NCBI RefSeq assembly: GCF_001179925.1
Contig: NZ_CVSF01000064.1
Coordinates: forward strand, 1-64,000
Direction: 5' to 3'
Length of the DNA: 64,000 nucleotides
From: Candidatus Pelagibacter communis
Lineage (GTDB): Bacteria; Pseudomonadota; Alphaproteobacteria; Pelagibacterales; Pelagibacteraceae
Below the pieces are notes generated by a model that saw nothing but the letters and a program-made list of their open reading frames with translations, did not search any database and was not told where the DNA came from. How positions within the stretch are numbered: the first letter of the stretch is position 1; each line of letters opens with the position of its first letter. Of this stretch, positions 1 through 64,000 are shown piece after piece. The position numbers and the translations under genes were made by a program.

Positions 1-63
1 CTCCTTGAGGCATTGAAAAAGGGTTGTGACTAAATTTAATATTATTTGTTATCTCGTCCTTTT
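1..63 (-). repeat. Inverted 63-base copy of an internal aspS segment
   Basis: Read on the minus strand, these bases are identical to plus-strand positions 34193-34255 inside aspS, which encode the HNPFSMPQGD stretch. Identity stops at base 64, where both sequences share a short TTGAAAA-like stretch, so the join looks like a microhomology junction. The intact aspS in the window is full length and in its operon, so this edge copy is the misplaced one. It may extend beyond the left edge. The most likely explanation is a chimeric join at a contig end (whole-genome amplification or assembly); a genuine inverted duplication is the alternative. Confidence 0.9.
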
Positions 64-497
64 TCAATAATAGAATTTTTATAGTCTGAGTCTAAAAATT
101 TATATAAATTATCTTTATAATTAATTATATTTTCAGACCAAATTAATTCTTCAAATGCATCTGGACTATCTAAATCGATTTTTAATCCATCACCATGTAT
201 TCTTTCCAAACTTTCGTTTTTATGATAATAAATTTTTTTAAATTTGCTCCATAAAAATGGAATTTTTGTAAATGGAAGATCAGAATACACATAACTACCA
301 AAATCTTCATGTTTAGATAAAGTTTGAGTTAAAATAGTTGTTCCTGATCTAGGCATTCCCGTGATAAAAATACATTTATTGTCAAGATTTATGTAATTAT
401 TTTTATGATTTTTAATTATTAAATCCTCAAAAAAAGAAATATTATCAATTATACTTCGAAATTTTCTTTGCAATTTTAAACCTTTTAAAATACTCAT
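42..497 (-). pseudogene. Sulfotransferase family protein, C-terminally truncated
   Basis: About 151 residues. Residues 47-54 read GMPRSGTT, the 5'-phosphosulfate-binding P-loop of PAPS-dependent sulfotransferases, preceded by the usual hydrophobic beta strand (CIFIT). Such enzymes normally run to about 280-400 residues, so the second PAPS-binding motif and the C-terminal half are missing. The last six or so codons and the stop come from the inverted aspS copy at 1-63, so the truncation is probably made by the chimeric join and the true gene is likely longer. The ATG at 497 is preferred over an upstream TTG at 503. Its start lies 11 bases from the divergent start at 509. Confidence 0.7.
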
Positions 498-508
498 ATG
501 CAAATCTT

Positions 509-1819
509 ATGATTGATAAATTACTACGTCTATCATTTTTTTTTTCATTAGCTATTTTAATATTTTTTTTTGGCTATGTTTCTCATAAATATAAAGCGAA
601 AAAAATTTTTAATACGATTGAACCAATAATTTCCAAAATAGAATTAGAATTAGATCTTGATTTTGATGAAAAATTTGGAGAGAGAAAATTAAATTTACTT
701 TTTTCAAACTCAAATTTAGCTAATGATATGAATTTTTCATATGCAAATAAACCTCGGGATAAATTCAAAAATTTTTTATTTCTAAAATTAGATCATAATT
801 ATCCTGTATTAATGAGTTCGCCTGATAGGATAATTTGGAAGTGGAATCTTGAAAAATTTAGAAATGCAAAAAAGTTAATTCCATATTTATTGTATGACAA
901 TGGTGACATAATTTTAGGAAGATATGAAACTAAGGGTATATATAAAATTGATAAAAAAGGAAAAATAATTTGGCAAAATGATTTATATAATCATCATTGG
1001 ATTTTCGTTTATGAGGGATTTCTTTATGTGCCTGGAACTACTTTTTTAAATAATAAGAGTGAATTGAAAGAAAAGATATATGAAAATTCGTTTATCAAAA
1101 ACTGTGAAGCAAAACATAAATCTAGATTTGGCACAATTATGATTATTGATGAAAAAAACGGAAAATTAGAAAAAGAAATATCTATTATTGAGTCATTCTA
1201 TAAAAATGAATTATCAAAAAAAATAATAGAAAAATATGCCTCGAATTGTACAGACACATTGCATTTAAATGATGTGAGAGTGTTAGATGAAAAAAAGGCA
1301 AAATTTTTCAGTAATGGAAAAAAAGGTGATATACTTGTTTCTTTAAGGCACTTAGATATGATAGCATTAATTGATAAAGATACTCATGATATAAAATGGT
1401 ATGTTCAAGGAAAATTTAAAAATCAGCATTCACCTAGAATTACGCCAAAAGGTACTTTGTTAGTTTTTGATAATCATTTTAAGGCTCAGAAATCGAGAAT
1501 AGTAGAGATTGATATAGTTTCAAAAAATATAGTTGGATATTATTCTGGTAAAAATTCCAAATTTTATAGCACCACAAGGGGAAGAATTCAATTAATTGAT
1601 AATAGAATTATTATTCAAAGTTCTGACCAGGGAGAAATATTTGAAATAATGTGTGACTCAGATTATTTAAGTGATATTAATTGTAAATCTAAATATTTAT
1701 TTTCTGCAGTGTTTTCAGGTTTTTACCCAAGCACTGGTTCTTCGGTCAAAGGAGGTTATATTAAGGATCAAATCTATATAGGTGATTTTTATAAAAAGAT
1801 TAATTTTATTTCAAAATGA
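509..1819 (+). CDS. Arylsulfotransferase (ASST)-like beta-propeller protein
   Basis: 436 residues. An N-terminal hydrophobic segment (about 5-25) anchors or exports the protein. The rest has propeller-like repeats typical of the arylsulfotransferase family: LHLNDV near residue 251, GDILVSLRHLDMIALID near 272, and QHSPRITPKGTLLVFDN near 305, where the conserved histidines of the family sit. ASST enzymes move sulfate between phenolic esters without PAPS in the periplasm; which substrate this one uses cannot be told. It lies between two PAPS-type sulfotransferase-like genes and overlaps the next small gene by ATGA, suggesting translational coupling. Family assignment is fairly sure, activity is inference. 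Confidence 0.7.
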   Translation: MIDKLLRLSFFFSLAILIFFFGYVSHKYKAKKIFNTIEPIISKIELELDLDFDEKFGERKLNLLFSNSNLANDMNFSYANKPRDKFKNFLFLKLDHNYPVLMSSPDRIIWKWNLEKFRNAKKLIPYLLYDNGDIILGRYETKGIYKIDKKGKIIWQNDLYNHHWIFVYEGFLYVPGTTFLNNKSELKEKIYENSFIKNCEAKHKSRFGTIMIIDEKNGKLEKEISIIESFYKNELSKKIIEKYASNCTDTLHLNDVRVLDEKKAKFFSNGKKGDILVSLRHLDMIALIDKDTHDIKWYVQGKFKNQHSPRITPKGTLLVFDNHFKAQKSRIVEIDIVSKNIVGYYSGKNSKFYSTTRGRIQLIDNRIIIQSSDQGEIFEIMCDSDYLSDINCKSKYLFSAVFSGFYPSTGSSVKGGYIKDQIYIGDFYKKINFISK

Positions 1820-2046
1820 TGAAAATCTTAAAAATTTTAATTTTTACATTTCTATTAATTACCAATGCTAATGCATATATAGGAATAGGACCTTTATTAC
1901 CTCTTCTTGGAGGTGCTATAATGTATATTTTTGTTGGTATTATTATTATTTTAGGTTTTATTTTTTATCCTTTAAAAAAAATTTACTCTTACTTGAAAAA
2001 TAAAAAAAATATTAAATCGGATAACAATAAAAGTTTAAAAAATTAG
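1816..2046 (+). CDS. Small membrane protein coupled to the ASST-like gene
   Basis: 76 residues, not recognised. The N-terminus (KILKILIFTFLLITNANA) looks like a cleavable signal peptide ending near residue 20, followed by a glycine/proline/leucine segment (GIGPLLPLLGG), one strong membrane helix (about 35-55) and a basic lysine-rich tail. It overlaps the preceding stop by ATGA, so it is probably co-translated with the ASST-like gene and could assist or anchor it; that is inference from position only. Confidence 0.55.
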   Translation: MMKILKILIFTFLLITNANAYIGIGPLLPLLGGAIMYIFVGIIIILGFIFYPLKKIYSYLKNKKNIKSDNNKSLKN

Positions 2047-2047
2047 A

Positions 2048-2659
2048 TTAATATATTTTTTCTTTAAAATAAACTTTATAAATTCGATCGAATTCAGATT
2101 TTATATGTTCCTTTAAATTTATATCTGACTGATTTTTTGAAATTATAAGCTGATTAACTTTATCAGATATAATATTATCTTTTGGATTATTTTTCCCCAA
2201 GATAGGTAGAATAACATTTCTTTCTTGTGTAGAAGAGATGAATCGTAACTTCTGCAATTCATCTTGAGTCAAAGAATAAAAATCTCGAAAAATTGGATCT
2301 TTTTTTTTTAAAGATATAGAGTTTTTATAATATCTTATTCTATTTCTAATTAAATTTAATAATGGTATTTTTTTTAAGAATAATTTAATTTTATTTGAAT
2401 TATTTATCTCAGATTGAAGAAAAGTATTTTTATTTTGATAATGAGTAAAGGAAGGGATATCAAAACGCAAACATTCGTTTGAATTAAAATATTGTAATAA
2501 ACCTTCTCTTATAGTGCTTCCACCAGATTTAGGAATGTGAACATTAAATATTATCTTGTTATGATCAATGACTGGATTTGTTTCAATTTTCATTTCTATT
2601 GTTTTATTGATCAAACTACAATTTAGGTCAATTTTTTGTAATAAATTATATATTAACAA
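2048..2659 (-). CDS. Short sulfotransferase-like protein, possibly internally deleted
   Basis: 203 residues. HIPKSGGSTIREGL near residues 42-55 is the 5'-phosphosulfate loop of the Sulfotransfer_2-like family. The region that follows (LTQDELQKLRFIS near 135-147) matches the part just before the usual 3'-phosphate motif (RDPxxRxxS), but that motif is absent and the sequence passes directly to a C-terminal-like helix. This suggests loss of about 100 residues from the core, so the protein may be inactive. An internal ATG (MKIETNPV, near residue 23) is an alternative start. It is convergent with the small membrane gene, one base apart. Confidence 0.5.
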   Translation of the reverse strand: MLIYNLLQKIDLNCSLINKTIEMKIETNPVIDHNKIIFNVHIPKSGGSTIREGLLQYFNSNECLRFDIPSFTHYQNKNTFLQSEINNSNKIKLFLKKIPLLNLIRNRIRYYKNSISLKKKDPIFRDFYSLTQDELQKLRFISSTQERNVILPILGKNNPKDNIISDKVNQLIISKNQSDINLKEHIKSEFDRIYKVYFKEKIY

Positions 2660-2705
2660 AATTTTTGTTAATTTAATTCAGTAAAAGAGCTATAATAAAA
2701 TTTTC

Positions 2706-3797
2706 ATGAATCTGGATATTTATAAAGAGACGATTTATTACATTTTATCTCCAAGTAATTTTAGTTCTGGAGGCCCAAAACATTTACATCAATTAGGTGC
2801 TGAGTTAAAAAATTTAGGCAAGAATGTTTTCATGTATTATTACCCAAATAATATAGAAGACCCTGTACATGAAAATTTAAAATCTTACGATGTACCTTTT
2901 ACAAGAAACATAGAAGACTCGAATAAAAATATTTTGATAGTAGCGGAAGTTAATGATCAAATTTTAGTTTCAAAAGAATTTAAGAATATTCAAAAGGTAT
3001 TATTTTGGCAGAGTTTAGATCATTTTTTTATAACGCACTATCAACAAAATTTTTCAAAATACATAAAATCAATCATAAAGATACCATTTAAAATTATAAA
3101 TAAATTTAATGATTTAACAAAAAATTATTTTGGCAATTTAAGTTTAGCAAAATATTTAAAAACTATTTATTTAAACTTTCCTTTTTCAAATCTAGTAAAA
3201 AAAGATGATTTTAAACTAAATCTAGCACAATCTTATTATCAACATAAAATTTTGAGCTCTAAAAATGTTGAAACTCTTTATTTAAACGATTTTATACGAG
3301 ATGAATTTTTTCAAGCAGCAAAACGTCTATCGTTAAAAGATAAAGAAAATACAATTTGCTACTACCCTGTCAAAAGCTCGAGTTTTATGAATAGAATAAT
3401 TGAAAAGAATCCTAATTTAAAATTTGTTCCTTTATACAACTATAGCATTAAAGAAATAATTGAAATTTTATCAAAAAGTAAAATCTACATAGATTTTGGT
3501 TATCATCCAGGTGTTGATGGCCTACCTAGGGAAGCAGCTATATTAAGAAATTGTATTTTAACTAACAAAGAGGGTAGTGCTTTTTATTCAGAAGCGGTAC
3601 CTATTTATGAGCAATATAAGTTTGATGAAAAACAAAAAAATTTAATAAGGATAAAAAAAAAGATCAATTATATATTTGACAATTTTGAAGATGAGCTAAA
3701 AAATTTTGAGCACTATGTAGGTATTTTAGAAAATGAAGAATCGATATTCAAATCTCGAGTAGCAAAAATTTTTGATACCGAAAAAAAAAATCAGTAA
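2706..3797 (+). CDS. Putative glycosyltransferase (GT4-like fold)
   Basis: 363 residues. The N-terminus carries SSGGPKHLHQLGAELKNLGKNV, the glycine-rich turn and helix of GT-B glycosyltransferases that scan for a sugar acceptor. The C-terminal half has a nucleotide-sugar-type region with IYIDFGYHPGVDGLPREAAILRNCIL, including the acidic E of the GT4 EX7E-like helix. No signal peptide or membrane span was seen, so it should act on the cytoplasmic side, probably in cell-surface glycan synthesis. The specific sugar and acceptor are unknown. It is a single-gene unit in the accessory left end of the window. Confidence 0.55.
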   Translation: MNLDIYKETIYYILSPSNFSSGGPKHLHQLGAELKNLGKNVFMYYYPNNIEDPVHENLKSYDVPFTRNIEDSNKNILIVAEVNDQILVSKEFKNIQKVLFWQSLDHFFITHYQQNFSKYIKSIIKIPFKIINKFNDLTKNYFGNLSLAKYLKTIYLNFPFSNLVKKDDFKLNLAQSYYQHKILSSKNVETLYLNDFIRDEFFQAAKRLSLKDKENTICYYPVKSSSFMNRIIEKNPNLKFVPLYNYSIKEIIEILSKSKIYIDFGYHPGVDGLPREAAILRNCILTNKEGSAFYSEAVPIYEQYKFDEKQKNLIRIKKKINYIFDNFEDELKNFEHYVGILENEESIFKSRVAKIFDTEKKNQ

Positions 3798-3840
3798 TAA
3801 ATTTAAATTTAAAAAATTAATTTTATTTTATAAATCGTAT

Positions 3841-4176
3841 TTATTCTAATTGACCTAAATAATTGACCATAATAACTCCTATAATAATCAAAACTATTCC
3901 TATTATACCAAAAATGTTCGGAACTTGATTGTATTTTAAGAAAGCAAAAAGAACCACTCCAGTAACTGTTAAACCACTATAAGTTGAATAAGCAAACCCA
4001 ACAGGAAGTGAGTGCATTGCTTTTGCAATACAAAACATAGTTACACACATAAACAAAATACAAAAAACAGATGGTGTTAATTTTGTAAATCCTTCAGATA
4101 CTTTAGCTAAGCTGTTGCAAACGATGCCAAAAGCAATAGCTGAAATTAAAAAAAAATATCCAAATAAAGTTTTCAT
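3841..4176 (-). CDS. SMR (EmrE-like) small membrane transporter family protein
   Basis: About 111 residues from MKTLFGYF, the size of the small multidrug resistance family; an upstream ATG at 4224 would add 16 poorly matching residues. Four membrane helices are evident. KVSEGFTKLTPSV and LPVGFAYSTYSG align with EmrE KFSEGFTRLWPSV and IPTGIAYAIWSG. In this alignment the membrane glutamate (EmrE E14), which binds protons and substrate, is replaced by glycine (AIAFGIVCNSLAK), and the EmrE W63 position is tyrosine. It therefore may not be a classical drug/proton antiporter. Fold assignment is good, function is open. Confidence 0.7.
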   Translation of the reverse strand: MKTLFGYFFLISAIAFGIVCNSLAKVSEGFTKLTPSVFCILFMCVTMFCIAKAMHSLPVGFAYSTYSGLTVTGVVLFAFLKYNQVPNIFGIIGIVLIIIGVIMVNYLGQLE

Positions 4177-4283
4177 GAGTCTAGATAAATAAAAATTTAT
4201 ATTTTTACAAATTAAGATTATCAAATTGGTTAATATTTACTATTTTATTATTTAATCTTTTCAAAAATAGTCTATTAAATCTT

Positions 4284-4925
4284 ATGGCTAGATTTAAAAA
4301 AATAATTATTGCTTGTGATGGGGAATCTGCAAGCGGTAAAAGTACAGCCGCAAAATTAGTCTCAAAAAAATATAAACTTTTACTTATTAATTCTGGTTTA
4401 TTATACAGATATTGTAGTAAACTAATTATTGAGAATAAGCCTAAAAAAACTATTCCATATCTAAGAAAAAAGTTTAAATCAATTACTTATAATACAATTT
4501 CTAAACAAAAACTTCACTCAGAAAAAATTTCAAATCATGTCGCGATTCTTGCTAAAAATAAAGATGTAAGAAAAATTGTAAACAATTTGCAGAGAAGAAT
4601 AATTAAAGCACATAATAGGATTTGTATTGAGGGTCGTGATATTGCTAGTAAGATTTTAGCAAAAAAACCAAAATACGATTTAGCATTTTACTTTGAATGT
4701 AATTTAGAAATTGCAGCTAAAAGACGTTGGTTAGAGATCAAAAAAAAAGTACCTTTGAAAGAGGTAAAGAAATCTTTAAAATTTAGGACTAAATTAGACA
4801 AACATAGAAAAAATAGTCCATTAATAAAAGTAAAAGATGCTATTTTGATTAAAACAGACAAGCTGTCAAAAAAACAGGTGTTAATGAAAATGTCTAAACA
4901 AATTGATAAATTTTTTGAGAAATAA
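4284..4925 (+). CDS. cmk: Cytidylate kinase
   Basis: 213 residues. It phosphorylates CMP/dCMP with ATP. GESASGKSTAAK (residues about 11-22) is the P-loop in the form typical of Cmk, followed by NSGLLYRYCS, the CMP-binding region. IEGRDIASKIL near 112 and AAKRRW near 150 are the conserved GRD and arginine-rich motifs, and FRTKLDKHRKNSPL matches the lid region (RxxxDxxRxxxPL). Length agrees with the family. rpsA, its usual downstream neighbour, is not present; the next gene is convergent. Confidence 0.88.
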   Translation: MARFKKIIIACDGESASGKSTAAKLVSKKYKLLLINSGLLYRYCSKLIIENKPKKTIPYLRKKFKSITYNTISKQKLHSEKISNHVAILAKNKDVRKIVNNLQRRIIKAHNRICIEGRDIASKILAKKPKYDLAFYFECNLEIAAKRRWLEIKKKVPLKEVKKSLKFRTKLDKHRKNSPLIKVKDAILIKTDKLSKKQVLMKMSKQIDKFFEK

Positions 4926-4935
4926 TATTTTTAAA

Positions 4936-5670
4936 TTAATTTTTTGTATTTTTATCTATATCGAAATTTTCTAGAGAAAGAGTTAGATTAGAATTGTTAT
5001 CAGTAATATTTTCTATTTCTTTATTTTTTTGTAATTCTCTTTGTTTCAATCTTAATTCTCTTCTATTCTCTTTCAACTCTTTTTCTTTTTGTTCTTTATC
5101 AAATTTTTCTTCCCATTCTTTGATTCTTATATATTCAAGTTGTTTTTTTCTTTCTTCATCTTCTTTTAAAGCTTTTAATTCTTTATTTTTTTTTCTTTGC
5201 TCTTTTAATTCCTTATGTTTTTGTTCTTCTTCTCTTACTTTTAGATCTATATCTTTCCTACTCTGAACTTCTTCTTTAAATTTTAATTCTTTCTCCTTAA
5301 TTCTCAATTCTTTTGCAATTGTGACCAGATGTTCATCTTTTTTTATAAGTCGTTCAGACTCAATTTTTATTTTTTCTTCTCTTAATTTAAAATCCTTTTC
5401 TTTAATTCTTAATTCCTCATCCCTAAGTTTTATTTTATTACTTTCCTTATTCAATTTTTCTTCCCAGTTTTTTAATTCTTTCCTTTCTTTTTGAATTTGA
5501 TTTTTTTCTTCAAGTTTCTGTAACTTAATATTTTTAATTTTTTCTAATTCTTTATTCTTTTTATAGTTTGAAAATGCTGCACTAATAGATTTTGTTGTAA
5601 TGGTTGCTATTTTTGCTAAACCAACTTTTTTACTATGAACTTTTTTTTTAATTTTTTTTTTATATGGCAT
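4936..5670 (-). CDS. Highly charged coiled-coil protein
   Basis: 244 residues, no recognised domain. After a basic N-terminus (PYKKKIKKKVHSKKVG) nearly the whole protein (about 40-230) is one Lys/Glu/Arg/Leu heptad-rich stretch with degenerate repeats such as LRIKEKEFK, LREEKIK and KELKE, which predicts a long coiled coil. There is no signal peptide. The composition could favour filament, nucleoid or polyribosome association, but nothing in the sequence decides. It is a monocistronic leftward gene, convergent with cmk. Low complexity makes homology searches unreliable. Confidence 0.6.
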   Translation of the reverse strand: MPYKKKIKKKVHSKKVGLAKIATITTKSISAAFSNYKKNKELEKIKNIKLQKLEEKNQIQKERKELKNWEEKLNKESNKIKLRDEELRIKEKDFKLREEKIKIESERLIKKDEHLVTIAKELRIKEKELKFKEEVQSRKDIDLKVREEEQKHKELKEQRKKNKELKALKEDEERKKQLEYIRIKEWEEKFDKEQKEKELKENRRELRLKQRELQKNKEIENITDNNSNLTLSLENFDIDKNTKN

Positions 5671-5779
5671 TTTTTAAAAAAGACATTTCACTGGAGAAAA
5701 TATTATTTTTCAATAAAAAATTTAAAAAAAAAGATTTTAAATCTGACTAATTTGGGTACAACCTTTAATTGATTTAAAT

Positions 5780-7075
5780 TTAGTAATTTTTTGTTTCTCC
5801 TTCAGCTTTTTCTGGCTCATCAATTGGCTCTGTAGTTGGATTAAGTTCAATTCCTGCAGGAGTAATTGTTTGAGGCATTGCGACAAACTGAGAGTCGGGA
5901 TTATCAATTGTTTGTCTCATTTTCATTCTATATACACCAAATACTCCAATTAGTGAGTGAAAAACGAAAAGGAATATAAAAAATCCATTAGATCCTACAA
6001 CATCCATAAATATTGAGCATAAGAAAGGACCACTCATTGCGCCTAATCCAAATGCAAATTGAAGTCCAGCACCTGCTGCAACAAATCTATCTTTTGAAAT
6101 ATTGTCATTAGTATGTGCTAAAATTAATGAAAACATAGGCAAGCTGCAAAAAGAAAAAAGAATAAAAAATATATAAAACCAAGTTTTACTTGTTGCTAGA
6201 CCATCTGGTAAATACATTTGTCTAGAAACTAAAATTGCTATAATTGCAAAAACTGCTGCACCAAACGTAGAAAATACAATTACTTTTCTTCTATCGTAAA
6301 TATCTGAAATTTTTCCGATAGGAAATTGTGCTATAGCACCAGAAATAGCTAAAAGGAATGTTACAATAGATATTTCTAATATAGTAAAATTCATAGATGT
6401 TGCATAAACCGCTAATAATGTAAATAATGCAGATTGAATAGTGCCATAAAACAAAGAGCTTACCATTCCAAAAGGTGAAGCCTCATAAAGTTCTTTAAGA
6501 TTCATTGCTTTTATTTTTTTAAATGTGGGAGGTTTTTTTTTGGTTAACAATATTGGTATTAAGGCAGCCGAAGTTATGATAGATATTAAAATGAAAGGTT
6601 CAAAATTTTTTGGACTACTAAAATTTAAAAGAAACATACCAATCCCCATCGATCCGTATAGGATAACCATATAAATTGACAACACACTCCCTCTATTTTT
6701 GTTACTTGATCTATCATTGAGCCAACTTTCAGCTACAGTATATATGCAAACCATACTTATCCCAGTTAGCACCCTTAATAAAAACCACACAAAAGGATGT
6801 ATTATAGTTGAATGGGCTAAAATAACTAATGAAGCTAACGATGCAAAAGCAGCAAACACTCTTATATGTCCAACTCTAGAAATTATAGTCGGAATAGTTG
6901 CAGCCCCTATAAAATATCCTACAAAATATCCAGACATCATAAATCCAGTGGCTGTAAGACTAAATTCTTCTTGAACTGCTCTCACACCAAGTAGAGATCC
7001 TTGAAAGCCATAAGCCATCATAATACATCCCATACCTAAAAATAGTGCCCAAGAATTTTTTAAAACTTTATTCAT
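5780..7075 (-). CDS. MFS transporter, YcaD-like
   Basis: 431 residues with about 12 membrane helices and a soluble C-terminal tail rich in Pro/Glu/Thr (about 395-431). The loop between helices 2 and 3 reads SRVGHIRVFA, the loop between helices 8 and 9 reads GKISDIYDRRKVIV, both basic MFS signature loops, and VAESWLNDRSSNKNRGS near helix 5 is typical of the YcaD group of putative permeases. The substrate is unknown. It is last in the leftward run beginning with rpsF, after the EamA gene with a 58-base gap. Confidence 0.8.
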   Translation of the reverse strand: MNKVLKNSWALFLGMGCIMMAYGFQGSLLGVRAVQEEFSLTATGFMMSGYFVGYFIGAATIPTIISRVGHIRVFAAFASLASLVILAHSTIIHPFVWFLLRVLTGISMVCIYTVAESWLNDRSSNKNRGSVLSIYMVILYGSMGIGMFLLNFSSPKNFEPFILISIITSAALIPILLTKKKPPTFKKIKAMNLKELYEASPFGMVSSLFYGTIQSALFTLLAVYATSMNFTILEISIVTFLLAISGAIAQFPIGKISDIYDRRKVIVFSTFGAAVFAIIAILVSRQMYLPDGLATSKTWFYIFFILFSFCSLPMFSLILAHTNDNISKDRFVAAGAGLQFAFGLGAMSGPFLCSIFMDVVGSNGFFIFLFVFHSLIGVFGVYRMKMRQTIDNPDSQFVAMPQTITPAGIELNPTTEPIDEPEKAEGETKNY

Positions 7076-7133
7076 AAAAGCTGACGTAACTATTCGCGAT
7101 GTATTAATAAATCAAGTCTTATTTGTGACAAGC

Positions 7134-7994
7134 TTAAGAATTTTTGAGCTTCAAAAACGAATGAACTGCAATTGTAGTAATTATCAACAATCCTCCATGA
7201 AGAGTTTCAAGGGTAGGTTGTTCCTTGATTATAAGCCAAACCCAAATCGGTCCTATAATAGTCTCTAGTAAAAAAAATAGATTTACTTCTGCGGCTGGTA
7301 TAAATCTTGGAGCAATGGTAACTAATACAAATGGAATTGCTACACAAAGGATACACATCAATGGAACAATTATTAGGTCTTTATTTTCTAGCATAAAGCT
7401 CTCAATAAAAAACAAAGCAAATACTGCAACAAATAATTTACCTATTACAGCGGCAGGAACTAAATTTTTGGATTTGGCAGACCTTATAGTAATTGCTCCA
7501 ACAGCAAGACCTATTGCGGTAATAAATCCTAATATATCGCCATAGAAATTACCTAATTTAAGTGAGTCAAAAAAAATATAAATCACAGCTAAAAAAGTTA
7601 TGATTATTGAAATCCATGTTTTTTTATCTGGAGGTTCTTTTAAAACTATTGCACCTAAAATAGCAGATAACATTGGCGCAGTAGCTATCATCACTAGTGT
7701 ATTAGCAACATTTGTATTTTGAATTGAAACAACAAAAGTAACGTTTGTTATACTAAAAGTGATAATATAGATAAGTCCATGATAACTGCTTGAGAAAAGA
7801 ATCTTAAAAAAATTTAATTGATAAACTATAAGCATTATAAAAAACACTGTAAAAAAAGGTATAATTCCTCTATAAAATACTAAACCCCAAGTATCAACAT
7901 TTGAAAGTCTTATAAACAAAGAGTCTGGAGTAATAAACATTACTGCAACAAAAGCGAGCAAAGAACCTTTTTGTTGATCAGTAAGATTATTCAT
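7134..7994 (-). CDS. EamA-family (DMT) transporter
   Basis: 286 residues forming about ten membrane helices in two repeated EamA halves. The first half ends with ATAPMLSAILGAIVLKEPPDKKTW and the second with FFLLETIIGPIWVWLIIKEQPT, the paired end-of-repeat motif of drug/metabolite transporters. The substrate is not predictable; many members export amino acids or small metabolites. Its start overlaps the gshB stop by 4 bases, so it is probably cotranscribed with the glutathione genes. Confidence 0.8.
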   Translation of the reverse strand: MNNLTDQQKGSLLAFVAVMFITPDSLFIRLSNVDTWGLVFYRGIIPFFTVFFIMLIVYQLNFFKILFSSSYHGLIYIITFSITNVTFVVSIQNTNVANTLVMIATAPMLSAILGAIVLKEPPDKKTWISIIITFLAVIYIFFDSLKLGNFYGDILGFITAIGLAVGAITIRSAKSKNLVPAAVIGKLFVAVFALFFIESFMLENKDLIIVPLMCILCVAIPFVLVTIAPRFIPAAEVNLFFLLETIIGPIWVWLIIKEQPTLETLHGGLLIITTIAVHSFLKLKNS

Positions 7995-8917
7995 ATTTTT
8001 AATTTATTCCAAAAGGTTTTAGCAAGATTAATTTCAGACAAATCATAAAGTGTTTTTAATCCGGTAGGAGAAGTAACATTGATATCGCCATTAAGTTTTT
8101 GATCGATAAAATCAATTCCTGCAAAAAATATTTTTTCTTTTTTTAAATCTTTAGCAATTAATTTTGATATCTTTATTTCTAGTGTAGTCAAATTGGTATT
8201 GATCGCTTTTGCACCTTTACTCATATTGCTTAAAAAAGATCCTTTTTTGGGCACTCTTGATATTGCACCACAAACTTGTCCATTTATAATAAATACCCTC
8301 TTATCGCCATAAATGATTTTAGATAAATATTTTTGACACATTATATGACCATGGTTTTGTAAAAATTTTTTTATAAAATTAAAATTAAATCTTTTTAATA
8401 GGTGTATATTGTTTCCGCTATAACTGTGAATAGGTTTCAAAATTACTTGATTATGTTGTTTAAAAAATTTTTTAATTTCATAAATATCTTTTGTAAAAAT
8501 TGTACTTGGCATATATTTATAAAATTTGGCAGAATATAATTTTTCAGAAATATTTCTTATTGACGTAGGATCATTAATTATTTTTACTTTATCTTTAATT
8601 TTATCCAAAATATATGTTGTTGAAATATATTCAAGATTAAATGGAGGATCTTGTCTTATCAGAATAAATTTACATTTTGATAAATTCATTTTTTGTTTTT
8701 TTAATATCTTAAAAAAAATTTTTCTTTTATAATTAAATTCAACAAAAAAACCTTTGGCTATAATTTTTGAATTAATTATGGATAAATCTTTAGGCTCATA
8801 GTAGAATATTTTATATTTTTTCTTCTGAATTTCGTTTGCAAGAAAAATGGTGGTATCAGTTAATGGATTGAGTTTTGAGGGGTGATCTCCTTGAATAGCT
8901 ATAATCTTATTTATCAT
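7991..8917 (-). CDS. gshB: Glutathione synthetase
   Basis: About 308 residues. It joins gamma-glutamylcysteine and glycine with ATP in the second step of glutathione synthesis. The ATP-grasp fold is shown by RQDPPFNLEYISTTYIL near 90, INDPTSIRNISEKLYS near 115, the ATP-binding lysine region VILKPIHSYSGNNI near 155, and the C-terminal GIDFIDQKLNGDINVTSPTGL, which matches the substrate loop VNVTSPTG of GshB. The start at ATG 8917 is preferred over an upstream GTG at 8926. It overlaps the end of gshA, so the two glutathione genes are translationally coupled. Confidence 0.88.
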   Translation of the reverse strand: MINKIIAIQGDHPSKLNPLTDTTIFLANEIQKKKYKIFYYEPKDLSIINSKIIAKGFFVEFNYKRKIFFKILKKQKMNLSKCKFILIRQDPPFNLEYISTTYILDKIKDKVKIINDPTSIRNISEKLYSAKFYKYMPSTIFTKDIYEIKKFFKQHNQVILKPIHSYSGNNIHLLKRFNFNFIKKFLQNHGHIMCQKYLSKIIYGDKRVFIINGQVCGAISRVPKKGSFLSNMSKGAKAINTNLTTLEIKISKLIAKDLKKEKIFFAGIDFIDQKLNGDINVTSPTGLKTLYDLSEINLAKTFWNKLKI

Positions 8918-10202
8918 ATAATTCACTTAAATCTTCATTTTTTGAAAATTTATTAATCATATGATCTGCATTTGTAGTTTTATTATCAATAACTTCCTGT
9001 AAGTGATTTAAAAATATAGTTTCGTTTTTTCCACTTTTATTAATTATATCTCTTTTTTCTAATCCCTTCCTGGATAAGTCTAATAATTTAGATGCCCAAT
9101 AAAGTAAATCTTTGCCCATTAATTGAGTATTAAATCCTTTTTGAGGTGCTTCTAAATAAGCATTGATTATTTTATTTTTATCCCATTTTGAAATAAGTTC
9201 ATAAATTTCGTCAAGATTTCCATATAACATTCCAGTAAAAAAAGCTGGACCTGCACATAAACATTCCCAACCACAAGTGTCCATCGATCTTATCTCTATA
9301 TATTTTTTTAATCTATTTTCTGTGAAAATTGTGCTTAGATGTGATGATAAATCATTCTCTTTTGGTAATCTATTACCTATTTCTATTATTTTTCCTTCCA
9401 TGAAATGTTTAAAGGTATATTGATTTCCTGATATATAATTTTCTTTATCTTGAATGAATAATAGAGGAAAGTTCATAACAAAATCTGCATATTTTTCGAA
9501 ATCCAATTCTTCGAAAAATAATTTTGGTAATCCACCCCGAGAAGTATTTTGCCAAACTTTTGATCTATAGGATAAATAATTGCTATTTTGTTTTTCAATA
9601 ATTGAAGAGTTTGCAAATAAAGCGATAGATATAGGAACTATTGAATTAGCAACTTTGAATTTTTTTATAAAGTCTTTCTCAGATTCATAATCTAAATTTA
9701 ATTGTGTTCCACAAGTTCTGTACATCATATCTAAACTTAATTCACCATCTAAAGGCATTTCTTTCGTCATAAGTTTATAGCGTTGTTTTGGATTATTTGG
9801 GATTTCATCAAGTTTAGAGATAGGATCGAAACCAGCGCTTACTATATTTATATCAAGTTTTTTTGTAACTTGTCTCAATTCAAATAAATAATCTTGAGAC
9901 TCTGCACAAGCTTCATGAATATGATTTAATTTATCACCAGATAATTCTATTTGGTTTCCTGGTTCAAGAGATATATTTTTACCAGCATTATTTAATCCAA
10001 TTATATTTCCTTTTTCTACAACTGCTTTCCAACCAAATTCTTGTAAAGCGCTAAACATTTCTTTTATTTTTGTATAATCTATTCTTTTATTATCTTTGTT
10101 ATTGAACAAAAATTTTTCATGTTCAATTCCAATTTTTAAATCTTTGATTTCCTTTATTCCAGATTTGAAATGTTCGATAATTTTTTCTTTAGAAGTTATC
10201 AT
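8907..10202 (-). CDS. gshA: Glutamate-cysteine ligase, alphaproteobacterial/plant type
   Basis: 431 residues. It makes gamma-glutamylcysteine from glutamate and cysteine with ATP, the first committed step of glutathione synthesis. KIGIEHEKFLF near residue 22, NNAGKNISLEPGNQIELSG near 70, MYRTCGTQLNLDY near 160 and YIEIRSMDTCGWECLCAGPAF near 296 are the GCS2-type catalytic and metal-binding segments, in the class II form found in plants and many alphaproteobacteria. Length is as usual (about 450). Followed by overlapping gshB. Confidence 0.88.
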   Translation of the reverse strand: MITSKEKIIEHFKSGIKEIKDLKIGIEHEKFLFNNKDNKRIDYTKIKEMFSALQEFGWKAVVEKGNIIGLNNAGKNISLEPGNQIELSGDKLNHIHEACAESQDYLFELRQVTKKLDINIVSAGFDPISKLDEIPNNPKQRYKLMTKEMPLDGELSLDMMYRTCGTQLNLDYESEKDFIKKFKVANSIVPISIALFANSSIIEKQNSNYLSYRSKVWQNTSRGGLPKLFFEELDFEKYADFVMNFPLLFIQDKENYISGNQYTFKHFMEGKIIEIGNRLPKENDLSSHLSTIFTENRLKKYIEIRSMDTCGWECLCAGPAFFTGMLYGNLDEIYELISKWDKNKIINAYLEAPQKGFNTQLMGKDLLYWASKLLDLSRKGLEKRDIINKSGKNETIFLNHLQEVIDNKTTNADHMINKFSKNEDLSELYDK

Positions 10203-10232
10203 AAGATATTAAATACTAATTTATAATCAAAT

Positions 10233-10790
10233 TTAAAGTTGTGAATACGGTTTTCTTGAAAAGACTTTTTTTACTATTGGTTTAAAAAACTCTAATGACA
10301 ATGATTTATAATTAGGATCAAAAGAATTTTGATCATATTTTTCACAGAAATCTATTGTTGCTTGATAATATTTATGGTCTTTATATTTATCTCTTTTGTT
10401 TTTATCACCACCCAAGTGATGTGCATAATAATACATTTGAAATTCACCATGTTTTTCAATAATCCAGTGTGTCTTCTTTGAGACATAAGGCTTGAGTATT
10501 GCCGCAGCATATTCTGAATGATTTAATGGAGCTAATTCATCTCCAATATCATGTAATAAAGCTGCAACAATCATTTCCTCACTCTCTCCATTTTTATAAG
10601 CTCTAGTTGCACTTTGAAGTGAATGTTCTAGTCTTGATATTTGGTAACCTTCTAATGTTTCTGTCAAATTAGACATAAATTTTAATATTCTTTCTGCAGT
10701 TTTACCTGCAAAATCTTTTTCATGTTTATCTAAAAAAAGATAATCATCTTTTGTTCCATTCTTCATCTCTGTAAAACTTACTTTTTTCAT
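10233..10790 (-). CDS. HD-domain protein resembling PhnZ-type oxygenases
   Basis: 185 residues. The HD fold is clear: LEHSLQSATRAY gives the first histidine, VAALLHDIGDELAPLNHSEYAA gives the HD pair, and EKHGEFQMYYYAHHLGG gives later metal-ligand histidines. The pattern LAPxNHSEYAAAILKPYVS followed by KH..F..YYYAHHLGGD resembles the diiron HD oxygenases of the PhnZ group (phosphonate cleavage) more than nucleotidases. No other phosphonate gene is nearby, so the substrate is unknown. It sits between purF and gshA in one leftward run, with a 2-base gap to purF. Confidence 0.6.
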   Translation of the reverse strand: MKKVSFTEMKNGTKDDYLFLDKHEKDFAGKTAERILKFMSNLTETLEGYQISRLEHSLQSATRAYKNGESEEMIVAALLHDIGDELAPLNHSEYAAAILKPYVSKKTHWIIEKHGEFQMYYYAHHLGGDKNKRDKYKDHKYYQATIDFCEKYDQNSFDPNYKSLSLEFFKPIVKKVFSRKPYSQL

Positions 10791-10792
10791 TT

Positions 10793-12274
10793 TTAATTAT
10801 TTGATGTAGTATTTAATAAAGACAATTGAGTAATCTTATTATCACCTAATTCATCTACTGGTTTAACTGGGTACTCACCAGTAAAGTAATGATCTGTTAA
10901 TTGAGGATAGTTTTCATTTCTTCTATCAAATCCTATTGCTCGATACATACCATCAATTGATAAAAAATTTAAAGATTTGGCACCAATATATTCACATATT
11001 TCTGAATTCGTTTTATTAGCTGCCAATAATTCTTTTCTAGTTGGTGTATCTACTCCATAAAAATCTGGATATCTTATTTCTGGACAAGCAATTTTAACAT
11101 GCACTTCTTTTGCACCTGCTTCGTATAACATCTTTACTATTTTATGTGAAGTAGTCCCTCTAACAAGTGAGTCATCAATTAAAACTATCTTTTTATTTTT
11201 TATTGTTGTTTGGTTGGCATTCAATTTTAATTTAACACCAAGGCTTCTTATTTTTTGACTTGGTTCAATAAAAGTTCTTCCTACATAATGATTTCTAATT
11301 AATCCATGTTCATAATTTTTTCTTAAATGTTGAGCAAATCCCAATGCTGCAGCATTACCACTATCTGGGACAGGGACTACGATATCAGCATCAATATTAT
11401 TTTCTTTGGCAAGTTCAATTCCTAAATTCTTTCTATGTTCGTAAGCAGTCTTGCCATTTAAAATACTGTCAGGTCTGGCAAAATATATATATTCAAAAAC
11501 ACATGGTCTTGCTTTTTTTGGAGGGAAAGGCTTAATACTTTCTAATTTATCATTTTCAATTAAAACTATTTCGCCATTTTCAACCTCCCTTACAAATTTT
11601 GCTCCAATTATATCGAGAGCACATGTTTCTGAAGTAAGCACATAACTATTTTTTAATTTACCAATTACCAATGGTCTTATTCCATAGGGGTCTCTTACTC
11701 CTATCAAAGATTTTTGAGTTAGCATCACTAATGCATAACCACCTTGAACTTGAAAAATTGCATCCACAACTTTATCAATTGTTTTAACTCTTTTGGATTT
11801 TGCAATTAATTGAACAATTGTCTCTGTGTCTGAGGTTGTATAAAAGATTGCACCGTCTTCAACTAATTTATTTCTTAAATATATAGAATTTGTTAAATTC
11901 CCATTATGAGCAACTCCAATCCCTCCAGCATTTGTATCCGCAAAAAAGGGCTGAATATTTCTTAAGGTATTACTGCCAGTTGTGCTATATCGATTATGAC
12001 CAATTGCAAAGTTGCCTTTTAATCTTTTGAGTATTTTTTCTTTGTTAAAGTTATCACCAACTAACCCAAATCTTTTTTCAGAGTAATATTGTTTGCCGTC
12101 AAAAGTAACAATTCCACAACCTTCTTGGCCCCTATGTTGTAAAGCATGAAGACCTAAAGCGGTCAACGCAGATGCATCTTCAATATTGCTGATACCAAAT
12201 ACACCACACTCTTCATTTAATTTTGAATTATAATTCTTCAATTTTTTCTTTAGAGTGTTGATATGTTTTTTCAT
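10793..12274 (-). CDS. purF: Amidophosphoribosyltransferase
   Basis: 493 residues. It catalyses the first committed purine step, moving the glutamine amide to PRPP. EECGVFGI supplies the nucleophilic Cys23, which would follow a 22-residue propeptide that must be cleaved. GHNRYSTTGS and GVAHNGNL are the class II glutamine amidotransferase motifs, and IVLIDDSLVRGTTS near 360 is the PRPP-binding loop. The propeptide coding region lies inside the end of cvpA: the two genes overlap by 47 bases, far more than neighbouring junctions. The cvpA-purF order is a classic arrangement. Confidence 0.92.
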   Translation of the reverse strand: MKKHINTLKKKLKNYNSKLNEECGVFGISNIEDASALTALGLHALQHRGQEGCGIVTFDGKQYYSEKRFGLVGDNFNKEKILKRLKGNFAIGHNRYSTTGSNTLRNIQPFFADTNAGGIGVAHNGNLTNSIYLRNKLVEDGAIFYTTSDTETIVQLIAKSKRVKTIDKVVDAIFQVQGGYALVMLTQKSLIGVRDPYGIRPLVIGKLKNSYVLTSETCALDIIGAKFVREVENGEIVLIENDKLESIKPFPPKKARPCVFEYIYFARPDSILNGKTAYEHRKNLGIELAKENNIDADIVVPVPDSGNAAALGFAQHLRKNYEHGLIRNHYVGRTFIEPSQKIRSLGVKLKLNANQTTIKNKKIVLIDDSLVRGTTSHKIVKMLYEAGAKEVHVKIACPEIRYPDFYGVDTPTRKELLAANKTNSEICEYIGAKSLNFLSIDGMYRAIGFDRRNENYPQLTDHYFTGEYPVKPVDELGDNKITQLSLLNTTSNN

Positions 12275-12773
12275 CTGGAAATTCTTTCAATAAATAATTA
12301 CTACCTTTCTCTAAATATGGAAAGACATAAGATTTATCCACATTTATTGGCCATTTATTATAATTATATACTATATGGATACCTGAAAAGACACATACAG
12401 AAATAATGTAAGCCCTTAAGAAACCAAAAAAGAATCCAAACACAGTATCTAAACTTCCTATTCCAGTATATCGGACAGCTCTGCTAATTCCTTTACTAAC
12501 CATTAAAACTAAAAAAATCACTATTACAAATATAGCAACACCTAGAACTAAGTCTAAAACATATTCGTTATCTATAATATCTTCTAAGTAGGGTTTTGTT
12601 CGAGGGAAAATAATTAATGTAATTATGAAGGCCAATAACCACTTTAACATCGATAAAATGCTTAATACAAAGCCTTTTTTATAACATTTGATTAAAGATA
12701 AAAAAGTAATTCCAAGATAGATTAAATCTATAATAGATGCTGAATTAAAAAAAACTGCAAAAGCATTCGACAT
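12228..12773 (-). CDS. cvpA: CvpA family membrane protein
   Basis: 181 residues with four predicted membrane helices (about 10-35, 37-57, 70-95 and 105-130). The central FVIVIFLVLMVSKGISRAVRYTGIGSLDTVFGFFFGFLRAYIIS carries the conserved Gly/Leu-Asp-Arg features of the colicin V production family (ISxxVRxxGLGxLDRxLGxxFGxxRG). The family is tied to purF by conserved gene order and to envelope integrity; its molecular role is unclear. It follows the RND exporter with a 3-base gap and overlaps purF by 47 bases. Confidence 0.85.
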   Translation of the reverse strand: MSNAFAVFFNSASIIDLIYLGITFLSLIKCYKKGFVLSILSMLKWLLAFIITLIIFPRTKPYLEDIIDNEYVLDLVLGVAIFVIVIFLVLMVSKGISRAVRYTGIGSLDTVFGFFFGFLRAYIISVCVFSGIHIVYNYNKWPINVDKSYVFPYLEKGSNYLLKEFPDEKTYQHSKEKIEEL

Positions 12774-12776
12774 CAG

Positions 12777-15164
12777 CTACTTTCCAAAAGGTTTTGTCAC
12801 TAAAATTAAAGAGGGAAGAAGGGTTAATACAGAAACCATTGCTATTAACATTGCCAGCCCAGTAAATATTCCAAAATAAATTGTGGGGATGAATTTTGAT
12901 AAAACTAATATTGAAAAACCAAAAACTATTGTTATCGAAGTATTAAGTATTGCTACACCAACTGTGGAATGACAGGTTTTTATTGTTTTTTTATATTCCT
13001 TAGTTTTATCGAATTCTTCTTTAAAACGATAGATATAGTGAATACTGTTATCAACTGCAATTCCAATTGTGATTGCTGCAATAGTTATTGTCATCATGTC
13101 TAGTGGAATATTAAGTAAACCAATAAATCCGAGTATAAAAAAGGCAGCTATAAAGTTTGGTACTACACCAATTAGAGACAATTTTATATTTCTAAATAAA
13201 ATCATAAACATTATAAAAATTCCAATCATTACCAGTCCTAAAGTTAAAATTTGAGATTTAAATAAACTTTGTAATAGATTGTTAAATAAGATTAATACAC
13301 CTGCTAATTTATATCGATCTTTTTCTAATCCAAGATTATTTTGAAGATCAAAATTGATTTTATTTATTAAATCATTTCTTCTTAAATTTTCTTTGGAATC
13401 TATTATTCTTAAACTTATTCGAGCTTCATTATCTTTGATTGAAATATAGGGATCTATTATTTCAGTTTTGATAGCTTCGGGAATTTTGGTATATAAAACA
13501 CCCATTTCTAGAGTGCCAAGTGGTTTGTTATTATTCAGCAAAGTTGCAACATCTATAATAGAAGAAAAAGATAATACCTTTCCTATTTGAGGTAAAGAGT
13601 CTAAATAATTATGAACTTTTGCAATTGTATCAATTTTGTCTTTGGTAAACCAATATTTTTCATTTCCTTGTTCGTCTTCATCACCCCAATCATCAAAATC
13701 ATCATCTTTTCCAACATCTTCTTTTTGAGCCTCTGGAAATTTTAAAATTACTTCAAGAGGGGTAGTGCCGCCTAGCTGTTCATCAATTAACTTCATTCCT
13801 TTATAAATCTCAGTTTTTTTACTGAAATAATTTATAAAACTATTTTCCACCTCTAATTTTGAAATACCAAATATACTGAGTCCGATAACAACTACAGTTA
13901 CTATAAAGATAGGCATTTGATAATTTAGAGACAAGTTTCCCAGAAATTTAGTAATTGTTGATCCGTCATCTTCTTTAACAATTATATTCTTTGTTGAAAC
14001 GAAATTTAATAAAGTAGGAAGAAGTGTAAAAGTAATTATAAATGAGGTAATTAATCCCAACGTCATCATCCATCCAAAATCAATAATAGGTTTAATTTCA
14101 CTAAAGATTAAAGATAAAAATGCTATCACTGTAGTTAGCACTGTATAAAGTATAGGCCAAAACATTTTACTAGTTGTTAAAGATAATATTTCCAAAATAG
14201 TTTTAAAAGGGTATGCTTTTCTTAATTGTAAAAATCTTGTGCTCATATGGATATTCATTGCCATAGTTAATATTAGCATTAGAGCAATAAAGTTAGATGA
14301 AATTACAGTCACTTTCCAACCAAGCAAACCTAATAGACCCACCATAATAATAACCGAAAAAAAACAGCTACTAATTGGAACAATTATCCAAATAATTTTT
14401 CTAAAAATATACCAAAGAGTAGTAACTATGAACAACAATACCCCTAAACCAAAAACAACTATATCACTTTTTATGAATGTCATCATATCATCTGCTATCA
14501 TTGGAATACCCCCTAAATAAATTTTTCCAATATCTTCATAGCTTTTTATGACATCTCTGATTTCTAAAATATTTTTATGGTTACGTTTTTTAACTTGATC
14601 TCGATACTCATCTATTTCTTTTTTAGATTTGTTTGTTATATCTTCTAAAGGAGGGTTTGGTTTAATATTAACTATAATTCCACTTGTTTTTCCGTCTTCA
14701 CTTATCACAAAATTTCTAAAAACAGGACTATCTAAAATTTCATTAAATCCTCTCTCTTTGTTAACATCTTGATCTTTCAATGTTTTAAAATTTTCTAATC
14801 TTTCCTGAAGGGGAGCATCAGAGTTGTTTAAAAGTGGAATATCTAATAACGTGATTACACTGTGTACCCAATTTAGGCTTTGAATTTTATATTTTAAACT
14901 CAATAAATTATTTATTGAACTATCCGTCACCATTCCTTCATTTGGTGAATAAGTGAGGACTAGAAATTCTTTAGATCCATATCGATCAGTAATTTCTCTT
15001 AAATATTCAAGATCAGGATCTCCTTCAATTAATAATGTCTCAGAGGAGGCATCCAATCTAAAGTCCTTTGAAAAATAACCAAAACTAAGTAATGCAATTA
15101 ATAATATTGCAAAAACAGATTTTGGGTTTTTTAAGATTGTACTTTCATACAAATCATCAAACAT
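12777..15164 (-). CDS. RND superfamily (MMPL/patched-like) exporter
   Basis: 795 residues with the RND architecture: one N-terminal helix, a periplasmic loop, five helices near 225-400, a large second periplasmic loop and five or six C-terminal helices. The loop includes an acidic patch (DDDFDDWGDEDEQG near 490). ITIAAITIGIAVDNSIHYIYRF near 700 is the conserved helix-4-type GxxxD motif that carries protons, and SSNFIALMLILTMAMNIHMSTRF is its counterpart in the first half. Such proteins export lipids or hydrophobic molecules (HpnN and MmpL relatives). It occupies the place between dnaB and cvpA where many alphaproteobacteria carry alr and radA. Confidence 0.8.
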   Translation of the reverse strand: MFDDLYESTILKNPKSVFAILLIALLSFGYFSKDFRLDASSETLLIEGDPDLEYLREITDRYGSKEFLVLTYSPNEGMVTDSSINNLLSLKYKIQSLNWVHSVITLLDIPLLNNSDAPLQERLENFKTLKDQDVNKERGFNEILDSPVFRNFVISEDGKTSGIIVNIKPNPPLEDITNKSKKEIDEYRDQVKKRNHKNILEIRDVIKSYEDIGKIYLGGIPMIADDMMTFIKSDIVVFGLGVLLFIVTTLWYIFRKIIWIIVPISSCFFSVIIMVGLLGLLGWKVTVISSNFIALMLILTMAMNIHMSTRFLQLRKAYPFKTILEILSLTTSKMFWPILYTVLTTVIAFLSLIFSEIKPIIDFGWMMTLGLITSFIITFTLLPTLLNFVSTKNIIVKEDDGSTITKFLGNLSLNYQMPIFIVTVVVIGLSIFGISKLEVENSFINYFSKKTEIYKGMKLIDEQLGGTTPLEVILKFPEAQKEDVGKDDDFDDWGDEDEQGNEKYWFTKDKIDTIAKVHNYLDSLPQIGKVLSFSSIIDVATLLNNNKPLGTLEMGVLYTKIPEAIKTEIIDPYISIKDNEARISLRIIDSKENLRRNDLINKINFDLQNNLGLEKDRYKLAGVLILFNNLLQSLFKSQILTLGLVMIGIFIMFMILFRNIKLSLIGVVPNFIAAFFILGFIGLLNIPLDMMTITIAAITIGIAVDNSIHYIYRFKEEFDKTKEYKKTIKTCHSTVGVAILNTSITIVFGFSILVLSKFIPTIYFGIFTGLAMLIAMVSVLTLLPSLILVTKPFGK

Positions 15165-15184
15165 AGGTTCTTTTATATTGGAAA

Positions 15185-16600
15185 TTAATTAGTTTGAGTA
15201 TCTTTAAATTTTGTAAATCTTTCTTCAAATTCAAGAGTTACTTTACCAATAGGACCGTGACGTTGTTTTCCAATTATTATTTCAGCTAAATGAGCTACTT
15301 CATTCATTTTTGCTTGCCATTCAGCATGCTCTACGGTTGCTTCTCTTGGCTCTTTTCTCTGTAAGTAATATCCCTCTCTATAAACAAACATTACAACATC
15401 AGCATCCTGCTCAATTGACCCAGACTCTCTTAAATCAGCTAGTTGTGGTTTATGATCATCTCGTTGCTCTACTTGTCTTGATAATTGAGATAAAGCAACT
15501 ACCGGTATCCCAAGTTCTTTTGCAATAGCTTTTAATCCTTGGGTAATTTGAGAGATTTCCTGAACTCTTCCATCTTTATTATTAGTTGTACCTTTCATTA
15601 ATTGAATGTAGTCTACGACAATCATTTCTAAGCCATGTAGTCTTTTAATTCTTCTAGCTCGATTACTCATTGCAGCAATACTAATTGCTGGTGTTTCATC
15701 AATAAATAAGGGTAACTCAGAAATATTTTTAGAAGTTTCTAAAAATTGATCGAATTGATCATCAGAAATTCTTCCACGTCGTATGTCGTTGGATCCAATC
15801 CGAGCTTGTTCAGATAAGATTCTTGTAGACAATTGTTCAGATGACATTTCTAATGAAAAAAAGGCAACAGAAGATTTTTTTCCACTATCTTGAATATATT
15901 TCGCAGCATTAAAAGCTATATTAGTTGCAAGAGATGTTTTACCCATAGAAGGTCTACCAGCGATAATGATTAGATCTGAATTATGAAATCCACCTAATCT
16001 ATCATCCAAATCTCTTAAACCTGTTGGGACTCCAACAATACCACCTTCATTTTTGTAAGCTGCTGATGCCATTTCAATTGTTTGTTTCATTGCATCATCA
16101 AACTTGATTAAAGAAGAATTAAATGAACCCTTTTCTGCTAAATCAAATAATAATTTTTCTGAGTTTTCTATAATACTTTGGCCATTAATATCTAGGTCAT
16201 TTAACTTTGCGCTATCAATTGTTTGTTCTGAAATTTTAATCAATTCACGTCTTACAAACATGTCGTAAATAATTTTTGAATATTCAATAGCTTGTCTTAC
16301 TGATGTAGAAAATTTTGTAATTTTTACTAAATATTCTGGTACATCTAAATCATCTTTCTCATTTTCAAAATAATTTTTCAAAGTTATAGGATTTGCTAGC
16401 ATCCCTTTATATATCAAGTTTTCAATGGCACTATAAATTTTTTGATGCATCGGATCATAAAAATTAATATTTGAAATAATTGTACTTATTTCATCAAAGA
16501 TTTCATTAGTAACGAGTATTGAACCAATAACTGATTGTTCAGCCTCAATATTATTTGGTAGTTCTTTAAAGTTATCTTTTACTATACTAAGATTTTCCAC
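15185..16600 (-). CDS. dnaB: Replicative DNA helicase
   Basis: 471 residues. It unwinds DNA ahead of the replication fork as a hexamer. The N-terminal domain begins with LPNNIEAEQSVIGSIL, typical of DnaB. The RecA-like domain holds IIAGRPSMGKTSLATNIAFNAA (Walker A, near 218), FFSLEMSSEQLSTRIL, MIVVDYIQLM (Walker B) and ALSQLSRQVEQRDDHKPQLADLRESGSIEQDADVV (H4 sensor and arginine finger). No intein is present. It lies downstream of rplI, a widespread alphaproteobacterial order. Confidence 0.95.
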   Translation of the reverse strand: MENLSIVKDNFKELPNNIEAEQSVIGSILVTNEIFDEISTIISNINFYDPMHQKIYSAIENLIYKGMLANPITLKNYFENEKDDLDVPEYLVKITKFSTSVRQAIEYSKIIYDMFVRRELIKISEQTIDSAKLNDLDINGQSIIENSEKLLFDLAEKGSFNSSLIKFDDAMKQTIEMASAAYKNEGGIVGVPTGLRDLDDRLGGFHNSDLIIIAGRPSMGKTSLATNIAFNAAKYIQDSGKKSSVAFFSLEMSSEQLSTRILSEQARIGSNDIRRGRISDDQFDQFLETSKNISELPLFIDETPAISIAAMSNRARRIKRLHGLEMIVVDYIQLMKGTTNNKDGRVQEISQITQGLKAIAKELGIPVVALSQLSRQVEQRDDHKPQLADLRESGSIEQDADVVMFVYREGYYLQRKEPREATVEHAEWQAKMNEVAHLAEIIIGKQRHGPIGKVTLEFEERFTKFKDTQTN

Positions 16601-16666
16601 TCTACTATCTTATATGAAATAAAATATTAAAAATTTAAAAAAAGCACTGTGGATGAAATTGTATAA

Positions 16667-17125
16667 TTACTGAATTGTTTCAGCAGATTTTACTTCTATA
16701 GTGATTTCAGCATCAACTGCAGAGTGTAAAGAAATTTTAACTTTATGTTTACCAAGAGATTTAATTTCTTGAACAGGTTGAATCATTGAAGGTTTGATTT
16801 CAATCTTATTAGTCTCAAAAATTATTTTTGCAATTTCAGTTGGTTTTACAGATCCATATAGCTCATTATTTTCAGTACTTAATTTTTTTACGGAATATTG
16901 TTTTTTATTTATTTTTTCAGAAATTTTTTGAGCTGAAGCTTTTTTTTCATTATCTTTTTTAGCTAATTCAGATTTAATCTTCTCAACCTCTTTAATATTA
17001 TCTTTCGAAGCATAAAGAGCCTTTTTATTCGCTATTAAAAAGTTTCTTGCATATCCTCTTTTGACGTCAATTATTTCACCAATTGATCCTATTTTTTTTA
17101 CATTTTCTAACAAAATAACTTTCAT
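16667..17125 (-). CDS. rplI: 50S ribosomal protein L9
   Basis: 152 residues, the usual length. The N-terminal domain begins MKVILLENVKKIGSIGEIIDVK and continues GYARNFLIANKKA, the L9 signature that binds 23S rRNA. A lysine-rich connecting helix (about 45-75) leads to the C-terminal domain with LYGSVKPTEIAKII. It starts one base after the rpsR stop and belongs to the rpsF-rpsR-rplI ribosomal operon. Confidence 0.96.
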   Translation of the reverse strand: MKVILLENVKKIGSIGEIIDVKRGYARNFLIANKKALYASKDNIKEVEKIKSELAKKDNEKKASAQKISEKINKKQYSVKKLSTENNELYGSVKPTEIAKIIFETNKIEIKPSMIQPVQEIKSLGKHKVKISLHSAVDAEITIEVKSAETIQ

Positions 17126-17126
17126 A

Positions 17127-17399
17127 TTATAATAATGCTAAATTTCTAGCTCTCTTAATTGATAAAGAAAGCTCTCTTTGTTTCTTTTGACTTACATTTG
17201 TAATTCTAGAAGGTAATATTTTTCCATTTTCTGACATATATTTTTTAAGTAATTTAATGTTTTTATAGTCAACTTTTGGTGCTCCTTTGATTGATAATGG
17301 ACAACTTTTTTTGAATTTATATTTATTTGGTTGGAAAATACTTAGCTTAGCAAAATTACTCTGTTTTGCTTTTTTATTTCCACTTTGTCTTTTTGGCAT
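17127..17399 (-). CDS. rpsR: 30S ribosomal protein S18
   Basis: 90 residues. The core [48 protein letters not shown] is the S18 signature, with PSRITN and the RARxLALL ending that contacts S6 and 16S rRNA. It is separated by six bases from rpsF and one base from rplI, so the three are cotranscribed and probably coupled. Confidence 0.96.
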
Positions 17400-17405
17400 A
17401 GTTAA

Positions 17406-17765
17406 TTAAATTTTTTTTTCTTTTTTTTCGGGTTTCATACCATCATCTTTTTTGGCAAAATAATTTGTATTTAAATCAAAATCTTTAACTTTGACTGTTA
17501 AATATCTTAATAATTTTTTATCAATTGCTTCATTTTTTTCTAATTCTTCAACGACTTTTCCTTTACCTTTAATTTTGAAATGAATGTAGCTACCTTTTTT
17601 ATTTTTTTTTATTAAATAAGATAGGTTAAGTAAGCCCCAATTCTCAGTTTTAACTACCTCTCCCTCGTTTTTTTCAACAATTTTTGAATATTTTTCAGTA
17701 AGTTGTTTTAGTTCACTAGGTGAAGCATCTTGTCTAGCTATAATAGTGTGTTCGTATAAATTCAT
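17406..17765 (-). CDS. rpsF: 30S ribosomal protein S6
   Basis: 119 residues. MNLYEHTIIARQDASPSELKQL and the core NWGLLNLSYLIKKNKKGSYIHFKIKG are the S6 fold with its conserved GRRxLAYxIxxxxxGxY-like segment in a lysine-rich form. The C-terminus (DDGMKPEKKEKKI) is a charged tail. It is the first gene of a leftward run and is divergent from fabD. Confidence 0.95.
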   Translation of the reverse strand: MNLYEHTIIARQDASPSELKQLTEKYSKIVEKNEGEVVKTENWGLLNLSYLIKKNKKGSYIHFKIKGKGKVVEELEKNEAIDKKLLRYLTVKVKDFDLNTNYFAKKDDGMKPEKKEKKI

Positions 17766-17797
17766 TTAAATTCTTTAATAAAACGTGAGGATATACT

Positions 17798-17803
17798 ATT
17801 ATA
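17798..17803 (-). promoter_or_regulatory. Candidate -10 box of the rpsF operon
   Basis: The minus strand reads a perfect TATAAT here, 32 bases upstream of the rpsF ATG, in the divergent gap between rpsF and fabD. A matching -35 is not convincing (TTGTAA is too close), so this is only a candidate for the promoter of the ribosomal-protein operon. Confidence 0.4.
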
Positions 17804-17852
17804 AGTCTTCAATTACAATACTAAAAAGGGCAAAATTTAAATAAATTTTTAT

Positions 17853-18779
17853 ATGTTTTCAGTAATTTTTCCAGGTCAAGGTTCTCAGATGGTGGGGATG
17901 GGAAAAGAGTTTTACGATAATTTTGATATTGTAAAAAATTTATTTGTACAAGCTGACGATGCACTTAAAATGTCTTTATCTAAGACAATTTTAGAAGGAC
18001 CAAAAGATGAATTGGATCTTACAACGAATACTCAGCCAGCAATATTTTTAATTAGTTATTCAATTTATCAAGTAATAAATAAGGAATTCAATATTGATTT
18101 AAAAAAAGCAAAATTTTTTGCTGGCCATTCATTAGGAGAATATACAGCAATTGCTTGTGCAGATTATTTAGATTTTCAAGATACAATTAGAATTCTTCAG
18201 ATCAGAGGAAATGCTATGCAAAATTCTGTCCCAAAAGGTGAAGGTGGGATGATAGCAGTTTTAGGTACTACAGTTGAAAATATTGAAAATATTTTGACAG
18301 AAAACAAAAAAAATTTTTTAGTTGAAATTGCCAATGACAATTCAGAAGGTCAAATTGTATTAAGTGGAAAATCAGAAGATTTAGAAAAACTTAGCTCTCT
18401 TTTAAAACAAAATAAGATTAAAAACATAAAGCTACCTGTTAGTGCACCATTTCATTGTAGTTTAATGAAAAAAGCTACAGATATTATGAGAGATGAATTA
18501 AATAAATTGAATTTTAAAAAAGGTAACATTCCTTTAATTTCTAATTTTACAGCAAATGAAATATTTAATGCAGATGAACTGAAAAATTTATTAATTAAAC
18601 AAATTGAAAATAGGGTTCGTTGGAGAGAAAGTGTTATTAATATGATTGAAAAGGGGGTAAATCAATTTATTGAAATTGGACCAGGAAAGGTTCTATCTGG
18701 GTTAGTTAAGAGAATTAATAAAGATGTTAAAGTTAGTTCAATTAATAACCAAGATGATATAAAAGAAATTAAATTATGA
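17853..18779 (+). CDS. fabD: Malonyl-CoA:ACP transacylase
   Basis: 308 residues. It loads malonate from CoA onto ACP for fatty acid synthesis. SVIFPGQGSQMVGMG opens the protein, GHSLGEYTAIACA near 91 supplies the nucleophilic serine, and VSAPFHCSLM near 195 the catalytic histidine; IEIGPGKVLSGLVKRI is the conserved C-terminal loop. It overlaps fabG by 4 bases (ATGA), starting a fabD-fabG-acpP-gmk unit. Confidence 0.95.
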   Translation: MFSVIFPGQGSQMVGMGKEFYDNFDIVKNLFVQADDALKMSLSKTILEGPKDELDLTTNTQPAIFLISYSIYQVINKEFNIDLKKAKFFAGHSLGEYTAIACADYLDFQDTIRILQIRGNAMQNSVPKGEGGMIAVLGTTVENIENILTENKKNFLVEIANDNSEGQIVLSGKSEDLEKLSSLLKQNKIKNIKLPVSAPFHCSLMKKATDIMRDELNKLNFKKGNIPLISNFTANEIFNADELKNLLIKQIENRVRWRESVINMIEKGVNQFIEIGPGKVLSGLVKRINKDVKVSSINNQDDIKEIKL

Positions 18780-19510
18780 TAGATTTGAAAAATAAGAAAA
18801 TTATTGTTACAGGTGCCTCAGGCGGAATTGGAAATTCAGTTGTTGAAAAACTAAGTGAACATGGGGCTAATATTTTAGCTACTGGGACAAGAGTAGAAAA
18901 ACTTGAGGCATTAAAAGATAAATTTAAAAATATTAAGATATTAAAATTTGACATATCGCAAATTGATAAAATAGAGGAATTTATTGAAAAAGCTTCAAAT
19001 GAACTTGAGGGATTGGACTGTATTATTAATAACGCGGGTATTACTAAAGATAATTTAGCAATAAGAATGAATACAGAGGAATGGAAGCAAGTAATTGATA
19101 TAAATCTTAACTCTACTTTTTTTATGAGCAAATTTGCTATTAAAAAAATGATGAAAAATAAAAAAGGCAAAATTATTAATATAACATCGGTTGTTGGACA
19201 CACTGGCAATTTAGGACAAGCAAACTATACTGCTTCAAAAGCTGGTATAATTGCAATGTCAAAAAGTTTAGCTATTGAGTATGCAAAAAAGAATATAAAT
19301 ATAAATTGTATATCTCCCGGATTTATTAAAACTGCTATGACAGATAAAATAGACGAAAAATATAAGGATACGATAGTATCAAAAATCCCATCAGGTAGAC
19401 TGGGTGAACCAGAAGATATTGCAAATGCAGTTCTTTTTTTATCTTCAAGTTTATCAGATTATATTAATGGAGAAACATTGCATGTTAATGGGGGCATGTA
19501 TATGGCTTGA
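18776..19510 (+). CDS. fabG: 3-oxoacyl-ACP reductase
   Basis: 244 residues, a short-chain dehydrogenase. VTGASGGIGNSVVEKL near 10-25 is the NADP-binding glycine motif, NNAGITKDN near 84 the structural NNAG, SVVGHTGNLGQANYTASKAG holds Ser/Tyr/Lys of the catalytic triad, and ISPGFIKTAMT the conserved PG loop. It reduces beta-ketoacyl-ACP in fatty acid elongation. Starts inside the fabD stop. Confidence 0.95.
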   Translation: MIDLKNKKIIVTGASGGIGNSVVEKLSEHGANILATGTRVEKLEALKDKFKNIKILKFDISQIDKIEEFIEKASNELEGLDCIINNAGITKDNLAIRMNTEEWKQVIDINLNSTFFMSKFAIKKMMKNKKGKIINITSVVGHTGNLGQANYTASKAGIIAMSKSLAIEYAKKNININCISPGFIKTAMTDKIDEKYKDTIVSKIPSGRLGEPEDIANAVLFLSSSLSDYINGETLHVNGGMYMA

Positions 19511-19559
19511 CAAACTAGGTAATTAAACTATTAACGATTTTATAACAAAAAGGATCAAT

Positions 19560-19799
19560 ATGTCAGAAGATGTTTCAAGCAAAGTAAAAAAAATAGTTGC
19601 AGACCATTTAGGGATTGATGAGGCAAAAGTTACAGAGGAATCTAGTTTTATAGATGATTTAGGTGCTGACAGTTTAGACACAGTAGAACTTGTAATGGCT
19701 TTTGAGGAAGAGTTTGGTTCCGAAATTTCTGATAGTGAAGCTGAAAAAATCTTAACAGTAGGTGATGCTGTTAAATTTATAGAAGGCAAGGCTAACTAA
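19560..19799 (+). CDS. acpP: Acyl carrier protein
   Basis: 79 residues, acidic. [19 protein letters not shown] carries the DSLD serine that receives 4'-phosphopantetheine, and the surrounding helices match bacterial AcpP. A clear AAAGGA ribosome site lies 6-7 bases before the ATG. In many proteobacteria fabF follows acpP; here gmk follows directly after nine bases. Confidence 0.96.
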
Positions 19800-19808
19800 A
19801 AATTTTAA

Positions 19809-20441
19809 ATGCCCACTTCAAAAGATGGGGTAATGGTTATTTTGTCCTCTCCTTCAGGAGCAGGTAAAACAACTCTAGTTAATCTCATTTCTGAGCAAAA
19901 TAACTTTAAAATATCCATATCTCATACAACAAGACAGCCACGACCAAACGAAACTCCAAATAAAGATTATTATTTTGTAGATAATAATGAATTTAAGAGA
20001 CTGATTAAAAATCAAGAGTTTTTAGAATATGCTAAAGTTTTTAACAATTATTATGGAACAACAAGAACACCTGTTATTGAAAAACTAAATAAAGGTCAAA
20101 ACGTAATATTTGATATTGATTGGCAAGGTGCGGATCAAATAAAAAATAAAAATTTAGATTATAAATTAATTACTTTTTTTATATTGCCGCCGAGTAAAGA
20201 AATTTTATATGAAAGATTGTCAAATAGAGAAATGAAAGATAAATTAATTGTTGAGGAAAGAATGAGACAATTTGAAAGAGATGTGCTGCATTGGATTAAT
20301 TATGATTATGTTGTAATTAATGATGATCTTCAAGATTGTTATAAAAAAATTAATAATTTAATTAATGCAGAAATAAATAATGGATCTAAAGATTATGATT
20401 TAGAATATATAAGAAAGCATGTCGAAAAATTAACTCTTTAA
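19809..20441 (+). CDS. gmk: Guanylate kinase
   Basis: 210 residues. It makes GDP/dGDP from GMP/d[19 protein letters not shown] near 11-27 is the P-loop, [22 protein letters not shown] is the GMP-binding signature, and [29 protein letters not shown] is the conserved core. Length is as usual. Its 3' end overlaps the convergent rsmA by 12 bases, leaving no room for a terminator between them. Confidence 0.95.
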
Positions 20442-21218
20442 TTTTTCATACTCATCTGCCAACTTTATATAAGTTTCAATGTTCAAATTTTGTGGTCTTA
20501 GGTCTAAATTTATTTTGAGTTTTTTCACAATATGTATGTTTTTTTTAAATAACAAATTAAAAGGTTTCTTTATCATTTTTCTTCGATGAGCAAAAAAAGT
20601 TCTAGTAATTCTTTCAAGATTTTCAGAATTCTCTAATTGATAAAAATTTTGTTTAGGCTCGAAATACAAAATTGTGCTATCAATTTTAGGTTTTGGTGAA
20701 AAACTCGAAGGTTTTACATCACAAATTTTTTTGATATTCAATTTCCAATTAGATATTACAGACAATCTTCCATAATTTTTTGTATTTGGCAAAGCTATAA
20801 TCCTATCTGCAACTTCTTTTTGAAACATTAATATGAGGTGACTAAACCAAAAATTTCTATTTTTTATATTAAGTATCCACTTACATAAAATTTCAGTAGA
20901 AATATTATAAGGAAGATTTCCAAAGACTATAAGTTTTTCTTTGTGTAATAAATTTTCATTTATTTTGAGAACATCTTCATTAATTACTTTTATTTGAGAC
21001 TCAAAATTATTTTGTAATAAAGAGGCTAATCTATTATCTTTTTCGATTACAATTAATTCTTTTGGGTTTTTTTCTAAAATTTTTATTGTTAAATTACCAG
21101 TTCCAGGTCCAATTTCTAAAATTGATTTGTTATAAATATCAACCGTATCTAAAATTTTTTTGATTATGTTTAAGTCAACTAAAAAATTTTGGCCTAAACT
21201 TTTTTTTGCTTTTATCAC
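20430..21218 (-). CDS. rsmA: 16S rRNA dimethyladenosine transferase
   Basis: 262 residues (KsgA). It dimethylates two adjacent adenines in the 3' hairpin of 16S r[22 protein letters not shown] opens the family, [17 protein letters not shown] near 39 is the SAM-binding motif I, and [12 protein letters not shown] near 107 is the NLPY catalytic motif. Overlaps the pdxA end by 4 bases. The pdxA-rsmA order after surA and lptD is common in proteobacteria. Confidence 0.94.
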
Positions 21219-22168
21219 CTGTTATCTAGAAAATCTAAAGCTTTGATTAAACTCAATGGGTTTGATTTATTTTTGCCAACCATTTCAATATTTGGTCCAT
21301 GGTCGGGTGATAAACGTAAAATAGGTAAACCCATTGTTATATTAATAGCATTATATTCGTATAGAGATTTAAAAGGACCTAAAACTTGATCATGATACAT
21401 ACCTAAAATTACATTAAATTTTTTCCTATTTTTTTTTAAAAATATCGTATCTGCAGAGTAAGGCCCTTTTACATTGATATTCTTTTTAAACTTACTTTTA
21501 ATTACTTGAGGAATAATTTTTTCATCTTCATTAAAATTTGAAACACTTTCACAGTGTGGATTTAAACCTGTTACTGCAATTTTGGCTTTAATTTTAAGCT
21601 TTTTTTTGAAAAAGCTATCTATCAATTCAATTTTTTCAGAAATCAATTTTTTTGAAACTTTGTTTGCAACTTGTTTTAGGGGCAAATGTGTTGTTAAAGG
21701 ACATACGGATAGTTCTTTATTATAAATAAGCATTCCAGTTTTATTTCTTTTAAATTTATAAGAAATATATTCAGTTATTCCTAAAAATTTTTTATTCAAA
21801 AAATTTTTCTTATTAATTGGTCCATTTATTAACTTATTTGTAAATCCTTTATGCATTAAATCACATGCAACATCGAATGACTTTTTTAAATAAATTCTTA
21901 AAGATTTTTTGTTAGAGGTATTCTTAAAATTTATGTCTATAATATTTAAACATTTATTATTAATCTTTTTTTTAATAATTCGCTCAACCTCTAATATCTC
22001 TAATTTTTTTTTATAATTTAATTTCTTCATGTGTCTCATTAAAATTTTTTTACAACAAATAAGAACAAGAGGACTTTTATATTTTTTTTTTCTCAGTGCC
22101 TTAAATAGAATTTCAAAAAAAATACTGTTTGGTTCACCAGCAACTAATAATATTGGGTTATTTTTCAT
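21215..22168 (-). CDS. pdxA: 4-hydroxythreonine-4-phosphate dehydrogenase
   Basis: 317 residues. It oxidises 4-phosphohydroxythreonine in pyridoxal phosphate synthesis. KGFTNKLINGPINKKNF near 117, GLNPHCESVSNF near 210, GPYSADTIF near 243, ILGMYHDQVLGPFKSL near 260 (metal-binding histidine) and LRLSPDHGPNIEMVG near 290 are the PdxA signature segments. The sequence is unusually lysine-rich, in line with the AT bias. Overlaps surA by 11 bases. Confidence 0.92.
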   Translation of the reverse strand: MKNNPILLVAGEPNSIFFEILFKALRKKKYKSPLVLICCKKILMRHMKKLNYKKKLEILEVERIIKKKINNKCLNIIDINFKNTSNKKSLRIYLKKSFDVACDLMHKGFTNKLINGPINKKNFLNKKFLGITEYISYKFKRNKTGMLIYNKELSVCPLTTHLPLKQVANKVSKKLISEKIELIDSFFKKKLKIKAKIAVTGLNPHCESVSNFNEDEKIIPQVIKSKFKKNINVKGPYSADTIFLKKNRKKFNVILGMYHDQVLGPFKSLYEYNAINITMGLPILRLSPDHGPNIEMVGKNKSNPLSLIKALDFLDNR

Positions 22169-23084
22169 TTATAGAATAATTTAATTTTGATTTGTTGAAA
22201 TATATTTTTGAAAATTTATTTAATTGTTCATTTGTTTCTTGATTTATCAATCTCTCAACTTCTTTATTTTTATCGATATTGATTTCGACAACTCTTTTAT
22301 CTTCAATTTTAAGTATTAAAAAATTATTTGCTAATTTAATTAAATCAGTAAACTCACCTTTATTAATTTCACTTAATTTGTCTTTAATATTCTTTGATAA
22401 ACTTATTTCACTAACCCAACCTATTTTCCCTCCAAATTTTGAACTATCCGAGTCACTATAAATATTTGCAGTATTATTAAAACCTATTTGATTGATACTA
22501 ATTTTTATTTCATTTAAATAATCTTGTATTGTCCTATTTTTTTTTTTTGTAAATACAATTTCAGATAAAAAATATTCTTTCTTTGAATCTTCTTGCATCG
22601 CGTTAACTCTCGAAAGAATTTTTTTTTTATCAATTTTTACTTGATTATTATATTTTGAAAAAATTAAATCATTCCAATATAAATCTATTTCAATTTTTTC
22701 TTTAATTTTTGATAAGTTATAATTTGTTTTTTGTTTTAATATTTTTTCGAATTCTTTATCATTATTGAAACCTAATCTTGTATAAAGATCTTTCATGTAA
22801 TCATCCACAAATTGATTAGCACCCTCCATAGTTGTAAATTTTTTAATTTCTTTTTTTTTTATTATTTGTTTAATTAAGGAATTTTTTGCTATCTCTAATT
22901 TCTGATTATAATTTAGTTGATTAAGATTTGAATTTAATATTTCTAAATAGTTTATCTCATTTTCTAAGTCATAATTTGTGATTATTTCATTATCCACTAA
23001 AACTTCAATCTTTATATCTGCCAACAAAATCTTATTGGAAAAAAAAATTGTTATAATTAAAAATAAAATTTTCTTTTTGATCAT
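22158..23084 (-). CDS. surA: SurA-like periplasmic chaperone / peptidyl-prolyl isomerase
   Basis: 308 residues. The first 22 residues form a signal peptide (KKKILFLIITIFFSNKILLA). IKIEVLVDNEIITNYDLENEINYLEIL matches the start of SurA N-domains. The C-terminal half (about 165-275) is a parvulin-type PPIase domain, with SEIVFTKKKN, FGGKIGWVSEISLSKNIKDKLSEINKGEFTDLIK and FLILKIEDKR. SurA assists folding of beta-barrel proteins; it starts at the lptD stop, fitting a role with that porin-like partner. Confidence 0.82.
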   Translation of the reverse strand: MIKKKILFLIITIFFSNKILLADIKIEVLVDNEIITNYDLENEINYLEILNSNLNQLNYNQKLEIAKNSLIKQIIKKKEIKKFTTMEGANQFVDDYMKDLYTRLGFNNDKEFEKILKQKTNYNLSKIKEKIEIDLYWNDLIFSKYNNQVKIDKKKILSRVNAMQEDSKKEYFLSEIVFTKKKNRTIQDYLNEIKISINQIGFNNTANIYSDSDSSKFGGKIGWVSEISLSKNIKDKLSEINKGEFTDLIKLANNFLILKIEDKRVVEINIDKNKEVERLINQETNEQLNKFSKIYFNKSKLNYSINEK

Positions 23085-25459
23085 TATTGCTTAATATTTG
23101 GACTACTTACTTCAGCAAAAGGTGTTATTGTTAATTTGAAGAAAATACTTTCATCAGGTTTCAATTCTCTATCACTATAAAAATCTTTATTATACTCTAT
23201 AGATGCAGCCAAACAGTCATTCTTATATTGGTACATAAAATTATAGTATTCAGTTAAATCTTTTGCTTTATTTTTTCTTGTCGAAAATGCAAAACTATTT
23301 GATTTATTTAAATTATAACTTGTTGTGTTAGATAAGTATGAACTTTTACTAGATGTGTTGTTTTCATTAAGATAATCAAATGTTGTAATAAAATTATTAA
23401 ATTTAAAATCAGTAATTAAATTTTCATAATTTATATCTTGAAGGTTATTCTTGATAGATGAAATATATTTAGTTGTTATCGCTTCACTTGGATTAAACAT
23501 GATCTCGCTAAATAGATTAGATGTTTTTTCTCCAATTTGATTATTGTTAGGAAGATCATCATTTTGCTCTAATCTAAAATTATTTGCTAATTTAAAATTG
23601 AATAATTCGTTGGTATTTAGTTTATCTAGTATTGAGTAGTCAAATCCATAGGCAGCAGATAAACCACCCTCTACACTTGTGTCATCGGTAGTTCTATCTA
23701 ATGAATAAATATTAGTTATATTTATTTTTCTCTCAACACTTCTCTCATTTTTGGTGTGATTAGGTGCCGCTTTTAAAGATATTTTTGGTTTAAAGATTTT
23801 TTGATAATTATCTTCATCTTTAATTAAGGGAAAACTTGAGTTAAATTGATACATACTTGAAATAAAAAAGTTTTTTTTATTTTTGTAATCTGAATTTCTA
23901 TTTTCACTATTAGTATTTCTAACTAAAAATTCATGACTATTTAAAAAACCATATTTACTTATTTGAGGAATTGAATTGAAAATAAAATTATTTACATTTC
24001 TTTTTTCTAGAACATTTGTATCGTATTGTCTTACTAAAGTATCAGATTCAAATAAAAAATTTCCATCTAAATTTGATAAGTTATTAAAATTTTTTGCTAG
24101 TTTTAATCTTGGAAAAATGTATTCATATCTATCATTATCTTTTTTACTTAAATTTTCATATATGGTTGAACTCAAATTAATAGATAAATTGTTAGAATAT
24201 AAATCTAAATTAAGCGAATTTACCATCGTATCGTTATCATTAATTAGATCACTCTTTATTTTATCGGATTTTAAATAAGTGTCGTTTGAAGTAGTTTGAA
24301 GTTTCAAATTAAGTTTACTTGACTCAAAGTCTTGTACTGTTAGATTTTTATCATATTCATAGAAAAAGTGATTTTTAGAGTTTTCGTCTTTTTCTGCAAA
24401 TAAACTAAAATCTGCAATGTGATTGGTATTGGAATTAACTTGTCTGTATTCCGTCTGGAGTAAAATTTTATCATCAGCATAAAGTCTTGGAGAAAAAGTT
24501 GCATCCTTGTTTTCTGCAATAGCTAAAAAATACGGAGTGTTTAAATAATTATCCGAATTAGGTGAATTTTTTATTGCAGGAATTAAAAAACCAGATCTCC
24601 TTTTGACTGTTGGGTCTGGATGAAAAAACTTTGGAAAATATGCAATTGGTAAATCGTAAACTCTTAACAACGCATTATCATATGAAATCTCTCGCTTTTT
24701 TTTATCATGCGTAATATTTTTTGCACTGAATTGCCAAGGTGGACATCCTTCTCTCTTTTTACATGTCGTAAAAACTCCTTTAGTAATTCCAGATGAATTT
24801 TCATCAATATTACCACTGTTTCCTCTTAATCTATAATTTTGACTTGATGAATTATTAAGATCTATTTTTACATCTTTTCCAAAAACTTTTCCTGAGCTAG
24901 TATTAATATAAGCAATAGACGTTTTAAAAGTATTTGACTGAGCATCTTTACTGATAAGATTTTTTGCTTTAATTAAATTTTTATTAATTTCAAAAACAAA
25001 ACTATCAACAAAATGAGTATTACCAAAATTATCTTCAATTTTTGTAGTTTGATCTGAACTCACAATATTATTTTTTTGATCATAAAATATTTGATCGTTC
25101 TTAATTATAAAACTTCCGTCTATTTGGAAAACTTCAATATTTCCATTTGCTTTAATACTTAAATTTTTTTGATCGAAGACTGCATTATCGTATTTTATCT
25201 TTATCTTTTTAGATTTAATTAATGCCAATCCATTTCCAATTGACTTTAAAATATCTGTTTCCTTATAATATATATACTTATCTGAAATTATTTCTAAATT
25301 ATTATCTTTAGAAATTGCAGTACCTTTATAAGCATTTATTTGATCTCCTTCATCTAAAATTTCAATATTTTTGCTTTTCAAGGTAAATGAATCTGAAAAT
25401 GCAATATTTTGAAAGCATAAGATGCATATCAAGGTTATAATTTTAAAACTATTTTTCAT
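23084..25459 (-). CDS. lptD: LPS assembly outer membrane protein LptD
   Basis: 791 residues. A signal peptide (about 1-22) is followed by an OstA/LptA-like beta-jellyroll (about 25-170; repeated strands such as AYKGTAISKDNNLEIISDKYIYY) and then a large beta-barrel. CKKREGCPPWQFSAKNITHDKKKREISYDNA near 233 is the LptD signature containing conserved cysteines, and AYFPKFFHPDPTVKRRSGFLIPA follows. It inserts lipopolysaccharide into the outer leaflet. It lies in the lptF-lptG-lptD-surA operon, so the cell very likely makes LPS. Confidence 0.9.
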   Translation of the reverse strand: MKNSFKIITLICILCFQNIAFSDSFTLKSKNIEILDEGDQINAYKGTAISKDNNLEIISDKYIYYKETDILKSIGNGLALIKSKKIKIKYDNAVFDQKNLSIKANGNIEVFQIDGSFIIKNDQIFYDQKNNIVSSDQTTKIEDNFGNTHFVDSFVFEINKNLIKAKNLISKDAQSNTFKTSIAYINTSSGKVFGKDVKIDLNNSSSQNYRLRGNSGNIDENSSGITKGVFTTCKKREGCPPWQFSAKNITHDKKKREISYDNALLRVYDLPIAYFPKFFHPDPTVKRRSGFLIPAIKNSPNSDNYLNTPYFLAIAENKDATFSPRLYADDKILLQTEYRQVNSNTNHIADFSLFAEKDENSKNHFFYEYDKNLTVQDFESSKLNLKLQTTSNDTYLKSDKIKSDLINDNDTMVNSLNLDLYSNNLSINLSSTIYENLSKKDNDRYEYIFPRLKLAKNFNNLSNLDGNFLFESDTLVRQYDTNVLEKRNVNNFIFNSIPQISKYGFLNSHEFLVRNTNSENRNSDYKNKKNFFISSMYQFNSSFPLIKDEDNYQKIFKPKISLKAAPNHTKNERSVERKINITNIYSLDRTTDDTSVEGGLSAAYGFDYSILDKLNTNELFNFKLANNFRLEQNDDLPNNNQIGEKTSNLFSEIMFNPSEAITTKYISSIKNNLQDINYENLITDFKFNNFITTFDYLNENNTSSKSSYLSNTTSYNLNKSNSFAFSTRKNKAKDLTEYYNFMYQYKNDCLAASIEYNKDFYSDRELKPDESIFFKLTITPFAEVSSPNIKQ

Positions 25460-26528
25460 TAATGTTTACAAGTCCTATTGCTGATAAAACAAATATTATA
25501 AACAATGGAAAAAATATTGATGGATATACTGGAATTTTTCCATTGTTTCCTAAAGAATTAAAGATAAAATTTATATAATAAATCAAAACTGATAAAAGTA
25601 CTCCAGTTATTATGTGAAACAAAAGTGATTTGTTTTTTGAGAAGTTAAACATAACTATAATAGAGAATATGGTAAAGACTCCATAAAAAAGCGGAGTAGT
25701 AAAAAGCTTAAGTAATTGGATCGTTATTTCATCAGTAGAATAGCCAAATTTCTTATAATCCTCTTTGATTTCGTAAAGTCTTAATATGTCAAAAGATGAT
25801 ATATTTGAAAAAAGTTTATTTATTTTCTCAGAATTAAAGTTTGATGATATTTGAATTGTTCCCTCAATATTCTCCGTATTGTTTTCAATAGTGATATTTG
25901 GATTATGAATAATCCAATTGTAGTCGTTAATATCTATTTTATTTGATTGAATAGTTTTTATTAATTTAAAATCTGAGTCGAATTCATTGATGATATTTTC
26001 AAATAAAAATTTATCATTAATAAATTTAGATTTAATTATATATTTTTTTCCATTTATTTCATCTTTAATCCATAGTCCACTTTCAGTAACCATCGCAAGA
26101 TACTTATTGTCATTAGAGAAATTATTTTTGATATCTGAATAATAAAATTTTAGTTTTGAGGCAATATTGTAATAGATAATTACATTAAAAACTCCAATAA
26201 ATATAGATAACAAAAACAAAATTTTAATTATCTTTAAATTACTAAGACCAACCTTTTTAAGCAAATTAAGTTCTTCATTTTTGATCAAATCATATAAAAA
26301 AAATTGTGTTGATATTAAAAAAATAAATGGAAATATTTCAAATAAGGTTATTGGAGCATTTAATAAAGTCATAAAGTAAGGAAAAAAAAAGTTAGCATTC
26401 ACATCTCTAAAAAAATTGATTTCCTCAAGAATTCCTAAAATAAAAATTAAAGCTAAAAATATTAACGATATATTAATAAATTTTCTAAGAAAATTTGTAA
26501 TTATATATTTTTGATAAATTTTAAACAT
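25449..26528 (-). CDS. lptG: LPS export permease LptG
   Basis: About 359 residues from MFKIYQKYI; an upstream ATG at 26561 is inside lptF and less likely. Three membrane helices at each end flank a periplasmic beta-jellyroll (about 130-270), the layout of the YjgP/YjgQ family. FLRKFINISLIFLALIFIL and LLKLFTTPLFYGVFTIFSI are typical helices. With LptF it forms the inner-membrane part of the ABC machine that extracts LPS. It overlaps lptF by 8 bases and lptD by 11. Confidence 0.87.
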   Translation of the reverse strand: MFKIYQKYIITNFLRKFINISLIFLALIFILGILEEINFFRDVNANFFFPYFMTLLNAPITLFEIFPFIFLISTQFFLYDLIKNEELNLLKKVGLSNLKIIKILFLLSIFIGVFNVIIYYNIASKLKFYYSDIKNNFSNDNKYLAMVTESGLWIKDEINGKKYIIKSKFINDKFLFENIINEFDSDFKLIKTIQSNKIDINDYNWIIHNPNITIENNTENIEGTIQISSNFNSEKINKLFSNISSFDILRLYEIKEDYKKFGYSTDEITIQLLKLFTTPLFYGVFTIFSIIVMFNFSKNKSLLFHIITGVLLSVLIYYINFIFNSLGNNGKIPVYPSIFFPLFIIFVLSAIGLVNINEK

Positions 26529-27624
26529 TTTTAACCAATCTATAAAATAATGAATATCCAATTATAAAAATAATCATTGGTATCAAGAGATACATTATTG
26601 TAAAATTAATTGATGTAACAGAGTATCGTACCGATACCTCTGAATATACTAAAAGAAAAAAAATCATCAAAAATATTAAATTTACTTTAGTTTTATAATT
26701 TTTTTCATTTTTTGAATACAATGTTAAAAAACAAGAAAATAAAACAATTAAAGGAATAAAGATTGGTTTGTATAACCTTATAAATAATTCTCGTTTAGTC
26801 TCTTTAATTAGATTCTCATCACACTTAAATTGTTGGAATTTATTATTCTCAATATCTAGAAAGCAACTTAATAATATTTTAGTGTCTATTTCTTGAATTT
26901 TAGGGACGGTGATAGTTTTTGAATTTAAATCTTTTAAACTGAAATTAATTTGATCGAAATCAAACAAATTAATTTTTGATTTCTCAAAATTTATCACTCT
27001 ACCATCAAAAAGTTTAAGAGTTTTTTGAAATTCATCGTCTATAAGAATTCCTTTATTTGCATATATCATTTTTGAGTTTTTTTTATTGGTTTCTTCTAAG
27101 AAAATATTTTTGAAACTCCCATCGTTTTCTTTTCTATCAATAAATATAGTTAAACCATCAGTAACGTTTATGAATTTTCCTTCTTTAATCAAAGATGTAA
27201 AAAAATCAACATTTGAATTTTTTATAAAATTTCTAGCTTCAAGTTTTGATAATGGAGAAATATATGAACCAAGAATAATTTGAAAAAAAACAAAAATAAA
27301 AGAAAAGACTATTAACTTATTAATGAAATTTATCTTGCTAACGCCATTCACCCAAAAAATGAAAATCTCATTTTTGAATTCATATTTTAAAATTGTATAA
27401 AAAATTGAGATAAAAAATATGAAAGGTAATATTCTATGTATAATTTTTGGAAAATTTAATACGGAATAAAAGAAATAGATCTTTAATCCGTGACCATCTT
27501 CAGTAACAAAATCAAAATAGTTAACAGCTTGAATAGTCCAAACAATTAAGCCCACAATAAGCAAAGAAGCCACAAAAAATGTAACGATATCTAGGTAAAA
27601 TTTTCTAAATATTAATTTTTTCAT
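26521..27624 (-). CDS. lptF: LPS export permease LptF
   Basis: About 367 residues from the ATG at 27624 (a GTG at 27642 would add six residues). Same architecture as LptG: three N-terminal helices, a periplasmic jellyroll (about 130-255) and three C-terminal helices. SPLSKLEARNFIKNSNVDFFTSLIKEGKFINVTDGLTIFIDRKENDG is the conserved start of the periplasmic domain in this family. First gene of the leftward LPS-assembly operon, divergent from pepA. Confidence 0.87.
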   Translation of the reverse strand: MKKLIFRKFYLDIVTFFVASLLIVGLIVWTIQAVNYFDFVTEDGHGLKIYFFYSVLNFPKIIHRILPFIFFISIFYTILKYEFKNEIFIFWVNGVSKINFINKLIVFSFIFVFFQIILGSYISPLSKLEARNFIKNSNVDFFTSLIKEGKFINVTDGLTIFIDRKENDGSFKNIFLEETNKKNSKMIYANKGILIDDEFQKTLKLFDGRVINFEKSKINLFDFDQINFSLKDLNSKTITVPKIQEIDTKILLSCFLDIENNKFQQFKCDENLIKETKRELFIRLYKPIFIPLIVLFSCFLTLYSKNEKNYKTKVNLIFLMIFFLLVYSEVSVRYSVTSINFTIMYLLIPMIIFIIGYSLFYRLVKNV

Positions 27625-27682
27625 TGAAAATATTTTTACCACATATATAGCATTTGCTCGTATAAAGTGTATTTAAAAATTT

Positions 27683-29137
27683 ATGTCTATCAAAATTAAT
27701 TATAAAAATAGCGTTTCAAAGAAACTCTCTAGTAATCTTGTCTTATTCACTAATGAAAATTTCAATATTACCAATATAAAAAAATATATTTCCAGCTCTG
27801 AATATTCTTACATAAGTGAACTATTGAAAACTGGAGATTTAAAAAAAGATTTATTTGTTTTTGAGCTTAATTCAAAAAAAAAAATAGTTTTAATTTCCAT
27901 AAAAAATAATTTGAAAAACTCTGAAATAGAAAATTTAGGAGCTAAATTTTTTGGACGAATAAACTTTGGAAAAAATAGCGAATATTTGATTAATACTGAC
28001 TCTATAATTGATAAACAAAAAAATTTTATAGGTCATTTTCTTCATGGATTAAGATTAAAGTCATATCAATTTCTAAAATATAAGACAAAAAAAGATAATA
28101 GAAATATTTCATTGAATATTATTGGAAAAAATAAACCTTCAGAGCAAAACCAACTAAGATTTAAGTCTCTTGAAGAAGGTACTTTTTTTGCAAGAGATTT
28201 AGTATCAGAACCTGGAAATGTTTTACATCCTGATGAGTATGCAAAAAGAATTAAGTCTTTAAAAAAATATGGATTAAAGATTAATATTTATGATGAAAAA
28301 AAACTTAAAAAACTTGGGATGAATACTTTACTTGGAGTGGGGCAAGGAAGTATCAGGGGATCCTATTTGGTAACAATGGAATGGAAAGGATTAAAAAATA
28401 ATTCTAAGCCTTTAGCTTTTGTAGGAAAAGGAGTTTGTTTCGATACTGGGGGTATTTCTTTAAAGCCAGCTAAGTTTATGGAAGATATGACTTATGATAT
28501 GGCAGGTTCTGCAGTTGTTGTAGGATTAATGAAAAATTTAGCTTTAAGAAAAGCAAAAATCAATGCGGTTGGTGTTGTAGGTCTTGTAGAAAATATGCCG
28601 GGTGGAAATGCACAAAGACCAGGAGATATAGTTAAATCTTACAGTGGCAAAACAGTTGAGGTATTGAATACAGATGCAGAAGGAAGGTTAGTTTTAGCAG
28701 ATGCTTTAACGTATACTGAAGAAAAGTTTAAACCAAAATTTATTGTTGATTTAGCAACTTTAACAGGAGCTATAATTGTTTCTCTTGGTTCTGAATACGC
28801 AGGATTATTTTCTAATGATGATAAATTATCAAAGCAATTAATTGATGTAGGTAATGAAGTAGAGGAAAAAGTATGGAGGATGCCATTAAATAAAAACTAT
28901 GATAAACTTATTGACTCCAAAAATGCAGATATGCAAAATATTAACTATGTTGGTGGCGCAGGGTCAACAACTGCTGCACAATTTTTACAAAGATTTATTC
29001 TTAATAAAACCCCTTGGGCACATTTAGATATAGCAGGAATGGCTTTTTCAAAATATGGCGGTGCTTTGAATTCAGGTGGAGCAACAGGTTTCGGCGTGAG
29101 ATTATTAAACCAATTAATAGAGGAATATTATGAATAA
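27683..29137 (+). CDS. pepA: Leucyl aminopeptidase
   Basis: 484 residues. A cytosolic dizinc M17 exopeptidase. The N-terminal macro-like domain is divergent; the catalytic part has VGKGVCFDTGGISLKPAKFMEDMTYDMAGSA (metal and lysine ligands, near 248), NTDAEGRLVLADALTY (the M17 signature NTDAEGRL, near 331) and FIVDLATLTGA. Length is typical. It overlaps ndk by 8 bases; holC, often found between these two genes in alphaproteobacteria, is absent. Confidence 0.94.
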   Translation: MSIKINYKNSVSKKLSSNLVLFTNENFNITNIKKYISSSEYSYISELLKTGDLKKDLFVFELNSKKKIVLISIKNNLKNSEIENLGAKFFGRINFGKNSEYLINTDSIIDKQKNFIGHFLHGLRLKSYQFLKYKTKKDNRNISLNIIGKNKPSEQNQLRFKSLEEGTFFARDLVSEPGNVLHPDEYAKRIKSLKKYGLKINIYDEKKLKKLGMNTLLGVGQGSIRGSYLVTMEWKGLKNNSKPLAFVGKGVCFDTGGISLKPAKFMEDMTYDMAGSAVVVGLMKNLALRKAKINAVGVVGLVENMPGGNAQRPGDIVKSYSGKTVEVLNTDAEGRLVLADALTYTEEKFKPKFIVDLATLTGAIIVSLGSEYAGLFSNDDKLSKQLIDVGNEVEEKVWRMPLNKNYDKLIDSKNADMQNINYVGGAGSTTAAQFLQRFILNKTPWAHLDIAGMAFSKYGGALNSGGATGFGVRLLNQLIEEYYE

Positions 29138-29540
29138 CGTTGAGCAAACTCTTTCAATTATAAAACCTGATGCTGTTGAACGAAATCTTGATAATGAGAT
29201 AAAACAAATGTTTATAAGCAAAGGTTTTAAGATAGTTCAAGAAAAAAAAATTCAAATTGAAAAATCTGAAGCTGAAAAATTTTACAAAGTTCATGAAACT
29301 AAGCCTTTTTATAATGATTTATGCTCCTATTTATCCTCAGGACCAATAGTTGCTATGATTTTAGAAAAAGAGAACGCAGTCTTGGCTAACAGAGATTTAA
29401 TGGGAGCAACAAACCCAAAAGATGCAGCAGAAGGAACTATCAGAAAAAAATATGGAATATCTATTGATAAAAATTCAGTGCATGGTTCCGATAGCCTTGA
29501 AAATGCTAGAATAGAAATTGAATTTTTTTTTAAAGATTAA
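29130..29540 (+). CDS. ndk: Nucleoside diphosphate kinase
   Basis: 136 residues. It exchanges the terminal phosphate among nucleoside triphosphates through a phosphohistidine. TLSIIKPDAVERN opens the protein, LMGATNPKDAAEGTIRKKYG near 90 is the nucleotide-binding segment, and NSVHGSDSLENA near 115 carries the catalytic histidine. Convergent with purN, overlapping it by 11 bases. Confidence 0.96.
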   Translation: MNNVEQTLSIIKPDAVERNLDNEIKQMFISKGFKIVQEKKIQIEKSEAEKFYKVHETKPFYNDLCSYLSSGPIVAMILEKENAVLANRDLMGATNPKDAAEGTIRKKYGISIDKNSVHGSDSLENARIEIEFFFKD

Positions 29541-30114
29541 TTAGTATTTTTTCAAGAGCTTTTGGGTATAAAAGATGTTCCTCTTTGAGTACTCTTTTTG
29601 CAACCTTTTCGCTTGTATCGCCCTTTAGAATTTTAATTTTTTTTTGTAGGATTATTTTCCCCGAGTCCAGCTTTGAATTAACGAAATGAACAGTACATCC
29701 TGAAAATTTTTCCCTATTTTTTATTACTTTTTGATGTGTATTAAGACCCTTATATTTAGGTAATAGTGAAGGGTGAATGTTAATAATTTTTCCTTTAAAT
29801 TTTTTAATAAAATTGGCAGAAAGTATTTTCATAAATCCAGCTAAGCAAATAAGCTTGATTTTTTTTCTTTTTAATAAATCGATAATAATTTTTTCAGCAT
29901 TTCTGATATTTTTGTAGTTGATTACTTTTTTATGAATTTTATATTTCTTAGCATAAATAAGTCCTTTAGCTTTTGATTTATTTGATATTACCAATGAAAT
30001 TTTATACTTGGAATTTTTTTTCAATGAATGTTGAATTAAATTTTTAAAATTACTTCCTGTACCTGATATGAATACAGCTACGTTTGCTTTTTTAATTCCA
30101 ATTGATTTTTGCAT
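29530..30114 (-). CDS. purN: Phosphoribosylglycinamide formyltransferase
   Basis: 194 residues. It formylates GAR with 10-formyl-THF in purine synthesis. VFISGTGSNFKNLI near 13 binds phosphate, CLAGFMKILSANFI near 88 and IINIHPSLLPKYKGLNTHQKVI near 105 form the active site (Asn/His), and GCTVHFVNSKLDSGKIILQ near 138 holds the catalytic aspartate. Overlaps purM by 23 bases, so the pair is coupled. Confidence 0.93.
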   Translation of the reverse strand: MQKSIGIKKANVAVFISGTGSNFKNLIQHSLKKNSKYKISLVISNKSKAKGLIYAKKYKIHKKVINYKNIRNAEKIIIDLLKRKKIKLICLAGFMKILSANFIKKFKGKIINIHPSLLPKYKGLNTHQKVIKNREKFSGCTVHFVNSKLDSGKIILQKKIKILKGDTSEKVAKRVLKEEHLLYPKALEKILINL

Positions 30115-31120
30115 TTAATTCAACTTTATTTTTTCCTTTTTTAATTTTTCCAATTAAATAAGGCTTAAAATCTTTTGAAAAATATTTACTAATTTTTTTA
30201 GTTTTTTTTGGATTTACTATTAAACAAAAACCAACCCCGCAATTAAATGTTTTTAACATTTCTTTGTCAGAAATATTTTTTTGTTTTAACCAATTAAATA
30301 TTCTTAAAGTTTTGATTTTATCTAGATCAATATTTGCACATAAATTGTCAGGAATTACTCTTTTAATATTATCTCTTAAGCCACCACCTGTAATATTAGC
30401 ACAACCATTCAATAAACCTTTATGAATTAAATTTAGAATTTCTTTTACATAAATTTTAGTAGGCTTTATTAGTTCATTTTTTAAAAAAATATTATTTCTT
30501 ATATTAATTTTTTTTTTATTTAAAACATGTCTGACTAAAGAATATCCATTTGAATGTAAACCCGAGGAAGGGACTGCAAAAATTAAATCACCATTTTTAA
30601 TTTTTCTTTTATCTAATATTTTATTTTCATCAACAACCCCAACAGCAAAACCTGCAATATCAAATTTACCTTTTTCATAGGTACCAGGCATTTCAGCTGT
30701 CTCACCACCAACTAGTTCACAATTAGCAATTTTACAACCTTTTAATATTCCCTTAATTATAGATTTAAGTTTTTTTAGATCAATTTTATTGATTGATATA
30801 TAATCCAAAAATAATATTGGTTTAGCACCTTGAACAATTAAGTCATTCACGCTCATCGCAACTAAATCAATACCGATAGTATCAAATTTATTTAATTGAT
30901 TTGCTATTTCGATTTTAGTTCCAACTCCATCAGTGCATGCAACTATTTTAGGTCTTTTGATGTTATTAGGAAGGTTAGAAATAGAGCCAAATCCACCAAT
31001 ATTATTAAACTTTTTATTGCCGTTTTTTTTTGGTGATATTTTTGATATGAAATTAATAAATTTATCGGCTGCTCTAATATTGACGCCGCTTTTTTTGTAG
31101 GTAAAGAGTTTTTTATTCAT
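30092..31120 (-). CDS. purM: Phosphoribosylformylglycinamidine cyclo-ligase (AIR synthetase)
   Basis: 342 residues. It closes the imidazole ring of AIR with ATP. YKKSGVNIRAADKFI at the start, VACTDGVGTKIEIA near 60, GGETAEMPGTY near 142, FAVPSSGLHSNGYSLVR near 180 and NITGGGLRDNIKRVIP near 246 are PurM signatures. Starts 21 bases from the divergent DUF2066 gene. The purM-purN pair beside DUF2066-hda is a common proteobacterial arrangement. Confidence 0.94.
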   Translation of the reverse strand: MNKKLFTYKKSGVNIRAADKFINFISKISPKKNGNKKFNNIGGFGSISNLPNNIKRPKIVACTDGVGTKIEIANQLNKFDTIGIDLVAMSVNDLIVQGAKPILFLDYISINKIDLKKLKSIIKGILKGCKIANCELVGGETAEMPGTYEKGKFDIAGFAVGVVDENKILDKRKIKNGDLIFAVPSSGLHSNGYSLVRHVLNKKKINIRNNIFLKNELIKPTKIYVKEILNLIHKGLLNGCANITGGGLRDNIKRVIPDNLCANIDLDKIKTLRIFNWLKQKNISDKEMLKTFNCGVGFCLIVNPKKTKKISKYFSKDFKPYLIGKIKKGKNKVELNAKINWN

Positions 31121-31141
31121 TAGAATATTACTTTAAAAACT

Positions 31142-32203
31142 ATGTATTATCAGAAATTCTTATATATTTTTTTTGTCACTCTTGCTCTAAATTTATCTTT
31201 TTTTTCCACAAACGAGGTAAATGCTAAAGCTTTTTTGATAGATGAAATAGAAATATCTGAAAAATTAGAGAATAATTTTAATAAAGATATTCTAATTAAT
31301 AAAGGCTTTAGAAAAGCTTTCAAAGAATTGATGGAAAAACTTATTCAATCTAAAGATTTAAATAAAATAAAAGATATTAGCTTAAATGATATAAAGACTA
31401 TGATAGAGACTTTTTCGATTAAAGAAGAAAAATTTATTAACAAATATTACAGTTTAAATTTAGGAGTCGCTTTTAATAAAAAAAAAATTTTCAACTATTT
31501 AGATACTAAAAATATATTTCCTTCTCAAATAGTAGAAGAGAAATTTTTATTCATACCTATAATAATTGATCAATCTAACACAGATCTTTTAGTATTTTCA
31601 AAAAATCCAATTTACAAAAAATGGAAAGAGGAAAATAATAATAATCATTTAATTGAGTATATTCTACCAACTGAAGACTTAGAGGACTTAAATTTGATAA
31701 AAGCAAATTATTTAGAATTAGAAAACTACGATTTTAATGAAATTATAAAAAAATATTTTTTAAATAACTCTATTATTACCTTAATTTTTAAAGATCAGAG
31801 TCAAATAAAAATTTTATCTAAAATAAATATTAAAGGAAAAAAAGTTATTAAAAGTAATTCTTTTAAAAATATTGAACTAGATAATAACGATGATTTAAAA
31901 CAATTAATATTCGATTTAAAAATTATATATGAGGATTTTTGGAAAGAAAATAATTTAATAAATACATCAATAAAACTACCACTTCTTATTCAAGTAAATA
32001 ACACTGACTTTGAACTATCCGCAAAATTTGAGGAAACTTTAGATAAAATTGATTTAATAAACAATTATTCGATAAGTAAATTTGATAAAGATTTTATTTT
32101 TTACGAAGTGATTTTTAACGGAACTACAAAAAATTTTATTAATATTATGAAGAATCAAAATTACAATTTTGATACGCAAAAAAAAACTTGGATTTTAAAA
32201 TGA
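31142..32203 (+). CDS. DUF2066 domain protein
   Basis: 353 residues. The N-terminus looks like a signal peptide (about 1-28, ending NEVNAKA). The body is lysine/asparagine-rich without catalytic motifs that I recognise. Position between purM and hda, exactly where DUF2066 proteins occur in other proteobacteria, and the opening LINKGFRKAFKELMEKLI support the family. It is probably periplasmic or membrane-attached. It overlaps hda by ATGA. Function unknown. Confidence 0.6.
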   Translation: MYYQKFLYIFFVTLALNLSFFSTNEVNAKAFLIDEIEISEKLENNFNKDILINKGFRKAFKELMEKLIQSKDLNKIKDISLNDIKTMIETFSIKEEKFINKYYSLNLGVAFNKKKIFNYLDTKNIFPSQIVEEKFLFIPIIIDQSNTDLLVFSKNPIYKKWKEENNNNHLIEYILPTEDLEDLNLIKANYLELENYDFNEIIKKYFLNNSIITLIFKDQSQIKILSKINIKGKKVIKSNSFKNIELDNNDDLKQLIFDLKIIYEDFWKENNLINTSIKLPLLIQVNNTDFELSAKFEETLDKIDLINNYSISKFDKDFIFYEVIFNGTTKNFINIMKNQNYNFDTQKKTWILK

Positions 32204-32862
32204 GGGATTTAAATCAACTAATTATTCAATTTGATTATGAGGAAAACTTTAAGGATGATGATTTTTATGTTTCAAATAGTAATAAAAATGCTTTTAAGTT
32301 ACTGAACCAATGGCCTAAATGGGAAAAAAATTTTTTGAATATCTATGGTGAAAAATTTTCAGGCAAAACTCATCTTATGAATATTTTCATTAAAAAATTT
32401 AAAGGAATTAAATTTTATTCAAATTCATTGACTGATGAAGATCTAAAAATTCTAAAAGTTCACGAAAATATCATTTTAGAAAACTTAAATGAGGAAATTA
32501 ATGAAAAATTAATTTATACTCTATTAAATATAATTGATTTAGATAATAAATTTGTAATAATTACATCTGAAAAACCCATTGTAGATTTAAATTTTGCATT
32601 ACCTGACTTAAAATCTAGAGCAAAAAATTTTTTATTACAAAAAATAGATAAACCTGACGATGAATTAATGTTTGCTTTGATATTAAAAAATTTATCAGAT
32701 CGTCAAATAACTATAGATAAAAAACTAATAGATTTTATAATCAAAAGAATTGATAGATCGTATGGCAAAATATTTGATTTCATATATAAAGTTGACGAAC
32801 TAAGTTTAAAAAAGAAAAAACGTATTGATTTTAAGATTATAAAAGAGGTTTTAGGAGAATAA
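32200..32862 (+). CDS. hda: DnaA-like regulatory inactivator Hda
   Basis: About 220 residues from ATG 32200; an upstream TTG at 32188 is less likely given the ATGA coupling. It opens RDLNQLIIQFDYEENFKDDDFYVSNSNKNAF, as DnaA-domain III proteins do, with NIYGEKFSGKTHLMNIF (Walker A) near 47 and an arginine-finger region ALPDLKSRAKNF near 134. The DNA-binding domain IV of DnaA is lacking, as expected for Hda, which with the sliding clamp turns off DnaA after initiation. Located directly before aspS. Confidence 0.8.
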   Translation: MRDLNQLIIQFDYEENFKDDDFYVSNSNKNAFKLLNQWPKWEKNFLNIYGEKFSGKTHLMNIFIKKFKGIKFYSNSLTDEDLKILKVHENIILENLNEEINEKLIYTLLNIIDLDNKFVIITSEKPIVDLNFALPDLKSRAKNFLLQKIDKPDDELMFALILKNLSDRQITIDKKLIDFIIKRIDRSYGKIFDFIYKVDELSLKKKKRIDFKIIKEVLGE

Positions 32863-34650
32863 TTGAGTAATAAATATCGAACACATAATTGTAATGAGCT
32901 TCGTAAAGATCATGTTGGGAATGATGTAGTTCTCTCTGGTTGGGTTAATAAGAAAAGGGATCATGGAAATTTGTTGTTTATTGATTTAAGAGATAATTAT
33001 GGAATTACACAGTGTATTGTTGAGAAGGAAAATTCTAGTTTTGCAGAATTAGAAAAAATACAATTAGAGACAGTTATAAAAATTGAGGGTAAAGTTGTTG
33101 ATAGATCTCATGAAACAATTAACAAAGAAATTAAATCTGGAGAAATAGAGGTAACTATTAAAAAATTTAAAGTTCTTGGAACTTGTAAGGAATTACCTTT
33201 ACCAGTCTTTAGCGATCAAGAATACGCTGAAGAAATTAGACTAAAATATAGATTTCTTGATTTAAGAAGAAAAAAAATTCATGAAAATATTATTTTAAGA
33301 TCTAAAGTAATTTCATTCATAAGAAATGAAATGAATAAGTTAGGATTTTTAGAATTTCAAACTCCAATATTGACTTCATCAAGCCCAGAGGGAGCAAGAG
33401 ATTTTTTAGTTCCTAGCAGATTAAATCCAGGTAAATTTTATGCTCTTCCTCAGGCTCCTCAACAATTCAAACAATTAATAATGGTTTCAGGTTTTGATAA
33501 ATATTTTCAAATTGCTCCGTGTTTCAGGGATGAGGATGCGCGAGCAGATAGGAGCCCTGGAGAGTTTTATCAATTAGATTTGGAAATGTCTTTTGTTGAA
33601 CAAAAAGATGTATTTGATGTAGTTGAAAAATTATTGATCAGAACTTTTACAAATTTTTCAAATAAAAAATTATTATTCAACAAATTTCCCCAAATTACAT
33701 ACAAAGATAGCATGTTAAAGTATGGGTCAGATAAGCCAGATTTAAGAAATCCTTTAATAATTTTTGACATCACAGAAGTTTTTTCCCGAAAAGATGTATC
33801 ATTTGATATTTTTAAAAAACTTGTGCAATCTGGATCAAATGTAAGGTGTATTGTAACAAAAAATACTAAAGATAAACCAAGAAGTTTTTTTGATAATATT
33901 GACAAATGGGCAAAAGAACAAGGAGCATCAGGCCTTGCGTATTTTACAATAGAAAAAGAGAGAGAAGTTTCAGCTAAAGGACCGGTTGGAAAATTTTTTT
34001 CTAAAGAATCTTTAGAGGAGATAATGAAAAAAACAGGTGCAAAAGTAGGGGATAGTGTTTTTCTAGCTTGTTCAAAACTTAAAGATCTTGAAAAAATCAC
34101 ATCATTGGCGAGAGATAAAATAGCTCGAGAACTAAATTTGATCGATAATGATACTTTTGCATTTTGTTGGATCGTAGATTATCCGATGTTTGAAAAGGAC
34201 GAGATAACAAATAATATTAAATTTAGTCACAACCCTTTTTCAATGCCTCAAGGAGATATTGAAAAGATAAACTTTAGCAAACCTTTAGATATTCTCGCTT
34301 ATCAGTACGACATCGTATGTAATGGTGTTGAATTATCATCTGGTGCAATTAGAAATCATGTTCCTGAACTCATGTATAAACTTTTTTCAATTGCTGGATA
34401 TACTGAGAAAATAATTGATGAAAAATTTACTGGAATGATAAATGCTCTAAGTTATGGAGCACCTCCCCATGGCGGGATCGCTCCAGGAATTGATAGGATA
34501 GTAATGTTACTTGCTAATGAAAAAAATATTAGAGAGGTAACAATGTTCCCAATGAATCAAAATGCACAAGATTTGATGATGAATGCGCCATCTGATGTAA
34601 GCGACAAACAACTAAAAGAGCTTAATATTAGCTTAAAAAATAAAAAATAA
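32863..34650 (+). CDS. aspS: Aspartyl-tRNA synthetase
   Basis: 595 residues, the bacterial size with the GAD insertion. The start codon is TTG, preceded by a good TTAGGAGA ribosome site and immediately following the hda stop. The OB-fold anticodon domain holds LSGWVNKKRDHGNLLFIDLRD. Class II motifs are visible: FLEFQTPILTSSSPEGARDFLVP, FQIAPCFRDEDARADRSPGEFYQLDLEMSF (motif 2) and APPHGGIAPGIDRIVMLLA (motif 3). A 63-base inner segment (34193-34255) is repeated in inverted form at 1-63. Confidence 0.96.
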   Translation: MSNKYRTHNCNELRKDHVGNDVVLSGWVNKKRDHGNLLFIDLRDNYGITQCIVEKENSSFAELEKIQLETVIKIEGKVVDRSHETINKEIKSGEIEVTIKKFKVLGTCKELPLPVFSDQEYAEEIRLKYRFLDLRRKKIHENIILRSKVISFIRNEMNKLGFLEFQTPILTSSSPEGARDFLVPSRLNPGKFYALPQAPQQFKQLIMVSGFDKYFQIAPCFRDEDARADRSPGEFYQLDLEMSFVEQKDVFDVVEKLLIRTFTNFSNKKLLFNKFPQITYKDSMLKYGSDKPDLRNPLIIFDITEVFSRKDVSFDIFKKLVQSGSNVRCIVTKNTKDKPRSFFDNIDKWAKEQGASGLAYFTIEKEREVSAKGPVGKFFSKESLEEIMKKTGAKVGDSVFLACSKLKDLEKITSLARDKIARELNLIDNDTFAFCWIVDYPMFEKDEITNNIKFSHNPFSMPQGDIEKINFSKPLDILAYQYDIVCNGVELSSGAIRNHVPELMYKLFSIAGYTEKIIDEKFTGMINALSYGAPPHGGIAPGIDRIVMLLANEKNIREVTMFPMNQNAQDLMMNAPSDVSDKQLKELNISLKNKK

Positions 34651-35469
34651 CTATTTTTTACCTTTTAAACTTATTTTAACATCTGATAAATCAACGAGAT
34701 TTTTCTTATAATTATTTCTAACAAATCCCTTGCTGGTAATATCTTTAACAATTTTTAAAAACTGATTTTGATCATCTAAGTTTTGATCATCAAGATTTAT
34801 TGGCTCTGATCCACCAATAGATGGTGTATGAGCTAAATCTTCTCTGTTTTGATAAGAAATAGCCAATTCTCTGAAAATATAATCTAAAATTGAGGTAGCA
34901 CTAAGTATACGGTCGTTTCCATACACTTTTCCAGATGGCTCAAATTTTGTACCAACGAATGCACTGATAAATTCATCTAACGGAACTCCATATTGTAAGC
35001 CAAGCGAGACAGCTATAGCAAAATTATTCATTAATGCTTTCACTAATTCACCTTCTTTACTAGTATCTATAAAAATTTCTCCTATTTTACCATCTTCATA
35101 TTCTCCAGTATGGAGGTAAACTTTGTGGTCTCCGATCGTAGCTTTTTGAATATACCCTTTACGTCTATCAGGCATACTAAATCTTTTTCCTGATTTTTCT
35201 GTTTTATTCAAAACTTGAGTAACTGTTTGCTCAAAAATTTCTTTATTGCTATCCTTATTAGATGATATTAAATCAATTTTTTTATCTTTGAGTTTATTAT
35301 TCGGTTCTAAGCTTTTGGTTTTTCTATTGTCTAATTTTACTTCTAAAACCTCAAACTTACCATCGTCTCTTTTTTCGAGATTCTTAAGCTCTGTCTCATT
35401 TATTTCATTTAAGTAGTGATTAACCTTAAATGTACAAGTATAAAAAGTTTCAACTAAATATTTTGCCAT
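34651..35469 (-). CDS. TSCPD-domain protein related to class II ribonucleotide reductase tails
   Basis: 272 residues. The part from about 115 to 235 ([80 protein letters not shown]) resembles the C-terminal TSCPD region of adenosylcobalamin-dependent ribonucleotide reductases (NrdJ), but here as a free protein. The N-terminal 110 residues are charged and unrecognised. Such stand-alone proteins occur in alphaproteobacteria; their role is unproven. The stop is directly against the aspS stop, with no gap. Confidence 0.65.
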
Positions 35470-35585
35470 TTTACCCCAATTTTTTTTAATTTATTTGAAT
35501 AATGAATCAATTGATTTATATACAAAACCAAATTTTAGTCTAATTTAATTTATACAATTTTGAATTGAAAAAAATAAATATTTAA

Positions 35586-35948
35586 ATGTTGACATTACTA
35601 AAAAAAATTTTCACTTGGTGGAATCGAGATACGTTCGGAACAAGATTAAAAACAATTTTATTTGGAAAGATTGTGGGAACCGACTCTTTTGGAAATAAGT
35701 ACTACGAAAGTAAAGATGGAAAACGATGGGTTATATACTCAGAAGAGATTGATGCAACCAAGATTCCTGTGGAATGGTATTCTTGGATGCATTTTACACA
35801 TAATAGAATAGAAAAAAAACATGATTTAGAAAAATATGATTGGCAAAAACCACATCAGTCTAATCCGACAGGAACTGATAAAGCTTATTATCCTAATAAA
35901 AATAAAGATAATGCTATCAAAAAAAAATACAAAAGCTGGAAATCTTAA
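35586..35948 (+). CDS. NDUFA12-family complex I accessory subunit
   Basis: 120 residues. FTWWNRDTFGTRLKTILFGKIVGTDSFGNKYYE, DGKRWVIYSEEIDATKIPVEWYSWMHFT and W.KPHQSNPTGTDKAYYP are the conserved blocks of NDUFA12 / B17.2, a supernumerary NADH:ubiquinone oxidoreductase subunit shared by alphaproteobacteria and mitochondria. It overlaps the DUF2155 gene by 38 bases. This pair next to acc genes is a typical alphaproteobacterial arrangement and strengthens the taxonomic assignment. Confidence 0.9.
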   Translation: MLTLLKKIFTWWNRDTFGTRLKTILFGKIVGTDSFGNKYYESKDGKRWVIYSEEIDATKIPVEWYSWMHFTHNRIEKKHDLEKYDWQKPHQSNPTGTDKAYYPNKNKDNAIKKKYKSWKS

Positions 35949-36318
35949 TAAATTTTTGATTATATTTATTTTTATAATCTCTTCATTTAAGTTTTCTTAT
36001 ACTCAAGCACAAAATGATTTAATTGGTACAAAAACAGACATTAAAATTTTAGATAAAATAAGCTCAAAAAATGAATTAATTAATTTAACAAATGGAGATG
36101 AGTTAATTTATAAAGATTTAGCAATTAAAGTTATGAAGTGTACTAATTCTGAATTTGATGACAATCCTGAAATCAAAGCCTATATTCAAGTAAGAGATTT
36201 AACAAAAAATGATAATGATAAAGTATTTGTATTTAATGGGTGGATGTTTTCTTCTAGTCCATCAATAGCACCATTTGATCACCCAGTTTATGATGTTTGG
36301 TTAGTTGATTGTTACTAA
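35911..36318 (+). CDS. DUF2155 exported protein
   Basis: About 135 residues from the ATG at 35911; more upstream starts would read deep into the NDUFA12 gene. A basic N-terminus and hydrophobic stretch (KFLIIFIFIISSFKFSYTQAQ) form a signal peptide. The mature part, DLAIKVMKCTNSEFDDNPEIKAYIQV and VFVFNGWMFSSSPSIAPFDHPVYDVWLVDC, is the DUF2155 core with conserved cysteines. Periplasmic; function unknown. The stop shares the tetranucleotide CTAA with the convergent accC stop. Confidence 0.85.
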   Translation: MLSKKNTKAGNLNKFLIIFIFIISSFKFSYTQAQNDLIGTKTDIKILDKISSKNELINLTNGDELIYKDLAIKVMKCTNSEFDDNPEIKAYIQVRDLTKNDNDKVFVFNGWMFSSSPSIAPFDHPVYDVWLVDCY

Positions 36319-37652
36319 ACAATTTTTTCTTTATCTAGCCAGCTAACATTAAAATTAGAATCAATAAACTTTTCGTGATTGAGTAATTTCTTATGTAGAG
36401 GAATGGTGGTAGTTATTCCTTCGATTACAAACTCATCTAGAGATCTATTCATTCTTTGGATAGCTTCTTTTCGATTTCTTCCATGGCATATTAATTTACA
36501 AACCATACTATCATAATAAGGAGTAACTTTATAACCCTGAAATATGGCACCATCTACTCTCGTTCTAAAACCTGAGGGCTGATGACACATTCCTATAATT
36601 CCTGGAGAAGGTTGAAAATTTTTACTTGGATCTTCAGCATTAATTCTACATTCTATTGCATGACCTCTTGGATTAATATCTGACTGTTTTAATGCAGTTT
36701 CTCCTGTGTAAGCTATCCATATTTGCTCTTTAATTATATCTATACCTGTTACCATCTCAGAAACTGGATGTTCAACTTGAACTCTTGTATTCATCTCCAA
36801 GAAATAAAATTTTCCATCCTCATAAATAAATTCTACAGTACCAGCACCTTCATAACCAATTTTACTTACCATTTTTACAGTTCTTTCAAATAAATCTTTT
36901 CTGATCTCATCATTTAAAACAGGACTTGGAGTTTCTTCGATTAGTTTTTGATGTCTTCTTTGAACAGAACAGTCTCTCTCGTGAAGATGCACAGTTCTAT
37001 TTTTTCCAGCCAAGACTTGCACCTCAATATGTCTTGGATTTTGAAAAAATTTTTCCAAATAAATTTCATCATTACCAAAATATTTTTTAGCTTCGGTTTT
37101 TGCTGTTAAAAACATAGACTCAAATTCTTCTTCTTTATGGACAATTTTCATACCTTTGCCACCACCACCAGCGGAGGCTTTTATTAAAACTGGGAAACCA
37201 ATTTTTTTACAAAGTTCTTTTGCTTCTTTTACATTTTTGATACCTCCTTCGGATCCTTCAATTACAGGTAAACCATTTTCTTTAGCAATTTTTTTTGCAT
37301 GGATTTTATCTCCCATCATTTTAATTAATTTAGATGATGCTCCGATAAATTTAATATTATTTTCTTCAAGAACTTTAGCAAAGTTTGCATTTTCAGATAA
37401 GAATCCATAACCAGGATGAACGGCTTCTGCATTAGTTATTTCAATTGCGGACATAAGAGCTGGAATATTCAAATAGCTATTAGCAGGTTGATGAGATCCT
37501 ATGCATACGCTTTCATCAGCCATTCTTACATGCATACTGTTTTTATCTACATCAGAATGAACAGCAACTGTTGCAATTCCCCATTCCTTGCAAGCCCTAA
37601 TAACTCTGACTGCAATTTCCCCACGATTTGCAATTAGAATTTTTTTAAACAT
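36315..37652 (-). CDS. accC: Acetyl-CoA carboxylase, biotin carboxylase subunit
   Basis: 445 residues. It carboxylates biotin on AccB with bicarbonate and ATP. KILIANRGEIAVRVIRACKEWGI opens the protein, VLIKASAGGGGKGMKIV near 155 is the ATP-grasp glycine loop, VQRRHQKLIEETPSP near 236 and FYFLEMNTRVQVEHPVSEMVTG near 283 form the active site, and GHAIECRINAEDP follows. Its start codon shares a base with the accB stop, as expected for a fixed subunit ratio. Confidence 0.96.
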   Translation of the reverse strand: MFKKILIANRGEIAVRVIRACKEWGIATVAVHSDVDKNSMHVRMADESVCIGSHQPANSYLNIPALMSAIEITNAEAVHPGYGFLSENANFAKVLEENNIKFIGASSKLIKMMGDKIHAKKIAKENGLPVIEGSEGGIKNVKEAKELCKKIGFPVLIKASAGGGGKGMKIVHKEEEFESMFLTAKTEAKKYFGNDEIYLEKFFQNPRHIEVQVLAGKNRTVHLHERDCSVQRRHQKLIEETPSPVLNDEIRKDLFERTVKMVSKIGYEGAGTVEFIYEDGKFYFLEMNTRVQVEHPVSEMVTGIDIIKEQIWIAYTGETALKQSDINPRGHAIECRINAEDPSKNFQPSPGIIGMCHQPSGFRTRVDGAIFQGYKVTPYYDSMVCKLICHGRNRKEAIQRMNRSLDEFVIEGITTTIPLHKKLLNHEKFIDSNFNVSWLDKEKIV

Positions 37653-38086
37653 TATTCTAGGATTATTAATGTTTGTCCAAACTCGACAGGATTACCATCA
37701 TCAACACATATTTCTTTCACAACTCCATTATCAGTAGAAGGAACGTGATTCATTGTTTTCATTGCCTCTACTATCATAACAGTATCACCTTTTTTAATTT
37801 TTTTACCAACCTCAACAAACTTTTTAGCACCTGGTTCCGGGGCATGATAAGCTGTACCAATTATTGGAGATGTTATCTCTTTACCACTATTGTTGTTATT
37901 TATTTGATTAGCGTTGTCTTTAGGAGCAGCAATATTTCGATTACCAGATGTTAATTGATTATTTATAGATACATTGTTTTTAGAAACTTTTATTTTTGTA
38001 TCTTTTTCTGTAAACTCTATTTCAGTTAGATTAAATTCTTCTAAATATTCACTTAACTCTTTGATTAATTTTTTATCTATTTTCAT
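37652..38086 (-). CDS. accB: Acetyl-CoA carboxylase, biotin carboxyl carrier protein
   Basis: 144 residues. An N-terminal segment and an Asn/Ala-rich linker (about 45-70) lead to the biotinyl domain, with SPIIGTAYHAPEPGAKKFVEVGKKIKKGD and MIVEAMKTMNHVPS, whose lysine is biotinylated. It overlaps aroQ by 14 bases and abuts accC. The order aroQ-accB-accC is conserved in many proteobacteria. Confidence 0.96.
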   Translation of the reverse strand: MKIDKKLIKELSEYLEEFNLTEIEFTEKDTKIKVSKNNVSINNQLTSGNRNIAAPKDNANQINNNNSGKEITSPIIGTAYHAPEPGAKKFVEVGKKIKKGDTVMIVEAMKTMNHVPSTDNGVVKEICVDDGNPVEFGQTLIILE

Positions 38087-38522
38087 TTTTAAGCATCTTC
38101 TCTAATGAAATTATGGCTAAAATATAACCTTCGGGACCTAAACCAAAAATTCCTCCATTAACAACATCACTAATTAATGATTTATGTCTAAATTCCTCTC
38201 TTTTATATATATTAGATATATGTAATTCAATAATAGGTTTTTTGAAAATAGAAAGTGCATCACGGATAGATACAGATGTATGAGTAAAACCTGCAGCGTT
38301 AATTATCATTCCATCAAAATTTTTTCTAGCGTCTTGAATTTTACTTACGATTTCTCCTTCAATATTTGATTGAAAAAATTCAGCTTCAATTTTAAGTTCA
38401 ACTGATTTTTTTAGACATTTTTCTTTTAGTTTATCAAATGTCAATGAACCATATTGTGATTGTTCTCTTTCTCCTAATAGATTAAGATTGGGACCATTAA
38501 TAATAATTATTTTATTATTCAT
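38073..38522 (-). CDS. aroQ: 3-dehydroquinate dehydratase, type II
   Basis: About 149 residues from the ATG at 38522. It dehydrates 3-dehydroquinate in the shikimate pathway. IIIINGPNLNLLGEREQSQYG opens the type II family with the catalytic tyrosine loop; FFQSNIEGEIVSKIQDA, IINAAGFTHTSVSIRDAL and ELHISNIYKREEFRHKSLIS (catalytic histidine) follow. A 49-residue hydrophobic upstream extension is rejected because it covers thiS on the other strand. Start codons of aroQ and thiS lie only 16 bases apart. Confidence 0.93.
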   Translation of the reverse strand: MNNKIIIINGPNLNLLGEREQSQYGSLTFDKLKEKCLKKSVELKIEAEFFQSNIEGEIVSKIQDARKNFDGMIINAAGFTHTSVSIRDALSIFKKPIIELHISNIYKREEFRHKSLISDVVNGGIFGLGPEGYILAIISLEKMLKNENR

Positions 38523-38538
38523 CCAACACTTATATACG

Positions 38539-38757
38539 ATGAAAAAATTAAAAAAAATAAAAATAAAAATCAATGGAAAAACAAAGACCATTATTGACAA
38601 ATTAACGTTACACAAATTAATAAATGATATAAAAATACCTATTACGAAAGTGGCAATAGAATTGAACAAAGAAATAATTGATAAACGAAAATTAAAAAAG
38701 ATATATTTGCGAAATAATGATGTTATAGAAATTGTTCATTTTATAGGAGGAGGATAA
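38539..38757 (+). CDS. thiS: Sulfur carrier protein ThiS
   Basis: 72 residues from MKKLKKIKIKING. A beta-grasp protein that carries sulfur as a C-terminal thiocarboxylate to the thiazole of thiamine. Key features are the opening KIKINGKTKTI, the middle TKVAIELNKEIIDKRKL and the ending VHFIGGG with the required terminal glycines. Those glycine codons (GGAGGAGGA, 38746-38754) also form the ribosome site of thiG. No ribosome site precedes thiS itself, so the message may be leaderless. Confidence 0.87.
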   Translation: MKKLKKIKIKINGKTKTIIDKLTLHKLINDIKIPITKVAIELNKEIIDKRKLKKIYLRNNDVIEIVHFIGGG

Positions 38758-38761
38758 ATTT

Positions 38762-39532
38762 TTGAAAGATAAATTTACAGTTGCGAATAAAAAATTTAAA
38801 TCAAGATTAATAGTAGGGACTGGAAAATATAAAACCATGACTGAATGTGCTAAGGCAATTAAATTTTCAGGTGCTGATATTGTTACCGTTGCTGTTAGAA
38901 GAGTAAATATTTCTGACAAACATAAACCCTTATTGATGGATTATATTGATCCAAAAAAAATTACATATTTACCCAATACGGCAGGATGTTTCACGTCTGA
39001 AGATGCTTTAAGAACTTTAAGACTTGCAAGAGAAATTGGAGGATGGAAATTAGTTAAACTTGAAGTATTAGGAGATAAAAAGAATCTTTTTCCAGACATG
39101 ATTGAAACTTTAAAATCTACTGAGGTATTGTCCAATGAAGGTTTTAAGGTAATGGTTTATTGCAATGATGATCCATTAATGGCAAAAAGATTAGAAAATG
39201 TTGGAGCCTCAGCTATAATGCCACTTGCTGCTCCTATAGGTTCGGGATTGGGAATTTTAAATAAGACTAATATCAAGATAATAAGAAATCAAACTAAGCT
39301 ACCTTTGATAATTGACGCAGGATTAGGACAAGCTTCCGATGCAACTATAGCAATGGAGTTAGGTTGTGATGGGGTTTTAGTTAATACCGCGATTGCAAAA
39401 GCAAAAAAACCTTTTGAAATGGCTTTAGCATTCAAAAATGCAGTAATTGCAGGAAGACAATCTTATCTTTCAGGAAGGATTAATAAAACTTTAATTGGCA
39501 GCCCATCATCACCAACCAAAGGAATTATTTAG
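38762..39532 (+). CDS. thiG: Thiazole synthase
   Basis: 256 residues. It forms the thiazole phosphate of thiamine from deoxyxylulose phosphate, dehydroglycine and ThiS thiocarboxylate. The start is TTG, seven bases after the GGAGGA that encodes the ThiS tail. SRLIVGTGKYKTMTECAKAIKFSGADIVTVAVRRVN, KLEVLGD, VMVYCNDDP, IMPLAAPIGSGLGI and IDAGLGQASDATIAMELGCDGVLVNTAI are all ThiG signatures, including the Schiff-base lysine region. Overlaps the convergent RNase gene by 8 bases. Confidence 0.95.
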   Translation: MKDKFTVANKKFKSRLIVGTGKYKTMTECAKAIKFSGADIVTVAVRRVNISDKHKPLLMDYIDPKKITYLPNTAGCFTSEDALRTLRLAREIGGWKLVKLEVLGDKKNLFPDMIETLKSTEVLSNEGFKVMVYCNDDPLMAKRLENVGASAIMPLAAPIGSGLGILNKTNIKIIRNQTKLPLIIDAGLGQASDATIAMELGCDGVLVNTAIAKAKKPFEMALAFKNAVIAGRQSYLSGRINKTLIGSPSSPTKGII

Positions 39533-41384
39533 TTTTTTTATAATATTTTTTTTTATAATTTTTTTTCTTAATAAATTTTTTCTTATCTTTTTTTACAGAA
39601 ATTTTGTACTCAATTTTTTGTTGTTCTAAGTTTTTTAATTTTTCATGATGTTCAACCAAATCGATTGTTTTTTTGGATTTATTTTTAAGATCAATTATAT
39701 ATTCTGGAATAATAAGTGAATTATCAGTAATAATATCAATTTTCATTTTATTCTTTTTTTCATAATATGTTAAATCCTCTACAAAATTTTCTTTTAAAAA
39801 ATCAGAAATCTTTTCACATACTTTTAATTCCACAAATTTTGCTTTACTTATTACGGACTTTAATTCTACTATTTTGAGTAGTTTTTGAGCAAATGACTCG
39901 TCAGTTAATTCTACTTTCCATTTTACGGCGCTTTCCCTAAGTCTTTGTCTAGACATTTCAAGTAAACCAAAGTTACTAATTCTACCGATTTGTATTCTTG
40001 CTCTGTCTAATCTACATTTTTCTTTTAATCTTCTCTCAACCATTCTTCTATTTCCGTAACTAAGCATATCTATAAAATCAATTATTATTAAACCTGAAAG
40101 ATCTCTAATTTTAATTTGTCTTGCTATTTCTTCTGCAGCTTCAAGATTAGTATCTAGTGCAGTACTCTCTACATTTTTTTGTTTTATTGAACTTCCAGAA
40201 TTTATATCAATCGATACAAGAGCCTCTGTTGGATTGATAACCAGATACCCACCTGAATTCAGTTTAATTTCTGATTCAAATATTTGATTTAATTTTTGTT
40301 CAATATTTTCTTGAATAAATAATGGTATTTTTCCTCTATATTTCTTAATTTTTTTGACATGTGAGGGCATCATCATTTTCATAAAGTTTTGTGCTTTTTT
40401 ATAACCCTCATTACCTTCAATAATTACGTTTTTTGTGTTTTCATCATACATGTCCCTCAAAGTTCTTTTAATGATCTCACTTTCTTGATGGATTAGAGAA
40501 GGAGCAATAGAATTTATTGCATTATTTTTAATTTGTACCCATGTATTTTTTAAAGTTTTAAGATCTTCGTCAATTTCATTTCTAGTTTTATTACTTCCAG
40601 CTGTTCTAACAATTAAACCCATTTCTTTTGGGATTTCAATTTCATTCAGAATTGATCTTATTTTTTTTCTATCTGCAGGATTAAATATTTTTCTTGAAAT
40701 ACCGCCACCTTTAGGAGTATTAGGCATCAATACAATATATTTACCGGCAATCGAAATAAAGGTACTTAGAGCTGCACCTTTTTGACCTCTTTCATCTTTT
40801 ATTACTTGGACAAGGATTACTTGATTGGGTTTAATAACTTCTTGAATTTTGTATCTTTTAAATTTATGCCATTTTTGATTTCGTTTGTCTTTTTCTTCTT
40901 TCGTATTATTCTCAGTTTTGTTTTCTTGATTTACATATTCATTCGAATTTTCAGTCTCTTCACTATTTTCATTCAATACTATGTTTTCACTATCATCCTC
41001 TGTTTTTTTAATTTCTAAAGGATCATCAATTTCTAATTTACCTTCAGCCAAATTTTTTTCTTCTTTTGCTTCAACTTCTTTAGAGAGCTCTTCTCTCGCT
41101 TTTTCTTCTTCTTGTTTAATTATTTCTAGATCACTTTTAGGAATTTGGTAATAATCAGATTGAATGTCATTGAATGATAAAAAGCCATGTCTCTCCCTTC
41201 CAAAATCAATAAAAGCTGCTTGTAAAGAAGGTTCTATTCTACTTACTTTTCCAAGGTAGATATTATTTTTTATTAGGCTATTTTTTAAGCCTTCGTACTC
41301 ATAGTCTTCAATACTATTTTCCGATTTAAGTACAACCCTCGTTTCATTTGGATGCGATGCATCAATGTATAAATTTTTTTCCAT
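39525..41384 (-). CDS. rne: Ribonuclease E/G family
   Basis: About 619 residues from MEKNLYIDA; an ATG at 41468 would add 28 unmatched residues and leave only 17 bases to mrcA. The S1 domain with an acidic Glu/Asn-rich insertion (about 85-170) includes YLGKVSRIEPSLQAAFIDFGRERHGFL. The catalytic core holds VSIDINSGSS and LIIIDFIDM with the two metal aspartates, then LKEKCRLDRARIQIGRISNFGLLEMSRQRLRES. The zinc-link motif CPxCxG that normally follows is missing. The C-terminus is a basic tail (KKKFIKKKNYKKKYYKKTK), not a long scaffold. It processes rRNA and degrades mRNA. Confidence 0.9.
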   Translation of the reverse strand: MEKNLYIDASHPNETRVVLKSENSIEDYEYEGLKNSLIKNNIYLGKVSRIEPSLQAAFIDFGRERHGFLSFNDIQSDYYQIPKSDLEIIKQEEEKAREELSKEVEAKEEKNLAEGKLEIDDPLEIKKTEDDSENIVLNENSEETENSNEYVNQENKTENNTKEEKDKRNQKWHKFKRYKIQEVIKPNQVILVQVIKDERGQKGAALSTFISIAGKYIVLMPNTPKGGGISRKIFNPADRKKIRSILNEIEIPKEMGLIVRTAGSNKTRNEIDEDLKTLKNTWVQIKNNAINSIAPSLIHQESEIIKRTLRDMYDENTKNVIIEGNEGYKKAQNFMKMMMPSHVKKIKKYRGKIPLFIQENIEQKLNQIFESEIKLNSGGYLVINPTEALVSIDINSGSSIKQKNVESTALDTNLEAAEEIARQIKIRDLSGLIIIDFIDMLSYGNRRMVERRLKEKCRLDRARIQIGRISNFGLLEMSRQRLRESAVKWKVELTDESFAQKLLKIVELKSVISKAKFVELKVCEKISDFLKENFVEDLTYYEKKNKMKIDIITDNSLIIPEYIIDLKNKSKKTIDLVEHHEKLKNLEQQKIEYKISVKKDKKKFIKKKNYKKKYYKKTK

Positions 41385-41485
41385 GTTGTTTGATTTAATT
41401 GGTTCATTAAGTTTTGTTTTTTTAAAAATTTTGTTTAATAATAATGCCTTATCTTTAACAAATTCCACTATATAATGGAATCAAA

Positions 41486-43825
41486 ATGACTAAGTTATTT
41501 AAAAATATAATTATACTTATTTTTGGTATTGTATTGATCTCATCAGTTACAATTTTGATAGTTTTATGGACTTTTTCAAACAGTATTCCAGACTATAGAT
41601 TTTTAAAGAATTATAAGCCTCCAGTTTCAAGTAAAATGTATTCCGGTAATGGTGAATTAGTGGCCGATTTTTCTAAAGAAAAAAGGATTTTTGTACCTTA
41701 TGAAGCGATACCAAAAAATGTAATTAATTCTTTTCTATCTGCTGAAGATAAAAATTTTTTCTCTCATCCAGGGGTTGATGCTAAAGGTGTAATGAGAGCA
41801 GTCATAAATAATATTAACAATGTACTGACTTCTAAAAGGCTTGAAGGAGCCTCAACTATAACCCAACAAGTAGCAAAAAATTTTCTATTAACAAACGAAG
41901 TAAGCATAAAAAGAAAAATTAAAGAGGCAATTTTAGCATTTAGGATTGAAAGAGCTCTATCAAAAGAAAGAATTCTAGAGTTATATCTTAATCAAATTTA
42001 TTTAGGTAGTGGAGCTTATGGAGTTGCAGCAGCAAGCTTAGAATTTTTTGATAAATCAATTAAAGAATTAAATTACAATGAGGCAGCATTACTAGCGGCT
42101 TTACCCAAAGCACCGAGCAAATATAATCCTTATAGAAATAAAGATCTAGCAAAATTTAGAAGAGATCTAGTTTTAAAAAATTTGTACGATAATAATTTTA
42201 TTGACCAAAAAAAATACTTAGAATTAAAGAAACAATCTATTGAATTGAAAAAAGTTAAAAAAGTTTTTTTAGAAAATTCTCAATACTATATTGAGGATGT
42301 AAGAAAAAATATTATAGATCGATTAACCTATGATAAAGTATATAATCAAGGTTATAATATTAATACACCTATAAATTTAGAATTACAAAAAATTGCAACA
42401 CAATCTTTAAGAAACGGTCTTGTTGATTATGATAGAAGAAAAGGTTGGCGTGGACCAATAAAAAATATCAAATATTCTAAAAATTGGTATGAACAAATAG
42501 AAAAAAAATTTAAATTAGAAAAATCCATTGAATGGCAAATAGCAATTATTAAAAAGATAAATCAATTTAATTCAATAATAGAAGTAGAGAATAATTTAGA
42601 AAGTGTAATTAATTATAAAGATATATCGTGGACCAAAAAAGAATTTGATGATTTATTTAAAGTAGGAGACGTGATTTATGTTAAAAAGATTGACTCTAAA
42701 TCTCATAGTCTACAACAACTTCCAAAAATAAATGGAGGTATTGTGGTAATGGATCCCTTTACTGGAAGAGTTCTTGCTTTAAGTGGTGGTTTTAGTTTTA
42801 AAAATAGTGAGTTCAATAGAGCATCACAAGCTTTAAGACAACCAGGTTCTGCTTTTAAACCTTTTGTTTATGCTCTAGCATTGGAAAATGAATATACTCC
42901 ATCCACTTTGATTTTAGATGCACCACTTGTATTAGACCAAGGCATTGACCTAAAAAAATGGAAACCAGAAAATTATGGAAAAAAATTTTATGGACTTTCA
43001 ACATTACGTGTTGGATTAGAAAAATCTAGAAATTTAATGACCGTTAGAATAGCTCAAGATTTAGGAGTTGATAAAATTACAAGTTTTACCAAAAAAGTTA
43101 ATATTTATGAAAAACCAGAAGAATTATTATCTATCTCATTAGGTTCAGCTGAAACAACATTGTTAAGTCTAACTTCGGCATATTGTTCTTTTGTAAATGG
43201 CGGTAAATTAATCAATCCCGTTCTTATAGACCGTATTCAAGATAGTGAAGGGAATACTATAATTAACAATGAAAATAGAAAATGCATAAACTGTAATCAA
43301 ATTTCTTTTACTAGTAAAGAATTTCCAAAAATAGAGGATAATTATGAACAAGTGTTATCACCGCAAACTGCTTATCAATTAACCTCAATTTTACAAGGTG
43401 TTGTTGAAAGAGGAACAGGAAAAAAACTTAAAAATCTTGGATTAAATCTTGCTGGAAAAACTGGTACTACAAATGATAATACCGACGCATGGTTTATTGG
43501 TTTTACATCTAACCTTGTAATAGGAGTTTATGTTGGTATGGATAATCCCCAGCCATTGGGAAAATTTGAAACTGGATCTAAGGCTGCACTACCTATATTT
43601 GAGGAATTTGTTAAAAAGGCTGTAAAAAAATCTGATGCTCGGCCATTTAAAGTTCCTGAGGATATAACTTTGATGGTTGTAGATCCGAATACCGGTGATA
43701 AAGCAAAATTTAGTTCAAAAAATACAATAATAGAGTCCTTTAAAAGTAAAAACATTTCCAATGGCAAAGTTTTATATTTAAATAATAATAGATTAGATAC
43801 TAATAATATATTAAGGTTCTACTAA
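41486..43825 (+). CDS. mrcA: Penicillin-binding protein 1A
   Basis: 779 residues. One N-terminal helix (about 8-30) anchors a bifunctional peptidoglycan synthase. The GT51 transglycosylase domain has SAEDKNFFSHPGVDAKGVMRA (catalytic glutamate), GASTITQQVAKNFLL and LNQIYLGSGAYGVAAAS. The transpeptidase domain has RQPGSAFKPFVYALAL (SxxK), KSRNLMTVRIA (SxN) and LAGKTGTTNDNTDAWFIGFT (KTG). Its stop overlaps the prfB start (TAATG). The amiC amidase commonly found between rne and mrcA in alphaproteobacteria is absent. Confidence 0.94.
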   Translation: MTKLFKNIIILIFGIVLISSVTILIVLWTFSNSIPDYRFLKNYKPPVSSKMYSGNGELVADFSKEKRIFVPYEAIPKNVINSFLSAEDKNFFSHPGVDAKGVMRAVINNINNVLTSKRLEGASTITQQVAKNFLLTNEVSIKRKIKEAILAFRIERALSKERILELYLNQIYLGSGAYGVAAASLEFFDKSIKELNYNEAALLAALPKAPSKYNPYRNKDLAKFRRDLVLKNLYDNNFIDQKKYLELKKQSIELKKVKKVFLENSQYYIEDVRKNIIDRLTYDKVYNQGYNINTPINLELQKIATQSLRNGLVDYDRRKGWRGPIKNIKYSKNWYEQIEKKFKLEKSIEWQIAIIKKINQFNSIIEVENNLESVINYKDISWTKKEFDDLFKVGDVIYVKKIDSKSHSLQQLPKINGGIVVMDPFTGRVLALSGGFSFKNSEFNRASQALRQPGSAFKPFVYALALENEYTPSTLILDAPLVLDQGIDLKKWKPENYGKKFYGLSTLRVGLEKSRNLMTVRIAQDLGVDKITSFTKKVNIYEKPEELLSISLGSAETTLLSLTSAYCSFVNGGKLINPVLIDRIQDSEGNTIINNENRKCINCNQISFTSKEFPKIEDNYEQVLSPQTAYQLTSILQGVVERGTGKKLKNLGLNLAGKTGTTNDNTDAWFIGFTSNLVIGVYVGMDNPQPLGKFETGSKAALPIFEEFVKKAVKKSDARPFKVPEDITLMVVDPNTGDKAKFSSKNTIIESFKSKNISNGKVLYLNNNRLDTNNILRFY

Positions 43826-44917
43826 TGAATGATAAATATTTAAATTTTAAAAAAGAAATAGAAAAAATAAATCAAAGAGTTAAGGAGTATCTTTGAAAAA
43901 AATAGTATTAATTCAAAATTAGAAGAATTTAATAAAAAAATGCTTGAAGCAAACTTCTGGCAGGATAAATCTAATTCTCAAAAAATAATAAAAGAAAAAA
44001 AATTATTTGAAGATTTGATTAATTCTTATAATCAATCAAAAAATCAACTTAAAGATCTCAATGATTTATATGATTTAGCTTTAGAAGAAAATAATACCGA
44101 TATTCAAAACGAGATAAGTAAAAACATTTTGGAATTAAGATCTCTTGCAAAAAAAAATGAAATTAAATGTTTTTTATCTAATGAAGCAGATCCATTAGAT
44201 ACTTATGTAGAAATACACGCAGGCGCTGGAGGAACAGAAAGTCAGGATTGGGCTGATATGTTAAGGAAAATGTATATCAAATGGTCTGATAGTAAGAATT
44301 ATAATTATCAAATAGTTAGTGAACATAAAGGTGATGAAGCGGGCATTAAATCATCAACAATTAAGATTGAAGGTGATTATGTATTTGGATGGTTAAAAAA
44401 AGAGTCAGGTATTCATAGATTGGTAAGAATTTCTCCATTTGACTCAGGTGCTAGAAGACACACAAGTTTTGCCAGTGTATGGGTTTATCCTGTAGTAGAT
44501 GAAAATATAAACGTTGAGATATTAGAAAAAGATTTAAGAATTGATACTTACCGGTCAAGTGGCGCTGGGGGTCAACATGTGAATACAACAGATAGCGCTG
44601 TTCGTATAACACATATTCCATCTAAAATAGTTGTTCAATGTCAAAATGAAAGATCACAACACAAAAATAAAGAAACTTGTATGAATATGTTAAGAGCAAG
44701 ACTTTACGATTTTGAAATAAAAAAAAAAGAGAAGCAAAGCCAAAGCACCGAAGCTTCAAAATCAGAAATAGGATGGGGTCATCAAATAAGATCTTATGTT
44801 TTACAACCTTATAGATTAGTTAAAGATAACCGTACTAACCACGAGAGCTCAAGTCCAGATAAAGTTTTGAGTGGTGAAATAGACGAATTCTTAGAAAAAT
44901 CTTTACATAAACTTTAA
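43825..44917 (+). CDS. prfB: Peptide chain release factor 2, made by programmed +1 frameshift
   Basis: About 363 residues when assembled. Codons 1-23 run from the ATG at 43825 to CTT at 43891, followed by in-frame TGA (43894-43896); translation continues in the +1 frame at GAA 43895. The main frame has no close start of its own before 43940, which lies inside the conserved N-terminal helix. RISPFDSGARRHTSF carries the SPF stop-codon tripeptide for UGA/UAA, and SSGAGGQHVNTTDSAVRITHIP the GGQ of peptide release. It starts in the mrcA stop and overlaps the next gene by one base. A simple single-frame call would lose 38 N-terminal residues. Confidence 0.94.
43881..43897 (+). promoter_or_regulatory. 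RF2 programmed frameshift site
   Basis: AGGAG (43883-43887), then TAT, then CTT TGA. This is the known RF2 autoregulatory arrangement: an internal Shine-Dalgarno three bases before the CUU slippery codon and an in-frame UGA that RF2 itself reads. Low RF2 favours the +1 slip and full synthesis. The base after UGA is A instead of the common C, which should also give weak termination. Confidence 0.93.
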
Positions 44918-47106
44918 TGACAAAAATAATTTATAGAACAACTATCACTATAATATTTATACTATTAGTTACAGCTTTATATTTAAGCACTATTGGGATA
45001 AAAACTAAAAAATTCAATTCCCAAATTATTTCTCAAATCAAAAAATATGACCCGAATTTAAATCTTAAAATAAACCATGTAAGTGCAAAATTAAATTTGT
45101 TTAAATTTAATATTGATGCAAAAACTGTTGGCACAGATGTAATTTACAGAAACAAAGTAATTAAGATAGAAAATATAAAATCAAAAATTTCAATAAAATC
45201 ATTTATCGAAAATCAATTTGCGTTATCTGAAATATCAATTTCAACAAAATCTCTTCCCTTAAAAGAATTAATTGGTTTTATTAGAATTTTCAATAACGAT
45301 ACTAAACTTTTAATACTCGAACAGTTAATAAATAATGGTTATATAGTTGCAGATCTTAAATTAGAGTTTGATAAATCTGGAAAAATTAAAAAAAATTATA
45401 AAATAAAGGGATTTGTCAATGATGGCCAAATATCGATATTAAAAAAGAAAGTTAGTAAATTAAATTTTATTTTTGATTTTTCCGATAAAAAATTTATTTT
45501 TAATGAAATCAATTTATTACTTAATAATAAAAAAATAATTGTTCAAGAATTAATTGCTTCAAAACTAGAAAATGAATTTTTAGTTTCTGGAAAATTAAAT
45601 AGTAAAAATTTAAATTTAAAAAAAGAGGATTTGAAACAATTAGTTCAAAATCAATTTTTTAATGAAAATTTTGACGAGACTAAATTTAGTGCAGATAGTA
45701 GTTTTAATTTTAAAATAGATAAAAATTTTAAATTTCAAAATTTTGATATCAAATCTAATATAGATGTAAACTTTTTAAAACTAAAACAATTTTTTAAATT
45801 AAAAAATAATTTTCCAAAAATGAAAGATTATGTTCTTTTAGAAAATCAAAAAATCAAATTAAATTACAAAAAAGATAAATTGGAAATCATTGGAGGTGGA
45901 AATTTACTCATTCAAGAAGAACCAGATAAAATTGAATATAGAATTTTAAACAATAAAGACAAATTCGATTTTGATTTAAATTTGGAGATTTTTAAAAATA
46001 TATTCATTATAGATTTATTGAATTATGAAAAAGAAAAAAAATCTACTTTAAATTTATCTATAAAAGGAAAAAAAAATAAAAATGAAATTTTATTTAAAGA
46101 CATATTGCTTTCGGAAAAAGAAAATTTTTTTTCAATTAAAAATTTAAAGTTATCAAAAAATTATACAATTGATGATATTGGAAATATAAAGATCAACTAT
46201 CTAGATAAAGAAAAGTTTAATAACGACTTACAAATTAAAAAAGATAAAAAAAACTATTTAATTACTGGAAATAATTTAAATATTAATAAAATTATAACCG
46301 ACCTTTTAGATTCTAAAGGAACTAAAAAAAATAAAATTTTTAGCAATAATTTCAAAATATTTTTAGACATCAATACAATTTATTTAGATAAAATAAATTC
46401 GTCTTATGATTTAAATGGTTTTTTATCCATTAATAATAATGAGATAAGTGAGCTAAATTTAGTGTCAGTTTTTTCAGACAATAAAAAAGTAAAATTTACA
46501 ATAAATACTACAGATAATAATGAAAAAATTACTACTTTATTTTCAGAAAAGGCTAAACCATTGGTAGATAGATATAAGTTTATAAAAGGATTTAATGAGG
46601 GATCTATTGATTTTTATTCAATAAAAAAAAATGATGTTACAAAATCAACTATAAAAATTTATGATTTTAAATTAAAAGAATTACCGGCTTTAACAAAGTT
46701 ATTGACTTTAGCATCATTACAAGGAATTGCAGATTTATTATCTGGTGAAGGAATAAGATTTAATGATTTTGAAATGAACTTTACTAATAAAGATAATCTT
46801 ATGACAATAGATGAGATATATGCAATTGGTCCTGCAATTTCAATATTAATGGAAGGATATGTGGAAAAAAATAGTTTAATTAGTTTAAGAGGTACATTAG
46901 TACCTGCTACAACTATTAATAAAACTATCAGTTCAATTCCTATATTAGGAAGTATATTAGTTGGAGAAAAAGTAGGCGAGGGAGTTTTTGGAGTTAGTTT
47001 TAAAATAAAAGGACCTCCTAATAATTTAGAAACAACTGTTAATCCAATTAAAACATTAACTCCAAGATTTATTACTAGAACGCTTGAGAAGCTTAAAAAA
47101 AATTAA
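44917..47106 (+). CDS. AsmA-like envelope protein
   Basis: 729 residues. One N-terminal membrane helix (about 5-25) precedes a long beta-rich, Asn/Lys-rich periplasmic region. The C-terminal part, ELPALTKLLTLASLQGIADLLSGEGIRFNDFEMNFTNKD followed by IYAIGPAISILMEGYVEKNSLISLRGTLVPATTINKTISSIPILG, matches the AsmA-like C-terminal domain of YhdP/AsmA proteins (bridge-like lipid transport or outer membrane maintenance). It follows prfB with a one-base overlap. The stop shares TTAA with the convergent tyrS stop. Confidence 0.78.
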   Translation: MTKIIYRTTITIIFILLVTALYLSTIGIKTKKFNSQIISQIKKYDPNLNLKINHVSAKLNLFKFNIDAKTVGTDVIYRNKVIKIENIKSKISIKSFIENQFALSEISISTKSLPLKELIGFIRIFNNDTKLLILEQLINNGYIVADLKLEFDKSGKIKKNYKIKGFVNDGQISILKKKVSKLNFIFDFSDKKFIFNEINLLLNNKKIIVQELIASKLENEFLVSGKLNSKNLNLKKEDLKQLVQNQFFNENFDETKFSADSSFNFKIDKNFKFQNFDIKSNIDVNFLKLKQFFKLKNNFPKMKDYVLLENQKIKLNYKKDKLEIIGGGNLLIQEEPDKIEYRILNNKDKFDFDLNLEIFKNIFIIDLLNYEKEKKSTLNLSIKGKKNKNEILFKDILLSEKENFFSIKNLKLSKNYTIDDIGNIKINYLDKEKFNNDLQIKKDKKNYLITGNNLNINKIITDLLDSKGTKKNKIFSNNFKIFLDINTIYLDKINSSYDLNGFLSINNNEISELNLVSVFSDNKKVKFTINTTDNNEKITTLFSEKAKPLVDRYKFIKGFNEGSIDFYSIKKNDVTKSTIKIYDFKLKELPALTKLLTLASLQGIADLLSGEGIRFNDFEMNFTNKDNLMTIDEIYAIGPAISILMEGYVEKNSLISLRGTLVPATTINKTISSIPILGSILVGEKVGEGVFGVSFKIKGPPNNLETTVNPIKTLTPRFITRTLEKLKKN

Positions 47107-48344
47107 TTAGTCAACTTAATTATTACGTGATTTTTTTTACCATGTGATAATTTAATTAAATTCAGATTTTCAAAAATTTTTAACGACACTAAATAATTTT
47201 CTCTTTCAATAGGAATATCATTAATCTTTATTCCATTATCTTTAATCGCTCTTCTGACTTCTCCTTTTGATTTTAATAATTTAGATCTAACAACTAAGTC
47301 TAAAATACTAAGACCTTCTTTTAATTCATTTTTTTTAATTTTAATAATTGGAAGTTCAGTCTGATTGTTTATTTCTTTTTTTACAAAAATTGAAATTGAT
47401 GTTTTAAAAGCTTTATTTGCTTCATTTTGACCATGAAGCATTTTTGTAGCTTCTAAAGCTAATTTTTCTTTTAAATCATTAATATTCATATTTTTCATAT
47501 TTTCTATTTTAGATACCTCAAGATCTGTAAACATTTTCAAAAACTTTATAACATCTTTGTCATCTGTATTTCTCCAGAATTGATAATAATCATATGGTGA
47601 CAAAAGTTTTTTATCTAACCAAATTGCTCCTTTTTCAGTCTTACCCATTTTTGTTCCAGAAGCTAACGTGATTAGAGGAGTTGTAAGACCATAAACATGT
47701 TTATTTGAATGTCTTTTAATGAGTTCAACACCATTTACAATATTTCCCCATTGATCTGAGCCTCCAATTTGTAATAGGCAATTTTTAGTTTTGTTAAGTT
47801 CTAAAAAATCGTAAGCTTGTAATATCATATAATTAAATTCCATGTAACTAAGAGACTGTTCTCTTTCTAATCTTAATTTAACACTTTCAAAGCTGAGCAT
47901 TTTATTAATTGTAAAATGTTTTCCAATTTCTCTTAAAAAATTTATATAATTTAATTTTCCAAGCCATTTATAATTATTGACAAAAATTGGTTTTAATTTT
48001 GGATTATCTGATTTCAAAAAAATATTAAATACTCTCTGAATACTTTTTATGTTACTTTCAATTTGTTTTTCAGATAAAATTTTTCGTGTTTCTTCTTTTC
48101 CTGATGGATCACCAATCCTAGTTGTTCCGCCTCCTAATAGAACTATAGGTCTATGACCATGTTTTTGAAGAAGTCTTAGACACATTATTTGAATTAAACT
48201 TCCGACATGTAAACTTGAAGCAGTACTATCAAATCCAATATAGGCGTGTATTTTTTTATTATCTAGTAAATCCGATAATTCATTTTCGTTAGTGCATTGG
48301 TAAAAATAACCCCTGTCTTTAAATTCATTTAAAAATTTATTCAT
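47103..48344 (-). CDS. tyrS: Tyrosyl-tRNA synthetase
   Basis: About 413 residues from MNKFLNEFKDRGY; a 38-residue upstream extension would run into anmK and is rejected. Class I motifs: YIGFDSTASSLHVGSLIQIM (HIGH-type, HVGS), LQIGGSDQWGNIVNG (tyrosine pocket) and LASGTKMGKTEKGAIW (KMSKS-type, KMGKT). A C-terminal S4-like RNA-binding domain has SKGEVRRAIKDNGIKIND. It charges tRNA-Tyr. Divergent from anmK with a 47-base gap. Confidence 0.95.
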   Translation of the reverse strand: MNKFLNEFKDRGYFYQCTNENELSDLLDNKKIHAYIGFDSTASSLHVGSLIQIMCLRLLQKHGHRPIVLLGGGTTRIGDPSGKEETRKILSEKQIESNIKSIQRVFNIFLKSDNPKLKPIFVNNYKWLGKLNYINFLREIGKHFTINKMLSFESVKLRLEREQSLSYMEFNYMILQAYDFLELNKTKNCLLQIGGSDQWGNIVNGVELIKRHSNKHVYGLTTPLITLASGTKMGKTEKGAIWLDKKLLSPYDYYQFWRNTDDKDVIKFLKMFTDLEVSKIENMKNMNINDLKEKLALEATKMLHGQNEANKAFKTSISIFVKKEINNQTELPIIKIKKNELKEGLSILDLVVRSKLLKSKGEVRRAIKDNGIKINDIPIERENYLVSLKIFENLNLIKLSHGKKNHVIIKLTN

Positions 48345-48391
48345 AAGCGTATACTTCCACAATATACAAATTTTATTAAAAAAAAATAAGA

Positions 48392-49552
48392 ATGGCAAAA
48401 ATTTACACAGCTTTAGGTTTAATGAGTGGAACCTCAATGGATGGGGTAGATGCCTCAATTATATCCTCAGTTGATGGCATCAGATTTGATGAAAAATTCA
48501 ATAGATTTTACGAATATGATAAGGGTCTCTATCAAAAAATAAGCAATATCAGAGATAATATATTTACTTCAAAAGATTTAAAAAAACAAAAAAAAGAGCT
48601 GAATGCTCTTGAAAAAGAAATAACTTTGTTTCATGCTAAAGTAGTTGATGATGTTAGCCAAACCATTAATGAATCAAATATTCCTGAATTTGAAATCATA
48701 GGTTTTCACGGACAAACTATGTTTCATAGTCCTAAAGAAAAAATTTCTGTTCAGTTAGGCGATGGAAAGCTTTTATCTCAACTTACCAAAAAAATAGTGG
48801 TGTATGATTTCAGACAAAATGATTTAATTAATGGTGGTCAAGGAGCACCTTTAACTCCTGTTTTTCATGAAAGTTTAAGAAACAAAATATGTGAAAATGC
48901 TCCGGTAATATTCATTAATATTGGTGGAATTACTAACGTAACTTGCTTTCATTCAAAAAATAAACTTGATGAATCAATGTTTGCTAGTGATATAGGACCA
49001 GGAAATTGTTTAATCGATGAATGGATGAGAAAAAATTCAAAAACAAGATATGATAAAAATGGACTTACTGCTAAATCTGGAAAAATAAATGAACTTATAT
49101 TGAATCAAGCATTAGATAATTTTGAAACTAGATTTAATAGTTCATTAGACATTAAAGATTTTGATATTTCATTTGTTAGAGGTCTTTCTTTAGAGGATGG
49201 TGCTGCAACAATTACAAATTTTACGGCTGAAATAATTTCATCGAATTTAAAAGATTTATTAAATAAAAATGAATTTGAACCTGATGATCATATACATTTA
49301 AATTTTATAATTTGTGGAGGAGGGAGAAAAAATGATTGTTTGATGAATTTTTTAACTCAATACATATCTAAAAAAATTGGTTATAAAAATTTTCAATTAA
49401 TCGATGAGCATGGAATTGACGGAGATTTTATTGAGTCACAAGCATTTGCTTTTCTTGCAATAAGGTCATTTCTTGAATTACCAATTTCTTTTCCTAAAAC
49501 TACAGGATGCAATAAACCATGTACTGGCGGAATAATAGTAAGTAATTTTTAA
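48392..49552 (+). CDS. anmK: Anhydro-N-acetylmuramic acid kinase
   Basis: 386 residues. It phosphorylates and opens 1,6-anhydro-MurNAc in cell-wall recycling. ALGLMSGTSMDGVDASII opens the protein (ATP phosphate loop), GFHGQTMFHSP near 108, FINIGGITNVTCF near 172, SDIGPGNCLIDEWM near 198 and FIICGGGRKN near 306 are family signatures. Its stop shares the palindrome TTAA with the convergent hydrolase stop. It suits the presence of PBP1A, but other recycling genes are not in view. Confidence 0.93.
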   Translation: MAKIYTALGLMSGTSMDGVDASIISSVDGIRFDEKFNRFYEYDKGLYQKISNIRDNIFTSKDLKKQKKELNALEKEITLFHAKVVDDVSQTINESNIPEFEIIGFHGQTMFHSPKEKISVQLGDGKLLSQLTKKIVVYDFRQNDLINGGQGAPLTPVFHESLRNKICENAPVIFINIGGITNVTCFHSKNKLDESMFASDIGPGNCLIDEWMRKNSKTRYDKNGLTAKSGKINELILNQALDNFETRFNSSLDIKDFDISFVRGLSLEDGAATITNFTAEIISSNLKDLLNKNEFEPDDHIHLNFIICGGGRKNDCLMNFLTQYISKKIGYKNFQLIDEHGIDGDFIESQAFAFLAIRSFLELPISFPKTTGCNKPCTGGIIVSNF

Positions 49553-50205
49553 TATAAAGCTGTTTCTTTTTTAATATACTTATCCAAGTATTTTACTAAC
49601 TGTTCTTCATTTTTTGAAAAAAAATGATTTCCATCAGGAACAGATTGAAATTCAACTTTGATACCTTTTTGGGAACTTAATCTCTTATTAAGGTCTGTTA
49701 TATATTCCAAAGGAACTAGTTCATCTTTTTTTCCGTAAATCATCAACCCTGAAGTTGGACAAGGCGATAAAAAAGAAAAATCATAGACATTAGGCTGTGG
49801 TGATATTGCTATAAATCTATTTATCTCAGGTCTTCGCATCAATAATTGCATTGCAATCAATGAACCAAAAGAAAAACCAGAGACCCAACATTGTGAGTTA
49901 TCAAAGTTTTCTCTCTCTAACCAATCTAATGCAGCAGCAGCATCTGCTAGCTCTCCTTGACCATTGTCAAATTCACCATCACTTTTTCCAACCCCTCTAA
50001 AATTAACTCTACAAACTGAAAAATCGTTATCCATAAAAGTTTTAAATGTCTCAACGACAACTTTATTATTCATAGTTCCACCATATTGTGGATGGGGTTG
50101 TAATACTAAAGCTATTGGAGATGTATTTTTTTTGCTTTTAAAATATTTTGCTTCAAGTCTTCCTGCGGGCCCTGGTATAAAAATTTCTAAAACTTTATTG
50201 TCCAT
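49549..50205 (-). CDS. Alpha/beta hydrolase
   Basis: 218 residues. LVLQPHPQYGGTMNNKVV near 33 is the oxyanion-side HP loop, VNFRGVGKSDGEFDNGQGELADAAAALDWL follows, and VSGFSFGSLIA near 108 is the G-x-S-x-G nucleophile elbow. GKKDELVPL supplies the acid and DGNHFFSK the histidine. This is the small cytosolic hydrolase group often annotated dienelactone-hydrolase-like; the substrate is unknown. Divergent from iscR, with a 134-base gap that holds the suf promoter. Confidence 0.82.
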   Translation of the reverse strand: MDNKVLEIFIPGPAGRLEAKYFKSKKNTSPIALVLQPHPQYGGTMNNKVVVETFKTFMDNDFSVCRVNFRGVGKSDGEFDNGQGELADAAAALDWLERENFDNSQCWVSGFSFGSLIAMQLLMRRPEINRFIAISPQPNVYDFSFLSPCPTSGLMIYGKKDELVPLEYITDLNKRLSSQKGIKVEFQSVPDGNHFFSKNEEQLVKYLDKYIKKETALY

Positions 50206-50291
50206 AATTGTTATTGATTATTATTCTCAAAAAAAAATTAGGTTTATCATAACTGCGTGACAAAATGTTAGTCTTTTTTTATTTTAGATAC

Positions 50292-50319
50292 TTGACTAAT
50301 TTAGTCAGGTTTATATATA
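50292..50319 (+). promoter_or_regulatory. iscR-suf promoter with IscR-like palindrome
   Basis: A perfect 15-base palindrome TGACTAA-T-TTAGTCA lies at 50293-50307 and is flanked by ATACT and GGTTTAT, strongly resembling the type 1 IscR site known from gammaproteobacteria. TTGACT (50292-50297) can act as -35 and TATATA (50314-50319) as -10 with a 16-base spacer, so bound repressor would cover the -35. iscR starts 20 bases further on. This predicts autorepression by holo-IscR. Confidence 0.75.
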
Positions 50320-50339
50320 CCCTCTAAAATAGCGGATTT

Positions 50340-50765
50340 ATGAAACTAACATCTAAAGGCAGATATGCGGTAATGGCTTTAGCGGACTTGGCAAGATTTG
50401 ACAATATCAATCCAGTTTCTCTAAGAGATATATCTTTAAGACAGGGTATTTCTTTAGATTATCTAGAACAGATTTTCTCAAAATTAAGAAAAAAAGACAT
50501 AGTTCAAAGTGTCAGAGGAACTCAAGGAGGATATGTTTTAAATAAGAAAGCTAAAGAAATAAAGTTAACAAATATTTTTGATGCCGTAGATGAAAAAGTA
50601 AAGACAGTTCAGTGCAAAAAAGACTCAAAAAAAGGATGTAACGGTAAATCTACAAAATGTTTAACTCATAATCTTTGGGATGAGCTTGAAAATCATATTA
50701 ATAACTTTTTTGAAGAAAAAAGCTTAGAGGATTTAGTTAAAGACAATGTTGAAAGAAGAATTTGA
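50340..50765 (+). CDS. iscR: Rrf2-family iron-sulfur regulator IscR
   Basis: 141 residues. The winged-helix domain begins [20 protein letters not shown] and [41 protein letters not shown]. Three cysteines in [22 protein letters not shown] (residues about 87-103) match the 2Fe-2S ligands of IscR, including the CLTHxLW ending. It likely senses Fe-S status and controls the operon it heads through the palindrome upstream. sufB follows its stop by one base. Confidence 0.9.
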
Positions 50766-50766
50766 A

Positions 50767-52209
50767 ATGGATACTAGAGAAAAAGATATCGAAAATCTTA
50801 AAGATTATAAATATGGTTTTTCAACCGATATTGAAAATATTAAAGCTCCAAAAGGGTTAAATGAAGAGGTTATAAAATTTATATCGAATATTAAAAAAGA
50901 ACCACAATGGATGTTAGAATTTAGATTAAATGCTTTTAAAAGATTTAAATTATTAAAAGAACCAAATTGGCAAAAACCAAAATATCCAAAAATTGATTAT
51001 CAAGATTTATATTATTATTCTGCACCAAAAAGTATGAAAGATAAACCTAAAAGTCTTGATGAACTTGATCCAAAACTTTTAGAAACATATAAAAAACTTG
51101 GTATTCCTTTACAAGAGCAAGCAAGATTAAATGGAATTGCAGTAGATGCAGTATTTGACTCTGTGTCAGTAGCAACAACATTTAAAGAAGAATTAACAAA
51201 ACAAGGAATTATTTTTTGCTCTATGTCTGAAGCCATACAAAATCATCCCAATTTAGTTAAAAAACATTTAGGAACAGTAATACCTACTACAGATCATTTT
51301 TTTGCTACTTTAAACTCTGCTGTTTTTACGGACGGATCATTTGTTTACATACCAGAAGGTGTTAGATGTCCAATGGAGCTATCTACATATTTTAGAATAA
51401 ATGCATCTGAAACTGGACAGTTTGAAAGGACATTAATTATAGCAGACAAAGGAAGTTATGTTAGTTATCTGGAAGGCTGCACAGCTCCAATGAGAGATGA
51501 GAATCAATTACATGCTGCCAATGTAGAATTAATCGCTTTAGATGATGCAGAAATAAAATATTCTACAGTTCAAAATTGGTATCCAGGAGATGAAAATGGT
51601 AAGGGTGGTATCTATAATTTTGTAACTAAAAGAGGATTGTGTAAAGGAAAAAATTCTAAAATCTCTTGGACACAAGTAGAAACAGGTTCGGCTATAACTT
51701 GGAAATATCCAAGTTGTATTTTAAAGGGAGATAATTCAATAGGTGAATTTTATTCAATCGCAATTACAAATAATCATCAAAAAGCTGATACGGGAACAAA
51801 AATGATCCATTTAGGTAATAATACAAAAAGTAAAATAATTTCCAAAGGTATTAGTGCCGGATTTTCAGATATGACCTATAGAGGTCTCGTTGATATTAAT
51901 TCAAGAGCAAAAAATTCTAGTAACTATACACAATGTGATTCTTTGTTAATGGGAAACAAATGTGGAGCTCACACTGTTCCTTATATTAAAAATAAAAATT
52001 TTGATTCTAATATTGCTCATGAAGCCACTACATCAAAAATAAGTGAGGAACAATTACATTATTGTCAACAAAGAGGTTTGAGCTCAGAAGAGGCTGTTGG
52101 GTTAATTGTGAATGGTTTTTGCAAAGAAGTATTACAACAACTACCTATGGAATTTGCAGTTGAAGCTCAAAAACTTGTGGGTATTAGTCTTGAAGGGAGC
52201 GTTGGATAA
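50767..52209 (+). CDS. sufB: Fe-S assembly scaffold SufB
   Basis: About 480 residues from MDTREKD; an ATG at 50746 overlapping iscR is the alternative. [38 protein letters not shown] is the typical SufB opening. The beta-helix core includes [69 protein letters not shown] and the C-terminal [37 protein letters not shown]. It builds Fe-S clusters with SufC and SufD in the cytoplasm. Abuts sufC (TAATG overlap). Confidence 0.95.
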
Positions 52210-52943
52210 TGCTCAAGATAAGTAATTTAAATGCTAACATTGATAATAAGACAATTTTGAAGGGGTTTTCATTAAACATAAATCCCGGAGAAGTGCATGC
52301 AATAATGGGTCCTAATGGATCAGGCAAGAGTACGTTATCAAATATTTTATCTGGAAAAAAAGGCTATGAAGTGTCTGGTGATATTTTGTTTGAAAATAAA
52401 AATTTATTTGACTTAGAAACAGAAGAAAGAGCCCATAAAGGTATTTTTTTAGCTTTTCAATATCCATTAGAAATTCCTGGGGTAAATACAAATATTTTTC
52501 TAAAAACTTCTTTGAATGCAATAAGAAAAGCTCGAGGTGAAAAAGAGCTTGATGCTATCGAATTTTTAAAACTTGTAAAAGAAAAAGCAAAAGAGCTAAA
52601 ATTTGATGAGGAAAAATTGAGCAGACAGCTGAATGTTGGTTTTTCAGGTGGTGAAAAAAAGAAAAATGAAATTTTACAAATGTCGATGTTAGCTCCCAAG
52701 TTATCAATTTTAGATGAGACAGATTCAGGTTTAGACATTGATGCATTAAAAATTGTTGCCGATGGTGTAAACACTCTAAGAAGTAAAGACAATTCTTTTT
52801 TGATAATCACTCATTATCAAAGATTGTTAGATTATATTAAACCAGATTTTGTTCATGTTTTAATGAATGGAAAAATAATTAAGTCAGGTGGACCTGAGCT
52901 AGCATTAGAATTAGAAAAAAAAGGATACGAAAACTTTAATTAA
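52209..52943 (+). CDS. sufC: Fe-S assembly ATPase SufC
   Basis: 244 residues, an ABC-type ATPase. [18 protein letters not shown] near 33 is Walker [15 protein letters not shown] the Q-loop region of Suf[18 protein letters not shown] near 143 the signature motif and [22 protein letters not shown] Walker B with the D-loop; [11 protein letters not shown] gives the H-switch. It powers the SufBCD scaffold and is not membrane-bound. sufD follows without a gap. Confidence 0.96.
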
Positions 52944-54191
52944 ATGACAGATCAAATTAAAATAGATTTTGAAAAGATAATCAAAAATTTGGAATTAACT
53001 GAGACTGAAGTAGATTTAAAAAAAAAGTCTTTGAATAAATTTATTGAAAATGGATTCCCAAACAAAAAACTGGAAAACTGGAAGTTTCTAGACATAAATC
53101 AAATTATTCAAAAAAATATTGGTGAATTAAGTTTTTTTAACGATTATTCATTATCAAATAAAGTTGATACATCAATTTTTGTAAATGGATTGGAACATAA
53201 TAAAATTGTTTTTATAAACGGAAAAATTGAAAAAATTGATTTTAGTTATGAAAACAAAGATAAAATTGAGATAAAAGAAAGCTCACATTTCAAAAACGAT
53301 TTAAAAAATACTAATTCTTTAATTGATTTGAATAATGCATTTACAAATAAAATTTATAAAATTTTGATTAAAAAGGGCTATTCTTTGAAAAAGCCCTTAA
53401 TTGTATATCATGCAACTAACAAATACATGAATTCAAAGAATATCAATTTAAGATTAGAATTTCAATTGGAACAAAACAGCTCTCTGAGATTAATTGATTA
53501 CTTTAGTCACGCCTCAGAAAAAAATTTTATAAATATCCATTATAATTTTGCATTGCAAAAAGATGCAATTTTAAAAAATTACAAAATTGATAAAACAAAA
53601 AATAAAAATTTAAAATATTCTTTTAATAATATTGATCAGGATGAAAATAGCATTTCAGAAACTTTTATTTTGTCATCTGGATCTAGTTATTTAAAGAATG
53701 AGATTAACTGTAATTTAAATGGAAAATACTCATCAGCTTTTGTGAATGGTGTTTTTTCTATTACTAACAATCATCAACATGAAATAAGAACCACAATTAA
53801 TCATTTAATTGAAAATACAAAAAGTTATCAATTAATCAAAGGTGTTCTTGGAAAAGATTCTAAAGCTGTTTATCAAGGAAAAATATTCGTCGATCAAAAA
53901 GCCCAAAAAACTGATGGCTACCAATTAAGTAAAGCAATATTGCTAGACGAGACCTCAGAATTTAATGCAAAACCTGAATTAGAAATTTATGCTGATGATG
54001 TAAAATGCTCTCACGGATCAGCATCAGGTAGTTTAAATGAAAACTCAATATTTTATTTAATGTCCAGAGGTCTAAATTATCAACAATCTAAAGAACTTCT
54101 AATCAATGGATTTATACTTGATGTAATTGAAAAAATTACCGACCTGGAAATAAAAAATTTAATAAAAAATATAATAGGATTAAAAGAATGA
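52944..54191 (+). CDS. sufD: Fe-S assembly protein SufD
   Basis: 415 residues. The N-terminal helical part holds ENGFPNKKLENWKFLDINQI, the usual SufD motif (P..K.E.WKYT). The C-terminal beta-helix and tail include NHQHEIRTTINHLIENTKSYQLIKGVLGKDSKAVYQGKIFVDQKAQKTDGYQLSKAILL and AKPELEIYADDVKCSHGSASGSLNENSIFYLMSRGL, with the conserved ADDVKCSHG histidine/cysteine. Partner of SufB and SufC. Overlaps sufS by 4 bases. Confidence 0.93.
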   Translation: MTDQIKIDFEKIIKNLELTETEVDLKKKSLNKFIENGFPNKKLENWKFLDINQIIQKNIGELSFFNDYSLSNKVDTSIFVNGLEHNKIVFINGKIEKIDFSYENKDKIEIKESSHFKNDLKNTNSLIDLNNAFTNKIYKILIKKGYSLKKPLIVYHATNKYMNSKNINLRLEFQLEQNSSLRLIDYFSHASEKNFINIHYNFALQKDAILKNYKIDKTKNKNLKYSFNNIDQDENSISETFILSSGSSYLKNEINCNLNGKYSSAFVNGVFSITNNHQHEIRTTINHLIENTKSYQLIKGVLGKDSKAVYQGKIFVDQKAQKTDGYQLSKAILLDETSEFNAKPELEIYADDVKCSHGSASGSLNENSIFYLMSRGLNYQQSKELLINGFILDVIEKITDLEIKNLIKNIIGLKE

Positions 54192-55408
54192 ATATAGATA
54201 AAATTAAAAAAGAATTTCCAATTTTTGACGAAAAAATTAAAAATAATGATCTAGTTTATTTAGATAGCGCGAATTCTTCCCAAAAACCCAAAGTTGTTTT
54301 AGATAGGATTAACGATTTTTACTCAAAGCAATTTTCAAATGTCGGAAGAAGTTTACATTATTTAGCTGTTGCAGCCACTAATTTGTATGAAAATACAAGA
54401 AGTTCAGTTCAAAAGTATATTAATGCAAAAGATAAAAATGAGATTGTTTTTACAAAAGGAGCTACGGAAGCATTAAATTTGGTAGCAAATACACTTGGTC
54501 AGACTATTTTAGAACCAAATGATGAGGTTTTGATTACTGAATTAGAACATCATTCAAATTATGTTCCTTGGCATTTTCTTAGAAAATCTAAAAATATAAA
54601 AATAAGGTTTGCTGAAATAAATGAAGATGGCGATATTCCAATTGAAAATATTGAAAAAGAAATAACTGATAAAACTAAAATAATAGCAATAACTCATTTA
54701 TCGAATGTTACTGGATCAGTTCTACCAATCAAAGAAATTACACAATTAGCTCACTCAAAAGGAATAGTAGTTGTGGTTGATGGTTGTCAGGGAGGGCCAC
54801 ATTTAAAATTAGATATGCAGGATTTAGATTGTGATTTTTATGCTATTTCGTGTCACAAAATGTATGGACCAACTGGATTAGGAGTTTTATATGGAAAAAA
54901 GAAATGGTTAGAACAACTTCCTCCATATCAAGGTGGGGGTGGAATGATTAATGAAGTAAAAAAAGATAGAATTACTTACGGTGAACTTCCAAATAAGTAC
55001 GAAGCTGGAACAATGGCTACAGCACAAGTAATAGCTTTTGATCAGTCAATTAAATTCCTAGAAACTATTGGAATTGAAAATATAATCAAACATGAAAAAG
55101 AGTTAATAGAGTATGGTCAAGAAATCTTACAAAAAAATAATTCTGTTAAACTAATTGGAAATCCAAAAGAGCGAGGAGGAGTATTATCATTTACTATTGA
55201 AGGTGTTCACCCACATGATATTGCAACTATTTTGGATGAGACCGGTGTTGCAATTAGAGCTGGACACCACTGTTGTCAAATACTTCATGATAAACTTGGA
55301 ATACCTGCGAGCGCTAGAGCGTCATTAGGAGTTTATAATACCAAAGATGATTTAGATAAGTTGAATGAAGGAATTACCAATTGTAAAAAAATATTTGATT
55401 TAAAATGA
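54188..55408 (+). CDS. sufS: Cysteine desulfurase SufS
   Basis: 406 residues, PLP-dependent class V. VYLDSANSSQKPKVVLDRI opens; ELEHHSNYVPW near 120 stacks on PLP; VDGCQGGPHLKLDMQDLDCDFYAISCHKMYGPTGLGVLYGKK carries the PLP lysine (near 225). IRAGHHCCQILHDKLGIPASARASLGVYNT near 358 holds the catalytic cysteine of the SufS group. It delivers sulfur to SufU or SufB. Overlaps sufU by 4 bases. Confidence 0.95.
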   Translation: MNIDKIKKEFPIFDEKIKNNDLVYLDSANSSQKPKVVLDRINDFYSKQFSNVGRSLHYLAVAATNLYENTRSSVQKYINAKDKNEIVFTKGATEALNLVANTLGQTILEPNDEVLITELEHHSNYVPWHFLRKSKNIKIRFAEINEDGDIPIENIEKEITDKTKIIAITHLSNVTGSVLPIKEITQLAHSKGIVVVVDGCQGGPHLKLDMQDLDCDFYAISCHKMYGPTGLGVLYGKKKWLEQLPPYQGGGGMINEVKKDRITYGELPNKYEAGTMATAQVIAFDQSIKFLETIGIENIIKHEKELIEYGQEILQKNNSVKLIGNPKERGGVLSFTIEGVHPHDIATILDETGVAIRAGHHCCQILHDKLGIPASARASLGVYNTKDDLDKLNEGITNCKKIFDLK

Positions 55409-55869
55409 ACTTAAAAGAATTATATCAAGAGATAATTTTAGAACATGGTAAAAATCCAAGAAATTTGGGAAAGACTAAAAATTTTAATAAAGATGCTAAA
55501 GGAAATAACCCATTATGTGGCGACAATGTTCATATATATCTAAAATTAAATGATCAAAGAAAAGTTGAAGATATCTCATTTGAAGGCAGCGGATGTGCAA
55601 TTTCTATGGCATCAGCCTCGATAATGACAGATTTAATAAAAGGTAAAAGCGATAATGAAGCTAAAGAAATAATTGAGGATTTTTTAGGAATGATTAAAGA
55701 AAACCCAGAACTAAAATCAAGTATTCTTAAGGAAGATGATAAAACAAAATTAATGTGTCTTTCAGGAGTTAAACAATATCCTATGAGAGTTAAGTGTGCT
55801 ACCTTATCATGGCATACTTTAATTTCTGCAATGGAAAATGATGGAAAACAAGTAAGTACGGAGGATTAA
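55405..55869 (+). CDS. sufU: SufU-type sulfur acceptor
   Basis: 154 residues. NPLCGDNVHIYLKLN, EGSGCAISMASASIMTDLIKGK and MRVKCATLSWHTL provide the three conserved cysteines and aspartate. The long stretch between the second and third cysteine (about 60 residues) and the RVKCATLxW ending are features of SufU (zinc-dependent sulfur acceptor) and not of classical IscU. It most likely accepts sulfur from SufS. This SufU sits together with sufB/C/D and IscR in one operon. Confidence 0.88.
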   Translation: MNLKELYQEIILEHGKNPRNLGKTKNFNKDAKGNNPLCGDNVHIYLKLNDQRKVEDISFEGSGCAISMASASIMTDLIKGKSDNEAKEIIEDFLGMIKENPELKSSILKEDDKTKLMCLSGVKQYPMRVKCATLSWHTLISAMENDGKQVSTED

Positions 55870-55874
55870 TATTT

Positions 55875-56171
55875 ATGGAAGTGAAAGATAAGATAATTAA
55901 TGAAATAAGAAAAATTTATGATCCTGAGTTACCAGTAAATATTTATGAACTTGGCTTGATTTATGATATAAAAATTTTAGGAAGAAAAGCAGAAATTAAA
56001 ATGACATTGACTACACCAAATTGTCCTGTAGCTGAAAGTTTACCCAAAGAAGTAAAAGAAGGTGCGATGCAAGTAGATGAAATAGATGATGTTGATTTAA
56101 AATTAGTGTGGGACCCACCTTGGAATAAAGATATGATGTCAGATGCAGCGAAATTGGAGTTAAATTTATAA
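55875..56171 (+). CDS. sufT: SufT-like MIP18 (DUF59) protein
   Basis: 98 residues. IYDPELPVNIYELGLIYDIKI near 12-32 is the DUF59/MIP18 opening, and MTLTTPNCPVAESLPKEVKEG carries the conserved cysteine near 55; VWDPPWNKDMMSDAAKLEL is the typical ending. Such proteins help maturation of Fe-S enzymes. It lies five bases after sufU and shares one base with the next start. Confidence 0.9.
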   Translation: MEVKDKIINEIRKIYDPELPVNIYELGLIYDIKILGRKAEIKMTLTTPNCPVAESLPKEVKEGAMQVDEIDDVDLKLVWDPPWNKDMMSDAAKLELNL

Positions 56172-56509
56172 TGGAGCCTATAATTAAATTGAGCGACAAT
56201 GCTGCTAACAGAATTAAAGAAATTATGTCTAATGCTGAAAAAGATGCTTTAGGTGTTAGAGTTTCAGTTAAGTCAGGAGGTTGTGCTGGCATGTCATATG
56301 TAATGGAGTATTCAAAAAAACTTAATCCCAATGACGAGATAATAGAAGATAAGGGTGTTAAAGTATTTATAGATTCTGCAGCAGTTATGTACTTGTTAGG
56401 CACTGAGATGGATTATAAAAAAGAAGAAATATCCTCAACTTTTGTATTCAACAACCCTAACGAAACCGAGAGATGTGGTTGTGGTGAGTCTTTTAAGGTA
56501 GAAAAATAA
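56171..56509 (+). CDS. sufA: A-type Fe-S carrier (SufA/IscA family)
   Basis: 112 residues. LSDNAANRIKEIM opens; VSVKSGGCAGMSYVMEYSKK carries the first cysteine and ERCGCGESFKV the C-terminal CxC, the three ligands of A-type carriers. It passes Fe-S clusters to target enzymes. Last member of the iscR-suf operon. SufA, IscA and ErpA are not distinguishable by eye. Confidence 0.9.
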   Translation: MEPIIKLSDNAANRIKEIMSNAEKDALGVRVSVKSGGCAGMSYVMEYSKKLNPNDEIIEDKGVKVFIDSAAVMYLLGTEMDYKKEEISSTFVFNNPNETERCGCGESFKVEK

Positions 56510-56524
56510 GTAGTATCCCATAAG

Positions 56525-56566
56525 TTGCATAGCAGTATTGCATATATTGCATATCTAGTGTATAAA
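56525..56566 (+). promoter_or_regulatory. Triple TTGCATA repeat and candidate promoter
   Basis: TTGCATA occurs at 56525-56531, 56538-56544 and 56547-56553. The middle copy as -35 (TTGCAT, 56538-56543) stands 17 bases before TATAAA (56561-56566), a good promoter spacing. The -10 is only six bases before the ATG at 56573, so the transcript would begin at or next to the start codon. Confidence 0.45.
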
Positions 56567-56572
56567 GCTTAT

Positions 56573-56743
56573 ATGAATAAATTTGAATTTAAAAATCTTG
56601 TTAAAGGTCTAAAGAATTCTTTGAAAGAAAAATCTTTTTTTAAAGAACTACGTAAGGAGGTAGAGACTGGTGCAAACGGCACTCAGGATTACGTTGTTAA
56701 AAAAGGCATTAACAAAGATACTATAGCTACAACTAGACAGTAA
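56573..56743 (+). CDS. Small basic protein of unknown function
   Basis: 56 residues from MNKFEFKNLVKGLKNSLKEK; a longer reading from a TTG at 56525 would translate the promoter repeats and is rejected. The body is charged and helical, with KELRKEVETGANGTQDYVVKKGINKDT near the end. No domain recognised, no signal or membrane segment. It follows the suf operon by 63 bases but has its own likely promoter, and its stop is directly against the glnA stop. Confidence 0.5.
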   Translation: MNKFEFKNLVKGLKNSLKEKSFFKELRKEVETGANGTQDYVVKKGINKDTIATTRQ

Positions 56744-58150
56744 TTAACTACTGTAGTACATCTGAAACTCAACAGGATGAGGAGTGTGTTCAAATTTGTG
56801 AATTTCCTCAAATTTTAAAGCAATATAAGCATCTATTTGATCGTCAGTAAATACGCCACCTTGAGTTAAAAACTCTCTATCTTTGTCTAAACTTTCCATC
56901 GCTTCTCTTAAAGATCCACATACAGTTGGAATAGATTTAACTTCTTCAGCAGGTAAATCATACAAATCTTTATCGAAAGACTCGCCAGGATGAATTTTAT
57001 TTTTTATTCCATCTAAGCCAGCCATTAACATTGCAGCAAAAGTTAAATAAGGATTTCCAGCTGCATCTGGGAACCTTATCTCACATCTTGCACCTTTCTT
57101 ACTTAAAGTGATTGGTATACGACAAGATGCAGATCTATTTCTGGCTGAATATGCTAAAAGAACTGGAGCTTCAAATCCAGGTATTAATCTCTTATAACTA
57201 TTTGTTGTTGAATTTGCGAATGCATTAATTGCTTTCGCATGTTTTAATATACCACCAATGTAATGAAGAGCTGTTTCAGATAATCCAGCATATGCTTCAC
57301 CAGAAAACACTGGTGTATCACCTTTCCATATTGATTGATGAATGTGCATTCCAGAACCATTGTCTCCAGCAACTGGTTTAGGCATAAATGTTGCAGTTTT
57401 TCCAAAAGAATGAGTTACCATTTGTACAACATATTTATATAATTGAACATTGTCTGCTTGATTAACTAATGTTCCAAAATACATTCCTAATTCGTGTTGA
57501 CTTGGAGCAACTTCATGGTGATGTTTTTCAACTTTTATACCAACTTCTTTTAAATTTTTTAAATATTCCCCTCTCATGTCTTGCTCACTGTCAACTGGGG
57601 GAACTGGAAAATACCCACCTTTTATTGGGGGTCTGTGTCCCATATTACCATTATCATATTCTTTTCCAGAATTATATGGGCCTTCTTTACTATCAATTTT
57701 AAAACCACATTCGTTCATATCATTTTTTATTCTTACATCATCAAAAACAAAAAATTCGGGTTCTGGACCAAAAAATGCTTTATCTCCAATACCTGAAGCC
57801 TTTAAATATTCTTCAGCTTTTTTAGCAACACCTCTTGGATCTCGTTCATAAGGAGTTTTCTTAATTGCATCCAAAATATCGCAAAACAGGACTACGGTGT
57901 TGTGAGAAGTAAATGGATCTAAAAAATATCTCGATAGATCAGGTTTTAAAATCATATCAGACTCGTTAATAGCTTTCCAACCAGCTATGGAAGATCCATC
58001 AAAAAATACTCCTTCATTTAACATTCCATCATCGACTGCTGTTGAGTCCATAGTTAAATGTTGTAATTTTCCTCTAGGATCAGTAAACCTTAAGTCTACA
58101 AATTCAGCTTCTTTATCTTTAATAAATTTTAAAACATCGTTAGCACTCAT
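56744..58150 (-). CDS. glnA: Glutamine synthetase, type I
   Basis: 468 residues. It assimilates ammonium into glutamine as a dodecamer. [17 protein letters not shown] and [12 protein letters not shown] open the family; [40 protein letters not shown] and [30 protein letters not shown] are the metal, glutamate and ATP sites. [12 protein letters not shown] near 396 is the tyrosine loop that GlnE adenylylates, so it belongs to the regulated GSI-beta group. An AAGGAG ribosome site (58156-58161) precedes the ATG. No PII gene is adjacent. Confidence 0.96.
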
Positions 58151-58289
58151 AAACTCTCCTTTTTAAGCTGCGTGATGTTTACCAAAAAAAGATTGATTAA
58201 TAATGCTCTTTTACTTAATAACACCTATGCAAATTTCACATAAGTGTATAATTAAACGATATAAAAAACTAACAATTAAAAGTTGAATA
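58151..58289. promoter_or_regulatory. Divergent glnA / YbaK-like upstream region
   Basis: 139 bases between divergent starts, one of the larger gaps in the window. It has the glnA ribosome site and several AT-rich -10-like stretches (for example TTATACAC on the minus strand near 58247). An imperfect palindrome CACTTATGTG lies near 58238. No sigma-54 type GG-N10-GC element is evident. Regulation by nitrogen cannot be read directly. Confidence 0.35.
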
Positions 58290-58769
58290 ATGACTTTATT
58301 AGATAAAGAGCCTGTAAAAAGAGTAATGGGAAAGCTGAAAGAATTTGACGCTAAATTAGAGGTTATGGTTTTAAATTCATCAGCTAAAACAGCATCTGAA
58401 GCGGCTTCATCTTTGGGTTGTGAAGTTGGGGCAATAATTAAAAGTCTCCTGTTTAAGACTGAAAATACTTTTACGCTATGTTTAATTTCTGGAGATAAAA
58501 AAGCATCATTAAATAAGATTAAATCAAAATTAAATATTAAAGACGTTTCTATGGCCTCAGCTGATGAAGTTAAAAAAATTACCGGATATACTATAGGGGG
58601 AGTTTCACCAATTGGTCATTTAAGCCAAATTGCAGTTTTAATAGATAATTCATTTGAAAGATTTAATGATTTATTCGCAGCAGCAGGACATCCAAATTGT
58701 GTTTTTAAAATAAGTTTGAAAGATTTAAAAAATATAACCAATGGTGAAATTCACGAAATAACAGAATGA
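58290..58769 (+). CDS. YbaK/EbsC-family aminoacyl-tRNA deacylase
   Basis: 159 residues. SSAKTASEAASSLGCEVGAIIKSLLFKTEN near 31-60 holds the conserved lysine of the YbaK fold, and ITGYTIGGVSPIGHLSQIAVLIDNSFERFNDLFAAAGHPNCVFKISLKDLKNIT is the C-terminal GGVSPxGH core. The family clears mischarged tRNAs (Cys-tRNA-Pro and similar). It overlaps the EamA gene by 4 bases. Confidence 0.87.
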   Translation: MTLLDKEPVKRVMGKLKEFDAKLEVMVLNSSAKTASEAASSLGCEVGAIIKSLLFKTENTFTLCLISGDKKASLNKIKSKLNIKDVSMASADEVKKITGYTIGGVSPIGHLSQIAVLIDNSFERFNDLFAAAGHPNCVFKISLKDLKNITNGEIHEITE

Positions 58770-59638
58770 GACAACCTAAACTACTTGATTATATATTATT
58801 AGTAACACTTGCTTTAATTTGGGCTTCTGCCTTTTTTAATATAAAGATTGCAACATATTCTTTTGGCCCAATCACAATTGCTTTTTTAAGAGTCTTTTTT
58901 GGGGCAATTCCAGTTTTGTTATTGTGTTATTTTAAAAAGATAAAAATTGAAGCATTTTCAAAAGATTGGCATTGGTTTGCGATGATAGGGTTTATTAATT
59001 TAGTTGCTCCTTTTTTTTTAATTGCATATGGAGTTAAATCTGTTCAGAGTAATTTAGCAGCAATTTTAATGTCAACAACCACGTTGAGTTCAACAGTTCT
59101 TGGGCATTTCTATACTAAAAATGAAAAATTTAATTTGGTTAGAACTATTGGTGTTCTAATTGGATTTTCAGGAATAGTTTATTTATTCTCAGACAATTTA
59201 TTAATTAATGAAAATAATTTTTTTTCAGCTCTATTAATACTCTTAGGAGCAACTTGTTACGTTATTGGAGGTGTTTTAACTTTAAAAATAAGTAAGAAAA
59301 AAAATGAGAACGTTACCAGTTCAATATTAATATGGGCAACAATAATTTTGATACCACTTGTAAGTTTTATTGAACAACCTTGGCAATTGACTCCAAGGTT
59401 AGACTCTACAATTTCTGTTATATATCTTGGATTGGTTTCGACGGGAATTGCTTGGCTTTTAAGATTTAGAATATTAATTAATAATGGTTTAATTTTTCAA
59501 TCTCAAGTATCCTATTTAATTCCAATATTTGGAACAATTTTAAGTTATATTTTTCTTAAAGAGTTAATCACTTTTAAAGTGTTAATTTCATTAATTGCAG
59601 TAATCATAGGAATTTATTTTGTTAAAAAAGCAAATTAA
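58766..59638 (+). CDS. EamA-family (DMT) transporter
   Basis: 290 residues, about ten membrane helices in two repeats. LALIWASAFFNIKIATYSFGPITIAFLRV is the canonical EamA opening, AAILMSTTTLSSTVLGHFYTKNEKFN ends the first half, and SQVSYLIPIFGTILSYIFLKELITF ends the second. Likely an exporter of amino acids or metabolites; substrate unknown. Coupled to the YbaK-like gene. It is clearly distinct in sequence from the EamA gene at 7134-7994. Confidence 0.86.
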   Translation: MRQPKLLDYILLVTLALIWASAFFNIKIATYSFGPITIAFLRVFFGAIPVLLLCYFKKIKIEAFSKDWHWFAMIGFINLVAPFFLIAYGVKSVQSNLAAILMSTTTLSSTVLGHFYTKNEKFNLVRTIGVLIGFSGIVYLFSDNLLINENNFFSALLILLGATCYVIGGVLTLKISKKKNENVTSSILIWATIILIPLVSFIEQPWQLTPRLDSTISVIYLGLVSTGIAWLLRFRILINNGLIFQSQVSYLIPIFGTILSYIFLKELITFKVLISLIAVIIGIYFVKKAN

Positions 59639-59640
59639 TT

Positions 59641-60546
59641 TTATTTTTTATCTCTAAAAAAAGAGGAACGTCCTAACATCCCATTTAAAATACCCAAAAA
59701 TCTATAAAAATATTTTTCTTTATTTTCTTTTTGGAATGTTAAAAAATAATAATTAAATTTAAAAAACGACTTAATAAATTTACCTGACATTTTCAAAACA
59801 GCTTTTGAATAGCTATAATTTTTTTTATAAAAATAGAAACTCGACCACATCCAATGCCATTCTCTTATTCTATTCGCTCTACTTTTATTTTCTAAATTTT
59901 GACCTAAAGAGCTTTGAAATCCAAGATGATCTATCTTTAAATCTTTAGAGGTATAGATATTTTCTCCTTTTTTTATTATAGATTTACATAAATCAAACTC
60001 TTCAAAAAATAAAAAAAAGTTTTTATCGAAAATTTCTTTGTTTTCAAATTTATTAAGATTCATTAACATTGAACATCCCGTAACCCACTCAACTTTTTCT
60101 AATTTTTCAATTTTTTGATTTTTAAAAGTATTAACAAACATTTTATTTTTTTTGTTATCAAAAAAACCAGCAGGTAAAAATATTTTATCATTTAAATATT
60201 GGCAGCCAATAATCGTGAAATCTTTTGCATGTTCTAAAACTTTTGTAATATTTGAAAAAAAATTAACATCACAAGTAACATCAGGATTGAGAATTAAAGC
60301 ATAATCAGTCTTTGTAGACTTTAATCCAAAATTATTTCCTTTACCATAACCCAGGTTTTCACCGGTACAATTAATATCTACATTTGGAAAATTTGATAGA
60401 ATCTCATCTTTGTGCTCAAATGTGTGAGAATTTTCGATGATTTTAATTTTCACCCTTTTATCAATTGATTTTAGACAATTAATCAACAATTGTTTTTTAG
60501 TTAAGTAAGTAACTATTATAACTGTAATATTATCTAGGCTATACAT
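59641..60546 (-). CDS. Glycosyltransferase family 2
   Basis: 301 residues. ITVIIVTYLTKKQLLINCLKSI opens a GT-A fold; NLGYGKGNNFGLKSTKTDYALILNPDVTCD near 61-90 carries the DxD-like NPD metal site of the rhamnosyltransferase-like subgroup (WbbL type); WVTGCSMLMNLNKF and FFLFFEEFDLCKSI hold the catalytic acidic residues. A hydrophobic/basic C-terminus (about 240-300) may contact the membrane. Probably works in cell-surface polysaccharide synthesis. Two bases from the convergent EamA stop. Confidence 0.82.
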   Translation of the reverse strand: MYSLDNITVIIVTYLTKKQLLINCLKSIDKRVKIKIIENSHTFEHKDEILSNFPNVDINCTGENLGYGKGNNFGLKSTKTDYALILNPDVTCDVNFFSNITKVLEHAKDFTIIGCQYLNDKIFLPAGFFDNKKNKMFVNTFKNQKIEKLEKVEWVTGCSMLMNLNKFENKEIFDKNFFLFFEEFDLCKSIIKKGENIYTSKDLKIDHLGFQSSLGQNLENKSRANRIREWHWMWSSFYFYKKNYSYSKAVLKMSGKFIKSFFKFNYYFLTFQKENKEKYFYRFLGILNGMLGRSSFFRDKK

Positions 60547-60572
60547 TACAAATTTAAGTTATTTATTGCTTT

Positions 60573-61484
60573 TTATTTAGCAAGTTTAGATAATTCTTGT
60601 ATATGAGCCGGCCTGGTTTCGCAACATCCTCCGAGAATAGTTGCTCCAGCTTCTTTAAATTTTTTAGCAAATTCTGACATTTTTTTTGGGGTTAAATCCT
60701 TACGCACACCCAAAAATTCATTAGGATTTCCAGTTTTACTTTTTTTATAAGCACCGGTGTAATTAGGTTTTGGATTTGTTTTTATAAAAGCATTAAGTTT
60801 AAATCCAAAAGGCACATTCAAACTTTTCAATTCGTCAATATTTAATTCATAATTTTCTGGAGAAATACAGGATAGAATGATTCCTAAAAGTTTTTCATTT
60901 TTAGTAACATTAATGATTTCTGAAATTTTTTCGCCACTTGGCAATCTTGTTCCTTCAGAAATATGAGCTCCTATTAAATATGGTTTATTAAACTTTTTAA
61001 TACTACTAATAGCGATCTTAAATTCTTTGATACTGCTCAATACATCAAAATAAAAAAAATCTACGTAAGGATTCAAAAGCTCAGCTTGTAAACTGAAATT
61101 ATCATTTATTTCTTCATCAGATCTCGGGTCAGCTTCATAAGTTAAAAATTGCGGAGGCAGTCCACCGGCTATTAAGATATGTGGATAAAGTTTTTTTGCT
61201 TTTAATGCAATTTCACCTGCTTTTTTATTTAGGTATTCAAATTTATCTTCAATATTGTTATCTCTTAATCGTATTTTTCTTGTAGTAAAAGTAGTAGTTA
61301 CAATTACTTCTGCTCCTGCCCTGATAAAATCGATATGAGTATCCAATAATAGTTTGTGATATTTTTCTTGAAGTAAAGCATTAGCACTCCATAAGGTTCC
61401 ATTAGGTTCCATGCCTCTTGCAAGTAATTCTTGTCCCATTCCTCCATCTAAAATTCTAGTTTGTTTGAAAAAATTTAAATCCAT
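60573..61484 (-). CDS. Homocysteine S-methyltransferase family (BhmT/MmuM-like)
   Basis: 303 residues. ILDGGMGQELLARGMEPNGTLWSANAL opens the family; IRAGAEVIVTTTFTTRKIRL follows; ILSCISPENYELNI gives one zinc cysteine and ATILGGCCETRPAHIQEL the other two. It transfers a methyl group to homocysteine to make methionine; the donor (betaine, dimethylsulfoniopropionate or S-methylmethionine) cannot be told from the sequence. The leader carries a SAM-II riboswitch and a SAM-V-like element, so methionine/SAM feedback is strongly suggested. A GAGGA ribosome site is three bases before the ATG. Confidence 0.9.
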   Translation of the reverse strand: MDLNFFKQTRILDGGMGQELLARGMEPNGTLWSANALLQEKYHKLLLDTHIDFIRAGAEVIVTTTFTTRKIRLRDNNIEDKFEYLNKKAGEIALKAKKLYPHILIAGGLPPQFLTYEADPRSDEEINDNFSLQAELLNPYVDFFYFDVLSSIKEFKIAISSIKKFNKPYLIGAHISEGTRLPSGEKISEIINVTKNEKLLGIILSCISPENYELNIDELKSLNVPFGFKLNAFIKTNPKPNYTGAYKKSKTGNPNEFLGVRKDLTPKKMSEFAKKFKEAGATILGGCCETRPAHIQELSKLAK

Positions 61485-61487
61485 ATA

Positions 61488-61533
61488 TCCTCACTTTTTT
61501 AGTGCTTCTGCTTAATGCAAGGTGCACAATACA
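61488..61533 (-). ncRNA. SAM-V-like riboswitch overlapping the ribosome site
   Basis: The minus strand shows TTGTGC (61529-61524), TTGCATTAA (61520-61512), AAGCAC, an A-rich linker and GTGAGGA (61494-61488). The succession TTGTGC..YTGCATT..AAG..AAAA..GGA resembles the SAM-V core. The last part is the Shine-Dalgarno sequence of the methyltransferase, and CAC (61504-61502) can pair with GTG (61494-61492), so ligand binding could hide it and block translation. Secondary structure was only judged by eye; the match is weaker than for the SAM-II element. Confidence 0.5.
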
Positions 61534-61561
61534 GTTCAAATACCTAACCGATTTATATGAA

Positions 61562-61607
61562 GATTCCATTTTAGCTGTTATGCCCGCAATAAGGATCAAA
61601 TCGGCTT
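61562..61607 (-). ncRNA. SAM-II riboswitch
   Basis: The minus strand contains, in order and with SAM-II spacing, GATTTGATCC (61602-61593), ATTGC (61590-61586), ATAA (61581-61578) and GCTAAAATGG (61575-61566). These match the SAM-II conserved core (GAUUUAACC, AUUGC, AUAAA, GCUAAAAAGG). GCC (61605-61603) can pair with GGC to close P1, and the loop TCC pairs with GGA for the pseudoknot. It begins seven bases after the oxygenase stop and lies upstream of the homocysteine methyltransferase, the family of genes SAM-II usually controls. Confidence 0.85.
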
Positions 61608-61613
61608 ACTAAT

Positions 61614-62237
61614 TTATATTTTGTTTTTTCGATTTGTAAAGATTATTTTTGCGTTAAATGAAAAAGATCTTCTTTCGCCATTAATGTTAAAAGGATAAAC
61701 AGTATGCATTAAATAATTTGGAAAAATTATAACATTTCCAACTATTGGTTTTACATTATGTATGCTTTTGCTTAAAAAAGCTTTTTGTCCATTAATAAAA
61801 TCAATTGTACCATTTGTTAAATCTTTTTTATTCTTAACTTTTTTGTTTGAAAAAATAAACTTAGGTATTTTTAAGTAACCTACTCCAGAAATATCTCCGT
61901 TGTGATAATGAATTGGATTGTATTCTCCTTTAAACTGTCTGACTACCCAAAAATTTAGTATCTTGATATCTTTTACATTTTTAACTTTTTCTTTAATCAA
62001 AAATTTTTTTATTATTTTTTTTAATTCTTTATCTATGTTTTTTTTTACAAAATCTCTAGAGAACAATAATTCATTTTTAATTTGACTTGCAAGTTTTGTT
62101 GAATAGTCTCTTTTCTTTGAGGTCGATTTTAGATCAAATTCATTATTTAATTTATTTATCAACTTCTTTGAAATTTTAGTTATACCTATAGTTGGACCGA
62201 AAGGTTTTATATTTTTCACGAGTTTTAAATATACCAA
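61614..62237 (-). CDS. Putative 2-oxoglutarate/Fe(II)-dependent oxygenase
   Basis: About 207 residues. IKILNFWVVRQFKGEYNPIHYHNGDISGVGYLKIP near 90-120 and GNVIIFPNYLMHTVYPFNINGERRSFSFNAKI near 168-200 resemble the prolyl-hydroxylase-like family with metal histidines (NPIHYH, LMH) and a C-terminal arginine for 2-oxoglutarate. Substrate unknown. No ATG is available: TTG at 62237 or GTG at 62219 must start it, so the exact N-terminus is uncertain. The SAM riboswitch starts seven bases after its stop, so read-through from here could feed the riboswitch. Confidence 0.7.
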   Translation of the reverse strand: MVYLKLVKNIKPFGPTIGITKISKKLINKLNNEFDLKSTSKKRDYSTKLASQIKNELLFSRDFVKKNIDKELKKIIKKFLIKEKVKNVKDIKILNFWVVRQFKGEYNPIHYHNGDISGVGYLKIPKFIFSNKKVKNKKDLTNGTIDFINGQKAFLSKSIHNVKPIVGNVIIFPNYLMHTVYPFNINGERRSFSFNAKIIFTNRKNKI

Positions 62238-62255
62238 TATAATTTTAATTCAACT

Positions 62256-63002
62256 TTAACTTAGAATTTTTGAACCAATTCTTATTGCCACAAAAATAAC
62301 TAATCCTGAGGTAATTATTGTTAATAACTTATTAGACAAAAATTTTAGATTTAAAAAGTTGCCTATTTGACCACCTAACAAAACTACTAAAAATAATATC
62401 CAATAATCAAAAATATCATTTAAAATATTTTGCTTGGTAAACTGACCAAAAATTCCTGAAATAGAATTTATTAGTATAAATAGTGATGCTGTGGTTGCGA
62501 TCTGTTTTGGATGTCCTGCTTTCAATAAAAAAAGGATAGGGCTTAAAAAAATCCCTCCTCCAATTCCAACAATACCAGATACTAACCCAAGTATAGATCC
62601 TATCAAAATTGAAAAAATTTTTGGTATGTCTCTCAATTTTAAACTGTCTTCTTTATATGAATTACTATTGATGAGCAGTAATACTCCAGCAATACTTAGA
62701 ACAAAAAATAAAATGATTTCAAATATCTCTTTTTCTAAACTGATTGATCCTCCTATAAAAGAAAAAGGAACAGACCCAATTAAATATGGAATTAACAATT
62801 TATGATTTAGATTTCCAGCTTTGATGTAATTTATAGAATTTCCTGAAACAACGATAATGTTACAAAACAAAGCTATAACTGGAATAATATAATATGGAAT
62901 ATCCCATATGAGCAATAACGCTAAATAAGTTGACCCACCTCCAAAACCAACACTAGAGTATAAAATAGCTGTTACAAAAAATAAAAGAGATAGTATAAAC
63001 AT
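62256..63002 (-). CDS. TauE/SafE-family membrane permease
   Basis: 248 residues with about eight membrane helices. ILYSSVGFGGGSTYLALLL near the start and ILGLVSGIVGIGGGIFLSPILFLLKAGHPKQIATTASLFILINSISG in the middle are the two repeated glycine-rich motifs of TauE/SafE permeases, which export sulfite, sulfoacetate or related anions. The substrate is not shown by the sequence. Its start codon lies 11 bases from the divergent moaB start. Confidence 0.88.
   Translation of the reverse strand: MFILSLLFFVTAILYSSVGFGGGSTYLALLLIWDIPYYIIPVIALFCNIIVVSGNSINYIKAGNLNHKLLIPYLIGSVPFSFIGGSISLEKEIFEIILFFVLSIAGVLLLINSNSYKEDSLKLRDIPKIFSILIGSILGLVSGIVGIGGGIFLSPILFLLKAGHPKQIATTASLFILINSISGIFGQFTKQNILNDIFDYWILFLVVLLGGQIGNFLNLKFLSNKLLTIITSGLVIFVAIRIGSKILS
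62994..62999 (+). promoter_or_regulatory. Candidate -10 box of moaB
   Basis: TATAAA lies 14 bases before the moaB ATG, inside the first codons of the divergent TauE/SafE gene. A start near 63006 would leave a leader of about eight bases. No clear -35 was identified. Confidence 0.3.
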
Positions 63003-63013
63003 TTTAGAATTTT

Positions 63014-63514
63014 ATGAGAGTAAACATAGCATTATTAACTGTTACAGACACTAGAACTTTTGAAAATGATAAATCTGGTTCAATTTTAAAAGAAAAAATA
63101 AGTGAAGCAAATCATAATTTAATTGATAGAAAAATTTGTAAAGATAATAAAAATGATATTATATCAATATTGGATGAGTGGACAAATCATAATGAAATTG
63201 ATGTGATCATTACAACTGGAGGAACAGGTTTGACTGGTAGAGACATTACTCCAGAGGCTTTAAAGGAAATTGCAGACAAAGAAATACCTGGTTTTGGAGA
63301 AATGTTTAGATACGTGAGTATTAAATCTGTTGGCACATCTGCTATTCAATCAAGAGCGTGCGCAGTTTTAGCTAAAGGCAAATATATATTTGCTCTTCCA
63401 GGATCATCTGGTGGAGTAACAGATGCTTGGGAAGAAATATTGAAATATCAGTTAGATGTAAATCATAAACCTTGTAATTTTGTTGAGTTAATATCTAGAT
63501 TAAAAGAAAAATAA
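63014..63514 (+). CDS. moaB: Molybdenum cofactor biosynthesis protein MoaB/MogA family
   Basis: 166 residues. IALLTVTDTRTFENDKSGSILKEKI opens; IDVIITTGGTGLTGRDITPEALKEI near 61-85 is the molybdopterin-binding TGGTG motif; ALPGSSGGVTDAWEEILKYQLD near 135 the conserved ending. It adenylylates molybdopterin (MogA activity) or a related step. Length favours the MoaB branch. No other moa gene is in the window. Confidence 0.9.
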   Translation: MRVNIALLTVTDTRTFENDKSGSILKEKISEANHNLIDRKICKDNKNDIISILDEWTNHNEIDVIITTGGTGLTGRDITPEALKEIADKEIPGFGEMFRYVSIKSVGTSAIQSRACAVLAKGKYIFALPGSSGGVTDAWEEILKYQLDVNHKPCNFVELISRLKEK

Positions 63515-63519
63515 TCAAA

Positions 63520-64000
63520 ATGTTTTTAATAAAATTTTTGCAAAAAAAAATTATTAGATTTTTAAATAGTGAGAAATTATTAAAAATTTTTTTTTATTAT
63601 CATAAATTTTTCAATAACAAAGGTTTAAAGGATATTGGTTTTGATTTCACCTCTAAAAAAGATAGAAAATTTATAGTACAAGATATAATAAACAAACAAA
63701 AATTCAAAAAATATCTTGAAATAGGATGTTTTGATAATGAATTATTTGATGAAATAAAAATTGAAAACAAAACAGGAGTTGACCCAGTTTCTGGTGGAAC
63801 TATCAGACTTACAAGTGATCAATTTTTTAAAAATAATAAAGAATTTTTTGATTGTGTTTTTATTGATGGTTTACACACTTATAATCAAGTTAAAAAAGAT
63901 ATTAAAAATTCTTTAGACTTTTTAAATGATAATGGAATTATTTTGTTACACGATTGTTTGCCTAATAATTTTTATGAACAGGCAACTCCAAGGTGTCAAT
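63520..64000 (+). CDS. Class I SAM-dependent methyltransferase, 5' part
   Basis: About 160 residues are visible and the gene runs off the right edge. After a basic, aromatic N-terminus, FKKYLEIGCFDNELF near 66 is the SAM-binding motif I, and FDCVFIDGLHTYNQVKKDIKNSLDFLNDNGIILLHDCLP near 114-150 matches the Methyltransf_24 type, often found in sugar or surface-glycan gene sets. It starts five bases after the moaB stop, so the two may be cotranscribed, although no functional tie is seen. Confidence 0.75.
   Translation, partial: MFLIKFLQKKIIRFLNSEKLLKIFFYYHKFFNNKGLKDIGFDFTSKKDRKFIVQDIINKQKFKKYLEIGCFDNELFDEIKIENKTGVDPVSGGTIRLTSDQFFKNNKEFFDCVFIDGLHTYNQVKKDIKNSLDFLNDNGIILLHDCLPNNFYEQATPRCQ

Follow-up and report, generated by a model that had tools for sequence, protein, structure and literature searches.

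Candidate terminator-less tandems of a compact SAM-II-like element and SAM-V in metY and mmuM leaders of SAR11 bacteria

The mmuM locus and its SAM-aptamer-like elements

The window, that is, the whole 64-kb stretch of DNA analysed, carries on its minus strand an mmuM-like homocysteine S-methyltransferase gene, preceded by genes for a 2OG-Fe(II) oxygenase and a TauE/SafE-family transporter (Table 1). The methyltransferase ORF is the sole PF02574 match found in its genome (assembly 86% complete) and reaches no NCBIfam equivalog cut-off. The 129-base gap between the oxygenase and methyltransferase ORFs (61485-61613, minus strand) contains two SAM-aptamer-like elements. A sequence-only reading had filled this gap with a strong SAM-II match followed by a SAM-V-like element; both elements are present, but their strengths are reversed, the SAM-V half being strong and the SAM-II half weak.

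Table 1. Features of the leader and its neighbourhood, in window positions. P_LR, predicted pairing between the 5' strand of the SAM-II-like element and the flank of SAM-V; R1 and R2, models described in the text.
Feature	Position	Strand	Evidence or remark
TauE/SafE-family transporter gene, second gene upstream of the methyltransferase	62256-63002	-	PF01925
2OG-Fe(II) oxygenase, upstream neighbour	61614-62237	-	PF13759
Promoter-like site: TTTACA 61640-61635, 16-nt spacer, TATAAA 61618-61613	61613-61640	-	10/12 consensus letters
Compact SAM-II-like aptamer	61564-61609	-	R1 match; R2 28.6 bits; core pattern
Compact aptamer, putative P1	GCC 61605-61603 / GGC 61584-61582	-	
Compact aptamer, putative L1: GAUUU...UCC...AUUGC		-	
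Compact aptamer, 3' parts	GCUAAA 61575-61570, GGA 61567-61565	-	
P_LR, predicted 5' strand GCCGAUUU	61598-61605	-	GCC common to P1, GAUUU common to SAM-binding loop
P_LR, predicted 3' strand AAAUCGGU, directly before SAM-V P1	61547-61554	-	Pairing probability 0.98, nested folding
SAM-V aptamer	61491-61554	-	RF01826, 72.2 bits
Shine-Dalgarno-like GAGG, SAM-V 3' edge	61489-61492	-	Sequence
Homocysteine S-methyltransferase, mmuM-like, 303 aa	60573-61484	-	PF02574, E 1.5e-50; ATG at 61484

The downstream element is a plain member of the SAM-V family (cut-off 41 bits; E 7.2e-10 over 64 kb) and the only Rfam match at the gathering threshold within the window. It adjoins both the ribosome site and the start codon, which bears out the proposal of a SAM-V-like element containing the ribosome site. 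The stretch 61488-61533, the reality of which had been tied to a covariance-model hit, falls in this strong match. SAM binding and repression of translation have been reported for SAM-V representatives of metY and bhmT (PMC6061858, PMC5069961), the binding of SAM leading to a helix that occludes the Shine-Dalgarno sequence (PMC6061858). By analogy, the SAM-V of the window would repress translation at high SAM. The window copy differs from the rest of the family only by the SAM-II-like element directly upstream.

The upstream element (GCCGAUUUGAUCCUUAUUGCGGGC...ACAGCUAAAAUGGAA) escapes the Rfam SAM-II models: a search with RF00521 gave no match at E ≤ 10 for 61564-61609, and neither RF00521 nor RF01726 reports the element at that level. 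The other compact elements tested likewise reach no Rfam SAM-II family at its cut-off. This says little for the clade because both models are nearly blind there. RF00521 exceeds its cut-off in none of 121 genomes of the genus (78 have sub-threshold matches), and RF01726, the 'long loop' SAM-II model, in none of six SAR11 genomes. The SAM-II of the bhmT leader in an HTCC1062-like genome (G443) scores 15.5 bits against RF00521, and the metY copy in the window's own genome scores 20.4 bits against RF00521 and 17.4 against RF01726. Automatic annotation will thus miss SAR11 SAM-IIs. The upstream element also has a sub-threshold RF01826 match of 17.8 bits; the idea that it is a second SAM-V was dropped, since the SAM-II core and spacing fit better.

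The core pattern GATTT-N(4-9)-ATTGC-N(7-30)-GCTAAA occurs once in the window, with a mean of 0.04 in 100 shuffles (four shuffles had one), and four times in the window's genome, three of these being at the metX, metY and mmuM leaders. Its RNA counterparts GAUUU, AUUGC and GCUAAA are invariant in 27 classical SAM-II copies. A model built from 27 classical SAR11 SAM-IIs, of metX and bhmT type only (R2), scores highest within the window at the upstream element (E 1.4e-5; next best 14.7 bits) and matches 85 of the 86 other sources tried at E ≤ 0.01, the remaining one (L208) being at 0.075. R2 alone is not decisive because it also gives a chance match of 33.1 bits, above the window's 28.6, at the start of a coding gene (smc by sequence) in another part of the genome; as sole proof of SAM-II kinship it was rejected for this reason.

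The compact element has the same GAUUU, AUUGC and GCUAAA core as SAM-II (RF00521 / RF01726) and possibly its P1/P2 pseudoknot. It differs in a shorter P1 and spacer, in its predicted position near the 5' end of the mRNA and in scoring below the Rfam cut-offs. P1 in the window is 3 bp (GCC/GGC), short of the approximately 5 bp of the clade's metX and bhmT copies that membership would call for. Taken together, the core, spacing, gene context and conservation make it very probable that the upstream element is kin to SAM-II; it may bind SAM. The proposal of a tandem SAM-II/SAM-V in a SAR11-type genome is in this sense sustained, the SAM-V half by Rfam and the SAM-II half by the core and the model. 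The description of the SAM-II half as a strong match was too generous, the Rfam SAM-II models being silent at E ≤ 10, but its core, R2 score and recurrence do place it above chance.

Recurrence of the compact tandem across genomes and genes

Few bacteria in the sea are as abundant as those of SAR11. The exact compact pattern was found in 144 of 399 genomes of the genus, a control pattern having none among the matches listed. R1, a model of the compact element, matches 118 of 300 genomes of the genus, and SAM-V matches 144 of the 300. Among the R1 matches listed, 125 of 150 have SAM-V 6-17 nt downstream; conversely, 125 of the 158 pooled SAM-V matches listed have R1 upstream, a count that is less biased than that of the leader set described below. 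A scan of named genomes returned at least 120 stretches, and the 80 titles among the matches listed are all Pelagibacteraceae, Pelagibacterales or Pelagibacter. Viral contigs contained no match to the exact compact pattern.

At the level of the order, R1 matches 94 of 297 genomes and 2 of 11 genera. Five R1 matches were read in the second genus: four are metX-type SAM-IIs and one is a metY leader without SAM-V (genes by sequence). L360 (G488) of this genus is a metY-type leader with a SAM-II-like element (GUCGAUUU...) and no SAM-V match. The metX SAM-IIs of genus g7 (L361-L363) are near relatives of the compact element.

The compact element precedes SAM-V in 156 of 184 unique SAM-V leaders, comprising 114 of 121 metY and all 42 mmuM leaders but none of 18 bhmT leaders and none of three bhmT-like leaders without a recognised gene; this leader set is not random, pairs having been fetched partly because R1 had matched them, and related sequences are not independent counts. 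Genes were sorted by script on short protein motifs. Twelve rows were placed by hand (eight as metY, L122 as mmuM and three as bhmT-like), and family libraries were consulted for four proteins, one each of metY, bhmT and metX and one other. The metY of the window's genome (L011) exceeds the NCBIfam cut-off of TIGR01326, O-acetylhomoserine sulfhydrylase, and is preceded by a second compact tandem (G000:C1). Three leaders (L125, L128 and L138; two clearly and one probably mmuM) have a compact SAM-II with no SAM-V match.

The HTCC1062-like genome contains compact tandems before both metY and mmuM (L348, L349). For these two leaders the parts of PMC2704228 and PMC5069961 drawn on here give SAM-V alone, and in the literature drawn on the SAM-V leaders of metY and mmuM count as single riboswitches. 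The elements of the G443 metY, mmuM and bhmT leaders fall within intergenic coordinates printed in PMC2704228. In the literature searched, no description was found of metY or mmuM leaders in which SAM-V is preceded by a SAM-II that is compact or lacks a terminator; the 2009 tandem paper lies outside that scope and may mention it. Relative to the literature searched, the compact form of the SAM-II half is new; the SAM-V half is ordinary. If the compact SAM-II works as an aptamer, many metY and mmuM leaders would be double switches missed by current models.

A further leader, L418 (G515), combines a classical SAM-II, a terminator and SAM-V before an ORF that weakly resembles B12-independent methionine synthases; its best methionine-synthase match (E 9.4e-8) is below cut-off, and it has no Pfam match.

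Conservation of the compact element was judged from profile matches. The 22 copies of alignment A1 had been selected by a pattern that includes GCCGATTT, ATTG and CTAAA, so that their invariance is partly built in; the count among profile matches was used instead. All three core parts (GAUUU, AUUGC and GCUAAA) occur in 155 of the 156 profile matches upstream of SAM-V; the one match that does not show them all, L143, begins at the stretch end. This retention of core letters while the linker drifts argues against a decayed or purely structural remnant that does not bind SAM and leaves regulation to SAM-V alone. Such a remnant would agree with a P1 of only about 3 bp, with the failure of the Rfam models and with the report that the SAM-II domain of the bhmT tandem is silent in the full-length RNA in vitro (PMC11508383), yet overall it is rather improbable.

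Leader architecture: mRNA start and terminators

The promoter-like site of the window overlaps the 3' end of the oxygenase ORF and would place the mRNA start a few nucleotides from the compact aptamer. A plain promoter scan is not above chance, with one site found and 2.2 expected. Among leaders scoring at least 8, the -10 box ends exactly 6 nt before the GCC of the compact element in 81 of 116 metY and 30 of 39 mmuM leaders; the gap in the window is 7 nt. Promoter-like scores are slightly above those of shuffled sequences for metY (mean 8.2 versus 7.3; at least 9 in 28/122, against 14% of shuffles) and clearly above for mmuM (at least 9 in 35/40, against 23% of shuffles). From these sequence features the mRNA probably starts at or near the compact P1, which would explain why P1 is short.

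Terminator-like sites were defined as a stem of at least five pairs including three G-C pairs, a loop of 3-8 nt and then five T in eight. Such a site precedes SAM-V in all 18 bhmT leaders, in all three bhmT-like leaders and in one of seven metY leaders without the compact element. None is found before SAM-V in the 114 metY and 42 mmuM compact tandems (0/156, the window included), and none lies within 61400-61800 of the window. The one metY leader without the compact element that has such a hairpin before SAM-V is L144, which in this respect resembles the bhmT leaders.

The sequence-only reading had suggested control at two levels, the first element acting on transcription and the second on translation, and had pointed to a possible terminator-like fold between them. 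This part of the reading found no support: no such fold occurs in the interval searched, and the lack of terminator-like sites from the compact tandems leaves transcription-plus-translation control unsupported here. An arrangement of that type, in which SAM-II controls transcription termination and SAM-V translation, has been published for the bhmT tandem, with a terminator after SAM-II (PMC9481103). The original 120 SAM-II/SAM-V tandems, of 149 counted overall, are described as always having SAM-II before an intrinsic terminator (PMC9481103). Its extension to the compact tandems could appeal to the same two kinds of aptamer in the same order, to the clade's own bhmT leaders with a terminator after SAM-II (also PMC9481103, PMC5069961) and to a run of at least five T in 12 of the 156 compact linkers. 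Against the 0/156 count, and with neither a terminator-like site nor a T run in the linker of the window, it is very improbable.

A conserved complement between the two aptamers

In metY leaders, UCGGY stands just before SAM-V P1 and is complementary to GCCGA of the compact element. The two strands pair at five of five positions in one fixed register in 120 of 122 metY leaders; six other registers give 0/122. The UCGGY columns hold 1.4-2.0 bits of information (UCGG 1.9-2.0), versus 0.3-1.3 bits in neighbouring linker columns. The base opposite G is U in 106 leaders, C in 15 and A in one. In the window, AAAUCGGU could pair with GCCGAUUU to form eight pairs, including one G-U. UCGG occurs in the flank of none of the 18 bhmT leaders and in one of the seven metY leaders without the compact element, and this one (L066) ends within a compact element. 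The register counts omit L143 and L146, the compact segments of which are unreadable, and L127, L051 and L207, which have no GGY anchor. In a MAFFT alignment of the leaders of 69 tandems (A2), the row of the window is displaced by one base at the linker; a script that reads fixed registers was therefore used to count the pairs.

The mmuM leaders are more varied. P_LR is possible at 5/5 in seven of 40, at registers -1 to -3 (the window, L023, L160, L194, L201, L205 and L349). AUCAA or AUCUAA is found in 33 of 42 mmuM flanks, a weaker complement that can pair with part of the loop and is weak evidence. A few two-sided changes are seen, in P1 (GCC/GGC to ACC/GGU in L205 and L349) and in P_LR (C-G to U-A in L160 and L207; P1 of L160 is not kept as read). 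Covariation for P_LR is thin because its 5' strand hardly varies.

Conservation of this kind might also mark DNA rather than RNA, the inverted repeat GCCGATTT ... AAATCGG serving as a repressor-bound operator near the transcription start. Its first half lies at the predicted +1, but the half-sites are 45-59 bases apart at variable spacing, the first is embedded in a full SAM-II core and at the variable position pairing is maintained by G-U and G-C, all of which make an operator extremely improbable.

Nested folding, which represents neither the SAM-II pseudoknot nor the ligand, strongly favours P_LR over the compact P1 (probability 0.0005) in the window leader. Among leaders carrying the motif, the mean P_LR probability is 0.87 for 109 metY and 0.49 for 16 mmuM leaders. 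With shuffled flanks the mean falls to 0.206 from 0.865 (n = 125), a contrast that is overstated because the control was run only on leaders carrying the partner motif. As isolated helices, P_LR and P1 have predicted energies of -5.2 and -3.7 kcal/mol, a gap in the range where ligand binding could decide between them. Masking the compact aptamer leaves the predicted Shine-Dalgarno accessibility nearly unchanged in the window (0.499 versus 0.504) and shifts its mean little in metY (0.382 versus 0.420, n = 107) and mmuM leaders (0.453 versus 0.448, n = 15). Nested folding thus does not connect SAM-II with the ribosome site, and the link to the output is inferred.

Proposed coupling of the aptamers and comparison with known tandems

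The potential pairing of the SAM-II 5' strand with the SAM-V flank suggests cross-talk between the two sensors. The favoured interpretation, held with moderate confidence, is a terminator-less tandem of SAM aptamers coupled by a SAM-sensitive strand swap, with a single translational output by SAM-V. The mRNA of a methionine-synthesis gene would begin with this tandem. Its shortened SAM-II, with a P1 of some 3 bp, is close to the predicted start and could fold first during transcription. In SAM-free SAM-II, the 5' strand GCCGA(UUU) would be captured by (AAA)UCGGY, located 15-28 nt after the SAM-II CUAAA and just before SAM-V, to form P_LR. P_LR and the SAM-II P1 would be mutually exclusive because both use the same GCC. 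When SAM is plentiful, the SAM-bound fold of SAM-V would occlude the ribosome site and repress translation. The first aptamer would then be a conditional partner of the second, and coupling may run in either direction.

Alternatively, the upstream SAM-II could bind SAM and act by a route of its own, for example Rho-dependent attenuation or mRNA decay, UCGGY being incidental or having another role. The 33 of 40 mmuM leaders that keep the compact aptamer without a 5/5 P_LR fit such a route, as do L125, L128 and L138, which have the compact element without a SAM-V match. It does not readily account for a metY complement that hardly changes while the rest of the linker varies, nor for the absence of that complement from bhmT leaders and from metY leaders fully without the compact element, and is regarded as unlikely.

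A stricter form of the coupled tandem, proposed tentatively, is a kinetic lock in which the conserved helix would couple the aptamers mechanically and the first would have to read SAM in the brief interval before the second emerges. If true, this lock would join two aptamers of related classes directly in a single-output switch, which much of a major ocean genus would use ahead of metY and some of its lineages ahead of mmuM. The metY complement makes coupling between aptamers for the same ligand directly testable.

The bhmT SAM-II/SAM-V tandem shares with the compact tandem the order of the aptamers, the clade, an association with methionine-synthesis genes and the location of SAM-V at the ribosome site. 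Its SAM-II has a reported KD of 1.2 µM (PMC5069961). In vitro, sequence downstream in the bhmT tandem is reported to mask SAM-II by blocking its response to SAM, the function being left open (PMC11508383), which is a further likeness to the coupling proposed here. The near-invariant metY complement is a concrete, mutable cause of the kind that could explain the silence of SAM-II beside SAM-V. The two tandems differ in that the P1 of bhmT is longer and its long linker contains an intrinsic terminator, whereas the compact tandem has a P1 of about 3 bp and a short linker without a terminator-like site, precedes metY and mmuM rather than bhmT and, in metY leaders and the window, carries in its linker the complement of the SAM-II 5' strand. 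Pseudo-cooperative tandem riboswitches likewise have two aptamers for one ligand in one leader (PMC9481103). Each of their riboswitches is described as having its own expression platform (PMC9481103), whereas none was found for the first aptamer of the compact tandem, for which a helix running directly between the aptamers is proposed.

The bhmT leaders show a further peculiarity. In most of them 60-80 nt separate the ribosome site of SAM-V from the bhmT start downstream, L024, L025 and L157 being exceptions. Several (L366, L006, L140, L147, L151 and L155) have a short ORF 14-15 nt after GGAG, the end of which overlaps the bhmT start. SAM-V may thus act through a leader peptide in these leaders.
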